A DNA stretch of 52,204 nt from contig JAFMNE010000012.1 of NCBI GenBank assembly GCA_017859395.1, positions 1 through 52,204 on the forward strand, given 5' to 3'. Of the stretch, positions 1-52,204 are shown one piece after another. The notes below the pieces were generated by a model that had not been told where the DNA came from, searched no databases, and worked only from the letters and a program-made list of their open reading frames with translations. Each line of letters starts with the position of its first letter. Positions within the stretch are counted from its first letter, which is position 1. The stretch is from Ilumatobacteraceae bacterium. GTDB lineage: Bacteria; Actinomycetota; Acidimicrobiia; Acidimicrobiales; Ilumatobacteraceae. A program made the position numbers and the translations under genes.

Positions 1-1751
1 ATCCGTCGTCCGTCACCGAGGTGCACCACATCGGTGTTGTCCACGGTGTACTCGACTGACGCACCACCCATCTGCGCTGCGGCAGCCTCTAGGATTTTCT
101 CGCGGACCTTGCGGCACGCTGCATCGACCGCACCGCCGCTCATCCACGTCTGACGTGATGCCGACGTCGAGCCCGCAGATCCCACCCCAGTGTCGATCGT
201 GTCGATATCGACCACATCGAGTCCGAGCACTGTTCGCGCAATCTGAGGGGCGATGGTAACGAAACCCTGTCCCACTTCAGCGGTGGCAAATTTGAGTGTG
301 ACCTGGCCGTTATCAACGATGCAACGCGCGGTGGAGAAGTCGTCGAATCCCTCGGAGTACATCAGGTTCTTGATCGATACGCCGTAACCGATACCGCGAA
401 CCACATCGGTTGCATCGGTGGTGAGCCCGGCACCGCCGGGCAGACCATAGGGATGATCTGCCGGAGCGAGAGGCATATCAGGCAGCGGCAGATGATCTGT
501 CTCGTCGATACAGCGCAGCACTGGAGCGACGCTCTCCACGATCTGACCGGTGATCAGGCGATCACCGGTGGCCATGGCATTGATTCGTCGAACGTCGAGC
601 GGGGATATGCCGCAGGCCTCTGCGAGTTTGTCCATCTGCGCCTCGTGCGCAATGCACGCCTGAACGACGCCAAAGCCGCGCATCGCACCGCACGGAAGGT
701 TATTCGTACGGACAGCCCAACCGTCGACCACCGCGTTGTCACAGCGGTATGGACCCTGAGTGTGGGTCACCGCATTGACGAGTACGGCTGATGAGGTGGA
801 GGCATAGGCGCCACCGTCGAGAATGAACTGGGCCTCAATTTTTACAATCCGACCGTCGGCATCGGCGTGGTGGCGCATCGTGATCGTGGCGGGATGCCGG
901 TGAACATGGCCGACGAAACTTTCAGGACGCGAGTAGTGGATACGTACTGGCCGGCCCGTGCGTAACGCCAGCATGCACGTGTGAACCTGCAGCGAGAGAT
1001 CTTCGCGTCCGCCGAAGGCGCCTCCGACGCCACCAAGCGTCAGGCGCACCGCGTCAGTGGGAAGCGCAAGGCTCGCCGCCAACTGGGCTTGATCTTCATG
1101 TAGCCACTGGGTGGCGACGTGCAATTCGACTCCCGTCCCTCCGGGGTCGGGAATCGCCATTGCCGCTTCAAGGCCGAGAAACGCTTGATCCTGCATGCCG
1201 ATCTCATAGGTGCCCTCCACCACGAACTGTCCGGTCACGGTCGGATCACCGCATTCGATCCGCTGATGGCGGATCACGTTGCCCGACGGGTGAATCGCCT
1301 CGCTGGTTGGATCGATGGCGACCTCTGGATCGACGAGAGGTGTGAGTTCCTCGTAGTCGACGATGATCGCGGCAAGCGCTGCGGCGCACGCCTCGGGCGA
1401 CTCCGCCGCAACGATGGCCACAGGTTCGCCAACAAACCGCACTTCGTCGACCGCCAGAACCGGTTGATCTGCATCGACGAGACCGAAGGCGTTACGGCCA
1501 GGTACATCCTCCGCGGTGAGCACGCACGTCACACCAGCGATACCGAGAGCCGGTGAGGTGTCGAGACGGACGATCCGTGCCCTCGGGTATGGAGAACGAA
1601 GGGTCGCGCCCCACAACGCTCCATCAGCCGACAGATCGGATGAGAACTCGAATTCGCCGCGCACTTTCGCCACACCGTCAGGCCGGGTCACCGACGCCCC
1701 GATGACGCCGCGCCCGGCGGTCTGGTTGGTCGTGTCGGTGGTCGTCGTCAT
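1..1751 (-). CDS. Xanthine dehydrogenase-type molybdenum-binding subunit (partial, C-terminus outside window)
   Basis: Large molybdopterin subunit of a xanthine dehydrogenase/aldehyde oxidase family enzyme; it would hydroxylate a purine or aldehyde at the Mo centre. About 583 N-terminal residues are visible by reading the minus strand from the ATG at 1751. The a/b hammerhead domain covers roughly residues 15-140. The Mo-binding region follows, with GGAFGGRED at about 243-251 and AMRGFG at about 356-361. The AMRGFG loop is the form found in xanthine dehydrogenases; CO dehydrogenase CoxL carries a Cys-Ser-Phe-Arg loop there. The ATG overlaps the stop of the 2Fe-2S gene (ATGA, 1748-1751), so it is the last visible gene of a FAD/FeS/Mo operon. 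Purine substrate is likely but not proven; the family also contains aldehyde and nicotinate hydroxylases. Confidence 0.9.
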   Translation of the reverse strand, partial: MTTTTDTTNQTAGRGVIGASVTRPDGVAKVRGEFEFSSDLSADGALWGATLRSPYPRARIVRLDTSPALGIAGVTCVLTAEDVPGRNAFGLVDADQPVLAVDEVRFVGEPVAIVAAESPEACAAALAAIIVDYEELTPLVDPEVAIDPTSEAIHPSGNVIRHQRIECGDPTVTGQFVVEGTYEIGMQDQAFLGLEAAMAIPDPGGTGVELHVATQWLHEDQAQLAASLALPTDAVRLTLGGVGGAFGGREDLSLQVHTCMLALRTGRPVRIHYSRPESFVGHVHRHPATITMRHHADADGRIVKIEAQFILDGGAYASTSSAVLVNAVTHTQGPYRCDNAVVDGWAVRTNNLPCGAMRGFGVVQACIAHEAQMDKLAEACGISPLDVRRINAMATGDRLITGQIVESVAPVLRCIDETDHLPLPDMPLAPADHPYGLPGGAGLTTDATDVVRGIGYGVSIKNLMYSEGFDDFSTARCIVDNGQVTLKFATAEVGQGFVTIAPQIARTVLGLDVVDIDTIDTGVGSAGSTSASRQTWMSGGAVDAACRKVREKILEAAAAQMGGASVEYTVDNTDVVHLGDGRR

Positions 1752-2227
1752 GGGCGACCACCCCGCCGCGCGATGGCCACGCTGTGAATCGCGTCGATAA
1801 TGCGCCCGTAGCCGGTGCATCGACAGAGATTGCCCGCCAGTTCCTCCCGGACGGTGTCGGTTGTGGCATCTGGGTGGCGGTCGAGAAGTGCATGAGCAGC
1901 CACGATGAGGCCGGGGGTGCAGAACCCGCACTGCACGGCGCCACACTCCACAAAGGCACGCTGTATGTCGGAAATACCGTCGTCGCCAAGACCTTCCACG
2001 GTGGTGATGGCCCGGTCGGTCACTGCGGCGGCCATGACGAGGCACGAACACATCAGTTCACCGTCGACGAGCACACTGCAGGAACCACACTCCCCTTCTG
2101 AGCACGCCGTCTTCGTTCCACGCAGGCCGAGACGTTCGCGCAGGACCGTCATTAGAGACTCGCCTGGCACCGGATCAAGCACGTCGAGGGTCTGGCCGTT
2201 GACGTGCAGTTGATAGGGCTTTCTCAT
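1748..2227 (-). CDS. Xanthine dehydrogenase-type 2Fe-2S subunit
   Basis: Small iron-sulfur subunit (159 aa) that passes electrons from the Mo centre to FAD. The N-terminal plant-type 2Fe-2S domain has the cysteine run CSEGECGSCS, a later Cys in LMCSC, and the C-terminal four-helix domain has CGAVQCGFCTPG and NLCRCTGYG, which ligate the second cluster. The frame is open further upstream, but the ATG at 2227 gives the expected start (MRKPYQLHVNG) and sits one base after the stop of the FAD subunit. A longer version would run through the preceding gene. It overlaps the Mo subunit by four bases. Length and all cluster cysteines are normal for the family. Confidence 0.95.
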   Translation of the reverse strand: MRKPYQLHVNGQTLDVLDPVPGESLMTVLRERLGLRGTKTACSEGECGSCSVLVDGELMCSCLVMAAAVTDRAITTVEGLGDDGISDIQRAFVECGAVQCGFCTPGLIVAAHALLDRHPDATTDTVREELAGNLCRCTGYGRIIDAIHSVAIARRGGRP

Positions 2228-2228
2228 G

Positions 2229-3089
2229 TCATTGCTCCCTGAGTGTGCGCGCCGCGGTACGCAGGTGCCGTGCGGCCAGAACGCCCACACTGTGCCGTCG
2301 GTATTCCACACTCGAGCGGTGGTCGTCAATGGGTTGGGCACCCTCCATGACGAGTTCGGCGATGTGGCCGATATCGCGTGCGGTTGGAGTTCGGGGCGTG
2401 CCATCGAGTGTCCAGAAGGCCTCGCATGCCGCAACCTCGGCGTCTGGGCATCGCAGCGGAGTCGGGCCGACAGATGTGAGCCCGAACGACACCGAACGCG
2501 CCTCTTCGTTCACGACTGTTGCCACGCCGACGGTTGCAATGACCATGGCATTTCGCACTCCCACCTTCGCATAACTCTGCCACCCGCGCACCACAGGAAC
2601 ATGCACGGCCACGATCAACTCGTCGGCTTCGAGGCTCGTCACTTTCGGACCGATGATCACGTCTGGTATCGCCATCAGACGGGTACGAGATGCCGAACGC
2701 ACCTCAACCGTTGCGTCAAGTGCTGCCAGCACACCGAGTGAGTCACCTGCAGGCGAGGCCGTTGCAATGTTGCCCCCAATGGTTCCCGCGTTGCGTATCT
2801 GCGGCGATCCAACCGTTCGTGCCGCCTGGGCAAGGGCGGGCACGGTGCTGCGCACCGGTTCGTCGGCGATCAGTGTCCACGTGGCTGCGCCTCCGATACG
2901 AACGACGTCGCCATCGAGGGTGAGACCACGAATTTCATCCACGCGGTCCAGAGAAACAACATCGCTCGTCATCGGATGGCCGTGATTGACGGCAACCATG
3001 AGATCGGTTCCTCCCGCAAGCGGCCGGCAGGATCCGTCGCCAAGCGCAGCGAGGGCCTCCTCGAGCGAGCGGGGGGAGCTCACGAGCAT
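2229..3089 (-). CDS. Xanthine dehydrogenase-type FAD-binding subunit
   Basis: Medium FAD subunit (286 aa) of the Mo hydroxylase, where electrons leave to NAD or another acceptor. FAD-binding motifs are LAGGTDLMV at about residues 24-32 and RNAGTIGGNIATASPAGDS at about 99-117; the C-terminal CO-dehydrogenase-flavoprotein domain follows. It is the first gene of the operon FAD, 2Fe-2S, Mo, with a one-base gap to the next gene. A TAGTAT hexamer six bases before its ATG suggests a leaderless transcript. It is divergent from the ABC importer, with a 146-base region between the two start codons, so co-regulation is possible. Confidence 0.93.
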   Translation of the reverse strand: MLVSSPRSLEEALAALGDGSCRPLAGGTDLMVAVNHGHPMTSDVVSLDRVDEIRGLTLDGDVVRIGGAATWTLIADEPVRSTVPALAQAARTVGSPQIRNAGTIGGNIATASPAGDSLGVLAALDATVEVRSASRTRLMAIPDVIIGPKVTSLEADELIVAVHVPVVRGWQSYAKVGVRNAMVIATVGVATVVNEEARSVSFGLTSVGPTPLRCPDAEVAACEAFWTLDGTPRTPTARDIGHIAELVMEGAQPIDDHRSSVEYRRHSVGVLAARHLRTAARTLREQ

Positions 3090-3095
3090 GGCGAG

Positions 3096-3101
3096 ATACT
3101 A
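3096..3101 (-). promoter_or_regulatory. Predicted -10 element of the xanthine dehydrogenase operon
   Basis: TAGTAT on the minus strand, six bases (ctcgcc) before the ATG at 3089. Transcription starting about seven bases downstream would begin at the ATG, giving a leaderless mRNA. No clear -35 is visible. Same geometry as the other hexamers in this window. Confidence 0.55.
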
Positions 3102-3177
3102 CCCACCATCGCTGACTGAGGACCCACGTCAGGTACGAGTCGGCGACAGGCACTCCCCTTGTGGCCGGCGGGTGGTG

Positions 3178-3183
3178 TAGGTT
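3178..3183 (+). promoter_or_regulatory. Possible -10 element of the ABC importer operon
   Basis: TAGGTT, the same hexamer seen before fabI and tgt, but 52 bases before the ATG at 3236. This gene would have a leader of about 46 bases carrying a Shine-Dalgarno sequence (AGGGGG at 3221-3226). No convincing -35. Confidence 0.35.
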
Positions 3184-3235
3184 CTGGGCACCGCGTGGCA
3201 TCGAGGCTGCGTGACGCACGAGGGGGTAATTGCGA

Positions 3236-5035
3236 ATGATGAGGTCCAAGGTCAACAACCGTTGGCGTCGAGTGGCTGCCAGCGCCGCTGTGCTGGCGCT
3301 CGTCGCCGGCGCATGCGGGGGCGGTGATGACGATGCCGAACCGGCACCGGCACCGGCCGAAGAGCCTGCGGAACAGCCTGCAGAAGAGCCTGCTGAGGAA
3401 CCAGCTGAGGAACCGGCCGAGGAGGCACCAGAGACCACGCTCGTCGACGTGACTCTCCCGCCTGAGGAAAATGTCGAGCCTGTCTTCGGCGGCACGTTTC
3501 GAATGGGCCTCGAAGCGGATGTTGACGGTCTTAATCCGACGCAGAACAACATCTCCGCATCTGGGTACGCGATGCTGAATGCGATCTTCGACCCCCTCGC
3601 GATATACGACGAAAATGGGGTCGCTATTCCGTTCCTCGCGGAGAGTCTCACACCTAATGACGACCTCACCCAGTGGACTGTCAAGCTACGCGAGGGTGTG
3701 ACGTTCCATGATGGTGAACCCGTCAATGCCGAGGCGGCTGTCGCGAACTTCGCGTCGTTACGAGCATCAGCGCTGCCATCGCTTGCTATTAACCCATTCT
3801 TCCCACCGGTGGGAGCCGACGGAAGTGATCCGGGTATCACGATCATTGACGACCTGACGGTGCAATACAACCTGCTTGATCCGAGCGCCTACTTCCCGGC
3901 GTATTTGACAGGCCAGCTGGGCATGATGGGTTCTCCAGCGTGGCTCGCGGCCGCTGCCGAGGACCCCACGCTGAATCAGCGTCCGGTCGGTACCGGTCCA
4001 TTTAAGTTTGAGTCACGCTCTGAAGACTCGATCACGACCCTTGTTCGGAACGACAGTTGGTGGGGTGGCGACGTCTATCTCGACGCCATTGAATTCTCAC
4101 CAGTCACTGACGGAGCCACGCGTCTTGATCTGCTGCTGGGCGGCGAAATTAACGCAATGCATACCACCGATCCAACGCTTATTGAAGAGATGAGTGCGGA
4201 GGGTATCGATCAGCGAATTGACGAAACCGGAGAAGAATCATTTGCGATGATCAACTCAGAGGTTCCTCCATTCAATGATCTGCGTGCCCGGGAGGCGCTC
4301 ACGCTGGCGACCGACCGCGAGGGGTACCAGTTGCTCATTAACGAGGATTTGACCACCCAGACGAATGGTCGGTTCGTGAGCGATAACCCCTACCACAACC
4401 CCAATGTTGTGCAACGGGGAAATGACATCCCCGCCGCCCAGGCACTGGTGGCTGAATACTGTGCGGAGTCCGGGACCGAGACAAACCCTCTTACCGGAGG
4501 TCCAACCTGCACCGATGGTCGCATCAACATGGAATTCCAGTGGTCTGGACCATCAGTCGTCGGGGACCGTATCGCTGACCTGCTCATCGCGGGCTGGGAC
4601 GAAGCAGGCTTCAACGTCACGCGGGACATGCTGCTGCAGGACGACCACATCATTCAGGTAGCTATCGGCGGGTACAACGTGGTGACCTGGCGGCAGTTTG
4701 GTGCTCCGGAAGCCTCGGTTGACAACGTGTGGTTGCTCTGCCGCACAGTTGGTTTCATCTCGCTGAACTGGCCCCGTTACTGCGACGAAGAGCGTGACGC
4801 TGTGCTCCTGGCCGCGCAGGCAACAACTGATCCGGCAGAACGAGCTGAGCTGTACCAAACGGCCGAACAGATGATTAATGACGCTGCGTTGTATGTGTAC
4901 TTCAACCACACGCGTTGGTCGAACGCGTTCGCAGATGGCGTGAATAATGCCTGTGCCGTGACGACGCCCGAAGGCAGCACCACGCGGTGCACGACGAACG
5001 GTTCAGGTCGCTACGAGGCGATCTGGCTCGACTGA
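3236..5035 (+). CDS. Family-5 extracellular solute-binding lipoprotein (peptide/nickel ABC importer)
   Basis: Binding protein of a DppA/OppA-type ABC importer (599 aa), anchored outside the membrane. The lipoprotein signal ends in LVAGAC with the lipid-accepting Cys at residue 27. A flexible acidic linker of repeated Glu-Glu-Pro-Ala follows (about residues 42-61). The SBP_bac_5 domain fills the rest, with the typical TVKLREGVTFHDGEPVNAE segment near residues 145-165. Start choice: AGGGGG at 3221-3226 lies nine bases before the ATG at 3236; a TTG at 3230 and an ATG at 3239 are also in frame. Permeases and ATPases follow on the same strand. The ligand cannot be read from sequence; peptides are most common, but sugars, nickel and opines occur in this family. 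Confidence 0.92.
   Translation: MMRSKVNNRWRRVAASAAVLALVAGACGGGDDDAEPAPAPAEEPAEQPAEEPAEEPAEEPAEEAPETTLVDVTLPPEENVEPVFGGTFRMGLEADVDGLNPTQNNISASGYAMLNAIFDPLAIYDENGVAIPFLAESLTPNDDLTQWTVKLREGVTFHDGEPVNAEAAVANFASLRASALPSLAINPFFPPVGADGSDPGITIIDDLTVQYNLLDPSAYFPAYLTGQLGMMGSPAWLAAAAEDPTLNQRPVGTGPFKFESRSEDSITTLVRNDSWWGGDVYLDAIEFSPVTDGATRLDLLLGGEINAMHTTDPTLIEEMSAEGIDQRIDETGEESFAMINSEVPPFNDLRAREALTLATDREGYQLLINEDLTTQTNGRFVSDNPYHNPNVVQRGNDIPAAQALVAEYCAESGTETNPLTGGPTCTDGRINMEFQWSGPSVVGDRIADLLIAGWDEAGFNVTRDMLLQDDHIIQVAIGGYNVVTWRQFGAPEASVDNVWLLCRTVGFISLNWPRYCDEERDAVLLAAQATTDPAERAELYQTAEQMINDAALYVYFNHTRWSNAFADGVNNACAVTTPEGSTTRCTTNGSGRYEAIWLD
3359..3418 (+). repeat. In-frame 12-bp tandem repeat coding Glu-Glu-Pro-Ala
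   Basis: Five imperfect copies of a 12-base unit (such as GAAGAGCCTGCG) encode (E-E/Q-P-A)5 just after the lipobox of the binding protein. It acts as a charged spacer between membrane anchor and ligand domain and is a plausible site for length variation between strains. Confidence 0.85.
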
Positions 5036-5046
5036 GAGCCGAAATT

Positions 5047-5078
5047 AGGGGGAGGTGCTCGTGCGGGCGCCTCCCCCT
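5047..5078 (+). terminator. GC-rich hairpin after the binding-protein gene
   Basis: A 12-bp stem (5047-5058 with 5067-5078, one G-U pair) encloses an eight-base loop, 12 bases after the stop codon at 5035. No U-tract follows. It is placed where many binding-protein genes have a partial terminator or mRNA-stabilising hairpin that raises binding-protein level over the downstream permeases. The structure is seen in sequence; the role is inferred. Confidence 0.6.
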
Positions 5079-5086
5079 ATCCCCCG

Positions 5087-5124
5087 CCATTGGTATCTGA
5101 CCCCCCCACCATTGGTATCTGACC
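5087..5124 (+). repeat. Tandem 16-bp direct repeat with 22-bp period
   Basis: Two perfect copies of CCATTGGTATCTGACC (5087-5102 and 5109-5124), followed by CC and GCC, in the 116-base gap between the binding-protein and permease genes. The 22-bp period is close to two turns of B-DNA, as in paired operator sites. No other copy was noticed in the window. Function unknown. Confidence 0.75.
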
Positions 5125-5151
5125 GCCGAATGAACAGGATGTAACTGAACG

Positions 5152-6111
5152 ATGTTGTCATACGTCGCTCAGCGATTGACGCTGGCAGTTTGCTTGCTTC
5201 TTGCTGTTTCCGCTCTGACATTCTCAGGAATGAACCTTCTTGGCGACCCCTTGGTCAACATTCTTGGACCGATCGCTGCTGATACTAAGAATCCAAACAG
5301 CATCGCGTTGATTGAAGCCGCAGAGGCTGAATATCACCTCGATAAGTCCCTTCCGGAGCGCTACGTGCGTTGGCTCGGAGACCTTGTACGCGGAGACCTG
5401 GGAGTCCAGTTCTCCTCCACCGGCGAACCACCGGTCAGCAACATCATCAAAGAACGAGCACCCCGAACAGCCGTGCTGTTGGTGATGGCACAGTCGCTCG
5501 CTGTTCTGATATCTATCCCCTGGGCTTTGCTCGCCGCATCGCGGGCACGGCGCCCTGCCGACCGCATATCGACGGTGACATCGTTTCTGCTGATCGCGCT
5601 TCCGAATTTTGCATTGGCGGTTATTTTGAAATACCTGCTCGCAATCAAATTGGGTTGGTTCCCGATTACGTACACGGCGAATGACCCATTTCTATCACGG
5701 ATATATCAAACCTTTCTCCCTGCTTTGACGATCGCTCTTCCAGCGGCGGCTGTCTACCAACGTCTCCTCCGCACCGATCTCATTACAACGCTACAAGAAG
5801 ATTTCATCCTGATGGCTCGCGCTAAAGGTGTCTCAAAATGGAAGGTATTGCTGCGGCACGCACTTCGACCCTCATTTTTTTCTTTCATTACGGTGTTCGG
5901 AATCAATACTGGAGCTCTGATCGGAGGCAGTTTGGTTGTCGAGACAATCTTCCGGATACCTGGGCTTGGAACGACGATTGTTGAAGCAATCATTCGTGAT
6001 GACTTCCCTGTTGTTTTGGCTGTCGTGATGATTGCAACATCTGTGTTTGTCCTAGTGAACGTCCTCGTGGACATCCTCTACTCGTTCCTTGACCCGCGGG
6101 TGAAGCGATGA
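5152..6111 (+). CDS. ABC importer permease, DppB type
   Basis: First inner-membrane permease (319 aa) of the peptide/nickel-type importer. An N-terminal membrane segment (about residues 9-27) is followed by a periplasmic loop and the BPD_transp_1 domain with about five further helices. The cytoplasmic EAA loop that contacts the ATPase is visible as ARAKGVSKWKVLLRHALRPS near residues 222-241. The start lies 116 bases after the binding-protein gene, past a hairpin and a direct repeat, with only a weak ribosome site (AGGA at 5136). It overlaps the next permease by four bases. Base composition is lower in GC than most neighbours (two sampled lines are 45-47% GC), which may indicate transfer. Confidence 0.93.
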   Translation: MLSYVAQRLTLAVCLLLAVSALTFSGMNLLGDPLVNILGPIAADTKNPNSIALIEAAEAEYHLDKSLPERYVRWLGDLVRGDLGVQFSSTGEPPVSNIIKERAPRTAVLLVMAQSLAVLISIPWALLAASRARRPADRISTVTSFLLIALPNFALAVILKYLLAIKLGWFPITYTANDPFLSRIYQTFLPALTIALPAAAVYQRLLRTDLITTLQEDFILMARAKGVSKWKVLLRHALRPSFFSFITVFGINTGALIGGSLVVETIFRIPGLGTTIVEAIIRDDFPVVLAVVMIATSVFVLVNVLVDILYSFLDPRVKR

Positions 6112-6947
6112 CGGCCGCGCGGCGTGGACTTGGGTTTGGTTTCTGGCTCAGCATCTCATGGCTGATCGTCATCTCTCTCGCGGCGATCTTTGCGCCATGG
6201 CTTCCGCTGAAGGACCCAGGAGAGAACTACATCGTGGCCGGAGCGCGTCCACCGTATGGGCCGTCCTCGACCCATTGGCTTGGAACCGACCAAGATGCCC
6301 GTGATGTCTTCGCCCGGACCATATTTGGAGCCCGAACATCTTTGGTCATCGGGTTCGGAGCCATCAGTTTTGGAATTATTCTTGGCGGGACACTTGGCGT
6401 TCTGTCCGGCTATTTTCGCGGGTGGACCGATCGAATTGCATCGATTGTGATGCTCATCCTGCTGTCATTCCCCGGTTTGATCTTGGCAATTCTTATCACT
6501 GCCCTGTTGGACCGTGGCTTGGCAACGATTGCGATCACCCTGGGCATTCTTGGCGTTGCACCAGTGGGTCGTCTTGCACGTGCCTCCACACTGGTGTTCG
6601 CTGAGAGAGATTTTGTAACCGCGGCCCGAGCAATTGGTTCGAGCAATCGGCGGATCATCGTACGAGAGTTGCTTCCCAATGTCGTTATACCGATGGCGGC
6701 CCTCTCACTGCTTGGTATGGCAATTGCAATCGTGGCCGAAGGAGGACTTGCCTTTCTCGGGTTGTCAGTTGACGAGGGAGTGACATGGGGGAAATTGATT
6801 CTTCTTGGCGCCGGAACTCGAGACCTTGAACGCGCCCCATGGATCTCCTTCGGACCGATTTCAATGCTGTTCCTAACAGTGCTTGCCCTTAACTACGCTG
6901 GCGATCGTCTACGTGACTACTTCGACGTAAAGGACATCACCCTGTGA
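6108..6947 (+). CDS. ABC importer permease, DppC type
   Basis: Second permease (279 aa), partner of the DppB-type protein. An N-terminal OppC_N segment (membrane helix at about 11-29) precedes the BPD_transp_1 domain. The EAA loop is visible as TAARAIGSSNRRIIVRELLP at about 166-185. The ATG at 6108 overlaps the previous stop (ATGA) and the GTG of the next gene overlaps its own stop, so the three genes are translationally coupled. Length is normal for the family. Confidence 0.93.
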   Translation: MTAARRGLGFGFWLSISWLIVISLAAIFAPWLPLKDPGENYIVAGARPPYGPSSTHWLGTDQDARDVFARTIFGARTSLVIGFGAISFGIILGGTLGVLSGYFRGWTDRIASIVMLILLSFPGLILAILITALLDRGLATIAITLGILGVAPVGRLARASTLVFAERDFVTAARAIGSSNRRIIVRELLPNVVIPMAALSLLGMAIAIVAEGGLAFLGLSVDEGVTWGKLILLGAGTRDLERAPWISFGPISMLFLTVLALNYAGDRLRDYFDVKDITL

Positions 6948-8011
6948 GCCAGACCCAAGCGTCTCTTCGGGGTGGACCTGAACCACTCGTGTCGGTTCGT
7001 GGGTTGAGAACCTTGTTCGCCACCGAACGGGGATTGGTGCGAGCCGTAGATGGTGTGGACCTCAACATTCACAAGGGTCGGTCGCTGGGGATTGTTGGCG
7101 AGTCCGGATGCGGCAAGACCGTGCTGTCACGCTCGATTATGGGTTTGCTGCCGTCGACCGCTCACCGTGAGGGTTCAGTTCGCTACGAGGGCCACGAACT
7201 TGTTGGGAAAAGCGTGGGAAGTATGCGCCGCTTCTGGGGTCAAGAAATGTCGATGGTCTTCCAGAATCCAATGGTCTCTCTTAACCCAGTGATGCGGATC
7301 GGTGAGCAGATCGCGGAACCACTGCGGATTCATCTCGGCATGTCGAGATCTGATGCGCGTGACACCGCGCTGCAACTTCTTGAAGAGGTTCGCATCCCCG
7401 AACCAAAGCGGCGATTACGGCAATACGCACACGAACTGTCGGGCGGAATGCGTCAGCGCGTCGTCATCGCGATTGCTCTGTCGTGTGGCCCCGCCATCTT
7501 GTTTGCTGATGAGCCGACGACCGCCCTAGACGTGACAGTCCAATCACAAATCTTGGATCTCATCGCCGAGCGGAGGCAGGACCGCAACATGGCGGTTGTC
7601 CTCGTAACTCACGACCTCGGCGTTGTCGCAGGGCACACTAATGAAATAGCGGTTATGTACGCGGGCAAGATCGTCGAACGTGCGCCGACGAATGAACTCT
7701 TCGCAAATGTGAAGATGCCATACACGCGGTCATTGCTGCGGTCAATTCCGCGACTGGATGATGACCCACACACTCGACTGCACGCCATCAGCGGCCGGCC
7801 GCCGGACCTCATCGACCCACCATCCGGGTGCCGTTTCGCGCCGCGGTGCGCCTATGCGCGGGAGAGGTGCCATGTGGAGGCCCCGCCGCTACAGCCCACC
7901 GAGAATCCCGATCATGTGTATGCATGTTGGTATCCAGTGGGCTCCGCTGAGTTCTTCGAGCGTGAAGAAGAACTGGTGGCAACCGGTGTGCATGTGAGGG
8001 GAAGGCAATGA
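6944..8011 (+). CDS. ABC importer ATPase, DppD/OppD type
   Basis: Cytoplasmic ATPase (355 aa) that drives the importer. Walker A GESGCGKT at 52-59, signature LSGGMRQ at 165-171, Walker B ILFADEP at 185-191, and the C-terminal oligopeptide-transporter extension with cysteines in PPSGCRFAPRCAYARERC, which in this family can bind an Fe-S cluster. It starts with GTG at 6944, overlapping the DppC stop. It pairs with the following DppF-type ATPase. Confidence 0.95.
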   Translation: MSQTQASLRGGPEPLVSVRGLRTLFATERGLVRAVDGVDLNIHKGRSLGIVGESGCGKTVLSRSIMGLLPSTAHREGSVRYEGHELVGKSVGSMRRFWGQEMSMVFQNPMVSLNPVMRIGEQIAEPLRIHLGMSRSDARDTALQLLEEVRIPEPKRRLRQYAHELSGGMRQRVVIAIALSCGPAILFADEPTTALDVTVQSQILDLIAERRQDRNMAVVLVTHDLGVVAGHTNEIAVMYAGKIVERAPTNELFANVKMPYTRSLLRSIPRLDDDPHTRLHAISGRPPDLIDPPSGCRFAPRCAYARERCHVEAPPLQPTENPDHVYACWYPVGSAEFFEREEELVATGVHVRGRQ

Positions 8012-9018
8012 GCGGTGCGGGCCACGCCCACTTGCGCGAACTCAACGATGCCGTCCTGCAGGTTCGCGACCTTGAAGTGACCTTCGGGTCGGGTCGGGCG
8101 CCTCGGGTTCAGGCTGTTAGCGGGGTCAGTTTTGACATCGCTCGCGGCGAGACGTTGGGCATTGTGGGCGAAAGTGGGTGCGGTAAATCCACCACGGGTC
8201 GCGCGATCATGCAGATGCCGCCGGCAACGGCGGGTTCGGTGCTCTTTGAAGGTGATGACTTGGGTGCCATGTCCCCGTCGGAGCTGCGTCTCGCACGTAC
8301 GCGAGTGCAGATGATCTTCCAAGATCCGATCTCGTCACTGAATCCTCGCCGGCGCGTGCGTGATTCAGTGGCAGAGCCCCTCGATATCTGGTCGCGGGGA
8401 ACTTCTGCCGAGCGTCGACAGGTCGTCGACGACATTCTGGCCGACGTCGGCATCGACCCGGAACGGGCAGCCGTTGCGCGTCCCCATGAGTTCTCTGGAG
8501 GACAGTGCCAACGTATTTCAATCGCCCGGGCACTGGTGCTGTCTCCCACCCTGCTGATTTGTGATGAACCGGTATCGGCGCTTGATGTGAGCGTGCAGGC
8601 ACAGGTGCTGAACCTGTTGGAAGACCTGAAGGCGCGGTACTCGCTCACCATGATGTTTATCGCTCACGACCTGGCGGTTGTGAAGAACATTTCTGACCGT
8701 GTGGCGGTCATGTATCTCGGCCGACTCTGCGAGATTGCGCCATCGCGAGAGTTGTACGAGCATCCGGCACATCACTACACCCGGGTGCTACTGGATTCGA
8801 TCCCCGTGCCCGATCCGGAAGTCATTGCGGTGGGACATGAACTCGTCGGCGATCTTCCCTCCCCCGTTGACCCGCCATCTGGTTGCCGCTTCCACACGCG
8901 GTGTCCGGCGGCGGACGACCAATGCCGGACAGAAGAACCAGTGATGCGGGCGGTTGGCGAGGATCACTATGTTGCCTGTCACCATCCACTGGTGACATCG
9001 GTCGCGATCTCTACCTGA
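8008..9018 (+). CDS. ABC importer ATPase, DppF/OppF type
   Basis: Second ATPase of the importer (336 aa). Walker A GESGCGKST at 54-62, signature FSGGQCQRI at 162-170, Walker B LLICDEPVSALD at 182-193, and the C-terminal SGCRFHTRCPAADDQC extension. Four-base overlap (ATGA) with DppD. It ends the operon and its 3' end overlaps the end of the convergent HAD gene by eight bases, leaving no room for an intergenic terminator. Confidence 0.95.
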   Translation: MSGAGHAHLRELNDAVLQVRDLEVTFGSGRAPRVQAVSGVSFDIARGETLGIVGESGCGKSTTGRAIMQMPPATAGSVLFEGDDLGAMSPSELRLARTRVQMIFQDPISSLNPRRRVRDSVAEPLDIWSRGTSAERRQVVDDILADVGIDPERAAVARPHEFSGGQCQRISIARALVLSPTLLICDEPVSALDVSVQAQVLNLLEDLKARYSLTMMFIAHDLAVVKNISDRVAVMYLGRLCEIAPSRELYEHPAHHYTRVLLDSIPVPDPEVIAVGHELVGDLPSPVDPPSGCRFHTRCPAADDQCRTEEPVMRAVGEDHYVACHHPLVTSVAIST

Positions 9019-9598
9019 CGAGGTGGGCGCGATCCGCCCACGCCAACATCTCACGGTCACCGGTGGAATCTCCCCATACGCTGACGTGCACATCCGCGCG
9101 CGTCAACGACCAAGCGGCGAGTTGTTCCTCCAATCGGTGAACCTTGTTCGCGCCGCGGCAATTCGGTGTGGATAGCTGCCCGGTAAGCACTCCGTCCGTG
9201 CTTTCAAGGCCTGTAGCCAATATCGCATCAGCGCCAAGATGCGCACCGATCATTTGGACGTAGGGTTCGAACGAGGCGGACACAATCAGTCGTCGTGCTC
9301 CGCGCTCGCCTGCTGCGTGCCAATCACGCAGAACGGTTGGGTTGAGGTCACGTGCGATCGCGCGAGCAGTGAGACTCTCAGCAACGTGGCGGACATGCTC
9401 AATTTCGACGCCGCGGAGTGCGCCAGCGGCAATCGCTTTGATCGCGTCACGGTCCCGATGCCGTAACGCCGCAATGAGGTCGGCTCGTGCGCACGCCGTG
9501 GCCAATGACCCAAGGCCTGCCGCGCGTCGCAGGAAGGGAACGACCAGGTCGCCGCGAACGAGCGTGCCGTCAAGATCGAATGCGGCGAGGCGCATCAC
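9011..9598 (-). CDS. HAD-superfamily subfamily IB phosphatase (SerB/CicA-like)
   Basis: Small HAD hydrolase (195 aa). The catalytic DLDGTL motif (nucleophile Asp8, acid Asp10) is at the N-terminus and GDSTGDREM near residue 177 binds magnesium. Subfamily IB includes phosphoserine phosphatase and phospholipid phosphatases; the substrate here is not evident. It is the last gene of the scpA-to-aroA run. GTG at 9598 and ATG at 9595 are both possible starts, each overlapping or touching the aroA stop at 9595-9597. The 3' end overlaps the DppF-type gene by eight bases tail to tail. Confidence 0.85.
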   Translation of the reverse strand: MMRLAAFDLDGTLVRGDLVVPFLRRAAGLGSLATACARADLIAALRHRDRDAIKAIAAGALRGVEIEHVRHVAESLTARAIARDLNPTVLRDWHAAGERGARRLIVSASFEPYVQMIGAHLGADAILATGLESTDGVLTGQLSTPNCRGANKVHRLEEQLAAWSLTRADVHVSVWGDSTGDREMLAWADRAHLVR

Positions 9599-10869
9599 GC
9601 CGTCCAGTCACGTAGAGCTGACCAGAATCCCGGCCAGCTTTTCGACACCACATCGGCGTCCTCGATCGTCGTCCCTCCCGTGACGCTGCCGAGGATGCCG
9701 GCGACCATTGCAAGTCGGTGATCATCACAGGTGGCAACATTGCTTCGTGGCGGGCGCACACCCCGCTGGGGGTCGCCGTGGATCACCAGCCCGTCGTCGG
9801 TCTCGTCGACATCGGCCCCGAAGGCACGCAGGAGGTTCCCCAAGTCGCTAATGCGGTCGCTTTCCTTGTTGCGGATAAATCCAACGCCGCGGATCACCGT
9901 TGACCCGGATGCAATGGTTGCAACTGCCGCCACCGTGGGGACGAGATCTGAACAGTTCGAAAGGTTGAGATCAACCGGGCGAAGTGCCGGGTTATCGCGA
10001 CTCACGCGCGTTGCCGACACGGTCTGCTCCACGCCCATTCCCATCCGGCGGAGAATGTCCACGAACTCCGCGTCACCTTGGGTGGATGCGGTGCCGAGCC
10101 CCTCAACGGTGACCGAACCACCGAGTAGAGCGGCTAGGGCGAGCGGATAACTGGCTGATGAGGCGTCAGCCTCCACCGTGTGTGCCACCGCTGCATAGCC
10201 ACCTGCGTCAATGGTGACAACGTCGTCGGCGATGTGTATGGCTGAATGGCCGTGGATGCCCATCACGGCCGCGGTGAGGTCCACATACGGGCGTGACACC
10301 AGGGGCGTGGTGATCCTGATCGTGAGTCCGGACGGAAAATACGGTGCCACCATCATTAATGCCGAGATGTACTGGCTGGAAATATCACCGTCAATGGCGA
10401 TCTCGTGGTTGGCAACGGGGCCCTGCACGGTGGCCGGAAGCCGGCCATCACGATGTGACACTTCGCAGCCGAGGTCTGAGAGCGCGGCGAGTAGTGGCCC
10501 GATGGGTCGTTCACGCAGCCGCGGCTCGCCGTCAACGGTGACGCCCATTGGTGAACATGCTCCGAGCGCCAGCGCGAAACGCGATGTTGTACCGGCCAAC
10601 CCGGCCCACACCGAGCCACCGGGAATACGACCGTTGGTTCCGCGCACGTGCGTGCAACTGCCTGTGTGGGACACGTCGACACCCAGGTTGTTCAGGCCGG
10701 CAATCATTGCGGATGTGTCGTCTCCGTCGGGCAGATTGTGAAGATCGGTTACCCCGATGCCCAATGCGGCACACACCAGCGCACGGTTTGCGACACTCTT
10801 AGACCCCGGCACCGTGGTCTTCACGTCAATCGGCTGTCGACGTGGCTCGCCGATCAGTTCCGACGACAC
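9595..10869 (-). CDS. aroA: 3-phosphoshikimate 1-carboxyvinyltransferase (EPSP synthase)
   Basis: Joins phosphoenolpyruvate to shikimate-3-phosphate, the sixth step of the shikimate pathway. The N-terminal PGSKSVANR motif (about 20-28) binds the phosphate groups, and DDHRLAM near the C-terminus is the second family signature. The frame opens at 10968, inside tyrA, but a GTG at 10869 with GGGAG five bases upstream gives a 424-aa protein of normal length, 19 bases after tyrA. The tyrA-aroA pairing puts two aromatic amino acid steps in one transcript. Confidence 0.95.
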   Translation of the reverse strand: MSSELIGEPRRQPIDVKTTVPGSKSVANRALVCAALGIGVTDLHNLPDGDDTSAMIAGLNNLGVDVSHTGSCTHVRGTNGRIPGGSVWAGLAGTTSRFALALGACSPMGVTVDGEPRLRERPIGPLLAALSDLGCEVSHRDGRLPATVQGPVANHEIAIDGDISSQYISALMMVAPYFPSGLTIRITTPLVSRPYVDLTAAVMGIHGHSAIHIADDVVTIDAGGYAAVAHTVEADASSASYPLALAALLGGSVTVEGLGTASTQGDAEFVDILRRMGMGVEQTVSATRVSRDNPALRPVDLNLSNCSDLVPTVAAVATIASGSTVIRGVGFIRNKESDRISDLGNLLRAFGADVDETDDGLVIHGDPQRGVRPPRSNVATCDDHRLAMVAGILGSVTGGTTIEDADVVSKSWPGFWSALRDWTA

Positions 10870-10888
10870 GAGCGCTCCCGTTGAACCA

Positions 10889-11962
10889 TCACGATAATGC
10901 TGACACGGTCGGGTGGAAACCGCGAGCCAGGAGGCCTCCGCGGAACAAATCCGAGTGCTCGCGCTCAATCAGCACCACCGCGAGCCCACGCGCCCCTTCA
11001 GCCATGTGAACGACCTCGAAGTTCGCGATGTTCACCCCAAGTTCAGCGGCCAGAGTGAAGACCTCCGCAGCGGCACCCGACCGATCAGGAATACGAATTC
11101 GGAACTCGCACAATTGGGTGGGATCAGTGACACGTCCCGGCAGATTCCGGCGGGCGTCGCGGGCATCGGTGAGCATGGCGAGCAGACTCTGGCGATCGTC
11201 TCTGTCGAGGGAACCACGAATGGTGGACAGCATGTCGATCATGTCCCCAAGGGCTTCGGAGATAGCAGCCGAGTTCTGAGAACAAATATCGATCCAAATG
11301 TCCGGTCGACCAGCCGCGATCCGGGTCATGTCGCGAAAGCCTCCAGCGGCCAGGCGTAGCAGGGCGGCGTGTTCATCAGAGCGCCCGGTGGCGAGATGCA
11401 TCAAGCCAGCCGCGGTCAAATGTGGGAGGTGACTCACCACTGCCACCAACCGGTCGTGGGCTTGCGGGGTGACCGCAACGACCTCCGAGCCGAGTTCAGT
11501 CACAACAGATGCGACGAAGGCGAAGGATCGATCGTTGGTACTGCTGGTCGGAGTGAGGACCCACACCGCGGAATCGAACATATTCGGATCGGCGCCGTCG
11601 AGCCCATCGAGCTCGCTCCCCGCCATGGGATGCCCGGGAACGAAGCGTGGATGATCAATGGATGAAGCAACGTCAGATTTGACCGAACCTGCATCGGTCA
11701 CGATGCCCTCTGTTTCGTGGATGGCGCGGTTGACGCTGTCGGTCAGAGCCATCACCGGGACGGCAACGAAGGTGATGTCAGCCTCGCGATGGAGGCCGAT
11801 GTTGTCGATGAGACCGTCGCGGTGCGCGCGACGAACAACGTCATCGTCGTGGTCCTCGCCGTGGACGATCCATCCTCGTGCACGCAGTCCCGCTGCGATC
11901 GACCCACCGATCAGGCCGGTCCCGATGACATTCGCGACCCGGCCGCGAGCAGTTTCAGACAC
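10889..11962 (-). CDS. tyrA: Prephenate dehydrogenase with C-terminal ACT domain
   Basis: Oxidative decarboxylation of prephenate (or arogenate) towards tyrosine. The Rossmann motif GTGLIGG lies at about residues 14-20; GHPMAGSE is the substrate-site motif. A C-terminal ACT domain (from about residue 275, with IPDRSGAAAEVF) suggests feedback control by tyrosine. The frame is open to 12220, but that would overlap rluB by over 260 bases. GTG at 11962 gives a normal N-terminus and an eight-base overlap with rluB. ATG at 12022 is less likely. No clear ribosome site; translation may be coupled to rluB. Confidence 0.9.
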   Translation of the reverse strand: MSETARGRVANVIGTGLIGGSIAAGLRARGWIVHGEDHDDDVVRRAHRDGLIDNIGLHREADITFVAVPVMALTDSVNRAIHETEGIVTDAGSVKSDVASSIDHPRFVPGHPMAGSELDGLDGADPNMFDSAVWVLTPTSSTNDRSFAFVASVVTELGSEVVAVTPQAHDRLVAVVSHLPHLTAAGLMHLATGRSDEHAALLRLAAGGFRDMTRIAAGRPDIWIDICSQNSAAISEALGDMIDMLSTIRGSLDRDDRQSLLAMLTDARDARRNLPGRVTDPTQLCEFRIRIPDRSGAAAEVFTLAAELGVNIANFEVVHMAEGARGLAVVLIEREHSDLFRGGLLARGFHPTVSALS

Positions 11963-12737
11963 GGCGTCGCATCGTATCTGCGCCGTGTCCAACCGCTGTT
12001 CGTAGCGCCATCGCCTCGTCATCGGTGAGGTGTCGCCACTGACCTGGCTGCAGCTTCCGATCGCTGATCGGCCCGATACGAACTCTGATGAGCCGCTCGA
12101 CAGGATGACCAACGGCCGCGCACATGCGCCGAACCTGGCGGTTGCGGCCTTCGTGAATGGTGATACGCAGCAGCCCTGGCTCAGGCTGCGATACGCGTGC
12201 CGGATGTGTGATGCCGTCATCCAATTCCACGCCGGTCCGTAACATGCGGATTGCGTGAGGGCTCACTCGCCCTCCACGCACAGTTGTGAGGTATTCCTTG
12301 TCGACGCCGTGGCTGGGATGTGTCACGGCATGGGCGAGATCGCCATCGTTGGTGATCAGCAGCAATCCCTCCGTCATCAGGTCCAATCGGCCGACCGGAA
12401 ACACGCGAGGGCTGTGGGGTACGAGGTCCATCACCGTTGGACGGCCCTGGGGGTCGGTGACGGTGGTGACGACGCCGGTGGGCTTGTTCACGAGGTAATG
12501 CACGAGGTCGGGTTGCGTGCCTGCGGGCGCACCGTCCACTCTGACGTCGTCGGTGCCTGGGTCAACGCGGCGGCCGAGCACCGCGATCTCGTCATTCACG
12601 GTGACTCGACCAGCTGCGATGAGGTCTTCGCAGACTCTCCGACTCCCCCACCCCGCAGCAGCGAGAACCTTCTGCAGTCGCTGTCCCTCGGGGAAGTCGC
12701 CACCGAGGTTGTCGATAGGCCCGAGCGGATCGTTCAC
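11955..12737 (-). CDS. rluB: 23S rRNA pseudouridine synthase, RluB family
   Basis: Converts a uridine of 23S rRNA (2605 in E. coli numbering) to pseudouridine. An S4 RNA-binding domain covers about 19-65, followed by the RsuA/RluB catalytic domain with GRLD at 116-119; Asp119 is the expected catalytic residue. EGRNRQVRRM near 205 is the second signature. Four-base overlap (ATGA) with scpB. The scpA-scpB-rluB order is widely conserved in Gram-positive bacteria. Confidence 0.95.
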   Translation of the reverse strand: MNDPLGPIDNLGGDFPEGQRLQKVLAAAGWGSRRVCEDLIAAGRVTVNDEIAVLGRRVDPGTDDVRVDGAPAGTQPDLVHYLVNKPTGVVTTVTDPQGRPTVMDLVPHSPRVFPVGRLDLMTEGLLLITNDGDLAHAVTHPSHGVDKEYLTTVRGGRVSPHAIRMLRTGVELDDGITHPARVSQPEPGLLRITIHEGRNRQVRRMCAAVGHPVERLIRVRIGPISDRKLQPGQWRHLTDDEAMALRTAVGHGADTMRRRV

Positions 12738-13399
12738 TGCGTTGCCGCGGCGCCCGGGGACTCGTGCGTTCCGGGAAGCCGAAGTCCGGCCTCAAGAGCC
12801 TCGACTACATCGGCATCAGGAATAAATTCCGCAATTGGCGGAAGGTCGTCGATACTGCGAAGGCCAAGTTTGTCGCAGAAGAGTTCGGTGGTGCCGAGCA
12901 GGACGGCCTGGCCGGGGCCAGTATCGCGACCTACTTCATCGACGTACCCGCGCGCCATCAGAGTGCGAATCACGCCGTCGGGATCCACTCCGCGAATCGA
13001 GGCGACCTGCGCACGTGAGATCGGCTGCTTATAGGCGATGATCGCGAGTGTTTCCAGAGCCGCACCCGAGAGTCGGGCACGTTGCTCGTTCAAGATGAAG
13101 CGTTCCACGTACGCGGAGGTGGACGCGACACTCTGGTACCTCAACCCACCGGCAATTTCGACGAGTTCAAAACCACGGTCGTCGTGGCGGTACTGCTCGG
13201 CGAGTTCTTGCCACCAGGATTCGATAGCCGGTAGGGGCTGTTCCAGCAGTTGGGCGAGCAGTTCTACCGGAACCGGTTCATGGGCGACCAACACAATGGC
13301 TTCGATTGCGCGACGCATCTCACTCCCGATCACGTCATGTTCAGCGGGAGCGTCATTCCCGGCGGTGGCCTCGTTAGGGAGGTGATCGTCATCGTGCAC
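12734..13399 (-). CDS. scpB: Segregation and condensation protein B
   Basis: Winged-helix partner of the SMC-ScpAB condensin complex, which organises and separates newly replicated chromosomes. The protein has 221 aa with an acidic leader (1-25), two winged-helix domains and the family motif LETLAIIAYKQPISRAQV around residues 114-131. It follows scpA by 12 bases; GGATGAGGA around the scpA stop can serve as ribosome site. GTG at 13405 is an alternative start. Confidence 0.95.
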   Translation of the reverse strand: MHDDDHLPNEATAGNDAPAEHDVIGSEMRRAIEAIVLVAHEPVPVELLAQLLEQPLPAIESWWQELAEQYRHDDRGFELVEIAGGLRYQSVASTSAYVERFILNEQRARLSGAALETLAIIAYKQPISRAQVASIRGVDPDGVIRTLMARGYVDEVGRDTGPGQAVLLGTTELFCDKLGLRSIDDLPPIAEFIPDADVVEALEAGLRLPGTHESPGAAATQ

Positions 13400-13411
13400 T
13401 GGAGCGTGTCC

Positions 13412-14188
13412 TCATCCTTCGTAGGCGTCGATTGAGGTGTGCAGCGGATCGTAGTCATCGTCGCCGACCCATCGCAGGGTGAGATCGCCGAACCGTTCGA
13501 ATTGATCGATCTCGACAACGCCTTGTTTGTACAACTCCAACACGGCAAGGAAACGGATGATGACCTCGATGCGGTCGACGAGGGCGGAGGTGAGCCGACG
13601 AAACGACACAGTTCCCGCGCTAGGCAACTCGTCGAGGATTTCCGTGATCGCGTCGGCCACGGTGGTCGTGATTGGCGTGACATGGAACAGATCGACGGTG
13701 GGAACCGGCTTCGGTGTCAGCGCCCTGATAGCGGCGCTGCGCAGCCGCGCAACCGAGGACTCATCGATGAGGTCCGGCGCAAGGCCCGCGAATCGCTCGT
13801 CCGGGCCCACCGTGCGCGCCACGTGAAGGTCTGCCTCATCGGAGAGCCGTCCGAGCACCGCTGCAACATCTTTGAAGGTCTTGCATTCGAGGAGTCGAGC
13901 CAGGAGCAGATCGCGCTCCTCCCAGAGTGCGAGTTCCTCGTCCAGGTCGCCATCGTCGGTTCCGGGTAGGAGCCGTCGTGTCTTCAATTCGACGAGGGTC
14001 GCCGCGATCAGCAAGAACTCTGTCGCAACATCGAGGTCGAGGGCCTGCAACCGCTCCAACTCTGCAAGGTAGGCATCGACGATGTGGGCAAGATCGATGT
14101 CGTACAGCTCAACTTCTGATGACAGGATCAGTTGCAGCAAAAGATCAAATGGCCCCTCGTACACCGGGGTGGAGACATCGATCGGCAC
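13412..14188 (-). CDS. scpA: Segregation and condensation protein A
   Basis: Kleisin subunit that bridges the SMC heads (258 aa). The N-terminal motif YEGPFDLLLQLI (about 9-20) and the DIDLAHIVDAYL helix that contacts SMC are visible; the C-terminal winged helix ends near 245. The start is GTG at 14188. A TAGTCT hexamer six bases upstream suggests a leaderless transcript for the whole scpA-scpB-rluB-tyrA-aroA-HAD run. Divergent from trpS across 64 bases. In mycobacteria a ParA-like gene precedes scpA; here it is absent. Confidence 0.95.
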   Translation of the reverse strand: MPIDVSTPVYEGPFDLLLQLILSSEVELYDIDLAHIVDAYLAELERLQALDLDVATEFLLIAATLVELKTRRLLPGTDDGDLDEELALWEERDLLLARLLECKTFKDVAAVLGRLSDEADLHVARTVGPDERFAGLAPDLIDESSVARLRSAAIRALTPKPVPTVDLFHVTPITTTVADAITEILDELPSAGTVSFRRLTSALVDRIEVIIRFLAVLELYKQGVVEIDQFERFGDLTLRWVGDDDYDPLHTSIDAYEG

Positions 14189-14194
14189 GCTGCG

Positions 14195-14200
14195 AGACTA
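14195..14200 (-). promoter_or_regulatory. Predicted -10 element of scpA operon
   Basis: TAGTCT on the minus strand, six bases (cgcagc) before the GTG at 14188. It is back to back with the trpS hexamer 38 bases away, so two leaderless promoters would share this small divergent gap. Confidence 0.55.
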
Positions 14201-14238
14201 CCGGAGCAGTCGGACCCCGACCGGCGATGGATGACCGC

Positions 14239-14244
14239 TAGCCT
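14239..14244 (+). promoter_or_regulatory. Predicted -10 element of trpS
   Basis: TAGCCT, eight bases before the GTG at 14253. The same hexamer occurs before apt. Leaderless start inferred; GCGGGG between hexamer and GTG is a poor ribosome site. Confidence 0.5.
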
Positions 14245-14252
14245 GCGGGGTC

Positions 14253-15239
14253 GTGACCCGCGTGCTTTCGTGCATCCAGCCGACTGGAGATGTTCATCTC
14301 GGGAATTACCTCGGGGCCCTTCGGAACTGGGTTGCAGGCCAGCATGAGGCTGATGTCTTTCATGGCATTGTCGATCTTCATGCCCTCACGACCACAGTGA
14401 CTCCGGACGTGATCGGGGCCAACACTCTCGAACTGTCGGCCATGCTGTTTGCCATTGGTCTCGACCCTGAGGTTGCCACGGTGTTCGTGCAGAGCCACGT
14501 GCCGGAACATGCCCAACTCGGGTGGGTCATGGAGTGCACCGTGTCCTTCGGCGAGCTGTCGCGTATGACGCAGTTCAAGGAAAAGTCTTCTCGCGCCGAG
14601 ACAGACTTTGTGTCCGCTGGTCTCTTCACCTATCCCGCGTTGCAGGCTGCCGACATCGTTCTCTATGACGCGAATGAAGTGCCTGTTGGCGATGACCAGC
14701 GTCAGCACGTTGAGATCACTCGAGATATTGCGATCCGCTTTAACCACCGATTCGGTGACACTCTCGTTGTTCCCGAAGCCGTGACCCCTGCCGCGGGTGC
14801 CCGGGTGATGGATCTCGCGGATCCGACATCAAAGATGTCGAAGAGTTCGGCGTCCACCAATGGGTGTGTGTTCCTGCTCGATCCACCCGAGGTCGTGACC
14901 CGCAAGTTCAAGCGGGCGGTCACCGACTCCGATGGCACGGTGGCCTACGACCGGGCGGAGAAGCCAGGGGTGTCCAACCTGATCGACATCTTGTCCGCTG
15001 CATCCGGGATGTCGCCGGAGTCGATCGTCTCGTCGTACAGCCAGTACGGCCCGCTCAAGTCCGACACGGCGGCGGCCGTCATTGCCGTTCTGGCACCGAT
15101 TCAAGCCCGGTACGCAGAGCTGACGGCTGATCGCGCAGAACTTGCTCGTCAGCTGCGCGTCGGAGCAGACCGCGCTCGGACTGTGGCCTCGGCGACACTG
15201 GAGCGCGTCTACAGCGCAGTGGGTCTTCTACCCGGGTGA
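14253..15239 (+). CDS. trpS: Tryptophanyl-tRNA synthetase
   Basis: Charges tRNA-Trp with tryptophan (328 aa, class Ic). The HIGH-equivalent is PTGDVHLGNYLG at about 10-21 and the KMSKS loop is SKMSKSSA near 197. GDDQRQHVE is a family motif. It starts with GTG at 14253 and overlaps the following MATE gene by four bases (GTGA), so the two are co-transcribed. Confidence 0.97.
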   Translation: MTRVLSCIQPTGDVHLGNYLGALRNWVAGQHEADVFHGIVDLHALTTTVTPDVIGANTLELSAMLFAIGLDPEVATVFVQSHVPEHAQLGWVMECTVSFGELSRMTQFKEKSSRAETDFVSAGLFTYPALQAADIVLYDANEVPVGDDQRQHVEITRDIAIRFNHRFGDTLVVPEAVTPAAGARVMDLADPTSKMSKSSASTNGCVFLLDPPEVVTRKFKRAVTDSDGTVAYDRAEKPGVSNLIDILSAASGMSPESIVSSYSQYGPLKSDTAAAVIAVLAPIQARYAELTADRAELARQLRVGADRARTVASATLERVYSAVGLLPG

Positions 15240-16558
15240 CCGACGCGCGCAGCGTCGACCGGCGAATCCGATCGCTTGCGGTTCCAGCCCTTGGTGCGTT
15301 AGCGGTTGAACCGGTCTACGTCGCGGTCGATACGGCGATTATTGGTCACGTCGGCACCTCAGAACTTGCTGGTGTCGCACTTGCGGCCACCGTGCTTTCG
15401 ATCGTTGTCGCAGGTTCGAATGTGTTGGCATATGGCGCAACCGAGCGCATCGCGCGTTGCCGCGGCCAAGGAGACATCATCGGTGCTACTCGTATTGCGA
15501 CCCAGTCCTTGTGGGTCGCCGTAGCTGCCGCTGCTGTGCTGACACCACTTGTTGCCACCGTCGGGCGACTCATCACACGCGTCGTGGAGACCGATCCGGA
15601 TACCGCGGCACATGCCGTGCGATATCTCTGGATCTCAAGCCTCGGTCTTCCCGCAGTGCTCGGCGTCACGGCGGCCCAGGGCATCTGCCGCGGCCACGGT
15701 GACTACCGCACACCGCTGATCATCCTCGCCGTGTCGAACGGTGTCAACGTGGTGGTGGAACTTCTGCTCGTCGTGGTCGCTGGGCTATCGGTCACAGGTT
15801 CTGCACTCTCTACCGTCATTGCCCAGTGGCTGGCCGCGTTGTGGTTTATCCGCCGTGTACGGGCCTATGTCGGGCCATCACGACAACGATTCCCCGACCT
15901 ATCGGTGATGGCCGACTTGTCGCGCGTGAGTGGCGCTCTGGCGCTGCGGGTCGGGTCAATGCTGGTCGTGCTGTCCGGATCGACCATTCTCGCCGGCCGG
16001 TCCGGTACGGGTGTACTCGCTGCTCATCAGATCGTGATGGGTGCCTTCATTCTGCTCGCACTGATCCTTGACGCGTTGGCCCTCCCCGCGCAAACGCTCG
16101 TGGCCGAAGCTGGCGGTAGCGGTGGGCAGCAACTGGCAGCGTTGATTGCTGGCCGGGTCTACACGTTGTCGTTGATCACGGGCGTTATTCTGTGCGCTGG
16201 TCTTGCACTTGGTGCTGGTCCCATTGCCACGATTTTCAGCGCTGATCCCCTCGTCGTTGATTTGGCAGGCGATGGTCTGCGAATACTTGCGATCGGTCTG
16301 ATCCCCGGTGCAGTCGCCTTTGCTGGGGATGGCATTCTGATTGGCTCTGGTGATTTTTTGTTCCTGGCCGTCGCATCGGTCGTGCACAGTGCTGTCATGG
16401 TCGCCGCCGTTGCTGTCACCGGACTCGGGGCTCCGCAACTGTGGGTTATTTGGCTTCTCTTCGGTGGCTGGTTAGTGCTGCGTGCAGGAACTGTTGCCGT
16501 GCGGTCATACGTACTGTTGGTCCGGCCTCATGCGTCGTCAGCTGCCATGACAATGTGA
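15236..16558 (+). CDS. MATE-family efflux transporter (DinF-like)
   Basis: Multidrug and toxic-compound extrusion carrier (440 aa) with about twelve membrane helices in two repeated halves. The early motif VEPVYVAVDTAIIGHVGTSE (about 25-44) is typical of the DinF branch, which exports organic cations or other small molecules using a Na+ or H+ gradient. Substrate unknown. GTG at 15236 overlaps the trpS stop. The 3' end overlaps the convergent HD-domain gene by 31 bases. Confidence 0.9.
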   Translation: MTDARSVDRRIRSLAVPALGALAVEPVYVAVDTAIIGHVGTSELAGVALAATVLSIVVAGSNVLAYGATERIARCRGQGDIIGATRIATQSLWVAVAAAAVLTPLVATVGRLITRVVETDPDTAAHAVRYLWISSLGLPAVLGVTAAQGICRGHGDYRTPLIILAVSNGVNVVVELLLVVVAGLSVTGSALSTVIAQWLAALWFIRRVRAYVGPSRQRFPDLSVMADLSRVSGALALRVGSMLVVLSGSTILAGRSGTGVLAAHQIVMGAFILLALILDALALPAQTLVAEAGGSGGQQLAALIAGRVYTLSLITGVILCAGLALGAGPIATIFSADPLVVDLAGDGLRILAIGLIPGAVAFAGDGILIGSGDFLFLAVASVVHSAVMVAAVAVTGLGAPQLWVIWLLFGGWLVLRAGTVAVRSYVLLVRPHASSAAMTM

Positions 16559-16971
16559 TGGCGCGTATCGGTACCGCGCAGGATTGCGACGACCTCTGGC
16601 CGGGCTCCGACCTCAAGCAGAAACGAGATGCCGATGCGCTCGTGGTCGAGATATCGGCGCCACCGTGCGCGACGTCCACCAAGGCATGTTGCGCCAATGC
16701 GCTCCCACACCGGTAGGTCATCAACTGCTTTCCCCGCATCGTGCAGCAGTGCGGCCGCGACGGTGACCGCATCGCTGCTGTCATGGCATGCCACTCGTCG
16801 TGCAACGGCGATGGAATGACGACGGTCGGCATTGCTCATCCGGTGAAAGATCGAGGCCTCGGCAGATGTCAACCATGATTCGGCCCAGGCGGCATCATCA
16901 CTTGATGGGGGTCGTTGCCCCGTCTGCTCCGCGGTGCGGCGCAGTAGGTGCAATGGACGGCGCCGCGTCAT
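16528..16971 (-). CDS. HD-domain protein, metal-dependent phosphohydrolase family
   Basis: Small protein of 147 aa. HD-type metal ligands are visible: His52 (RRHSIAVARRV), the pair in LLHDAGK (77-78), and a later His in LDHERIG. These proteins usually cleave phosphate esters of nucleotides, but this short branch has no assigned substrate. It starts with ATG at 16971, overlapping the xerD stop, and its tail overlaps the MATE gene by 31 bases. It ends the HAD-tlyA...xerD run. Confidence 0.75.
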   Translation of the reverse strand: MTRRRPLHLLRRTAEQTGQRPPSSDDAAWAESWLTSAEASIFHRMSNADRRHSIAVARRVACHDSSDAVTVAAALLHDAGKAVDDLPVWERIGATCLGGRRARWRRYLDHERIGISFLLEVGARPEVVAILRGTDTRHHIVMAADDA

Positions 16972-17915
16972 TGGGTGCTCCTCGCCCGTGGATGAGCCGT
17001 CGCGTACACCTCAAACAGGCGCTCCTGGCTCACCTTGGTGTACACCTGGGTGGTGGAGATTGACGCGTGCCCGAGCAACTCCTGCACGATACGGAGATCC
17101 ATTCCGCCATCGAGTAGGTGCGTGGCACAGGTATGGCGCAGCACATGTGGCGATACATGGCCATCGAGGCCGACGGTGTGGGCATGAGTTGTGAGCACGT
17201 GCCATAGGCCCTGGCGTGACAGACGGCCGCCTCTTGTGTTCAAGAACACGGCCTCCGCATCACCGCGCCGGCGCCACCGGTCCGGCACGAGTTCATCGCG
17301 GCCGCCAGGTTCAAGCCATGCATCAAGTTGTCGCGTCGCCGCGGTGCCAAACGGAATGATGCGTTCTTTGGCTCCTTTGCCGAGCACACGAACGAGTCCG
17401 CGGGTGCGATCGATATCGGCAAGGTTAAGACCGCAGACTTCTGCAGCTCGTGCACCCGTGGCGTACATGAATTCCATCAGCGCGCGGTCGCGGCGCGCCG
17501 CGGCATCGTCGCTGATTGGAGCTGCGAGCAGGCGGTCGACCTCGTCGAGGGTCAGTGGTTTCGGGATTCCCGACGGCACACGAATGCCTGATAATTCCGC
17601 GGTTGGATCGTTGGGTCGGTGTCCCTCCACGGCCATGTAGCGGTGCAACATTCTGACCGCCGCAAGTCGCCGCGCGACGGTGGACGCCGCGGCCACGGAA
17701 CGTTGCTCGCTCACCCACACCTCGATCGCATCGGAGCGCACGTCCCCAAGGGAGACGCCGGTGGCGTCCAACCACAGACAGTACGAATGCAGGTCACGTC
17801 TGTAGGCCGCCAGAGTGTTCGGACGTCGGCCACGCTCCGCCGCAAGCCAGGTGAGAAACTCCTCCACCTCAATCGGTGTCTCCCCAGCAGAATCGTCAGC
17901 CGGTAGCGGGCTCAT
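16968..17915 (-). CDS. xerD: Site-specific tyrosine recombinase XerD
   Basis: Resolves chromosome dimers at dif, normally with XerC and FtsK (315 aa). The N-terminal SAM-like core-binding domain covers about 15-105. The catalytic set is complete: Arg156, Lys180, His257, Arg260, His283 and Tyr292. Position after pyrG-NUDIX matches mycobacterial xerD and argues for the housekeeping recombinase over a mobile-element integrase. Four-base overlap with the NUDIX gene (ATGA). Confidence 0.94.
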   Translation of the reverse strand: MSPLPADDSAGETPIEVEEFLTWLAAERGRRPNTLAAYRRDLHSYCLWLDATGVSLGDVRSDAIEVWVSEQRSVAAASTVARRLAAVRMLHRYMAVEGHRPNDPTAELSGIRVPSGIPKPLTLDEVDRLLAAPISDDAAARRDRALMEFMYATGARAAEVCGLNLADIDRTRGLVRVLGKGAKERIIPFGTAATRQLDAWLEPGGRDELVPDRWRRRGDAEAVFLNTRGGRLSRQGLWHVLTTHAHTVGLDGHVSPHVLRHTCATHLLDGGMDLRIVQELLGHASISTTQVYTKVSQERLFEVYATAHPRARSTQ

Positions 17916-18478
17916 GCGTATGCCAGGCGTCGCTCCAACATGAGCAAGGCGATGACGGTCTTCGCATCATGGATCGCTCCGCTCTCGACGAGCCCGAGAG
18001 CATCGGCGAGAGGCAGGTGGTGGGTGATCATTGCCTCTTCTTCAGGTCCTTGTGCAGCACGTTGAGTGTTGGTGCAGTCGAGCGCGAGGAAGACCATCGT
18101 CGTCGCGTCGGTCATGCCCGGTGACGGTGAGAAGGTGGTCAGATGTTCAAGCCGTGACGCCACCATTCCAACTTCCTCGGTGAGCTCACGTGCCGCGGTT
18201 GCCGCCGGGTCTTCGCCCGGTACATCACGCATGCCCGCGGGGATCTCAATAACTGCGCGATCGAGCGCCGGTCGGTACTGTTCCACAAGCACCACCGATG
18301 GCACGCCTTCTGGATCGAACAGCACCGGAAGCACGCCAACCGACCCTGGCGATCTGACGATGTCGCGGGTGATCACCCCACCCGGTGATGTGAACTGACC
18401 GACGACCACCGACCAAATACGCCCCGAGTGCACCTCGCGGTCATCCAGATGGACGAATCCCTCGGCGGGGTCGGTCAC
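17912..18478 (-). CDS. NUDIX hydrolase, ADP-ribose pyrophosphatase type
   Basis: Cleaves ADP-ribose or a related nucleoside diphosphate derivative to AMP and a sugar phosphate (188 aa). The Nudix box spans about 82-105, with [11 protein letters not shown] carrying the metal-binding glutamates. It has one extra residue between the first Gly and Glu compared with the textbook box, as I recall for the mycobacterial homologue beside pyrG. The frame is open to 18673 inside pyrG; GTG at 18478, overlapping the pyrG stop by four bases, fits the usual length. Confidence 0.88.
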
Positions 18479-20106
18479 CGTTCGGCGTGGGCAGTAAATG
18501 GGGCGAGCGCGGCCCGGCGCGCGAGTGCTGCCCCGATGAGGTCGCGGAACAGCGGATGTGGACGGTCGGGTCGGCTCTTGAATTCCGGATGGGCCTGAGT
18601 CGCCACCCAGAACGGATGCTCGGCTATTTCGATGAACTCGACGAGTCGACGATCTGGTGACACGCCACTGCACACGAGGCCGGCCTCGGTGAGGCGCGTC
18701 TGATACGCGGGATTGAACTCGAAGCGGTGACGATGACGCTCGCTGACGACTGGCTCGTCGTAGGCGCGGGCCACCTTCGTCTCGGGCTCGAGCACGGCGT
18801 AGTACGCGCCGAGGCGCATCGTGCCGCCCTTATCGGTTACTTCGCGTTGGTCGTGCATCAAATCGATGACCGGGTGGCGAGTCGTCGGTTCGAATTCGGT
18901 GCTGTTCGCATCGGCGAGACCGGCGACATTACGGGCGAACTCGACGGTCATCGCGTGTAAGCCGAGGCAGAGTCCGAGGCACGGCAGTTTCTCGGTGCGC
19001 GCATACCCGGCCGCGGCGATTTTGCCTTCGAATCCTCGCGCGCCGAAACCCCCCGGAATGACGAGTCCATCGAGTTGTGCCAACCGGTCGACGGCCAGTA
19101 GCCCGTCGACGTCTTCAGCTTGAATCCAATCGATCTCGACATCGGCACCGTGGTGGAAGCCGGCATGTTTCAGGCTTTCCACAACCGAGAGGTAGGCATC
19201 TGGCAGCTGCACATATTTACCGATCAACCCGATACGAACAGGTGTGCGGGCCGCCTCGACCGTGGCCACGAGCGACTCCCACGCGGTCGTGTCAGGTTCT
19301 GGACCGCTGATATCGAGTAAATCGAGAGCCACGTCGTCAAGGCCCTCATCATGGAGGATGAGCGGAAGCTCATAGATATTCCCGACATCGGCGGCGTTGA
19401 CGACAGCACGTTCGTCGACATCGCACAAGCCAGAGATCTTTCTCTTCAACTCGGTGGAGAGCGGTTGCTCGCTGCGGCACACGATGATGTCGGGCTGAAT
19501 GCCGCGACTGCGCAACTCGGTCACCGAGTGCTGAGTGGGTTTCGTCTTCTGTTCACCAGCTGGCCCAATGAAGGGAACGAGCGTGACGTGGATGTAGCAC
19601 ACGTTGTCTCGGCCGGCATCCTTGCGGAACTGCCGGATGGCCTCGAGGAACGGCAGGATCTCGATGTCTCCCACCGTGCCGCCAACCTCGGTGATGACGA
19701 CATCAACATCGTCGGTCGAGATTCTGTGGATCCGGCGTTTGATCTCATCGGTGATGTGTGGAATGACCTGGACGGTCTTGCCCAGATAGTCGCCACGGCG
19801 TTCTGCAGCGAGCACAGACTGATAGATCGAACCCGTTGTGGCATTGGAACTCTGGGTCAGGTTCTCGTCGATGAACCGTTCATAGTGACCGAGATCGAGG
19901 TCGGTCTCACCGCCGTCATCGGTCACGAACACTTCCCCGTGCTCGTACGGGTTCATGGTGCCCGGATCAACGTTGATGTACGGATCGAGCTTTTGCATGG
20001 TGACACGCAATCCGCGCATCTTGAGAAGCCGGCCGAGCGACGATGCTGTGAGTCCCTTGCCGAGGGAACTGACAACTCCCCCGGTCACAAAGATGTGCTT
20101 GGGCAC
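18475..20106 (-). CDS. pyrG: CTP synthase
   Basis: Makes CTP from UTP using glutamine nitrogen and ATP. The N-terminal synthase domain begins [17 protein letters not shown]; the C-terminal glutamine amidotransferase has the nucleophile in GLCLGLH and the His-Glu pair in QAHPEF. An ATG at 20127 is in frame, but GTG at 20106 has GGAGG six bases upstream and gives the conventional N-terminus (543 aa). A TATGGT at 20149-20154 could be a -10 with a leader of about 36 bases, so this gene seems to use a ribosome site, unlike the leaderless genes nearby. Confidence 0.97.
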
Positions 20107-20157
20107 TCGACCCCTCCGTTCAAACATCTGACGATCTGACGGGAACTCACCATACCC

Positions 20158-21744
20158 TCAGCGCGACCCGCTGTGTGGTGATCGACCGCGGGTGGACAGC
20201 AACTCCTCGGCACGGATATGAGCCCCCTGTGACAAGCGGTCCCCGAGCATTCTGGCTATTTCGCTGCGGCGCTGCTCATCGTCCAAGCGGACGACGCTCG
20301 TTGACCCATCATCGGACCCGCGGCGATCAATGGAAATCTGGTGATCGGCTCGCGCTGCAACAAGGGGCTGATGGGTCACGACGATGACTTGTCGCGTCGC
20401 AGCGAGCGACTGCAAGACGTCCGCTACTGCGTCCACGGTCTCTCCCCCAAGGCCCGCATCAACCTCGTCGAGAATGACGGTGCGGCTGGTGGTGGTGCTC
20501 ATATCGGCGAGGTCGATGGCCAGCATGATGCGGGCCATCTCGCCACCTGATGCCACCTTGGTCAACGGCAGCGGTGGGACGTCCGGGCCTGCAGCAATGG
20601 CGAACTCCACATCTTCTCCGGCAGTGCCATCGGTGGCGATGTGCAATGTGGTGCCGTCCATGTCCATTGCATGGAGCGTCGCCGTGATCTTGGCGCTGAG
20701 ATCATCTGCAGCGCAACGACGTTGTGTGCGGACCTGTGTCGACACGATGGCCAGCTTGTCGATGAGCTGCGCTGCTTGCTCGTTGAGCCGAGCCCGACGA
20801 CCATCGTGATCTGCCAATTCGGCGAGGCGGCGACGCAATCCGTCGGCATAGTCGAGCACGGCGCTGAGGTCACGCCCGAACCGTCGGCGGAGATCTGCGA
20901 GAAGCGATAGGCGGTTCTGCACCGTCTGGAGTGCCGCGGGGTCACCCTCGATTGACGCACGTAGGGAGCGAAGTTCGGACACCAGGTCGCGTTGTTCATC
21001 GAGGTGAGACCGCAGCCGAGTGGCCGCTGCATCGAGAGCGCCGTATCCCGCCATTGCCGAAGACGCCGTTGCGAGGGCAGCATCATCGTCGAGTAGGTCG
21101 ATCGTCGTATCGAGCAATACGGTGACCTGTTCGGCGTCACCCAGCACTTCGGCCGTTCGCCGGAGGCTGTTTTCTTCGTCCGTGTCGGTGATAGCTGCTC
21201 GCTCGATCTCGTCGAGGTGATATGTGGCCAGATCGATTTCACGCTCTCGTTCCTCGGGGTTGCCCCCACCTGCAGCCAACTCGGCTTCAATCAGGCTCAA
21301 CTCCTCGGCGAGGGTGGTCAGCGGGGTCATATCGATGTCGCCGGCAGTGTCGACGATGCGGCGTTGCGTTGAGCGTTCACGCAAGCGGTGCTGTTCGTTC
21401 TGGCTGTGGAGATCTACCCAATCGTCGCTCAGGCGCGCGAGGGTCGCGACGGTTGCGGGTCGGCCATCCACATAGGCTCGTGAGCGCCCGTCCCGCGGAA
21501 CCACGCGTGTGATGACCGTTTCCTCACCGAGATCGTCGATAAGGCGGGCATCCACCCTCAGTTCATCAGCCCACGGACCGACCATGCGAGGATCGGCTCG
21601 AATACCAGCCGCTAAGGCTATGGCATGTAACAACACGCTCTTGCCGCTCCCACTCTCACCGGTGATAGCTACGAGGCCGTTGTCGAGCGGAACGGTGATC
21701 GCGCGGAATCCCACCACATTCTCAAGATGCAGTTCGCTGAGCAT
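20158..21744 (-). CDS. recN: DNA repair protein RecN
   Basis: SMC-like ATPase for double-strand break repair (528 aa, slightly shorter than the usual 550-590). Walker A GESGSGKS at 29-36; long coiled-coil arms between about 150 and 340; signature SGGEMARIMLA and Walker B TVILDEVDAGLGG in the C-terminal lobe. ATG at 21744 lies two bases after the nadK stop. The nadK-recN pair is conserved in actinobacteria and firmicutes. The two genes that I recall between recN and pyrG in mycobacteria are absent. Confidence 0.95.
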   Translation of the reverse strand: MLSELHLENVVGFRAITVPLDNGLVAITGESGSGKSVLLHAIALAAGIRADPRMVGPWADELRVDARLIDDLGEETVITRVVPRDGRSRAYVDGRPATVATLARLSDDWVDLHSQNEQHRLRERSTQRRIVDTAGDIDMTPLTTLAEELSLIEAELAAGGGNPEEREREIDLATYHLDEIERAAITDTDEENSLRRTAEVLGDAEQVTVLLDTTIDLLDDDAALATASSAMAGYGALDAAATRLRSHLDEQRDLVSELRSLRASIEGDPAALQTVQNRLSLLADLRRRFGRDLSAVLDYADGLRRRLAELADHDGRRARLNEQAAQLIDKLAIVSTQVRTQRRCAADDLSAKITATLHAMDMDGTTLHIATDGTAGEDVEFAIAAGPDVPPLPLTKVASGGEMARIMLAIDLADMSTTTSRTVILDEVDAGLGGETVDAVADVLQSLAATRQVIVVTHQPLVAARADHQISIDRRGSDDGSTSVVRLDDEQRRSEIARMLGDRLSQGAHIRAEELLSTRGRSPHSGSR

Positions 21745-21746
21745 GT

Positions 21747-22628
21747 TCAGCGATCCTGAAGCCCGAATTTGGCTTTCAGAATCTGGTGGTACGGGCGATC
21801 ACCGAAGCGTACAAAACGAGCAGATATGTCTGCAGGGCAGCATGTCACGGTGTCGCCGTGCTGCAACTCGCACATCACCGTGCCGTCGGCGACGAGAGCG
21901 GCGGGACGATCGCCGGCCACCGTGATGTCGACCCGCTCCGACGGATCGAGAACCACGGTGCGATCGAACAACATATGCGGGGCGACCGGCGTGAGCAGCA
22001 TGGCTCGATGTCGTGGTGAGACGATGGGTCCACGAGCCGAGAGCGAATAGGCGGTCGATCCGGTTGGCGTGGCAACGATGAGACCATCGGTCGCAAACGA
22101 TGTGAATGCGATGTCGTCGATATCGACGCGGAGATCGACGGTGTTGCCCGAATGCAGCTTCTCCACCACGACTTCATTGAGCACATGATGAACGGAGGCC
22201 CCGGACGCCGCCGTGGTCACCACCACCTCGATCATCATCCGTTCTTCAACGCTCCACATGCCCGTTTCCGGCCCTGCCAGATAGCGGGAGATGACAGTGT
22301 TGGCATCACTGAGTTCCGCCTGTGTGAGGTACCCCAGCCGACCTGAGTTGATACCGAGGATGGGTACCTCGGCGCCGGCGAGCAGATGAACGGCGCGCAG
22401 GACCGTTCCATCGCCACCCAATGACACAACGAGATCGGCACCAGCGAGTGGCCGAACGTCGTAGAGGGGGTCGAGCGGCGATGACCCACCGTGACCCTCC
22501 GCATCGACCCATACATCGTGCCCGGCCGCAGTAAGGTCCCGTGCGATCTCCGCAGCGGCGCGGTGCGCGTCGGCGCGAAGGTGGTGCACCACCATGCCGA
22601 TGCTGTGCATGGTCGCGGTGTGCGTCAT
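21747..22628 (-). CDS. nadK: NAD kinase
   Basis: Phosphorylates NAD to NADP with ATP or polyphosphate (293 aa). Motifs: GGDGT at 71-75, the conserved NE in LNEVVVEK, and TPTGSTAYSLSA. The reading frame is open to 22709 inside tlyA, but ATG at 22628 overlaps the tlyA stop by four bases and starts the protein at the expected place. Confidence 0.96.
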   Translation of the reverse strand: MTHTATMHSIGMVVHHLRADAHRAAAEIARDLTAAGHDVWVDAEGHGGSSPLDPLYDVRPLAGADLVVSLGGDGTVLRAVHLLAGAEVPILGINSGRLGYLTQAELSDANTVISRYLAGPETGMWSVEERMMIEVVVTTAASGASVHHVLNEVVVEKLHSGNTVDLRVDIDDIAFTSFATDGLIVATPTGSTAYSLSARGPIVSPRHRAMLLTPVAPHMLFDRTVVLDPSERVDITVAGDRPAALVADGTVMCELQHGDTVTCCPADISARFVRFGDRPYHQILKAKFGLQDR

Positions 22629-23368
22629 GGTGCCCTCATCACGAGGAGAAACTCGACATTTCCTGAACCACCCGCAATGGGCGACTCCATCCATCGAGTG
22701 TGGGAGCACCCATGCTCAGTGAATCCGTCAATGATGCGCTTCAGTGCTTCGTGGCGCTGACCGGCGTCACGGACCACCCCTCGAGCGCGCGCAGCCGCTA
22801 CCCGACCAACCTCGAATTGGGGTTTTACGAGCAGCACCATGGTGGCCTCAGGTTGACACAACTGCAGCAAGGCATCGCGAACGGAGAGCAGCGAGATAAA
22901 GGACAGATCTGCGACCAGCATCGGAAAGGGGCCGCCAATAGCAGTGACATCAACTGATCTCACGTCAGTTTGCTCATAGACCGCGACGCGTGGATCATCG
23001 CGCAGGCGCTCATGTAGCTGATGCCGACCGACGTCTATCGCGGTCACTCGCCGGGCGCCGCGCCGGAGGAGACACTCGGTGAATCCTCCCGTTGAGGAAC
23101 CGCAATCCACGGCGTGCACACCCGTGGCATCAACATCGGCGAAGCGGTCGAATACGGCATTGAGCTTTGCGCCGGACCGTGCGACAAAGGCGATGCCGTC
23201 ATCGGCAACGAGGAGTTGATCGCCAGGGGAAACGAGGCGCGACGCGCGATCTACCGGAGCGCCATTCACGGTGACACGGCCGTCAGCGATGGCGCCAGAG
23301 GCAGCGGTGCGGGAATTACTGAGACCCCTACGAACCAGTTCGGCGTCGATACGGCGGCGCTGCGGCAC
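22625..23368 (-). CDS. tlyA: rRNA 2'-O-methyltransferase TlyA (hemolysin A family)
   Basis: Methylates ribose 2'-OH of cytidines in 16S and 23S rRNA; in mycobacteria this gives capreomycin sensitivity. An N-terminal S4 domain (about 3-60) precedes an FtsJ-like methyltransferase with the SAM motif DCGSSTGGFTECLL and the family signature LLVKPQFE. GTG at 23368 fits the usual N-terminus (PQRRRIDAEL); GAGGGG about 13 bases upstream, next to the HAD stop, may serve as ribosome site. The upstream frame extends to 23410 without need. Confidence 0.92.
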   Translation of the reverse strand: MPQRRRIDAELVRRGLSNSRTAASGAIADGRVTVNGAPVDRASRLVSPGDQLLVADDGIAFVARSGAKLNAVFDRFADVDATGVHAVDCGSSTGGFTECLLRRGARRVTAIDVGRHQLHERLRDDPRVAVYEQTDVRSVDVTAIGGPFPMLVADLSFISLLSVRDALLQLCQPEATMVLLVKPQFEVGRVAAARARGVVRDAGQRHEALKRIIDGFTEHGCSHTRWMESPIAGGSGNVEFLLVMRAP

Positions 23369-23378
23369 GCCAGCGACG

Positions 23379-24164
23379 TTACCCCTCAGACACGAGCAAG
23401 GTTGCGGCATCGTGCAGACTCGCCACCGTATGGTGAACAGACACGTTGGACAGGTCGCTATTCGATATGCGTGACGTCACGAGTATGAATTCGGCCCCAA
23501 GCTCGGCAGCAAATGCCCCATCAGTTGATCGGCGGTCGCCAATCATGACGGTTGGCTGTGTGGTGTTGCTGCACAACCGCCGCCACAGGTCAGCCATTGG
23601 CCCGTACGGTTTCCCCGTAATTGTCGGTTCGGCACCGCTCGAAGCCGCGATAGCCGCGAGGATCGCACCACCACCTGGTTTGATCATCCCGTCAGACGGA
23701 AACGAGGTGTCCGGGTTCGTTCCGATGAGACGTGCCCCGTTCAAGATCGCCAGTTGAGCCATCCAGATCGTGTGATAGCTAATCTCGGGGTCGATACCGA
23801 CGACAACCGCATCGATGGCTGGCAGCAATCGCGGGTTGAGATCATCGGAGCTCATCGTGAGGCACCCGCGATCCTGCAGCGCTGCGTGGATGCCCGGGCC
23901 GCCGACCACGAGTATCGCACTGCCCTCGTGCACAACTGCCGCAGCTGAGTCCGCGGAGGTCACCACGTGTTCGGATTGCGGGGCCCCAGCGGCATGAAGC
24001 CGGTCGCAATGCCGACGTGCCGGGGTGGATGAATTATTGGTCACGTACCAGATCTCACATCCATGCTGATGCAGCAGGGCCAGACCATCCACCGAGCCGT
24101 CGATGAACTGCGATCCGTCCCACACGACACCATCAAGGTCGCAGACGATTGACATGGGGGTCAT
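23379..24164 (-). CDS. HAD-IIA phosphatase (glycerol-3-phosphate / phosphoglycolate phosphatase type)
   Basis: Dephosphorylates a small phosphate metabolite (261 aa). HAD motifs: CDLDGVVWDG near the start, VTNNSS, KPYGPM and GDRRSTDG. The mycobacterial gene at the same place (Rv1692) is described as a glycerol-3-phosphate phosphatase, so this is the best guess. ATG at 24164 and 24155 are both usable; the frame is open to 24329. It heads the minus-strand run to the HD-domain gene and is divergent from the DUF1015 gene across about 100 bases. Confidence 0.85.
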   Translation of the reverse strand: MTPMSIVCDLDGVVWDGSQFIDGSVDGLALLHQHGCEIWYVTNNSSTPARRHCDRLHAAGAPQSEHVVTSADSAAAVVHEGSAILVVGGPGIHAALQDRGCLTMSSDDLNPRLLPAIDAVVVGIDPEISYHTIWMAQLAILNGARLIGTNPDTSFPSDGMIKPGGGAILAAIAASSGAEPTITGKPYGPMADLWRRLCSNTTQPTVMIGDRRSTDGAFAAELGAEFILVTSRISNSDLSNVSVHHTVASLHDAATLLVSEG

Positions 24165-24205
24165 ACCGCAGCGTTGCATATGTAGACCCGGCGATTGATG
24201 TCGGC

Positions 24206-24221
24206 CGGCCCCGTTGGGCCG
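24206..24221. other. Small inverted repeat in the divergent gap before DUF1015
   Basis: CGGCCC, a four-base loop, GGGCCG: a perfect 6-bp stem in the 99-base gap between the HAD-IIA and DUF1015 starts. It is too short and GC-biased to assign; it could be a regulator site or chance. Confidence 0.2.
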
Positions 24222-24263
24222 CTGATGAGCATGGTGCCGGCTTCTGCGTGGCAGGCTGGCGTG

Positions 24264-25433
24264 ATGGAACGCAGTGATCTCCGCGCGACTGCACAATTTC
24301 TGCCCTTCAAGGGCACCCGATTTGCACACGGTCTTGATGGGCGGTGCGCACCGCCGTACGACGTATTAACCCACGAGCAGGTTGCGTTCTGGCGCACTCA
24401 CCCAGAAAACATCACCTATGTCGATGTGCCGCTACCCACCGATGGGGCACACCCCTACGCCATTGCCGGTGAACGGTGGCAACACTGGCACGCCACTGGT
24501 GTGGTACTGACCGATAGCCGGCCGACCCTCACCGTAGTCACCATGACATTCGATGATGCTCGCGGTCGAGCCCGATCCGTCCGTGGCGTCATTGGGGCTG
24601 TGACCCTCAACGCGGGTGTACAAGCCCATGAGCGCACGACACCGAAGGCCAGTACGGACCGACTTGACCTGACGCGGGCAACCCGCGCCAACCTGTCGCC
24701 GATCTGGGCCCTCTCCCCCGCGGCTGGCCTGACCGATTTACTTCGTGAGGTCGAGATGACCTCCGCGGTGTCACTCGATGGTGTGCAGCACGGTGTTGGT
24801 GTTATCGACGATGACGAGTTGGTGGCCGCAATTTGCTCATTGGTGTCGTCACGTGAACTGGTCATCGCCGACGGCCACCACCGCTACGGCGTTGCCCGCG
24901 AGTACGCAGCCGAGGCCGCGTCGCTGCGCGGCGTCGACGCAACAATGATGTTCGTCAATGAACTTGTCGCCGATCAACTGGCGATCGATGCCATTCATCG
25001 CGTGTATCCGATGATGACGGCCAACGATGTGCTGCGCCGCCTTGGCGATACTGCCAATGTCATCCCTCTTGGCACCGTGGACTCATCAATTATCGACCGG
25101 ATGGATGCCGAGCAGTCAATGTGTCTCATCGACGACCGTGGTGAGGGCTACCTGATTCGGATTGCCCCCAGCGCGATCCAGGGCGTGAGAGATCTCGATG
25201 GCGCGGTGCTCGAACATCTTCTCGGCGCGACCGATGTTCGTTATGAGCATGAACTGAACAGGATCCTGCGGGGTGGTCTGCCGACGGGATCGTCGGCTGT
25301 TTTGATCCGGCCGGTCGGAGTGGATGAAATATTGCGAACAGCGACAACCGGCGAGCTGATGCCTCCGAAATCGACATTCTTCACCCCGAAACTGGCGACC
25401 GGTGTGGTGATACGTGACGTGGGCGCGCAATAA
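24264..25433 (+). CDS. DUF1015 family protein
   Basis: Conserved cytoplasmic protein of 389 aa. Family signatures are visible: PPYDVLTHEQ near 30, the invariant DGHHRYGVA near 205, and PPKSTFFTPK at the C-terminus. DUF1015 relatives have been linked to a serine kinase activity in archaea (SerK), but I would not transfer that here. ATG at 24264 is chosen because residues upstream overlap the divergent HAD gene. It is alone on the plus strand between two long minus-strand blocks, and its stop is three bases from the end of fba. Confidence 0.85.
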   Translation: MERSDLRATAQFLPFKGTRFAHGLDGRCAPPYDVLTHEQVAFWRTHPENITYVDVPLPTDGAHPYAIAGERWQHWHATGVVLTDSRPTLTVVTMTFDDARGRARSVRGVIGAVTLNAGVQAHERTTPKASTDRLDLTRATRANLSPIWALSPAAGLTDLLREVEMTSAVSLDGVQHGVGVIDDDELVAAICSLVSSRELVIADGHHRYGVAREYAAEAASLRGVDATMMFVNELVADQLAIDAIHRVYPMMTANDVLRRLGDTANVIPLGTVDSSIIDRMDAEQSMCLIDDRGEGYLIRIAPSAIQGVRDLDGAVLEHLLGATDVRYEHELNRILRGGLPTGSSAVLIRPVGVDEILRTATTGELMPPKSTFFTPKLATGVVIRDVGAQ

Positions 25434-25436
25434 CCC

Positions 25437-26336
25437 TTAGGTTGCCGACGCCGCGACGATGCTGCTGATTGTCGCATCTAGGACGCGGTTGAATTCGTCA
25501 TCGCTCTGATCGGCAGTCAGCCCCTCTGTGAGGGCACGGGAGAAACTAGCGATCATCCCGTGTTGGCGACTGAGGCGGTCATTGGCGTCGTCGCGGCTGT
25601 ACCCCCCGGATAGAGCGACAACTCGCGCAACAACTGGATGTTCGATGAACGCGCGATACAGGTTGTCGGTGCTGGGGATGGAGAGCTTCAACATCATCGG
25701 TGCGTCGCTGGGATGACTCACCAGAGCCGCGTCGATCGCAGCACACAGTTCGTGCTCAGCGGCGTCCTTGTCGTTGATCGTGATATCGACCTCAGGCTCG
25801 ATAATCGGCACAAGGCCGTGGGCGCAGATATCGCGCGCGACCTCGAATTGCTGCGCCACCACCTCGTCGATGGCATCACGCGAGGCCGTCGCAATCACTG
25901 AGCGCATCTTGGTCCCGAATACCCCAGCCGAAACAGCACGAGCACATAGTTCGTCAAGACCATCGATTGGCTTCATGAGTTGGACACCATTGCGGGTCGC
26001 CTCAAGCCCACGATCGACCTTCAAGAAGGGAACGATCGATAGCTCGTTCCAGAGATATTCCGCTGTTGGCCGACCATCAACTGTCCGGTCCATCGTCATC
26101 TCGAACAGAATCGCTCCGAGTACCCGGTTGCCCGTGAACGCCGGCGACATGATGATGCGTGAGCGCATCGCGTGCATCAGATCGAACATCTCCTCGTCGC
26201 TCGACCACGCGTCATCACCGATCCCGTATGCCGCAAGTGCCTTTGGCGTGCTGCCACCGCTTTGGTCAAGAGCAGCAATGAATCCAGGAGCGTTGCGCAC
26301 CTTCGTCAGTTGGCGTTCGAAGCGATCGGGTTCCAT
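25437..26336 (-). CDS. Fructose-bisphosphate aldolase, class I
   Basis: Cleaves fructose-1,6-bisphosphate to triose phosphates by a Schiff base (299 aa). The family start AALDQSGGSTPKALAAYGI (about 22-40) and the segment MLKLSIPS, which should hold the Schiff-base lysine, are visible, as is ALSGGYSR. This is the metal-independent bacterial class I type (COG3588). ATG at 26336 is preferred over the upstream GTG at 26366. A TAGAGT hexamer seven bases before the ATG suggests its own leaderless promoter in the 33-base gap after aspS. Confidence 0.92.
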   Translation of the reverse strand: MEPDRFERQLTKVRNAPGFIAALDQSGGSTPKALAAYGIGDDAWSSDEEMFDLMHAMRSRIIMSPAFTGNRVLGAILFEMTMDRTVDGRPTAEYLWNELSIVPFLKVDRGLEATRNGVQLMKPIDGLDELCARAVSAGVFGTKMRSVIATASRDAIDEVVAQQFEVARDICAHGLVPIIEPEVDITINDKDAAEHELCAAIDAALVSHPSDAPMMLKLSIPSTDNLYRAFIEHPVVARVVALSGGYSRDDANDRLSRQHGMIASFSRALTEGLTADQSDDEFNRVLDATISSIVAASAT

Positions 26337-26343
26337 GCACGCA

Positions 26344-26349
26344 ACTCTA
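26344..26349 (-). promoter_or_regulatory. Predicted -10 element of the class I aldolase gene
   Basis: TAGAGT on the minus strand, seven bases (tgcgtgc) before the ATG at 26336, in the short gap after aspS. Leaderless start inferred. Confidence 0.55.
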
Positions 26350-26369
26350 GGGTGCGCGGTGGGCACGTT

Positions 26370-28115
26370 TCACGATGGCGGCGCGACGCGAAGCCCAAGG
26401 TCCTCGAGTACGTCGGGAGCGATGGCCAGCGGCGCATCCGTCATGGGGTCGGCGCCGGATTGGGTTTTGGGGTACGCAATGACCTCGCGGATGTTGTCCT
26501 CACCGGCAAGGATTGCCACCAATCGGTCGAGTCCGACGGCGAACCCGCCATGTGGTGGCGCGCCATAGTCGAATGGCTTCAAGAAGAAGCCAAATCGACG
26601 TGCAGCTTCAGTGTCGTCGATGCCGAGAGCGGCGAAGACACGTCGCTGTAATTCGGGTTCATGAATACGGATCGAACCCGAGCCGAGCTCCCATCCGTTG
26701 AGCACAAGGTCGTAGGCGATAGAGCGGACGTTGAGCGGGTCGGTCTCGATCAGGTCGACGTCATCTGGGTGCGGCATCGTGAATGGGTGATGACCCGGCT
26801 TGGGACGTCCCGATTGTCCGTCGACACCGACGAACAGGGGAAATTCCACGACCCAGACGTAGCGATACGGCCCTTGGTGCACGGGCGGGCGTCCAAGGTC
26901 GGTCCGGAGCGTCCCGAGCACCTCGCATGTGGTCATCCATTCGTCGGCAACGAGGAGGCAGAGATCGCCGGAACGGGCATCGAGGCGTCCCCGGATACCC
27001 GAGAGTTCGTCCTCGGAAAGGAATTTGGCCACGGGCGACTCGATGCCGTCATCGGTGAACTTCATCCAGACCAAGCCTTTGGCGCCCAGTTGCTTGGCAC
27101 GGTCCGTGAGCCGATCAAGTTGGTTACGCCCGATGTCCGCCGCCGCACCGGCAACGGAGATGCCCTTGATTGCCTCGGCTCCAGCGAATGCGCCGAAACC
27201 GGTAGCCGCAAACAGATCGGTCAGCTCCACCAACTCCATTCCGAATCGGAGATCCGGCTTGTCGCTTCCATAACGATCCATCGCCTCACGCCATGTGATG
27301 CGCTCGATCTCGGGTGGGCGTTCGCCATTCGCAGCCTCTGCGGCATCGAGCACCGCAGAGCCCACGGCCTCGAGTACATCGTCTTGGTTAACGAAACTCA
27401 TCTCCAGGTCGAGTTGCATGAACTCGTATTGACGGTCTGCGCGTAGGTCCTCATCACGTAGGCATCGTGCGATCTGGAAATACCGATCAACACCGCCCAC
27501 CATCAACAGTTGCTTGAACAACTGCGGGGATTGTGGAAGAGCGTAGAAACTGCCCGGCTCCCGTCGCGCTGGTACGAGGAATTCGCGGGCACCTTCGGGT
27601 GTGGAGGGCACCAGCATGGGCGTTTCGACCTCGACAAAGCCCTGTGACACCATCGATGACCGCAGCGCCGCATTCACGGCCGCGCGAAGGCGCAGATTGC
27701 GTTGCATCCGCTCCCGTCGCAGATCGATGTAGCGATGACGCAGCCGAATGGTCTCGTCGACCTCGTCCGCACGTGCATCGACCGGGAACGGCGGTGGGTC
27801 CGCACGCCGTAAGACCGTGACCGAGCAGTCACCAATCTCAACCGCTCCGGTTGCGAGATTCTCGTTCGTTGTGCCCTCTGGACGCTGACGGACGGTTCCG
27901 GTGATTTGCAGCACATATTCACTGCGGACGTCGACGTCACCATCCACCACGCATTGGACAACGCCGCTGTTGTCGCGCAGATCGACAAAGGCAAGGTGCT
28001 CGCCATGTTCACGACGACGGGCAACCCACCCGCAGACCGTCACCGTGGCGCCGATGTCGTCACTGCCGACATGTCCACAGAGGTGGGTTCTCATACTGGT
28101 GCTGAAGTTGGTCAT
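26370..28115 (-). CDS. aspS: Aspartyl-tRNA synthetase (bacterial type)
   Basis: Charges tRNA-Asp (581 aa, class IIb). An N-terminal OB-fold anticodon domain (about 1-110) precedes the catalytic core; motif 2 is at RDEDLRADRQYEFMQLD (about 217-233), the bacterial GAD insertion follows at about 300-420, and motif 3 is GFAVGLDRLVAIL near the C-terminus. It follows hisS by nine bases; GAAGA before the ATG is a weak ribosome site. Whether it also charges tRNA-Asn cannot be told by eye. Confidence 0.97.
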   Translation of the reverse strand: MTNFSTSMRTHLCGHVGSDDIGATVTVCGWVARRREHGEHLAFVDLRDNSGVVQCVVDGDVDVRSEYVLQITGTVRQRPEGTTNENLATGAVEIGDCSVTVLRRADPPPFPVDARADEVDETIRLRHRYIDLRRERMQRNLRLRAAVNAALRSSMVSQGFVEVETPMLVPSTPEGAREFLVPARREPGSFYALPQSPQLFKQLLMVGGVDRYFQIARCLRDEDLRADRQYEFMQLDLEMSFVNQDDVLEAVGSAVLDAAEAANGERPPEIERITWREAMDRYGSDKPDLRFGMELVELTDLFAATGFGAFAGAEAIKGISVAGAAADIGRNQLDRLTDRAKQLGAKGLVWMKFTDDGIESPVAKFLSEDELSGIRGRLDARSGDLCLLVADEWMTTCEVLGTLRTDLGRPPVHQGPYRYVWVVEFPLFVGVDGQSGRPKPGHHPFTMPHPDDVDLIETDPLNVRSIAYDLVLNGWELGSGSIRIHEPELQRRVFAALGIDDTEAARRFGFFLKPFDYGAPPHGGFAVGLDRLVAILAGEDNIREVIAYPKTQSGADPMTDAPLAIAPDVLEDLGLRVAPPS

Positions 28116-28124
28116 GGTCTTCGA

Positions 28125-29381
28125 TCAGGGGTTGAGGAGGCGGTGGATGTATTCCACGGCCTCGTTTCGTGAGATGGATTGCTGGTCGGTGGCCCCGCTC
28201 ATATCGCGGATCGTCACCGTACCGGTCTGTGCCTCGTGCTCCCCCACGATGATGGCGACACGCGCACCTGATCGGTCAGCTGCTTTCATCTGTGCTTTCA
28301 TCGACCGGGCGTCGTATGCCCGTTCGCACCGCAGGCCGCTCCGTCGGAGCTCCGTCGTCATGGCGAGAGCATCGCCGCACCCAGCGGTATCAACAATGAA
28401 CACGTCAGCTGCGTTACTCGGCGCGGAGAACACGTTCTCGGCGTCGCATGCCAGCAAAGTTCGCTCGACGCCGAGCGCGAATCCGACTCCCGGGGTTGAT
28501 GGACCCCCGAGATTCTCAACGAGTCCGTCGTACCTGCCACCACCGCCAACAGCGTTCTGAGCGCCGTCGAGGGCAGAACTGCGGAACTCGAACGTGGTGA
28601 GCCGGTAGTAATCGAGTCCACGAACAAGGCGCCGATCTTCCGTGAATTCGATACCAAGGCTGGTCAGGCCCTGGAGGACATGCTCGTGATGTTGTGCTGC
28701 TTCCACCGACCAGAATTCGTCGATAGGCGGAGCGTCCGCGAGAGCGGCACGATCCTCTGAACGCTTGGAGTCGAGCAGGCGCAGAGGGTTCTTTGCGAGG
28801 GTGTCGCGCCCGGCCTCGCTGAGGTCCGCGGCGCGGGAGCGACAGAATTCGCCCAAGGCAGCGGTGTATGCCGCGCGATCTGTCGGCAGCCCGAGTGAGT
28901 TGATCACGATCTCCACGCCAGTCAACCCGAGTGACCGATAGAAGTCATGCGCGAGAGCGATCACCTCCACATCGAGGTCAGGATCAGAGCTGCCCAGTAC
29001 CTCCACCCCGAACTGGTCGAACTGTCGGTAGCGGCCCCGTTGGGGCTTTTCGTATCGAAAGTTGGCACCGGCGTACCACGCCTTGAACGGTGTTGGTGGG
29101 CGATGCTCCACGAACAATCGGCACACGCTGGCGGTCTGCTCGGGCCGGAGAGCAATATGACGACCACCCTTGTCGACAAAGTCGTACATCTCCTTGGTCA
29201 CCACATCAGTACCGTCGCCAAGACGGGCGAATACGCCAATATCCTCAAGCAGCGGTGGGGCCACTTCGCCATATCCAGCTCGGGTGACGACGTCGGCAAA
29301 CACCCCGGTGGCTGCGCGCATGCGCATTGACTCCGGGGGCAGGACGTCGCGCATCCCGGGACTAGTTGCGAATTGAGCCAC
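28125..29381 (-). CDS. hisS: Histidyl-tRNA synthetase
   Basis: Charges tRNA-His (418 aa, class IIa). Motif 2 region FRYEKPQRGRYRQFDQFGVE (about 107-126), histidine-specific LVRGLDYY near 258, and motif 3 region GVGFALGVERTL near 310 are visible; the C-terminal anticodon domain follows. The start is GTG at 29381. A TAACCT hexamer six bases upstream, built on the rel stop codon, suggests leaderless initiation in addition to read-through from rel. Confidence 0.97.
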   Translation of the reverse strand: MAQFATSPGMRDVLPPESMRMRAATGVFADVVTRAGYGEVAPPLLEDIGVFARLGDGTDVVTKEMYDFVDKGGRHIALRPEQTASVCRLFVEHRPPTPFKAWYAGANFRYEKPQRGRYRQFDQFGVEVLGSSDPDLDVEVIALAHDFYRSLGLTGVEIVINSLGLPTDRAAYTAALGEFCRSRAADLSEAGRDTLAKNPLRLLDSKRSEDRAALADAPPIDEFWSVEAAQHHEHVLQGLTSLGIEFTEDRRLVRGLDYYRLTTFEFRSSALDGAQNAVGGGGRYDGLVENLGGPSTPGVGFALGVERTLLACDAENVFSAPSNAADVFIVDTAGCGDALAMTTELRRSGLRCERAYDARSMKAQMKAADRSGARVAIIVGEHEAQTGTVTIRDMSGATDQQSISRNEAVEYIHRLLNP

Positions 29382-29387
29382 GGGGCG

Positions 29388-29393
29388 AGGTTA
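29388..29393 (-). promoter_or_regulatory. Possible -10 element of hisS, on the rel stop codon
   Basis: TAACCT on the minus strand, six bases (cgcccc) before the GTG at 29381. Its first three bases are the TAA stop of rel, so the match is easier to get by chance than the others. Confidence 0.35.
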
Positions 29394-31601
29394 CCGGTCG
29401 GTGTCGCCAGCGCCCGGGAGCACTCGGTACGCGTCATAGACCGAGTTGATACGTCGAATTCGGTTGATGACCGAAGTGAGTTGAGCGGTGTTCGACAATT
29501 CGAACTCGAATCGCATCTTTGCTACCCGGTCATCGCCGGTCAGCGTCCGCGAGGCGACAATATTGACCCGTCCGTCTGCGAGCGCATTGGCGACGTCGAG
29601 CAAGAGGTTGGAACGGTCGAGAGCGACCACCTCCACCGCAGCAGTCACCGTGTCGGTGGGTGTCTCCGCGTCCCAGTCGACATCGATGAAGCGTCCCGAC
29701 TCAGCGGCGGCGAGTGCGACCGCGTTCGCGCAATCGGTGCGGTGCACACTGACTCCCCGACCGCGCGTGACATAGCCGACGATCTCGTCACCAGGTAATG
29801 GTGTGCAGCAACTTGCCAGATTGACTAGCAGGTCGTCGAGCCCATCAACATGCACGCCGTCGACATGAGATCGCCGCAGCCGGTGATGAATGGGATCGTG
29901 TACCGGCGCCTCGGCGCCTAGCGCTCGAGCGACGCGTTGGGCAACACCGCGAGCCGACTGGTGTCCTTCTCCGATGGCAGCAAGGAGTGCCTCAACGTCT
30001 GTGTGACCTGTTTCTTGAGCGGCGTCGGCCACCTCTGGAGATTCAAGGGCGTGTGCGTCGGTCACCCCTTCGCGTCGGAGTTCATCGAGTAGTTCGTCGC
30101 GCCCCACATCGATCATGTCGTGCCGACGCTCACGTGAGAACCACTGGCGAATCTTGTTGCGCGCCCGGGTCGACACAACAAATCCGAGCCAATCCTGGGA
30201 GGGACCGGCGGCATCGACTTTGGACGTAAAAATTTCACAGGTGTCGCCGCTGTCCAGGGTGCTATCGAGCGCAACAAGACGACCATTGACCTTGGCGCCG
30301 ATACATGCGTGGCCTACCTCGGTATGCACTCCGTATGCGAAGTCAACGGGGGTTGAGTTCGCAGGGAGCGTGACCACACGTCCTTTGGGCGTAAAGACGA
30401 AAACCTCGTCTTGATGGAGGTCGGTCTTGAGAGTCTCCATGAATTGATTCGGGTCGCTGACCTCGGCCTGCCAATCGACTAAGCGATTCAGCCAGTCAAC
30501 ATCGGGTGTGCTGTCGTTCGACTTGTAGGCCCAGTGGGCAGCCACTCCCCACTCGGCGCGGTGGTGCATCTCAGAAGTCCGAATCTGCACCTCGATTGGT
30601 CGTCCATCGGAGCCGACAACCGTGGTGTGCAAACTCTGATAGAGGTTGAACTTCGGCATGGCGATGTAGTCCTTGAAACGTCCGACAACTGGGCGCCAGT
30701 GCCCATGGATCGTGCCCAGCGCGGCGTAACAATCCTTGATGGAGTGCACGACGATTCGCACGGCAACGATGTCGAAGATGTCGTCGAATTCGCGGCCCCG
30801 CAACACCATCTTTTCGTAGATGCTCCACAGGTGTTTGCCACGTCCGGTGACCTCCGCGTCGACACCAAGATCGCGCAAACGAGAACGAACCTCGGCCACC
30901 GCCTGCGCCACGTACCGGTCACGTTCAGGGGTTCGAGTGGCGACCAGGTGATCCAGTTCGGCGAAGCGCTTCGGTTGCAGCGATGCGAAGGCAAGATCTT
31001 CTAATTGCTGACGAATCTCTTGGATACCCAGTCGATGGGCCAACGGCGCGTAAATGTCGAGAGTCTCCTGCGCGATTCGTCGCTGCTTTTCGACGGGCAT
31101 CGCCGCGATCGTTCGCATATTGTGCAGGCGATCGGCGAGTTTGATGATGAGTACTCGAAGATCGCGAGCCATCGCAACGAGCATCTTGCGCATCGTGGCT
31201 GCTTGCTGGGCTTCCCGGGAGTCAAACTGGATCCGATCCAGCTTGGTCACACCGTCGACGATGCGGGCCACATCCGACCCAAACACTGCGTCGACGTCGT
31301 CGAGAGTGAGATCGGTGTCCTCGACCGCATCGTGTAGCAGCGCGGCAGCGATGGAGATCTCATCGAGACCAGTCTCAGCGACGATGCGCGCCACAGCGAG
31401 TGGGTGGTTGATATACGACTCGCCACTCGACCGGCGCTGCGCGCCGTGGGCCTCGGCAGCCGCCTCGTAGGCCCGAACGATCATGTCGGTCGTCGCCCGA
31501 GGATGAAAGCGCCGGTACGGTTCCAGCACGGGAGCCAGTGCAACGCTGGCGGCATTGTCGTTGTGGCGACGCCACGGAAGAACCCGGTCGACAGTTGGCA
31601 C
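29391..31601 (-). CDS. rel: Bifunctional (p)ppGpp synthetase/hydrolase Rel
   Basis: Makes and degrades the stringent-response alarmone (736 aa). The HD hydrolase domain has LLHDAVEDTD (His90-Asp91); the synthetase domain carries RFKDYIAMPK at about 308-317. The RxKD form marks bifunctional Rel, whereas RelA-only enzymes have ExDD. TGS domain (from about 395, DEVFVFTPKGRVVTLP), a conserved Cys region (LASCCTPLPGD) and a C-terminal ACT domain follow. GTG at 31601, two bases after the apt stop and eight bases after GGAG, is the likely start; the frame is open to 31622. Confidence 0.96.
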   Translation of the reverse strand: MPTVDRVLPWRRHNDNAASVALAPVLEPYRRFHPRATTDMIVRAYEAAAEAHGAQRRSSGESYINHPLAVARIVAETGLDEISIAAALLHDAVEDTDLTLDDVDAVFGSDVARIVDGVTKLDRIQFDSREAQQAATMRKMLVAMARDLRVLIIKLADRLHNMRTIAAMPVEKQRRIAQETLDIYAPLAHRLGIQEIRQQLEDLAFASLQPKRFAELDHLVATRTPERDRYVAQAVAEVRSRLRDLGVDAEVTGRGKHLWSIYEKMVLRGREFDDIFDIVAVRIVVHSIKDCYAALGTIHGHWRPVVGRFKDYIAMPKFNLYQSLHTTVVGSDGRPIEVQIRTSEMHHRAEWGVAAHWAYKSNDSTPDVDWLNRLVDWQAEVSDPNQFMETLKTDLHQDEVFVFTPKGRVVTLPANSTPVDFAYGVHTEVGHACIGAKVNGRLVALDSTLDSGDTCEIFTSKVDAAGPSQDWLGFVVSTRARNKIRQWFSRERRHDMIDVGRDELLDELRREGVTDAHALESPEVADAAQETGHTDVEALLAAIGEGHQSARGVAQRVARALGAEAPVHDPIHHRLRRSHVDGVHVDGLDDLLVNLASCCTPLPGDEIVGYVTRGRGVSVHRTDCANAVALAAAESGRFIDVDWDAETPTDTVTAAVEVVALDRSNLLLDVANALADGRVNIVASRTLTGDDRVAKMRFEFELSNTAQLTSVINRIRRINSVYDAYRVLPGAGDTDR

Positions 31602-31603
31602 TC

Positions 31604-32131
31604 TCAGTACTCCACGAGACACTCAACACGGCGACCAGCGAGGCGGTCCCGACCACCAAGCGACGTCAGGCCGATCAGAAATGCGCAACCGACAACCTGA
31701 GCGCCGAGTTCTTCCACGAGGGAGCATGTGGCGGCAGCGGTACCACCAGTCGCGAGCACATCATCGACGATGAGGATGCGCTCATCAGGCCGCACGGCAT
31801 CACGATGAATCTCGAGCCGATCCGTGCCATATTCGAGTTGGTATTCCTCGCGAGCAACGGCCCATGGCAACTTGCCCGGCTTGCGGACCGGCACGAACCC
31901 TGCTCGTAAGCGGTAGGCGACTGGCGCCGCGAGAATGAAGCCGCGCGCTTCGATGCCAACGACGCGGTCAACGACGAGGTCATCGAGCGCTGTGACGAGG
32001 TCATCGACCGCGCGACCGAACGCTGCCGCATCGCCCAGAAGGGGCGTGATATCACGGAAGACAACCCCGGGCTCCGGATAGTCAGCGATGTCGCGAATGA
32101 GGCGACCGATGCGACCTTCGGGAACAGCCAT
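31604..32131 (-). CDS. apt: Adenine phosphoribosyltransferase
   Basis: Salvages adenine to AMP with PRPP (175 aa). The PRPP loop is RILIVDDVLATGGT (about 118-131), and the N-terminal YPEPGVVFRDITPLL is typical of Apt. Lies between secF and rel, the usual actinobacterial place (secD-secF-apt-rel). A TAGCCT hexamer six bases before the ATG overlaps the secF stop codon and suggests its own leaderless start. Confidence 0.96.
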   Translation of the reverse strand: MAVPEGRIGRLIRDIADYPEPGVVFRDITPLLGDAAAFGRAVDDLVTALDDLVVDRVVGIEARGFILAAPVAYRLRAGFVPVRKPGKLPWAVAREEYQLEYGTDRLEIHRDAVRPDERILIVDDVLATGGTAAATCSLVEELGAQVVGCAFLIGLTSLGGRDRLAGRRVECLVEY

Positions 32132-32137
32132 GTATAG

Positions 32138-32143
32138 AGGCTA
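32138..32143 (-). promoter_or_regulatory. Predicted -10 element of apt-rel, on the secF stop codon
   Basis: TAGCCT on the minus strand, six bases (ctatac) before the ATG at 32131. The TAG is also the stop codon of secF. The hexamer is identical to the one before trpS. Confidence 0.45.
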
Positions 32144-33301
32144 GCGGCGCCGCCGGCGTGGACGAGGAGCGTGCCCCATCAGGCTTGAAGCATCAGCAGG
32201 GCGGCGTGACGACTCCTCATCTGTGGGACCGGCATCATCAGGTTCTGACGGGCTGGCGTCACGCCGGCGACGTCCCACTGGTTGCCCACCAAGAACCATC
32301 GATCGCAACGCGTCACCCGACGCGGTTTCCCAGGTTCGTTCGACCCAATCTCCGGATCGTTCCTTGATCACACCGAGAAGCGGAGCAGCGACGAACACCG
32401 ACGAGTAGGTGCCGAGGACGACACCAACGAGCAAGGCTAGGGCGAACTCGCTGAGAGCCGTTGCTCCCAGCACGCCCGCGCCAACGATCAGCAGCGACAG
32501 GATCGGCATAAGTGACGAGATGCTGGTGTTGATCGAACGCATCATCACTTGGTTCATGGACACGTTCACTATGTCGGTGTACGGCACCCTGTGAGCTGCG
32601 AACCGTGTCTCGTTCTCGCGGATGCGATCGAATACAACGATGGTGTCGTACAGGCTGTATCCAAGGATGGTCAAAAACGCGATCACCGTGGCCGGTGTGA
32701 CGGTCAGGCCAAGGATCGCGTACACGCCAACACTCACCACAACGTCGTGTGACATGGCCACCAATGCCGCCACTGCCATACGCCATTCAAAGCGAATAGA
32801 GATAAACACAGCTACCAATGCGAGGAAGATGATTAATGCACGAACTGCCTTTCCGGTGATGTCGCTCCCCCACGATGCACTAACGAGGTCGGACCCAACC
32901 TCATCAACAGCGACGCCGGCCGTCGTCGCGAGCGCTGCCCTGATATCTACGGGGTCGACGTCGCCGGTGTCGACCAACTGCACCTTGATGGTGCTGTCGC
33001 CGTCGCTGGACCGCTCCTGAAGGCGCGAACCCGCGGTGGGGACACCAAGGTCGTCCAGTACGTCTTGGATGTCGCTGATCGAGACAGTTGCTGCAGGCAC
33101 ATCCCATGACTGTCCCCCCTCGAAATCGATGCCGAGCTCAAGTCCACGTCCGAATAGACCGACGACAGTGGCAAGTATCAACACCGCTGATAGCACGAGG
33201 CCGACCCGCCGTCGCTGAGTAAACACGATCGCCGTTTGGCCGCGGTACAGGCGACCGGCTCCGGATGAAGCGATGTCCATTGGGGTATCGGCGCTGCTCA
33301 T
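32141..33301 (-). CDS. secF: Protein translocase subunit SecF
   Basis: Membrane partner of SecD that uses the proton gradient to pull proteins out of the Sec channel (386 aa). First membrane helix at about 32-50, then the P1 signature LGIDFEGGQ, and five helices in the C-terminal half with SLYDTIVVFDRIRENE. A charged tail of about 60 residues rich in Arg, Ser and Asp follows. The frame is open to 33520, but ATG at 33301 overlaps the secD stop by four bases and gives a normal start. Confidence 0.95.
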   Translation of the reverse strand: MSSADTPMDIASSGAGRLYRGQTAIVFTQRRRVGLVLSAVLILATVVGLFGRGLELGIDFEGGQSWDVPAATVSISDIQDVLDDLGVPTAGSRLQERSSDGDSTIKVQLVDTGDVDPVDIRAALATTAGVAVDEVGSDLVSASWGSDITGKAVRALIIFLALVAVFISIRFEWRMAVAALVAMSHDVVVSVGVYAILGLTVTPATVIAFLTILGYSLYDTIVVFDRIRENETRFAAHRVPYTDIVNVSMNQVMMRSINTSISSLMPILSLLIVGAGVLGATALSEFALALLVGVVLGTYSSVFVAAPLLGVIKERSGDWVERTWETASGDALRSMVLGGQPVGRRRRDASPSEPDDAGPTDEESSRRPADASSLMGHAPRPRRRRR

Positions 33302-34635
33302 TGTGACCCCCCCAGCCCGAGGATGCGCCCACTGGCATGAGCGCGACGAGACGCCATCAAAATGGACGCCGGACGGGTGAAGAACCAGCACACAACAAGA
33401 TCGCAAAGCGTCGTGAGACCCAGGTACAACGCAAAGCCCTTCACCGATCCCACAGACAACCAGAACAGGATTGCGGCAGCCATGACCGATACCAGATCGG
33501 CTGCCACGATGGTGCGCCACGTGGCGGCAAAGCTCCGCGGAGCAGCGTTGCGAGGTGTCCGCCCTGAGCGCACTTCGTCCTTCAGGCGTTCAAAGAGAAC
33601 AACGTAACTGTCGACCGTCACACCGATGGCCACGATGATGCCGGTGACACCGGCTAGAGACAATGCGTAGTTGGTCGCCTGCGACACGAACGCCGCCAAC
33701 GAATAGACGAGGCCGCCCCAAATAACAAGCCCGGCCACGACGACCGCCGCGATCATTCGGTAGTACGCAATGAGAAATGTGAGTACTGCGATAACGCCAA
33801 TGCCACCGGCCCACAGGGCCGCGCGAAGAGAGTCGTCGCCCGCACTCGCCGACACTGTCTCGACGCGCTGCGCCTCAACACCGACCGGGAAGGCACCGCG
33901 GTTGAGTACGCGTGCCAAATCACGAACCTCGTCCTCGGTGAACGATCCCGTGATCTCGACTCCGGTGGTGAACGATGGCTGGTTCACGACCGGAGCCGAT
34001 TGCACGACGTCGTCCAACACAATCGCAAGTTGTCGCGATGGACAGTCGGACCCAGCCGCGTAACAGGCGGCAGCAATGGAGTTCCAGACCTGGCGGCCAT
34101 CATCTCGCAAATCCACCGTGACGTACCACGAACCCGTGTCTGGCGTGAGTTGCGGTGCGGCACTTCCACGAGCGAAGACCTCGCCAGAACCAGCCGACGG
34201 ACCAACGATGCAGGTCTGCGTGCCGTCGTTCGTAGCGAGCGCTGCCTGACCGTCCGACAGGCCGTCGAGGCCATCGGGGCCAACGGCACCCGGCACGCAT
34301 TGGAGAACCGGACGTAATTCGACGATGCCAGCGACGTCGACGGCCCGGAGGGCCTGCGTTTGATCTTTGACTCCGGGAAGGTCGACGACGATGTTCTCGC
34401 CTTCAAGGCGCACGTCGGGCTCCGCAATACCCAGCGACTCGAGTTCATCGCGGATCAGATCGCGAATCACCAGCAGGTCATCTGCACTCGCCGGGTCGGT
34501 GGCCTGAAGGATGACGGAGACCCCGCCTTGAAGGTCGAGACCGAGAACGGGCGAATTGTCGGTGGCAACATTGATACCGACGAGCACTCCGACGACGATG
34601 ACGAACGACCCAAGGGTCGCCCAGAGGCGAGCCAT
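33298..34635 (-). CDS. secD: Protein translocase subunit SecD
   Basis: Partner of SecF (445 aa). Membrane helix at about 7-26, periplasmic P1 start LGLDLQGGVSVIL, and five C-terminal helices with GVTVDSYVVLFERLKDE. The frame is open to 34815 inside yajC, but ATG at 34635 leaves a one-base gap after yajC and gives the conventional N-terminus. Confidence 0.95.
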   Translation of the reverse strand: MARLWATLGSFVIVVGVLVGINVATDNSPVLGLDLQGGVSVILQATDPASADDLLVIRDLIRDELESLGIAEPDVRLEGENIVVDLPGVKDQTQALRAVDVAGIVELRPVLQCVPGAVGPDGLDGLSDGQAALATNDGTQTCIVGPSAGSGEVFARGSAAPQLTPDTGSWYVTVDLRDDGRQVWNSIAAACYAAGSDCPSRQLAIVLDDVVQSAPVVNQPSFTTGVEITGSFTEDEVRDLARVLNRGAFPVGVEAQRVETVSASAGDDSLRAALWAGGIGVIAVLTFLIAYYRMIAAVVVAGLVIWGGLVYSLAAFVSQATNYALSLAGVTGIIVAIGVTVDSYVVLFERLKDEVRSGRTPRNAAPRSFAATWRTIVAADLVSVMAAAILFWLSVGSVKGFALYLGLTTLCDLVVCWFFTRPASILMASRRAHASGRILGLGGSQ

Positions 34636-34636
34636 A

Positions 34637-34993
34637 TCAGGCCGATGTATCCGTGTCGTCGTCGGTCGTAGCCGATGAGACCCGTCCCTGTACGGCCGAG
34701 CGCGCCACGCGCACCTGCACGTCCTCATCGATCTCGATCCAGAAGAGATCGTCTTCAACGCCGGTGATGAAGCCATATAGGCCCGATGACGTGACGACCT
34801 CGTCACCAACTCCAAGCGAGGACTGCAGCGCTGCTGTTTCGCGCATTCGGCGACGCTGTGGCCGAATCATCAAGAAGTACAAGGCCACCGGAATCATCAA
34901 CAAGATGGCGAACTGCACAAGTGCGGCCCCACCAGAGGCGTCATCTTGCGCGAGTAGAGCTGTGGAGGAAATCACGGCGACGATGCTACCCAT
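34637..34993 (-). CDS. yajC: Preprotein translocase subunit YajC
   Basis: Small membrane protein (118 aa) of the SecDF-YajC complex. One membrane helix (about 22-44, ending FLMIRPQRRR) and a cytoplasmic domain with GDEVVTSSGLYGFI, both typical. The C-terminus is acidic. It lies between tgt and secD, the same order as in E. coli. Confidence 0.93.
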   Translation of the reverse strand: MGSIVAVISSTALLAQDDASGGAALVQFAILLMIPVALYFLMIRPQRRRMRETAALQSSLGVGDEVVTSSGLYGFITGVEDDLFWIEIDEDVQVRVARSAVQGRVSSATTDDDTDTSA

Positions 34994-35012
34994 GTCGGCC
35001 GTTGCACGTTCG

Positions 35013-36110
35013 TCATGCCCAGACGCGAAGAATGTCGTGCCGAAGCGCGTCGAAATCGCCGGTCACAATCGCGGAACGGATTTGATCGCAGAGTTGGATC
35101 GTCCAGCGCACATTGTGGACGCTTATCAACCGTGATGCGGTCTGTTCGCCCACGCTGAGCAAATGGCGAAGGAAGGCTCGTGAGTGTCGCGCGCAGATGA
35201 CGCAGTCGCAATTCTCGTCGATGGGGGCGTCGGAGCGTGCGAACTCCGCGCGCCGCAGGTTGACTCGTCCGCTTGAGGTCAGTGCTGTTCCGTGGCGTCC
35301 CAAGCGTGTTTGCATCACACAATCGAACTGGTCGACACCAAGTGCGATCGCTTCAACAATTGACGCCGGATCGCCAACGCCCATGAGGTAACGCGGGCGG
35401 TCTGTTGGAAGTTCGGCGATTGCAGCAGCGATGGCCGGCAGCATCTCCTCTCGTGTCTCCCCCACTGACAATCCGCCGATTCCGTACCCATCGAAATCGA
35501 GTGCCACGGTGCGTTGGGCGCTCTCACGACGCATAGCCGGCGACACGCCGCCTTGAACGATCCCGAACAATGACTGTTGTGGCGCGGCGTGAACATGTCG
35601 TGCACGCTGCGCCCACGCAGCGGACCTCTCGAGGGCCTGCCGCACGACCTCAGGTGCAGAGGGCAGTGGTGGACACTGGTCGAGGACCATCTGAATGTCG
35701 GCACCCAATGCTTGTTGCACAGCAACAGCCGTCTCGGGCTCGAAGCGGTGAAGGCTTCCGTCGTACACGCTGCGGAACGTCACACCGTCGTCGTCGACTC
35801 GTGGGTCAAGTGAGAAGACCTGGAAGCCGCCGGAATCGGTCAATGTCAGCCCATCCCAACCGGTAAATCCGCGCAGGCCACCCATATCAGCCACCAGATC
35901 CGCTCCGGGGCGCAGCATCAAGTGGTACGTGTTCGCCAGCACGATCTGGGCGCCGAGATGATCATGGTCCATGGCGCTCATATGGCGTATCGCGCCCCGC
36001 GTCCCAACCGGCATAAACAACGGCGTGGTGTACGAACCGCGCGCGGTCGTCGCGACACCTGCTCGTGCCGCACCGTGGAATGCCGCAATGTCGAACCTCA
36101 CCGGGAACAT
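35013..36110 (-). CDS. tgt: tRNA-guanine transglycosylase
   Basis: Replaces guanine 34 of His, Asn, Asp and Tyr tRNAs with the queuosine precursor (365 aa). General-base Asp92 in TDSGGFQ, nucleophile Asp in QFDCVM, and zinc ligands CDCVICARH near residue 307 are present. The segment usually reading PTR after the nucleophile is QTR here. A TAGGTT hexamer seven bases before the ATG suggests a leaderless start. It follows queA by 19 bases. Confidence 0.95.
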   Translation of the reverse strand: MFPVRFDIAAFHGAARAGVATTARGSYTTPLFMPVGTRGAIRHMSAMDHDHLGAQIVLANTYHLMLRPGADLVADMGGLRGFTGWDGLTLTDSGGFQVFSLDPRVDDDGVTFRSVYDGSLHRFEPETAVAVQQALGADIQMVLDQCPPLPSAPEVVRQALERSAAWAQRARHVHAAPQQSLFGIVQGGVSPAMRRESAQRTVALDFDGYGIGGLSVGETREEMLPAIAAAIAELPTDRPRYLMGVGDPASIVEAIALGVDQFDCVMQTRLGRHGTALTSSGRVNLRRAEFARSDAPIDENCDCVICARHSRAFLRHLLSVGEQTASRLISVHNVRWTIQLCDQIRSAIVTGDFDALRHDILRVWA

Positions 36111-36117
36111 CGTGCGG

Positions 36118-36123
36118 AACCTA
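36118..36123 (-). promoter_or_regulatory. Predicted -10 element of tgt
   Basis: TAGGTT on the minus strand, seven bases (ccgcacg) before the ATG at 36110, in the 19-base gap after queA. Identical hexamer and spacing to fabI. It could drive tgt-yajC-secD-secF. Confidence 0.55.
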
Positions 36124-36129
36124 TCCCGT

Positions 36130-37128
36130 CTAACCCGCGTGGCGATTCAACAACATCGCATCCCCAAACGAGAGCATGCGGTAGTTCTGCTCGACCGCAT
36201 GCTCGTACAGGTGCCGCCAGCGATCGCCGACAAGCGCATGGATCATCACCAAGAGGGTGCTACGAGGAAGATGAAAATTGGTCAGCAGGAGATCGACGAC
36301 GCGCCATTCATGCCCACTGCGAATGAACAAGTCTGTACGTCCATTGAGTGAACCAGTCAGTGCTGCGCTTTCGAGGGCTCGAGCTGAGGTTGTGCCGACA
36401 GCGATTACCCGGTTTGCCTCGCGACACCGGTCAAGCGTGTCCGAGGGAACCCGGTAGCGCTCTGAGTGCATGGCGTGGTCGTCCAGGTCCTCAACTGTGA
36501 CCGGACGAAACGTATCGAGACCGACCACGAGTTCGACCGAGGCGATCTCGGCGCCTGCCGCGCAGATGGCATCGACCAAACGAGGCGTGAAATGTAAGCC
36601 CGCTGTCGGTGCCGCGGCCGATGCCGCCTCTTGGGCGAACATGGTCTGGTAGCGGTCTCGGTCTCTGAGCGGTGTGGTGATGTAGGGCGGTAGCGGCACC
36701 TCGCCATCGCGAGTGGCGACATCGAGCGGCACGCAGAATTCGACCTCAAATGTTGTGCCGTCGTCAGGATCCCGTCCGGTGACGAACCCGATCACCGCGT
36801 CGCCCGACAGCAGTTCCGTGCCTGCGCGAAGCCGACGACCCGGACGAGCGAGAACCTGCCAACGATTCTCGTCGCGCTGGTCGAGCAAGAGAATTTCGAC
36901 CTCCCCGCCGGTGCGTTTGCGCAGATGAATGCGCGCCGGAAGCACTCGTGTTTCATTAACCACAACAAGATCGCCCGGTCCGACAAGATGGGCAAGGTCG
37001 GTCATCGTGCCGTCATCTGGTGTGGTCGCACCCCTGTCGATGAGCAGGCGCGCGGCGTCTCGCGGTTCGCAGGGTTCCTGAGCGATCAATTGGCTCGGAA
37101 GGTCGTAATCAAATTCGCTGATTTTCAC
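36130..37128 (-). CDS. queA: S-adenosylmethionine:tRNA ribosyltransferase-isomerase
   Basis: Adds the epoxycyclopentane ring (from SAM) to preQ1 in tRNA, giving epoxyqueuosine (332 aa). Family signatures: [19 protein letters not shown] start, PTAGLHFTP near 173, [10 protein letters not shown] near 244, and [11 protein letters not shown] near 283. The ATG overlaps the ruvB stop by four bases, so it belongs to the ruvCAB transcript. Confidence 0.96.
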
Positions 37129-38153
37129 TGGCCGTCGAAGAGGTTGGCCGGTCGATCCGGTGGCTCATGATTGAGATGCCGATATGCCGCATCAAGAGCG
37201 ATTCTTCCTCGTGGTGTTCGAGAAATGAGCCCTTGCTGGATGAGGAATGGTTCATGGACGTCCTCGACCGTCTCGGGTTGTTCAGAGACGGCAATCGCAA
37301 GGGTCGACAGACCGACTGGGCCGCCATTGAAGCGGCTGCAGAGCGCGTCGAGTACCGCACGGTCAGAGCGATCAAGTCCGAGATGGTCAACCCCGAATAC
37401 CTCAAGGCCATCAGCAGCAACCCCAGAGGTGATTCGGCCGTCGGCTCGAACCTCTGCAAAGTCTCGCACGCGCCGCAGGAGGCGGTTGGCGATTCGTGGC
37501 GTGCCGCGAGAACGCCGAGCAATTTCGATCGCCCCGTCGTCGTCGATCGACACGTTCAAGATGGACGCCGCGCGCAGCACGATGGCGGTCAGTTCATCGG
37601 GCGTGTAGTACTCAAGGCGAGCCACGAAACCGAAGCGGTCGCGCAAGGGGCCCGTAATCATGCCGGTCCTTGTCGTCGCCCCAACGAGGGTGAACGGCGC
37701 CATGGTCAGGCGAATACTGGTCGCTGCCGGCCCCTTTCCGACCACGATGTCAAGCTGGAAATCCTCCATGGCGGGATAGAGGATCTCTTCGACTGCGCGA
37801 GGTAGACGGTGGATTTCGTCAATGAAGAGAACATCGCCGTCACCGAGTTTGGTCAAGATGGCCGCCAGATCGCCTGCTCGCTCCAGCGCCGGTCCCGATG
37901 TCACATGCAAGCTGACACCCATATCGTGAGCGATGATCCCGGCGAGTGTGGTTTTACCAAGCCCAGGAGGACCTGCAAACAACAGGTGATCGACACTTTG
38001 TCCACGGCGTCGCGCCGCTTCGAGAACAATGTCAAGGTGTTCACGCAACCGTGGTTGCCCGATGAACTCATCGAGAGATCGTGGACGGAGGCCAGACTCG
38101 ATGTCGGCTTCGGCGTCATCGGTCAATTCGCCGTCGAGAAATTCTTCACGCAT
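37125..38153 (-). CDS. ruvB: Holliday junction helicase subunit RuvB
   Basis: AAA+ motor that drives branch migration (342 aa). Walker A GPPGLGKT at 61-68, Walker [11 protein letters not shown] near 110, sensor GATTRTGM, and a C-terminal winged helix with [17 protein letters not shown] at 38153 gives an eight-base overlap with ruvA; the frame continues to 38204. Confidence 0.97.
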
Positions 38154-38727
38154 CGGAGCCAGCCAGATAGCCGAGCGCCGCGCGCAATGCGCCCGAGGCA
38201 TCAAGATCGGACGGAAGTACGGCCAGCGCGTTGTTCACCTCGGCCGAGGAGTAGCCGAGCTGTTCGAGGGCGGCTCGTACATCGGCGGTCACGCCAGTTG
38301 CCGTGTTCACCGTGCCGATATCTGGCAGCGACAGTCGGTTACGAAGTTCAACAATCAGTCGCTCGGCGGTCTTCGGCCCGACACCTGGAACCGCCGTCAA
38401 GGCAGCGGTGTTGTTCTGAGCAACATGGTCGACCAGGTCTGCGGGACGGTGCACCCCGAGGATGGCCAGGCCGAGGGCCGGCCCGACCCCGTGAGTCGCG
38501 ATCAGAATTCGAAATGCTGCGCGTTCCGCCGGATCGATGAATCCAAAGAGCGTCTGTGCATCCTCGCGGATGTGGTGGTGAATGCGCAGACGCGCTGTTT
38601 CGCCGATAGTGACCGACGCGGCAGCAGACGCCGTCATCGTCACCTCGTAGCCCACCCCCGCGGTCTCGACGATAACGACACCACTGGGATCAACCTCCGC
38701 GATCACTCCGGTGAGCGTGGCGATCAT
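38146..38727 (-). CDS. ruvA: Holliday junction DNA-binding subunit RuvA
   Basis: Tetrameric junction-binding protein (193 aa). N-terminal OB fold ([12 protein letters not shown] start), two helix-hairpin-helix motifs ([13 protein letters not shown] and [16 protein letters not shown]), and the small C-terminal domain that binds RuvB. ATG at 38727 overlaps the ruvC stop by four bases. Confidence 0.96.
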
Positions 38728-39248
38728 CTGAGCACCATGTGTAACGGTTCGACCGCCAGATGGCACAGTGCTATCGCTGCAGCGTCGGCGGCATCTGCTG
38801 GACGGGGTGTCGTTGCGAGGCCGAGACGAAGTTTGACCATCTTCTGAATTTGAGCCTTGTCAGCAGCGCCGTAACCGGCAACAGTTTCCTTGATCTGATT
38901 CGGTGTGTACTGCACAACCTCGCACCCCCGTGCTCTGGCTTCGACGAGGGCAATTCCGCTGGCCTGGCCGACGCTCATCGCCGTGCGGACATTTGCCTGG
39001 AAAAACACGCGCTCGATAGCCACGACATCGGGAGTGAATTCGTCGAGCAGTTCAGCTATGTCGTCACGCAACGCAAGTAGCCGATCGGCGAGATCGTCCG
39101 TGGCTGAGGTCCGGATGACGCCGAGCGATAGTGAGACGGCAGCGTTATGGCTTCCTTCGATGACTGCGTATCCGCAACGCGTCAGACCAGGGTCGATGCC
39201 CACCACCCGCCGGCGGCGATGTCCCTGGGCGACGGAAGGTACGAACAC
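38724..39248 (-). CDS. ruvC: Crossover junction endodeoxyribonuclease RuvC
   Basis: Resolves Holliday junctions (174 aa). Active-site acids: Asp19 in VGIDPGLTRCG, Glu in IERVFFQ, and the Asp pair in DAADAAAIA near the C-terminus. The frame is open to 39314, but GTG at 39248 is supported twice: it gives the usual length and has a TAGGAT hexamer seven bases upstream. It starts the ruvC-ruvA-ruvB-queA run. Confidence 0.95.
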   Translation of the reverse strand: MFVPSVAQGHRRRRVVGIDPGLTRCGYAVIEGSHNAAVSLSLGVIRTSATDDLADRLLALRDDIAELLDEFTPDVVAIERVFFQANVRTAMSVGQASGIALVEARARGCEVVQYTPNQIKETVAGYGAADKAQIQKMVKLRLGLATTPRPADAADAAAIALCHLAVEPLHMVLR

Positions 39249-39255
39249 AGGTTCG

Positions 39256-39261
39256 ATCCTA
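39256..39261 (-). promoter_or_regulatory. Predicted -10 element of ruvCAB-queA
   Basis: TAGGAT on the minus strand, seven bases (cgaacct) before the GTG at 39248, in the 40-base gap after the peroxiredoxin gene. Same hexamer and spacing as before the M48-like gene. Confidence 0.55.
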
Positions 39262-39288
39262 GTTCCGCCATCCCGGTTGTTCGTTGAC

Positions 39289-39753
39289 CTATTCCGAGAT
39301 CTCCTGCAGCGCATGAACTAGTTCGCTCACCGGCCGATACGTCAACCCCGCCATTGCACGGTGGGCGTAGCGGATGGTCAAATTGGCATCGCAGATGAAA
39401 ACACTGCGCCGGAGGAACCCGAGCGGTCCGAGGGTGCCATATGCGCCCGCGACCGACTTATCGGTGTCGGCCAGCAAGGGAAAAGCGAGGTCATGTCGAG
39501 CAACGAACGCTTCATGAGAGTCGACGCCTTGAGTCGATATCCCAAGGATCTGGGCGTCCAATGCGCTGAAATTCTCGAGTCCGTCGTTGTAGGAAATGAG
39601 TTGTTTGGTGCACACCGGCGTGTCGTCGCCGGGATAGAAAACGATCACCACTGGACGACCGCGATAGTCCTCAAGGCTGTACTCACGTCCACCGGTTCCG
39701 GGAAGCGTGAACGGTGGCGCCTCGTCACCAACACCTACGCCACGAAAACTCAT
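39289..39753 (-). CDS. Peroxiredoxin, BCP/AhpC-TSA family
   Basis: Thiol peroxidase that reduces hydroperoxides (154 aa). The peroxidatic Cys48 lies in DDTPVCTKQ. The resolving Cys usually found five residues later in BCP is missing; the only other cysteine is Cys121 in VFICDAN. It would act as a 1-Cys enzyme or use Cys121. The ATG overlaps the yebC stop by four bases. A mycothiol-linked recycling system would fit the mshC gene in this window, but that is inference. Confidence 0.9.
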
Positions 39754-40499
39754 TCGGCTGCATCCTCCATCATCTCTTCGGTCATATCAAAATTCGCGAA
39801 TACATCTTGGACGTCGTCGTTATCCTCAATTGCGGACATCACGCGCAGAATCTTGCGGGCGGTGTCGAGGTCGTCCACCTGAATGGCATTTTCAGCAATA
39901 AGTGGCGCATCGGCGGACAACACGGTCTGCCCAGCTGCCGACAACGCATCGGCCACTGCGGCGACCTGAGATGGTTCGCATTCGACACGCCAGTGATCGC
40001 CATCTCGCGCCACATCATCTGCGCCAGTATCAAGCGCGAGCATCATCACGTCATCCTCAGGTAGGTCACCGGCGATGACAACCATGCCTTTGCGCGCAAA
40101 TTGCCAACTCACCGCACCGGGTTCGGCCATAGACCCACCGTGTTTGGTGAAGACATTCCGGATCTCTGCACCGGTTCGGTTGCGGTTGTCGGTCAGCACA
40201 TCAATGAGGACAGCTACTCCCCCGGGTGCATACCCCTCATAGAGAATCGATTCGTACGAGTCCGCGCCCTGCTCACCCGTCCCGCGTTTGATGGCCCGGT
40301 CAATGGCATCGTTCGTCATCTGCGACGCCTTCGCTTTGGCGACCGCCGTGCGCAGGCTGGGGTTCATGTCGGGGTCGCCGCCACTGGAACGGGCCGCGAC
40401 CTCAATTTGACGCGCCAACTTCGCGAACAACTTGCCGCGCGCCTTATCCGCCGCGCCCTTTTTATGTTTGATGGTTGCCCATTTGGAATGCCCGGACAT
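39750..40499 (-). CDS. YebC/PmpR family protein
   Basis: YebC-family protein (249 aa), known as a transcriptional regulator in some bacteria and a ribosome-associated translation factor in others. Conserved N-terminus [26 protein letters not shown]-like segment IKRGTGEQ, and [10 protein letters not shown] near 88. Three starts lie in a row (TTG 40505, ATG 40502, ATG 40499). GGAGG sits six bases before 40499, which gives the standard N-terminus. Between pdxT and ruvC, its usual actinobacterial position. Confidence 0.95.
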
Positions 40500-40501
40500 C
40501 A

Positions 40502-41095
40502 TCAACCTCCCTGCATGCGTGAATCCTGCAAACCAGCGACAAAAATCTCGTGGATTCTCGTATCGCCGGTCAATTCCGGGTGGAAGGATGCCATGAGATG
40601 ACGTCCCTCACGTACGAGAACCGGATCAGAGCCGTAGTGCGCCACGACAGCGACATCCGCGCCCATCGACACGATGCGTGGAGCCCTGATGAACACCGCG
40701 TGGAACGTGTGCCCATCCACGTCAATATCCACTTCGAAACTGTCACGTTGTCGGCCGTACCCATTGCGCTGAACCGTGAGGTCCATAATGCCGAGCGCGT
40801 GCTGATCATCGCGACCATCTTCAATCGTGGTGGACGCGAGGATCATTCCCGCACAGGTTCCGAACACACCTAGCCCATTATCCACAGCCTGCTGCAACGG
40901 TTCGAGCACACCAGATGACTCGAGCAGCATCGACATCGTCGTGCTCTCGCCTCCGGGGATGATCAGACCGTCTAGGCCGTCAAGATCATCAGGCACTCGC
41001 ACTGGCGCCGAAGGGCAGCCAATCGACGATAGGGCCCGCATGTGCGCCGGTGCCGCTCCTTGCAGTGCGAGCACCCCAAGCCGCGGGACGCTCAC
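40502..41095 (-). CDS. pdxT: Pyridoxal 5'-phosphate synthase glutaminase subunit
   Basis: Releases ammonia from glutamine for PdxS (197 aa). Class I amidotransferase triad: Cys in FGTCAGM, His and Glu in SFHPEL; PGGESTT is the oxyanion and substrate loop. GTG at 41095 overlaps the pdxS stop by four bases (GTGA); a TTG at 41098 is also open. Confidence 0.96.
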
Positions 41096-41985
41096 CAACC
41101 GCGCTCAGCGTAGCGCTCGTTCACATCGTCCATGCCAATGCCGGTCATCGGAGCTCCCAAACCGCGGCTCACTTTGGCCAAGATGGCCGGATCACGGAAA
41201 TGGGTCGTGGCTTCGACGATGGCGCGGGCGCGAGGAGCCGGGTCGTCGCTCTTGAAGATGCCGGAACCAACAAACACCGCCTCGGCCCCAAGTTGCATGG
41301 CCATCGCCGCATCTGCGGGCGTCGCGATACCGCCCGCACAAAACAATGGCACCGGCAGCGATCCCGACTCAGCCAGTTCTTGCACCAGCGGCAGCGGTGC
41401 TTGGAGACGCTTCGCCCAGTCGAACAGTTCGGCCGAATCCGCCTGGCCAACACGACGGATATCACCCAGAATCGACCGCAGATGACGAACGGCTTCAACG
41501 ATGTTTCCGGTACCGGCCTCACCTTTAGAGCGGATCATCGCGGCACCTTCGGAAATGCGTCGCAAAGCCTCCCCAAGGTTGGTCGCGCCGCATACGAACG
41601 GCGCGTCGAAAGCAAACTTGTCGATGTGGTGAGCCTCGTCGGCTGGTGTGAGAACTTCCGACTCGTCAATGAAGTCCACGCCCAAGGACTGGAGAATCTG
41701 CGCCTCGACGAAGTGCCCGATGCGGGCCTTGGCCATCACCGGGATCGAGACCGCGGCAATGATGCCGTCGATCATCTCTGGATCGCTCATTCGGGCGACG
41801 CCGCCATCCCGACGAATATCGGCAGGCACTCGCTCCAGCGCCATGACGGCGACGGCACCAGCGTCCTCGGCGACCTTCGCCTGCTCCGGCGTCACAACGT
41901 CCATGATGACGCCTCCGGACAACATCTCTGCGAGTCCACGCTTCACAGGGAACCGTCCGGTCACAGCACTTTGATTTTCGGCCAT
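41092..41985 (-). CDS. pdxS: Pyridoxal 5'-phosphate synthase lyase subunit
   Basis: Builds PLP from ribose-5-phosphate, glyceraldehyde-3-phosphate and ammonia supplied by PdxT (297 aa). Schiff-base lysine regions GVIMDVV and [10 protein letters not shown], plus SKGEAGTGN and [13 protein letters not shown], are all intact. A TAGATT hexamer six bases before the ATG suggests a leaderless pdxS-pdxT-yebC-peroxiredoxin transcript. Confidence 0.97.
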
Positions 41986-41991
41986 AGGGTG

Positions 41992-41997
41992 AATCTA
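41992..41997 (-). promoter_or_regulatory. Predicted -10 element of pdxS-pdxT
   Basis: TAGATT on the minus strand, six bases (caccct) before the ATG at 41985, in the 47-base gap after the DUF3048 gene. Leaderless start inferred. Confidence 0.6.
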
Positions 41998-42032
41998 CTG
42001 CCGGTCGGAGATGCGGGACACTCTGTGCCCGT

Positions 42033-43172
42033 TCAGGAGACGTACATCACGTCGGCCGGATCGTTGCGCGGAAGCTCAACCCACGTCCGACCGGGGGATA
42101 GGCGCACTGGCGTGGTCGCGCTGTTATCCGTGAACAGCCCGATGGGATCAGTGTTGGACTCACGCATCCATACCGCAGGTCGCACGGTGCCATCGGTGAA
42201 CACGAGGGCATCACCTGACCCAACGGTCTGTGCCTCGGGACTGCGTGCATCGACCACACCGGAGCGGTACTCAACAAAGAGAACTACGACGTTGTCGGCT
42301 GACACCTGGCCCGTCAGTTCTGTCGGATGTTCCTCGCCCTTCTGCCACCTGAGGTAGCGACCACTGTCCGCATCGAATTCCCAGCGCACGTCGATTGAAT
42401 CCATTGTGATTTCGACAACCGATGCGGTATCGGCCTCGATTGTCTCGCCCTCGCGCAGATACTCGAATAGCTGCGGTGGTGCGGACGCATCCTCCGGGGC
42501 CTCCGCCCACAAGGTCTCAGTACTCGAGAACAGGTTGTGTGGCGCCCCGCCACGGCCATCGCGTCGGTAATAGGCATTCGCGTACCCGCCGACGTAGCTC
42601 AGGCTCACGAGGGAAGAATTGTTCACCAGGCGCGTGACGCCAGCGTTGCCACCTGACCAGGCGAACAAGGGGCTGTTCAGGTTTGTCAGAAGGTCAATGT
42701 CTTGGGCCCGGCCTGATCGGATCGGACCCACGGGGTCGCTCCCCTGAGAGTGAAATACCACCGCGAAGCGGGTGATGGCATCGTTGATGATCTCTTCGTA
42801 GACGATGTCGGCCTCGTTCAAACCGGTTTGTGGGAGCGCCTGGGAGTTGTTGGGAACCTTGACCACGAGAGCAGGTCGGTCGGGAATCAGGTCCGCGTCC
42901 TCGAGCGGGTGTCCGGTTAACGGCATACGGAACTCGGGCTCGCTGAGTTCGATGTCCTCGATGGTGACATCGCCGGGCGCTGCTGTCGCCGGGGTCGTGG
43001 TCGTTGCCTCGGCGCCCTCATCGTCGGCGGCTGGAACGGTCGTGGACGTGAGGTCATCGACCACGTCGGATACGACATCGAGAATGTCATCCGCTTCTCC
43101 CCCGCCACAAGCGGTCAATGTGAGCAGACCAACTGCGGCACACGCAGCAGCGGTACGAGTGATGGACGTCAT
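42033..43172 (-). CDS. DUF3048 domain lipoprotein (YerB-like)
   Basis: Exported lipoprotein of 379 aa. Signal peptide ends in LTAC with lipid Cys at residue 22, then an acidic Thr-rich linker to about 75. The DUF3048 domain follows, with RPALVVKVPN, QTGLNEADIVYEE, VGPIRSGR and the C-terminal half with WKGEEH-like and VWMRES segments. Function unknown; relatives are cell-envelope proteins. ATG at 43172 overlaps the stop of the M48-like gene by four bases, so the two are a pair. The frame is open upstream to 43271. Confidence 0.88.
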   Translation of the reverse strand: MTSITRTAAACAAVGLLTLTACGGGEADDILDVVSDVVDDLTSTTVPAADDEGAEATTTTPATAAPGDVTIEDIELSEPEFRMPLTGHPLEDADLIPDRPALVVKVPNNSQALPQTGLNEADIVYEEIINDAITRFAVVFHSQGSDPVGPIRSGRAQDIDLLTNLNSPLFAWSGGNAGVTRLVNNSSLVSLSYVGGYANAYYRRDGRGGAPHNLFSSTETLWAEAPEDASAPPQLFEYLREGETIEADTASVVEITMDSIDVRWEFDADSGRYLRWQKGEEHPTELTGQVSADNVVVLFVEYRSGVVDARSPEAQTVGSGDALVFTDGTVRPAVWMRESNTDPIGLFTDNSATTPVRLSPGRTWVELPRNDPADVMYVS

Positions 43173-43900
43173 GATTCCCTCAACATAGTGATGCGGTCGT
43201 GGATATCGGGGTGAACGGCGCCACCGGATGATGACGGATCGAACAGCCAGACGGTTGCCATCGTTGACCACTCACCTGGGACAACTGTTCCCGTCGACGC
43301 CGCCATCGCATAGGCGTCCGCAAGAGCCGGGGGAAATCTGGTGACGCGGGCTGCCGCGGCGTCATCCAAAAACAAGGAGTCCGGTTCGTAGGCCATACCG
43401 ATCGACCAGAGCCGCGACAGATCGCGACAATGGGCCGACAAAGTTGGGGATGTTGCGCGGACAAGCGCCGCGGCAACTAGTCCCTCCATCTCGACCACGC
43501 CGAGTTGCTCGCTGGCCCCGCGGGTGATGACGACGACTGGACTACGACCGTTGCGTGGGACCGAGGCGATGTTGATCGATTCTGCGTCAATCGTGTGCAG
43601 TTCGGCCTCACCTGACCCCGTCATCGTCGCAACCGACGACGCTAGGTTCACAACACGTGGTGATGCTCCCTGATCGGCGTGCTGCGTCAGCCGGTTGACG
43701 AGTTGGTCGGGGCGGGGCCGCATAGCGACCAGCGCTCCAATCGCACCGAGCACAACAATCGCAACGGCGGGAACAACGCCGCCGAGAACAGCGGCAACGA
43801 TTGCGGCGACAACGACAACAACAGCTGCGCCAACGACGCTCCGATTGAACCCGGCACGGGGTTCATCGACGAGGCGCGGGGCGCGTGGGGGCGATGACAT
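43169..43900 (-). CDS. Membrane protein resembling an M48 peptidase without the zinc motif
   Basis: Protein of 243 aa. Two membrane helices at about 21-40 and 41-60 are followed by a domain that matches the M48 (HtpX-like) layout: VVVITRGASEQL (123-133), the helix EMEGLVAAALVRA (137-149) where HExxH should be, LDDAAAARVTRFPPALADA (178-195) where the third-ligand helix is expected, and HPDIHDRITMLRES (230-243) as the usual C-terminal motif. At the HExxH position the residues are AALVR (144-148), so zinc binding is lost. Likely a pseudo-protease with a structural or regulatory role. Paired with the DUF3048 lipoprotein and next to pimA. The family match is by eye. Confidence 0.65.
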   Translation of the reverse strand: MSSPPRAPRLVDEPRAGFNRSVVGAAVVVVVAAIVAAVLGGVVPAVAIVVLGAIGALVAMRPRPDQLVNRLTQHADQGASPRVVNLASSVATMTGSGEAELHTIDAESINIASVPRNGRSPVVVITRGASEQLGVVEMEGLVAAALVRATSPTLSAHCRDLSRLWSIGMAYEPDSLFLDDAAAARVTRFPPALADAYAMAASTGTVVPGEWSTMATVWLFDPSSSGGAVHPDIHDRITMLRES

Positions 43901-43907
43901 CGTGGCG

Positions 43908-43913
43908 ATCCTA
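43908..43913 (-). promoter_or_regulatory. Predicted -10 element of the M48-like/DUF3048 pair
   Basis: TAGGAT on the minus strand, seven bases (cgccacg) before the ATG at 43900, in the 37-base gap after pimA. It supports this ATG over the open upstream frame and suggests the pair is transcribed apart from the PIM genes. Confidence 0.55.
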
Positions 43914-43937
43914 TGCCGTCCGTGATTGCGCCATCGG

Positions 43938-45029
43938 TCAATTCCGGTGGCGTGTATCTGCACGGGCATACAACTCTTCATAGGCTTCGGAGAGTCGATC
44001 CATGGAAAGCTCCGCGGCACGACGTCGTCCAGCCGTAGCCACACGCTGTCGGAGCGCATCATCGGTAATCAACTGCTCTAGGGCATCGGCTAGGGCCGCC
44101 GCATCAGCCGGTGGAACGAGAATGGCGTCGCATTCGTGCGTGGCGACGTTGCGATAGCCGGGTAGATCGCTGGCCACAACTGCAGCGCCATGCGCCATCG
44201 CCTCTGCAAGGACAATGCCAAACGACTCCCCTCCGAGTGATGGTGCGACCAAAACCTGTGACCCCTCGATGGCTGCATCTCGTTCCCCGTCACTGAGACG
44301 ACCGCACCACTGGATCCAGTCCATAGACGCAGTGGCCGCCTGCAAGTCCCGAGTTGCTGGCCCGTCACCGACGATACGCAATACGGGGCGATGCGCACGT
44401 TGTTCCAGCAGGCGCATCGCATCGACCAGCACGTGCAACCCCTTTCGCTCTTCGTGTCGACCGATGAAGACCAGCCCCTGTCGGTTGCCGGGTGCTCCAC
44501 CAGAGCTGTGATCGGCGACTCGGACCCCGTTGAACAACACGTGGTCAACATCGAAGTGCAGGTGCTCTCGGACGAGCTCCGCCGCGTCAGTGGAAACCGC
44601 AACCGACACGTCGAGCCGGTTCAGCAGACGACGAAGCGCCGGACCGAGATAGCGGTAGCTGGTTGACCGACCAGCTGCATGAAAGGTCCCAACCGTTGGC
44701 TGGGCGTGGAGGGTGAGGGCGGTGAGTGTCGGTCCTGGGGCCAAAGGTTCATGAAGGTGGACCAGATCGAACCGTTCATCGCGTAGCGCACGAATCGTGC
44801 GCAACGCCGATGACACATCGGGGGCGAGGGGTGCGACCGATCCATTCGCGGACGTGGGTAACGACTTCCCGAGGGGGGTGACATGTGCAACCGGTGGCGG
44901 CCCGTCGCATGGAGCCAGAACACGTACGTCGTGACCACGAGCCACGAGCGACTCTGCCAGGGATAAGACCTGATGTTGCACTCCACCTGGAACCGACAGC
45001 GAATACGGACAGATCATCCCAATCCGCAT
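43938..45029 (-). CDS. pimA: Phosphatidyl-myo-inositol mannosyltransferase
   Basis: GT4 glycosyltransferase (363 aa) that adds mannose from GDP-mannose to phosphatidylinositol, the first step to PIMs, on the inner face of the membrane. N-terminal PGGVQHQVLSLAESL acceptor loop; donor-site motifs GRHEERKGL and GESFGIVLAEAMA. ATG at 45029 lies one base after the patA stop; the frame is open to 45149. Assignment to PimA rests on the pgsA-patA-pimA order as well as sequence. Confidence 0.9.
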   Translation of the reverse strand: MRIGMICPYSLSVPGGVQHQVLSLAESLVARGHDVRVLAPCDGPPPVAHVTPLGKSLPTSANGSVAPLAPDVSSALRTIRALRDERFDLVHLHEPLAPGPTLTALTLHAQPTVGTFHAAGRSTSYRYLGPALRRLLNRLDVSVAVSTDAAELVREHLHFDVDHVLFNGVRVADHSSGGAPGNRQGLVFIGRHEERKGLHVLVDAMRLLEQRAHRPVLRIVGDGPATRDLQAATASMDWIQWCGRLSDGERDAAIEGSQVLVAPSLGGESFGIVLAEAMAHGAAVVASDLPGYRNVATHECDAILVPPADAAALADALEQLITDDALRQRVATAGRRRAAELSMDRLSEAYEELYARADTRHRN

Positions 45030-45030
45030 G

Positions 45031-45915
45031 TCACTCCGCTCCGTTCGGCGCATGATTCCAACGCGGCTGAAACATGTGCCACTGCTCCGGTGCGGCAGCA
45101 ATGAGCGCATCGAGCTCGTCAGCAAGACATTGCGTGACACGAGCGACATCGGTGCGCATGTTCTCCCGACGTTGGGTGTCTACCGGCGGGCGTACGAGAC
45201 CGATATGTCCGAGCCCAGGCCAGGTGGTGTACACCGCCGTTGGCAACAGAGTTGCCCCAGTTCGCAGAGCCAATGTTGCCGCACCCCCGGGGATCGTTGT
45301 GCTGTGACCAAAGAACTCGACCCTCACCCCGTCGCCGCTCAGGTCGCGATCGGACAGCAGGCACAGCACGCCATTGCGACGCAGGACGCCGAGGGCATCT
45401 TTACCGGCATCAGGCCCGAGCGGAATCACGGTGATTCCGACGGACTGCCGTACGGATCGGTGGAGTTCAAATACCTGATCATCGCCGAGTCGCTCGGCCA
45501 CTGCTGCCACCTCGACGCCGCGTAGTGCGAGCCATCGACCAGCCCATTCCCATCCGCCGAGATGCGGCAATGCGAGAATCGTGCCCTTGCCACGCTCGAT
45601 TGATGCGGCGACGTAGTCCCAGCCGTGGACGTCAATCCCATCACGGACTTCGGTGGCGCTGATTCCAGGCAGGCGAAAGGCTTCGAACCAGTACCGCAGA
45701 TATTCGGTGACTGCGCGGTCGCAACGTTGTCGCTCCCAGCGGCGGCCTACCGGCGCAACGACCGCGAGATTGGCTCGAACCCGCCGTCGGATAGACCGCG
45801 AGGTGATGCGCGACGCCAGCCCGGCACATTGACACACGGCGAGCGCAACACGCGGAGAAACTTTCGCCGAGAGCGTGACCGCAGTTCGTTGGACGCGGTA
45901 GTTCAGTGATGTCAC
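45031..45915 (-). CDS. patA: Phosphatidylinositol mannoside acyltransferase
   Basis: LpxL/HtrB-family acyltransferase (294 aa) that acylates the mannose of PIM1/PIM2. The H-x4-E catalytic motif is His118-Glu123 in PHLGGWEW; an N-terminal hydrophobic stretch (about 20-38) holds it at the membrane; FQPRWNH lies at the C-terminus. It overlaps pgsA by four bases and is followed directly by pimA. Confidence 0.9.
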   Translation of the reverse strand: MTSLNYRVQRTAVTLSAKVSPRVALAVCQCAGLASRITSRSIRRRVRANLAVVAPVGRRWERQRCDRAVTEYLRYWFEAFRLPGISATEVRDGIDVHGWDYVAASIERGKGTILALPHLGGWEWAGRWLALRGVEVAAVAERLGDDQVFELHRSVRQSVGITVIPLGPDAGKDALGVLRRNGVLCLLSDRDLSGDGVRVEFFGHSTTIPGGAATLALRTGATLLPTAVYTTWPGLGHIGLVRPPVDTQRRENMRTDVARVTQCLADELDALIAAAPEQWHMFQPRWNHAPNGAE

Positions 45916-46628
45916 CGGGTGCCGCCGCGGCGTCGTGACACCGTCACCCGCTCGTGCGTCCCCACACCTCGACCAGAGCGGCGCTCGACGCGACGCTCAC
46001 GTCGATCTTCAATTCGACGTTGCGTGGCATCGGAGACCTCGGCGGCAGTCCACACCTTCACAAAACGCTGGATGGCGGTGATGATGATCAATGCGAGCAT
46101 CACCCACAGGATCACAACCAAGGCACCATCGAGGCCTACACCCTCGAGCAGGAGCCCGAGGCACAGCGCGACAATGCGCTCGGCGCGTTCCATGAGGCCA
46201 CCTTTGGCCTCGATACCGAGCGATTCAGCCTTTGCTCGTTGGTATGAGATCAACGACGCCACCGCGGAGACCGCAAACGGTAGCAACGACAGTCGCGGCG
46301 AATCTTGTCCCACGAGGTACCACGCGATCCCGCCGAACAACAGCGCATCGGTGATGCGATCCATCGTCGAGTCGAAAAAGGCACCACGTTGGCTCGATGT
46401 TCCCGACGCCTTCGCCAGCGCCCCGTCGAACAGATCGGGCAACGCTGCAGCGATAACAAGGATTAACCCGGTGATCATCATGCCGGCGCCGATGGCGAGC
46501 GCAGCGAGCGCCGCCACCACGAGACCACCGAGGGTGAGTTGGTCGGGGGTTATCCGGGTGCGCCGAAGAAGCGCACCGATAGGTCGAACTGCCCGATCAA
46601 CGGGACCACGAAAAGCGCCATCAAGCAT
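45912..46628 (-). CDS. pgsA: CDP-alcohol phosphatidyltransferase (phosphatidylinositol phosphate synthase type)
   Basis: Transfers the phosphatidyl group from CDP-diacylglycerol to an alcohol, here most likely inositol-1-phosphate (238 aa, about six helices). The signature D-x2-D-G-x2-A-R-x8-G-x3-D-x3-D is met by Asp65, Asp68-Gly69, Ala72, Gly82, Asp86 and Asp90, but the Arg is Lys73. The C-terminal tail is Arg-rich. ATG at 46628 shares one base with the stop of the upstream gene (TGATG). Position before patA and pimA supports the inositol assignment over phosphatidylglycerol synthesis. Confidence 0.88.
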   Translation of the reverse strand: MLDGAFRGPVDRAVRPIGALLRRTRITPDQLTLGGLVVAALAALAIGAGMMITGLILVIAAALPDLFDGALAKASGTSSQRGAFFDSTMDRITDALLFGGIAWYLVGQDSPRLSLLPFAVSAVASLISYQRAKAESLGIEAKGGLMERAERIVALCLGLLLEGVGLDGALVVILWVMLALIIITAIQRFVKVWTAAEVSDATQRRIEDRRERRVERRSGRGVGTHERVTVSRRRGGTR

Positions 46629-47152
46629 CAGGAGGCCTCCGACTCGTGATAGCCGAGGTCGTCCGCCGGGTTGTCTTCAACCAAATATTCAACAACAGAT
46701 CCGTTGATTGCATCGACGAGGACGAGACCGCGGCGACGAGGCGGTTCCTCAATCGAATACACCAACACCCGCCATGTTGGACGGGAGCGAATCCCTCGCC
46801 AGACCTGCTGCGCCGAGGCGTGACCTGCGGGAAAGCCCACCGCCCCTTGGGCCGCCACGAGCGCGTCACGCTCGGTAATGGCCATCCGCCAACCGCTTGC
46901 CATTCCGTAGAGGCCGAACGCGCCGAGCAGGCCACCGGCAACGGCCACTCCCTCGTTGAGTCGGATGCCGTCAATGGCGAGCCCTGCGATCAGGCTGGCG
47001 CCACCCAACACCAGATAGATCGCGGCAGGGATACGACGCCGTGAATTATCTGGGAATTTGTATTGGCCGACGTAGCCCGCCGCGTCAAGATCGTCGGGGA
47101 GCTCGTCGGTGTACGTGTCGACGAGGTCGGACTGCGCATCGGGCTCACCCAT
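46628..47152 (-). CDS. Conserved two-helix membrane protein of unknown function
   Basis: Protein of 174 aa that I do not recognise. Acidic N-terminal 30 residues, two membrane helices (about 41-62 and 68-90), then a soluble domain of about 80 residues with RPTWRVLVYSIEEPPRRRG and DAINGSVVEYLVEDNP. It sits between the HIT gene and pgsA and is translationally coupled to pgsA (TGATG), which points to a role in the PI/PIM cluster. A TACCCT hexamer seven bases before its ATG may start the transcript for this gene and pgsA-patA-pimA. Confidence 0.8.
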   Translation of the reverse strand: MGEPDAQSDLVDTYTDELPDDLDAAGYVGQYKFPDNSRRRIPAAIYLVLGGASLIAGLAIDGIRLNEGVAVAGGLLGAFGLYGMASGWRMAITERDALVAAQGAVGFPAGHASAQQVWRGIRSRPTWRVLVYSIEEPPRRRGLVLVDAINGSVVEYLVEDNPADDLGYHESEAS

Positions 47153-47159
47153 AGCGCAC

Positions 47160-47165
47160 AGGGTA
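47160..47165 (-). promoter_or_regulatory. Predicted -10 element of the PI/PIM cluster
   Basis: TACCCT on the minus strand, seven bases (gtgcgct) before the ATG at 47152, in the 18-base gap after the HIT gene. Weaker than the TAGnnT cases. Confidence 0.4.
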
Positions 47166-47170
47166 CGCCG

Positions 47171-47671
47171 TTATGACGGGCGTGGCCATGACCTGCGCAG
47201 ACGACCAGCGGATTGATCCAGCGCCTCTGGGATCGTCCGAGTGCCAGCCACGGCCGTCATGAAGTTCGAATCGCCGACCCAGCGAGGCACCACATGGACG
47301 TGGAGATGCTCCCCGATCGATCCTCCTGCGGCCGCCCCCATGTTGATGCCGACGTTGACGCCCGCAGGGGCATATTCCTTCTCGACAGCTCGCACGCCAT
47401 CACGCACGGTGACCCACAGTTCGGTGTGTTCTTCGTCAGTGAGTTCAACCAGTGACGGTACTTCGCGGTACGGCACCACTAATAGGTGGCCAGCTGCATA
47501 TGGGTAGGCGTTCATGATGGCGCAGCAAGTGTTCGACCGATGGACGATATGCGTGTCGGTATCGGGCAGACCGGAGGTGAATATCTGGGTAAATACGCTG
47601 GTGCCCGCAACTCGTTCAGCGCCGACGTAGTTCGCACGCCAGCCATTCCAGAGGACCTCGATGGAGGTCAC
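47171..47671 (-). CDS. HIT-family nucleotide hydrolase/phosphorylase
   Basis: Histidine-triad protein (166 aa) that acts on nucleotide phosphates such as AP4A or adenosine phosphoramidates. The triad is in EHLHVHVVPR (about 120-129); AYPYAAGHLLVVP is the typical upstream strand. In mycobacteria the gene between thrS and pgsA1 is of the same family. ATG at 47671 overlaps the thrS stop by four bases. Confidence 0.92.
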   Translation of the reverse strand: MTSIEVLWNGWRANYVGAERVAGTSVFTQIFTSGLPDTDTHIVHRSNTCCAIMNAYPYAAGHLLVVPYREVPSLVELTDEEHTELWVTVRDGVRAVEKEYAPAGVNVGINMGAAAGGSIGEHLHVHVVPRWVGDSNFMTAVAGTRTIPEALDQSAGRLRRSWPRPS

Positions 47672-49656
47672 GCCGTCAACGCCGCCTGGGTGGAACTGGC
47701 GATTTCACTCGTAATCGCCTCCACGAACGAGTCGAGGGGAACGTCACGTTCGACATCTCCACCACGCGGATTCACACCGACGGTGTTCGCTGCGACATCG
47801 TCATCGCCGATCACCAGCACGTAGGGAAGCTTCTCCAGCTTGGCTGCACGGATTCGTTTACCCAGGGCATCGGTTGCGTCGACCGCGTCGACGCGCACAC
47901 TGGCGGAACGCAAGCGATCAGCCACCACCCGCGCGTGCTCCTCATGGACGCTCGCAACAGGGAGAACGCGCACCTGAACCGGAGCGAGCCATGTCGGTAG
48001 CGCCCCTGCGTAGTGCTCGAGCAGAACACCGAAAAAGCGTTCGATCGATCCGAACAATGCGCGGTGGAGCATGATCGGGCGGTGGCGAGCGTTGTCCGCT
48101 CCCACGTACTCGAGACCAAAGCGCTCTGGATTGTTGAAATCCGCCTGGATTGTCGACAGCTGCCAGGACCGACCAATTGCATCGCGGACGTCGATGTCGA
48201 TCTTGGGGCCGTAGAACGCAGCATCACCATCCTTGATGCCGTACTGGACACCATGGCGGTCCAATGCCGAGCGAAGCGCGCTGGTGGCTTCGTCCCAGAT
48301 TTCATCTGATCCGACGTACTTGGCAGGGTCTTTGGTGGAGAGATTGAACGTGAATTCGTCAAAGCCGAAGGCGCGCAGGACCGACAACACAAAATCCAGT
48401 AGTGACGCAACCTCGTCAGCCAATTGCTCTGGGGTGCAGAAGATGTGGCTGTCGTCCTGAGTAAAACCGCGGATGCGCATCAACCCGTGCAGCGTGCCGG
48501 CGCGTTCGTACCGGTACACGTTGCCGAGTTCGAATAGCCGCAGCGGGAGCTCGCGATAGCTGCGCTGCCGCGATCGATACACCAAACAGTGCATCGGGCA
48601 GTTCATCGGCTTCATGTAGTAGGTGCCGTTGTCCATTTCCATGGGCGGGTACATGCCGTCGCGGTAGTAGTCGAGGTGGCCAGAGGTCTCGAAGAGCCGC
48701 CCATTGGCGAGATGCGGGGTGTAGACAAATTGATACCCGCCGTCTATGTGGCGACGCCGGCTGTAGTCCTCCATAATCGAACGCACAACAGCGCCACGTG
48801 GATGCCACACTGCGAGTCCGCCACCGATCTCGGACGGGAAACTCAACAGGTCCAGTTCTGTTGCCAGGCGTCGATGGTCGCGCTTTGCCGCCTCTTCGAG
48901 TTGGTGCAGGTGCTGCTGCAACGCCTCGGCCGATTCCCACGCGGTGCCGTAGATGCGCTGCAACATGCGTCGAGACTCATCGCCACGCCAATACGCCCCG
49001 GAGGTTCGCTGGAGTGCGAAGTGGCCCAGCCGTCCCGTTGAAGGAACATGGGGACCCACACACATGTCGATGAACTGCTCACTGTTGCGGTACGCGCTGA
49101 TGATGTCGGGATTGGATACCTCACCGGCATCGAGTCCGTCGGCGTCTGCGGCTCGTACTCGTTCGATAATCTCGCATTTGTACGGTTGGTCTGCGAATGT
49201 CTCGAGCGCCGCATCGGCGCCCATTTCAACGCGCTCGAATGGCTGATCAGCCGCGACGATGGAATCCATCTCCTTCGAAATACGCGCCAAGTCGTCATCG
49301 GTGAACGTCGCTCCGCCTGGAAGGTCGAAGTCGTAGTAGAAGCCGTTCTCAATAGCGGGACCGATGGAAAACTTCGCACCGGGAAAGAGTCGTGTGACCG
49401 CTTGCGCTAGGACATGGGCCGTTGAGTGACGCAACACATGGCGACCGTCATCGGACGCCGGGGTGACGATACTCACCTCGGCATCGGCCTCAATGGGCAC
49501 ATCCAGATCGCGTGGCTCGCCGTTGATGACTGCCGCAATTGCGTCGCGTCCTAGGCGGCGCCCAATCTGGCTGGCCAGTTCGCCGGCGGTTGTTCCCTGG
49601 GGGACCTCGCGCGTGGAGCCATCGGGCAGGGTGACCGTGATTGGAGCCGCATTCAT
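47668..49656 (-). CDS. thrS: Threonyl-tRNA synthetase
   Basis: Charges tRNA-Thr and edits Ser-tRNA-Thr (662 aa). N-terminal TGS domain, editing domain with HSTAH at 77-81, class II core with zinc ligands in MNCPMHC, DDSHIF and LHRALFGS, then the anticodon domain. ATG at 49656 is preferred; the frame is open to 49758 and overlaps mshC. The 82-base gap before it has no T-box I can see. A TACACT nine bases before the ATG may be a -10. Confidence 0.97.
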   Translation of the reverse strand: MNAAPITVTLPDGSTREVPQGTTAGELASQIGRRLGRDAIAAVINGEPRDLDVPIEADAEVSIVTPASDDGRHVLRHSTAHVLAQAVTRLFPGAKFSIGPAIENGFYYDFDLPGGATFTDDDLARISKEMDSIVAADQPFERVEMGADAALETFADQPYKCEIIERVRAADADGLDAGEVSNPDIISAYRNSEQFIDMCVGPHVPSTGRLGHFALQRTSGAYWRGDESRRMLQRIYGTAWESAEALQQHLHQLEEAAKRDHRRLATELDLLSFPSEIGGGLAVWHPRGAVVRSIMEDYSRRRHIDGGYQFVYTPHLANGRLFETSGHLDYYRDGMYPPMEMDNGTYYMKPMNCPMHCLVYRSRQRSYRELPLRLFELGNVYRYERAGTLHGLMRIRGFTQDDSHIFCTPEQLADEVASLLDFVLSVLRAFGFDEFTFNLSTKDPAKYVGSDEIWDEATSALRSALDRHGVQYGIKDGDAAFYGPKIDIDVRDAIGRSWQLSTIQADFNNPERFGLEYVGADNARHRPIMLHRALFGSIERFFGVLLEHYAGALPTWLAPVQVRVLPVASVHEEHARVVADRLRSASVRVDAVDATDALGKRIRAAKLEKLPYVLVIGDDDVAANTVGVNPRGGDVERDVPLDSFVEAITSEIASSTQAALTA

Positions 49657-49738
49657 GAACCCATGAGTGTACGAGTCGCGCTTCGCACCAGCACCGCTGT
49701 TCATCAGGCTGGCAGATCTAACTCGCGCGTGGGACGGG

Positions 49739-50878
49739 CTAGTCGAGCCGAACCCCAAGGAGATGCGCCGCCGGTGTGACGTCGACCTCGCTCGCAGCAG
49801 CGTCGATGGCCCTCACGGCCCCGACGGTGTCTAGATCGTTGTCGAGGCACTGCCGAACCTGCGACATGAGATCGTTTCCGTGCCGGTTCGTGGTACTCCG
49901 GCGCCAGACGAGCAACCGTTCTGCATTCGCGTCCAATCGGTCGGCATCCCAGCCCCATTCCTCACGATAATGATGCTCCAAAATGACGAGCCGGATAACC
50001 ATCGGGTCCCACTCGGCACGCAACTGGTCGATGAAGACAAGATTCCCGAGGCTCTTCGACATCTTTTCGCCGTCGCAGGACACCAGAGCGGTGTGCATCC
50101 AATGTCGCACAAACGGAGAAGTTCCAACCGCTTCGGATTGCGCTCGCTCACACTCATGATGGGGAAAGATGAGATCTGCTCCTCCGCCGTGTAGGTCGAT
50201 AGTCCCGCCGAGTTCGCGCTGCGCGAGAGCCGAGCATTCAATGTGCCAACCCGGCTTGCCGGGCCCCCACGGGCTGTCCCATGCCGGCTCGTCCGACAGA
50301 GATGGTTGCCACAACACAAAATCAAGGGGATCCCGCTTGTTCGGGTCGTCGACAGCTCCTCCGCGCTGCGCCGCGAGTTCCAGCATTTTTGCGCGGTCGT
50401 ATCCGCTGACTGCGCCGAAATCGGCACAGGTCGACACCTCGAAATACACAGATCCACCGGCTGCGTAGGCGTGACCGGTTCGTACCGCATCGTCAACGAA
50501 CCGGCGAATGTCGCTAATGGCCGACGACGCGCGAGGCGATGACGCCATGGGCAACGCGTTCAGAGCTGCCATGTCGGCCTCGAAACGTGCCTCCTCCCCT
50601 GCGGCCAGGTCCAGATAATGCACGCCAAGTTCGCGTGCCTTGGCAAAGAGCGGATCGTCAACATCGGTGACGTTGCGGACACAACGCACGGTATGACCCC
50701 GGTCGATGAGTCGTCTCTGCACGACGTCGTAGGCGAGGAACGTCGCCGCATGACCGAGATGGGTCGCGTCATAGGGGGTGATGCCACAGACGTACATCGA
50801 CACCTGTTCTCCGGCCTCGAAGGGAACGACGGCGCCGCGGGCAGTGTCGTGCAGGCGCAACGCGGTCGATTCAGGCAT
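49739..50878 (-). CDS. mshC: Mycothiol cysteine ligase MshC
   Basis: Joins cysteine to glucosaminyl-inositol, the ATP-dependent step of mycothiol synthesis (379 aa, a little shorter than the usual 410). It is a CysRS relative: zinc Cys31 in YVCGITPYDATHLGHA (HIGH motif at 40-43), further ligands in WHIECSALA and HHECE, and EKMSKSLGN. CGITPYDATHLGHA separates MshC from true CysRS, which reads CGPTVYD. It overlaps npdG by eight bases. Its neighbours thrS and npdG are unlike the mycobacterial setting. Confidence 0.92.
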   Translation of the reverse strand: MPESTALRLHDTARGAVVPFEAGEQVSMYVCGITPYDATHLGHAATFLAYDVVQRRLIDRGHTVRCVRNVTDVDDPLFAKARELGVHYLDLAAGEEARFEADMAALNALPMASSPRASSAISDIRRFVDDAVRTGHAYAAGGSVYFEVSTCADFGAVSGYDRAKMLELAAQRGGAVDDPNKRDPLDFVLWQPSLSDEPAWDSPWGPGKPGWHIECSALAQRELGGTIDLHGGGADLIFPHHECERAQSEAVGTSPFVRHWMHTALVSCDGEKMSKSLGNLVFIDQLRAEWDPMVIRLVILEHHYREEWGWDADRLDANAERLLVWRRSTTNRHGNDLMSQVRQCLDNDLDTVGAVRAIDAAASEVDVTPAAHLLGVRLD

Positions 50879-51560
50879 CGTCGGTCTCGGTAGTTGCTCG
50901 CGTCGGTAGCGCGATACCGGTCATCTTCGGGGCAACGCGGGTGCGGTAGCGAACATTCAATTGCAGGAGAACAGCGGTGAACGCCTCGATAGCCATCGCA
51001 TTCGACAGCTGTCCTGCGTCGAGGGAGCGGCACCCGGGGATGCGGTCGACAATGTCAATCACCTCGGCTACCGCGCTCGAATCATCGCCGCAGATCAGTA
51101 CATCGGATTCAAGGGGTTCGCCCACGCGTCCGAGTTCGTTGGCGGGAAGGTGATGGAACGCTGCTACCACCCGACACTCAGGTGCTGCTGCTTGAACATG
51201 GGCTGCGACCGAACCTCGTGGTGGCAAGAGGGGTTGAAACTCTGGTCCGACCTTGATGAGTGCATTGGCCATGCTGACCAACACCTTGCCGCGGAGATGC
51301 GTCGACAAGTCCTTCACCATCGTGGCCGCAGAGTCCCACGGGGTGGCAACAACGACCAGATCACAGAGTGCCGCCTCGGTGTTGTCGCCGTAGCGAAGCA
51401 GTTCATGCAGTTCGGGGTAGCGCTCAATGAACACGTCACGTGCCTCTAAGGCGCGGTATTTCGATCTCGAGCCGATGACCGTCTCATAGCCGATGCTTGC
51501 GAGGCGTGCCGCGAGGGCCGACCCGGCCGGACCACTACCACCGATGATGCCGATGCGCAT
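50871..51560 (-). CDS. npdG: Coenzyme F420:NADP oxidoreductase (NpdG/Fno type)
   Basis: Moves hydride between F420H2 and NADP (229 aa). The Rossmann loop GGSGPAGSALAARLA (7-21) and GSRSKYRA (31-38), which reads the NADP 2'-phosphate, match the family; VVVATPWD and AFHHLPA are further conserved. It implies the cell makes F420. It starts at ATG 51560 and is divergent from fabI. CAGGAT six bases before the ATG resembles the leaderless hexamer but lacks the first T. Confidence 0.9.
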   Translation of the reverse strand: MRIGIIGGSGPAGSALAARLASIGYETVIGSRSKYRALEARDVFIERYPELHELLRYGDNTEAALCDLVVVATPWDSAATMVKDLSTHLRGKVLVSMANALIKVGPEFQPLLPPRGSVAAHVQAAAPECRVVAAFHHLPANELGRVGEPLESDVLICGDDSSAVAEVIDIVDRIPGCRSLDAGQLSNAMAIEAFTAVLLQLNVRYRTRVAPKMTGIALPTRATTETDDA

Positions 51561-51711
51561 GGATCGATCCTGCCACAGTGCTGAGGTTCAGCGCGATGTG
51601 GTGAGCCGCAGCACGAGGCCAACCAAGGTCATGCGCGCTTTAGTTGATGTTTCCGCGTGCTGTTCGCTGAATGTGCCATCGGCGCGGCAACGCTTGAGTA
51701 GGTTGCTCCAT
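51561..51711. other. Divergent npdG-fabI gap
   Basis: 151 bases between two start codons, the largest gap in the window. It holds the fabI hexamer at 51699-51704 and the weak CAGGAT before npdG. I see no hairpin, tRNA or operator with clear symmetry. Confidence 0.6.
51699..51704 (+). promoter_or_regulatory. Predicted -10 element of fabI
   Basis: TAGGTT, seven bases (gctccat) before the ATG at 51712. Same hexamer and spacing as tgt. Leaderless start inferred; no clear -35. Confidence 0.55.
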
Positions 51712-52204
51712 ATGGGAATCCTTGAAGGCAAAAAACTCGTCGTGACCGGCGTGCTGACCGATGCGTCACTGGCCTTTTCCGTTGCACAGTTGGCAATAGC
51801 CGAAGGTGCTGATGTGATGCTTACCGGAGCAGGACGGGGCCTGTCACTTACCCGCCGAACCGCGCGAAAACTCCCGGCAGAGGTACCGGTCGTCGAGTTT
51901 GACGTGACCGTTGACGATCACGTCGAGAGCGCTCGTTCCGCCGCCGCGGACCACCTTGGGCGGGTGGACGGTGTGTTGCATGCCATCGGATTCGCTCCTG
52001 CAAGTTGTCTCGGCGAGGATTTCCTAGATGCGCCGTGGGATGACGTCGCGACAGCGGTGCATATTTCGGCCTATTCACTCCGAACGCTTGCGGTCGCATT
52101 TGCGCCGTTGATGGCTGATGGTGGATCAATCGTTGGTCTCGACTTCGACAATCGCCAGGCCTGGCCGGCCTACAACTGGATGGGTGTGGCCAAGTCGGCA
52201 CTCC
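51712..52204 (+). CDS. fabI: Enoyl-[acyl-carrier-protein] reductase, InhA/FabI type (partial, C-terminus outside window)
   Basis: NADH-dependent reductase of the last step in each fatty acid elongation round. 164 residues are visible. MGILEGKKLVVTGVLTDASL is the InhA-like N-terminus with the modified glycine loop; catalytic Tyr154 and Lys161 lie in PAYNWMGVAKSAL, close to InhA Tyr158 and Lys165. The substrate-loop and C-terminal helix are outside the window. InhA would be the target of isoniazid in mycobacteria; drug response here cannot be judged. Confidence 0.94.
   Translation, partial: MGILEGKKLVVTGVLTDASLAFSVAQLAIAEGADVMLTGAGRGLSLTRRTARKLPAEVPVVEFDVTVDDHVESARSAAADHLGRVDGVLHAIGFAPASCLGEDFLDAPWDDVATAVHISAYSLRTLAVAFAPLMADGGSIVGLDFDNRQAWPAYNWMGVAKSAL

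Follow-up and report, generated by a model that had tools for sequence, protein, structure and literature searches.

What is a gene that has kept the open frame and the chromosomal position of a membrane protease, and has lost all three zinc ligands of that enzyme? The question is raised by one gene in the window, by which we mean the whole stretch of 52,204 nucleotides from an Ilumatobacteraceae genome that was analysed. A first-pass annotation, made from the letters of the DNA, had described this gene as an M48-like membrane protein without HExxH and as a retained pseudo-protease. Its identity as an HtpX (M48B) orthologue that lost the zinc site in place is well supported, and we regard it as very probably a dead, retained HtpX. 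The whole explanation, in which a dead HtpX is retained after what were probably several losses and would act as a non-catalytic membrane adaptor, is one that we accept on balance and with reserve.

The gene and its neighbours

The span, strand and length first given for the gene are correct. It starts with ATG at 43900, ends with a stop codon at 43169-43171, and encodes 243 residues in an intact frame. The gene, its parts and its neighbours are as follows.

43169 to 43900, minus strand: dead HtpX (M48B-derived) gene, 243 aa; open frame, match to NCBIfam HtpX, locus shared with the intact htpX of relatives
43724 to 43843, minus strand: two N-terminal hydrophobic helices, residues 20-39 and 42-59 (structure model)
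43556 to 43579, minus strand: edge-strand region SINIASVP, residues 108-115, with Asn110 kept and Ala replaced by Ile (alignment; edge strand N105-A106-F107 in BepA)
43457 to 43471, minus strand: former HExxH, now AALVR, residues 144-148 (alignment to relatives)
43361 to 43381, minus strand: former third-ligand segment, now DSLFLDD, residues 174-180, with the ligand Glu lost and Asp180 kept (alignment)
43328 to 43342, minus strand: TRFPP core motif, residues 187-191; T, R and the first P are kept in 27/27 dead copies of the family
43193 to 43213, minus strand: HPDIHDR, residues 230-236, the HPx4R active-site-plug motif of M48 (frame translation)
43176 to 43181, minus strand: GAGGGA, likely ribosome-binding sequence of the DUF3048 gene, inside the htpX frame
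42033 to 43172, minus strand: DUF3048 lipoprotein gene (Pfam PF11258, 4.5e-32, 111.7 bits; PF17479, 2.8e-21, 76.4 bits; cut-offs 25)
43938 to 45029, minus strand: PimA-like GT4 glycosyltransferase (Pfam GT4 domains)
45031 to 45915, minus strand: phosphatidylinositol mannoside acyltransferase (NCBIfam PRK07920, 232 bits, cut-off 209)
45912 to 46628, minus strand: phosphatidylinositol-phosphate-synthase-like gene (NCBIfam PIPSynth, 155 bits, below the cut-off of 170)

The proposed coupling to the DUF3048 lipoprotein gene is real in the sense that the start of this gene overlaps the stop of the dead htpX (ATGA, 43169-43172). Such an overlap with the next gene is not general, and is found at 9/27 dead and 31/88 intact loci of the family described below. 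On the other side, a GT4 glycosyltransferase ends 37 bases upstream of the dead htpX. The annotation had called this neighbour pimA; a glycosyltransferase does adjoin, and the name PimA is owed to its context, because, of 25 NCBIfam models listed for the gene, not one scored at or above its cut-off. The promoter that had been predicted for the gene itself did not reappear, as a scan for sites of the sigma-70 type found none in 41900-45300. The neighbours, namely the PIM acyltransferase, the PIP-synthase-like gene, the GT4 glycosyltransferase and DUF3048, suggest an envelope role for the dead HtpX.

Further upstream, a 174-aa protein is encoded at 46631-47152 (minus strand), downstream of a gene that is presumably HIT-like, judging from its motif. 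The 174-aa protein has no Pfam or NCBIfam match at E 0.001.

Kinship with M48 and HtpX

The Pfam search that had been proposed as a check against Peptidase_M48 gave no match to the window's protein, and the PF01435 cut-off was not reached. Three dead relatives of the same genus do exceed that cut-off, with 23.7-24.6 bits against 20.3. The NCBIfam HtpX model PRK04897 matches the window's protein itself (E 9e-8, in two stretches), far below its equivalog cut-off of 355 bits. Additionally, an hhalign comparison of the protein with seven intact relatives gave a probability of 95 over residues 73-242.

A structure model was built with the guidance of a 28-row alignment, composed of 25 dead and three intact HtpX rows, and reached a pLDDT of 85.5 and a pTM of 0.77. 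The two helices that had been said to precede an M48-type domain are present in it. Structure comparison also bears out the likeness to M48, with BepA as the best match (Z 13.0, 3.2 A, 158 residues), followed by ZMPSTE24 (Z 12.9) and the HtpX domain 3cqb (Z 8.7, with 95/101 of its residues aligned). The guiding alignment, with its three intact HtpX rows, presupposes homology, and these matches are therefore support and not proof. Likewise, a PDB sequence search with the 28-row profile finds 3cqb, and that profile itself includes intact HtpX.

Could the protein be unrelated to M48 after all? Several results would agree with this: neither Pfam nor a PDB sequence search with the protein alone gives a match, Foldseek with the model returned nothing at E <= 0.001 (its best E was no better than 0.03), and a model from the single sequence, without any alignment, has low confidence (pLDDT 46), its elements standing in a similar order. 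Against them stand the NCBIfam match, the hhalign result, the identity of the locus, and a graded series of relatives that leads to the three same-genus copies above the Pfam M48 cut-off. We consider the lack of kinship barely credible.

Loss of the zinc site

The first reading of the active site holds, both for the zinc motif and for the missing third-ligand Glu. Residues 144-148 read AALVR, and residue 176, which aligns with the third-ligand position, is Leu. Measured as an active M48/HtpX enzyme, the protein lacks HExxH, the third-ligand Glu (ExxxD) and a score at the Pfam PF01435 cut-off. The distance between the old ligands has changed as well. Only 27 residues, without a hydrophobic segment, separate them in the window's copy, against 75-76 in 88/88 intact copies; the second membrane hairpin that intact orthologues carry at this place is missing. 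The tail motif HPDIHDR remains, in the form HPx4R of the active-site plug that sections of PMC7950410 describe for M48.

The same locus in the genus and family

The relatives of the window's genome show what stood at this place. Among the 16 genomes of the genus, 12 loci were readable. Eight of them have the order glycosyltransferase - lemA - htpX (HExxH) - DUF3048, and the other four (the window, G005, G008 and G015) the order glycosyltransferase - dead htpX - DUF3048.

The comparison was widened to 115 loci of the family Ilumatobacteraceae in 23 genus groups, drawn from a 150-genome sample with G005 and G010 from the genus search, and with G092 and G148 added to the locus set by hand. Left out were 14/125 genomes with listed DUF3048 matches, for which the matches listed showed nothing of M48 type within 2.5 kb on the same strand. 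The general order is pimA-like - (lemA) - htpX - DUF3048, with the htpX copy intact at 88/115 loci and dead at 27/115. The alignment of orthologues at residues 144-148, proposed by the annotation as a check, places HExxH exactly there in the 88 loci. An intact HExxH elsewhere in the protein, which had been named as a reason to abandon the reading, is absent from 27/27 dead frames. As orthologues carry HExxH either in place or nowhere in the frame, a displaced motif was not observed. At none of the 115 does a dead copy neighbour an intact one.

The pattern of residues is sharply divided between the two states. At the alignment columns, the residues H, E, H, E and D are present in 88/88 intact copies. 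In the numbering of the intact G001 copy, the dead ones have lost Glu144 and His147 in 27/27 cases and the third ligand, Glu224, in 26/27, and they keep Asp228, Thr235, Arg236 and Pro238 in 27/27, the Asp being also present in 88/88 intact copies. The first His of the zinc motif is lost in 14/27. The second His is replaced by Arg in 26 dead copies and by Gln in one, and Cys takes the place of the catalytic Glu in 9/27, all of them in genus g2. The Asn of the edge strand is kept in 18/27 dead copies and is absent from all eight of genus g25. The plug Arg of HPx4R is found in 26/27, the remaining copy being gapped there. Between the ligands, intact copies have their 75-76 residues with two hydrophobic segments in 87/88 cases, whereas dead copies have 27-83 (median 40), without a hydrophobic segment in 24/27. 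The neighbour lemA, called by blastp with one LemA sequence, is at the locus in 87/88 intact cases (the remaining one is cut by a contig end) versus 4/26 judgeable dead ones.

Three further observations concern individual copies. The copy of G063 (L139, about 713-1636, minus strand) is partly decayed: it reads QQLSQ and keeps the third-ligand Glu and the hairpin, in a genome with no lemA match. At L231:250-1182, a copy reads HQLSH, with the catalytic Glu changed to Gln and both His kept, possibly as an early stage of loss or as a zinc-binding non-protease. Finally, the lemA beside an intact htpX at G007:C100:48250-48696 has an in-frame TAA, which may mark the beginning of a loss of lemA or else a fault of the assembly.

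A second, wider group

Dead copies of a similar kind were also found beyond this set. Named genomes were scanned with a profile made from the three dead copies of the window's genus, and 77 loci were obtained. HExxH stands at the site in 14 of these and is absent from it in 63, including L256, which has a chance HExxH elsewhere and is counted among those without. Five of the 63 (L218-L222) had already entered the family count, as G008, G015, G005, G040 and G057. As many as 54/63 are of one kind (L238, L239, L242, L243, L245-L294), with frames of 300-308 codons and H[CL]xAR at the old site; the loci were drawn by two short peptide patterns, and this number is therefore no census. The labels of the 54 read Acidimicrobiaceae in 26 cases and Actinomycetes in 13, and the rest are Acidimicrobiales, actinobacterium, Actinomycetota, Actinobacteria and four Acidobacteria.

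This second group has a PimA-like GT4 gene adjoining in 53/54 cases, and no DUF3048 gene was seen beside its loci in the stretches fetched. All 54 copies have lost the third-ligand Glu and have Arg for the second His, and all 54 keep the Asp, the Arg, the Asn-Ala of the edge strand and the plug Arg of HPx4R. The position of the catalytic Glu is occupied by Cys in 49 and by Leu in five.

The HExxH copies of the scan add a clue to the order of events. A PimA-like gene precedes 10/12 of them (L228-L230, L232-L237, L240, L241, L244). The four that were aligned (L228, L229, L233, L241), three of which follow a PimA-like gene, have just 37 residues between the ligands, so loss of the hairpin can precede loss of the zinc site.

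Another M48 protease in the same genomes

A genome whose resident copy is dead usually has an M48 protease elsewhere. Such extra M48 copies were counted among the matches listed (down to about 105 bits), together with one of 94 bits in G015, whose gene is truncated where the contig ends; G005 and G010 were assessed separately. A strong extra M48 occurs, among the matches listed, in 23/27 dead versus 22/88 intact genomes (Fisher p 3e-8, uncorrected for kinship), and HExxH was read in 17 of the 23 copies of dead-locus genomes. Within genus g1 the counts are 3/4 dead versus 0/8 intact, and within g25 they are 7/8 versus 0/3. When independent pairs are compared, five pairs remain and the association is not significant (median p 0.25), because the pairs are too few. 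In the second group, another M48 at 118 bits or above is present, by score, in 20/20 sampled genomes.

The genomes nearest to the window follow the same line. Three of the four same-genus dead-locus genomes have an intact htpX beside lemA on another contig, and the fourth, G005, is only 58% complete. A search of the genome contigs with the window's own protein gave no matches, and no close relative of this protein was found. The window's genome carries its intact lemA-htpX pair on another contig (L001, G000:C71 19004-22678), and a move or a duplication of the pair may therefore have preceded the death of the resident copy.

How often was the activity lost?

The favoured reading is that activity was lost several times within the family, in parallel, as opposed to one dead gene having spread. 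A 68-row tree built from the two flanking proteins requires six changes between the dead and intact states, five of which are forced by well-supported branches, and a single clade of dead loci is rejected (AU p=0.0001). This tree tracks the genera.

The competing account is that one ancient dead copy was passed by recombination between different genera, entering the same locus in each and displacing the intact htpX there. It draws on the tree of the M48 protein itself, which, with catalytic columns removed, unites all 27 dead copies in one branch with support 96. The replacement of the second His by Arg, common to 26/27 family copies and to 54/54 of the second group, would also fit common descent, although this is one base change. 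We did not use the M48 tree to count origins because long branches meet in it. When the dead copies were placed one group at a time in nine sets, none fell with its own genus, two joined the intact copies at their base, and certain wider groupings with other genera reached support of 93-98. The nearest joins, however, vary between sets, with support of 0-49 in 7/9 of them, and the M48 data do not reject, in any of five AU tests (p 0.22 to 0.69), a placement of dead copies beside intact ones from their own genus. The dead motifs are also diverse (HLLAR, ACLAR, WLVSR, QQLSQ, HQLSH, RELAR, HCLAR), partly decayed copies such as that of G063, with third ligand and hairpin, exist, and no locus holds an intact and a dead copy next to each other. 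Spread by recombination is thus unlikely in our judgement, though a serious contender, and parallel loss is retained as the favoured history.

Are the dead copies kept?

The annotation had called the gene a retained pseudo-protease, and this claim draws support from related dead copies, whose dN/dS lies below 1, as distinct from the window's own copy, which is very divergent. The values for 14 dead pairs are 0.047-0.513, and those for the five of six intact pairs that were computable are 0.023-0.053; the frames were taken from stop to stop, and some in g2 include an upstream overlap with the glycosyltransferase. Being higher than in intact copies and yet below 1, the dead values indicate that selection is relaxed but real. 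In the second group, the 14 closest of 31 pairs gave 0.053-0.203, lower than the adjacent glycosyltransferase in 12/14.

Two other fates were weighed. The gene might be a pseudogene on its way out, with a frame that stays open by accident, or on account of the ribosome-binding site of DUF3048 at its 3' end; the GAGGGA within the frame would suit this idea. So would the redundancy offered by an intact htpX elsewhere in the genome, the shortening, by about 50 residues, of the stretch that separates the old zinc ligands (27 against 76), and the very long branch of the window's copy, the most divergent of all M48 copies in the M48 tree (6.67). Yet the frame is intact and codon-biased: the codon log-odds of 43169-43900 are 47.6 in frame against -25.7 for the best of 2000 shuffles, just 2/2000 shuffles are free of stops, and codon usage resembles that of neighbouring genes. 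With the dN/dS of related dead copies and an alignment-guided model that is confident in the domain, this makes decay improbable. The protein might instead have remained an enzyme that uses another metal, or a Cys-Arg-Asp centre, where zinc used to be, and the recurrence of certain residues at the old site invites such a proposal, as Arg stands for the second His, Asp is always present, and Cys replaces Glu in 9/27 and 49/54 copies. Among the 27, however, this Cys is confined to g2 and is found neither in the window's copy nor in g1, g5, g7, g13, g25 or g26, and we know of no zincin or cysteine peptidase with the Cys-Arg-Asp set. Continued catalysis of this kind is highly improbable. The best reading is that of a retained HtpX pseudoprotease, whose loss of catalysis is predicted from sequence.

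Proposed function

A dead HtpX of this kind would be kept because it still functions without cutting. The two-helix membrane anchor would present a zinc-free M48 domain, whose edge strand may still bind client polypeptides. The protein could then be an adaptor that works like a chaperone, or it could have a regulatory part beside an intact M48 protease or the DUF3048 lipoprotein, and it would act in a module making the inositol lipids of the envelope. The precedents of BepA and RF1-OMA1, the retention of the plug Arg and the edge Asn, and the envelope neighbours make binding without cutting the most likely role, while the edge strand of the window's copy, which reads N-I and not N-A, counts against it. 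The adaptor mechanism, with its binding, its partner and its envelope role, is offered as a tentative proposal.

A wider generalisation is more doubtful still. The Acidimicrobiales may have repeatedly converted the htpX of the inositol-lipid locus into a membrane-anchored protein that does not cut, and that serves lipoproteins or glycolipid enzymes of the envelope as a chaperone or adaptor. This conversion would be directional, with zinc ligands, hairpin and usually lemA lost and Arg and Asp fixed, once another M48 was present.

In-place loss of catalysis, probably repeated, with intact orthologues in sister species, amounts to a natural experiment. It separates the cutting by HtpX from what its fold does by binding, and connects HtpX, together with LemA, to that part of the actinobacterial envelope which consists of inositol lipids.

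Comparison with known systems

Inactive metallopeptidase homologues are known to be kept for binding or regulation, as portions of the review PMC11266112 set out; a term search of its main text gave no occurrence of M48, HtpX, OMA1 or STE24. Dead M48 proteins as such are already known from RF1-OMA1; a dead HtpX, at this locus or elsewhere, did not come up in the open-licence literature that was searched.

The nearest relative is HtpX itself (M48B, PF01435, PRK04897). The window's protein shares with it the model fold, the order of elements, T187, R188, P190, D180, the HPx4R tail and the chromosomal position of the orthologue. It differs in having none of the three zinc ligands, no catalytic Glu, no second hairpin, no adjacent lemA and no Pfam match.

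BepA of E. coli, the best structure match, offers a precedent for the proposed binding. Its edge strand N105-A106-F107 contacts the client and is needed for both chaperone-like activity and cutting, according to sections of PMC8423444, and the N-A-F of this strand corresponds to the N-A positions of dead HtpX. Unlike the window's protein, BepA is a periplasmic zinc enzyme with a TPR domain, acting on the outer-membrane LptD.

RF1-OMA1, the restorer of fertility of sugar beet, is the precedent for a dead motif. According to parts of PMC6894571, it carries HQVGH and binds the membrane protein preSATP6, whose total amount stays almost unchanged; it resembles the present case in being related to M48, in having a dead motif and in sharing its genome with an HExxH paralogue. 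It is unlike ours in being a plant duplicate from the OMA1 branch, with Glu changed to Gln and both His kept. Here, the copy at the original locus is the dead one, and the working copy lies elsewhere.
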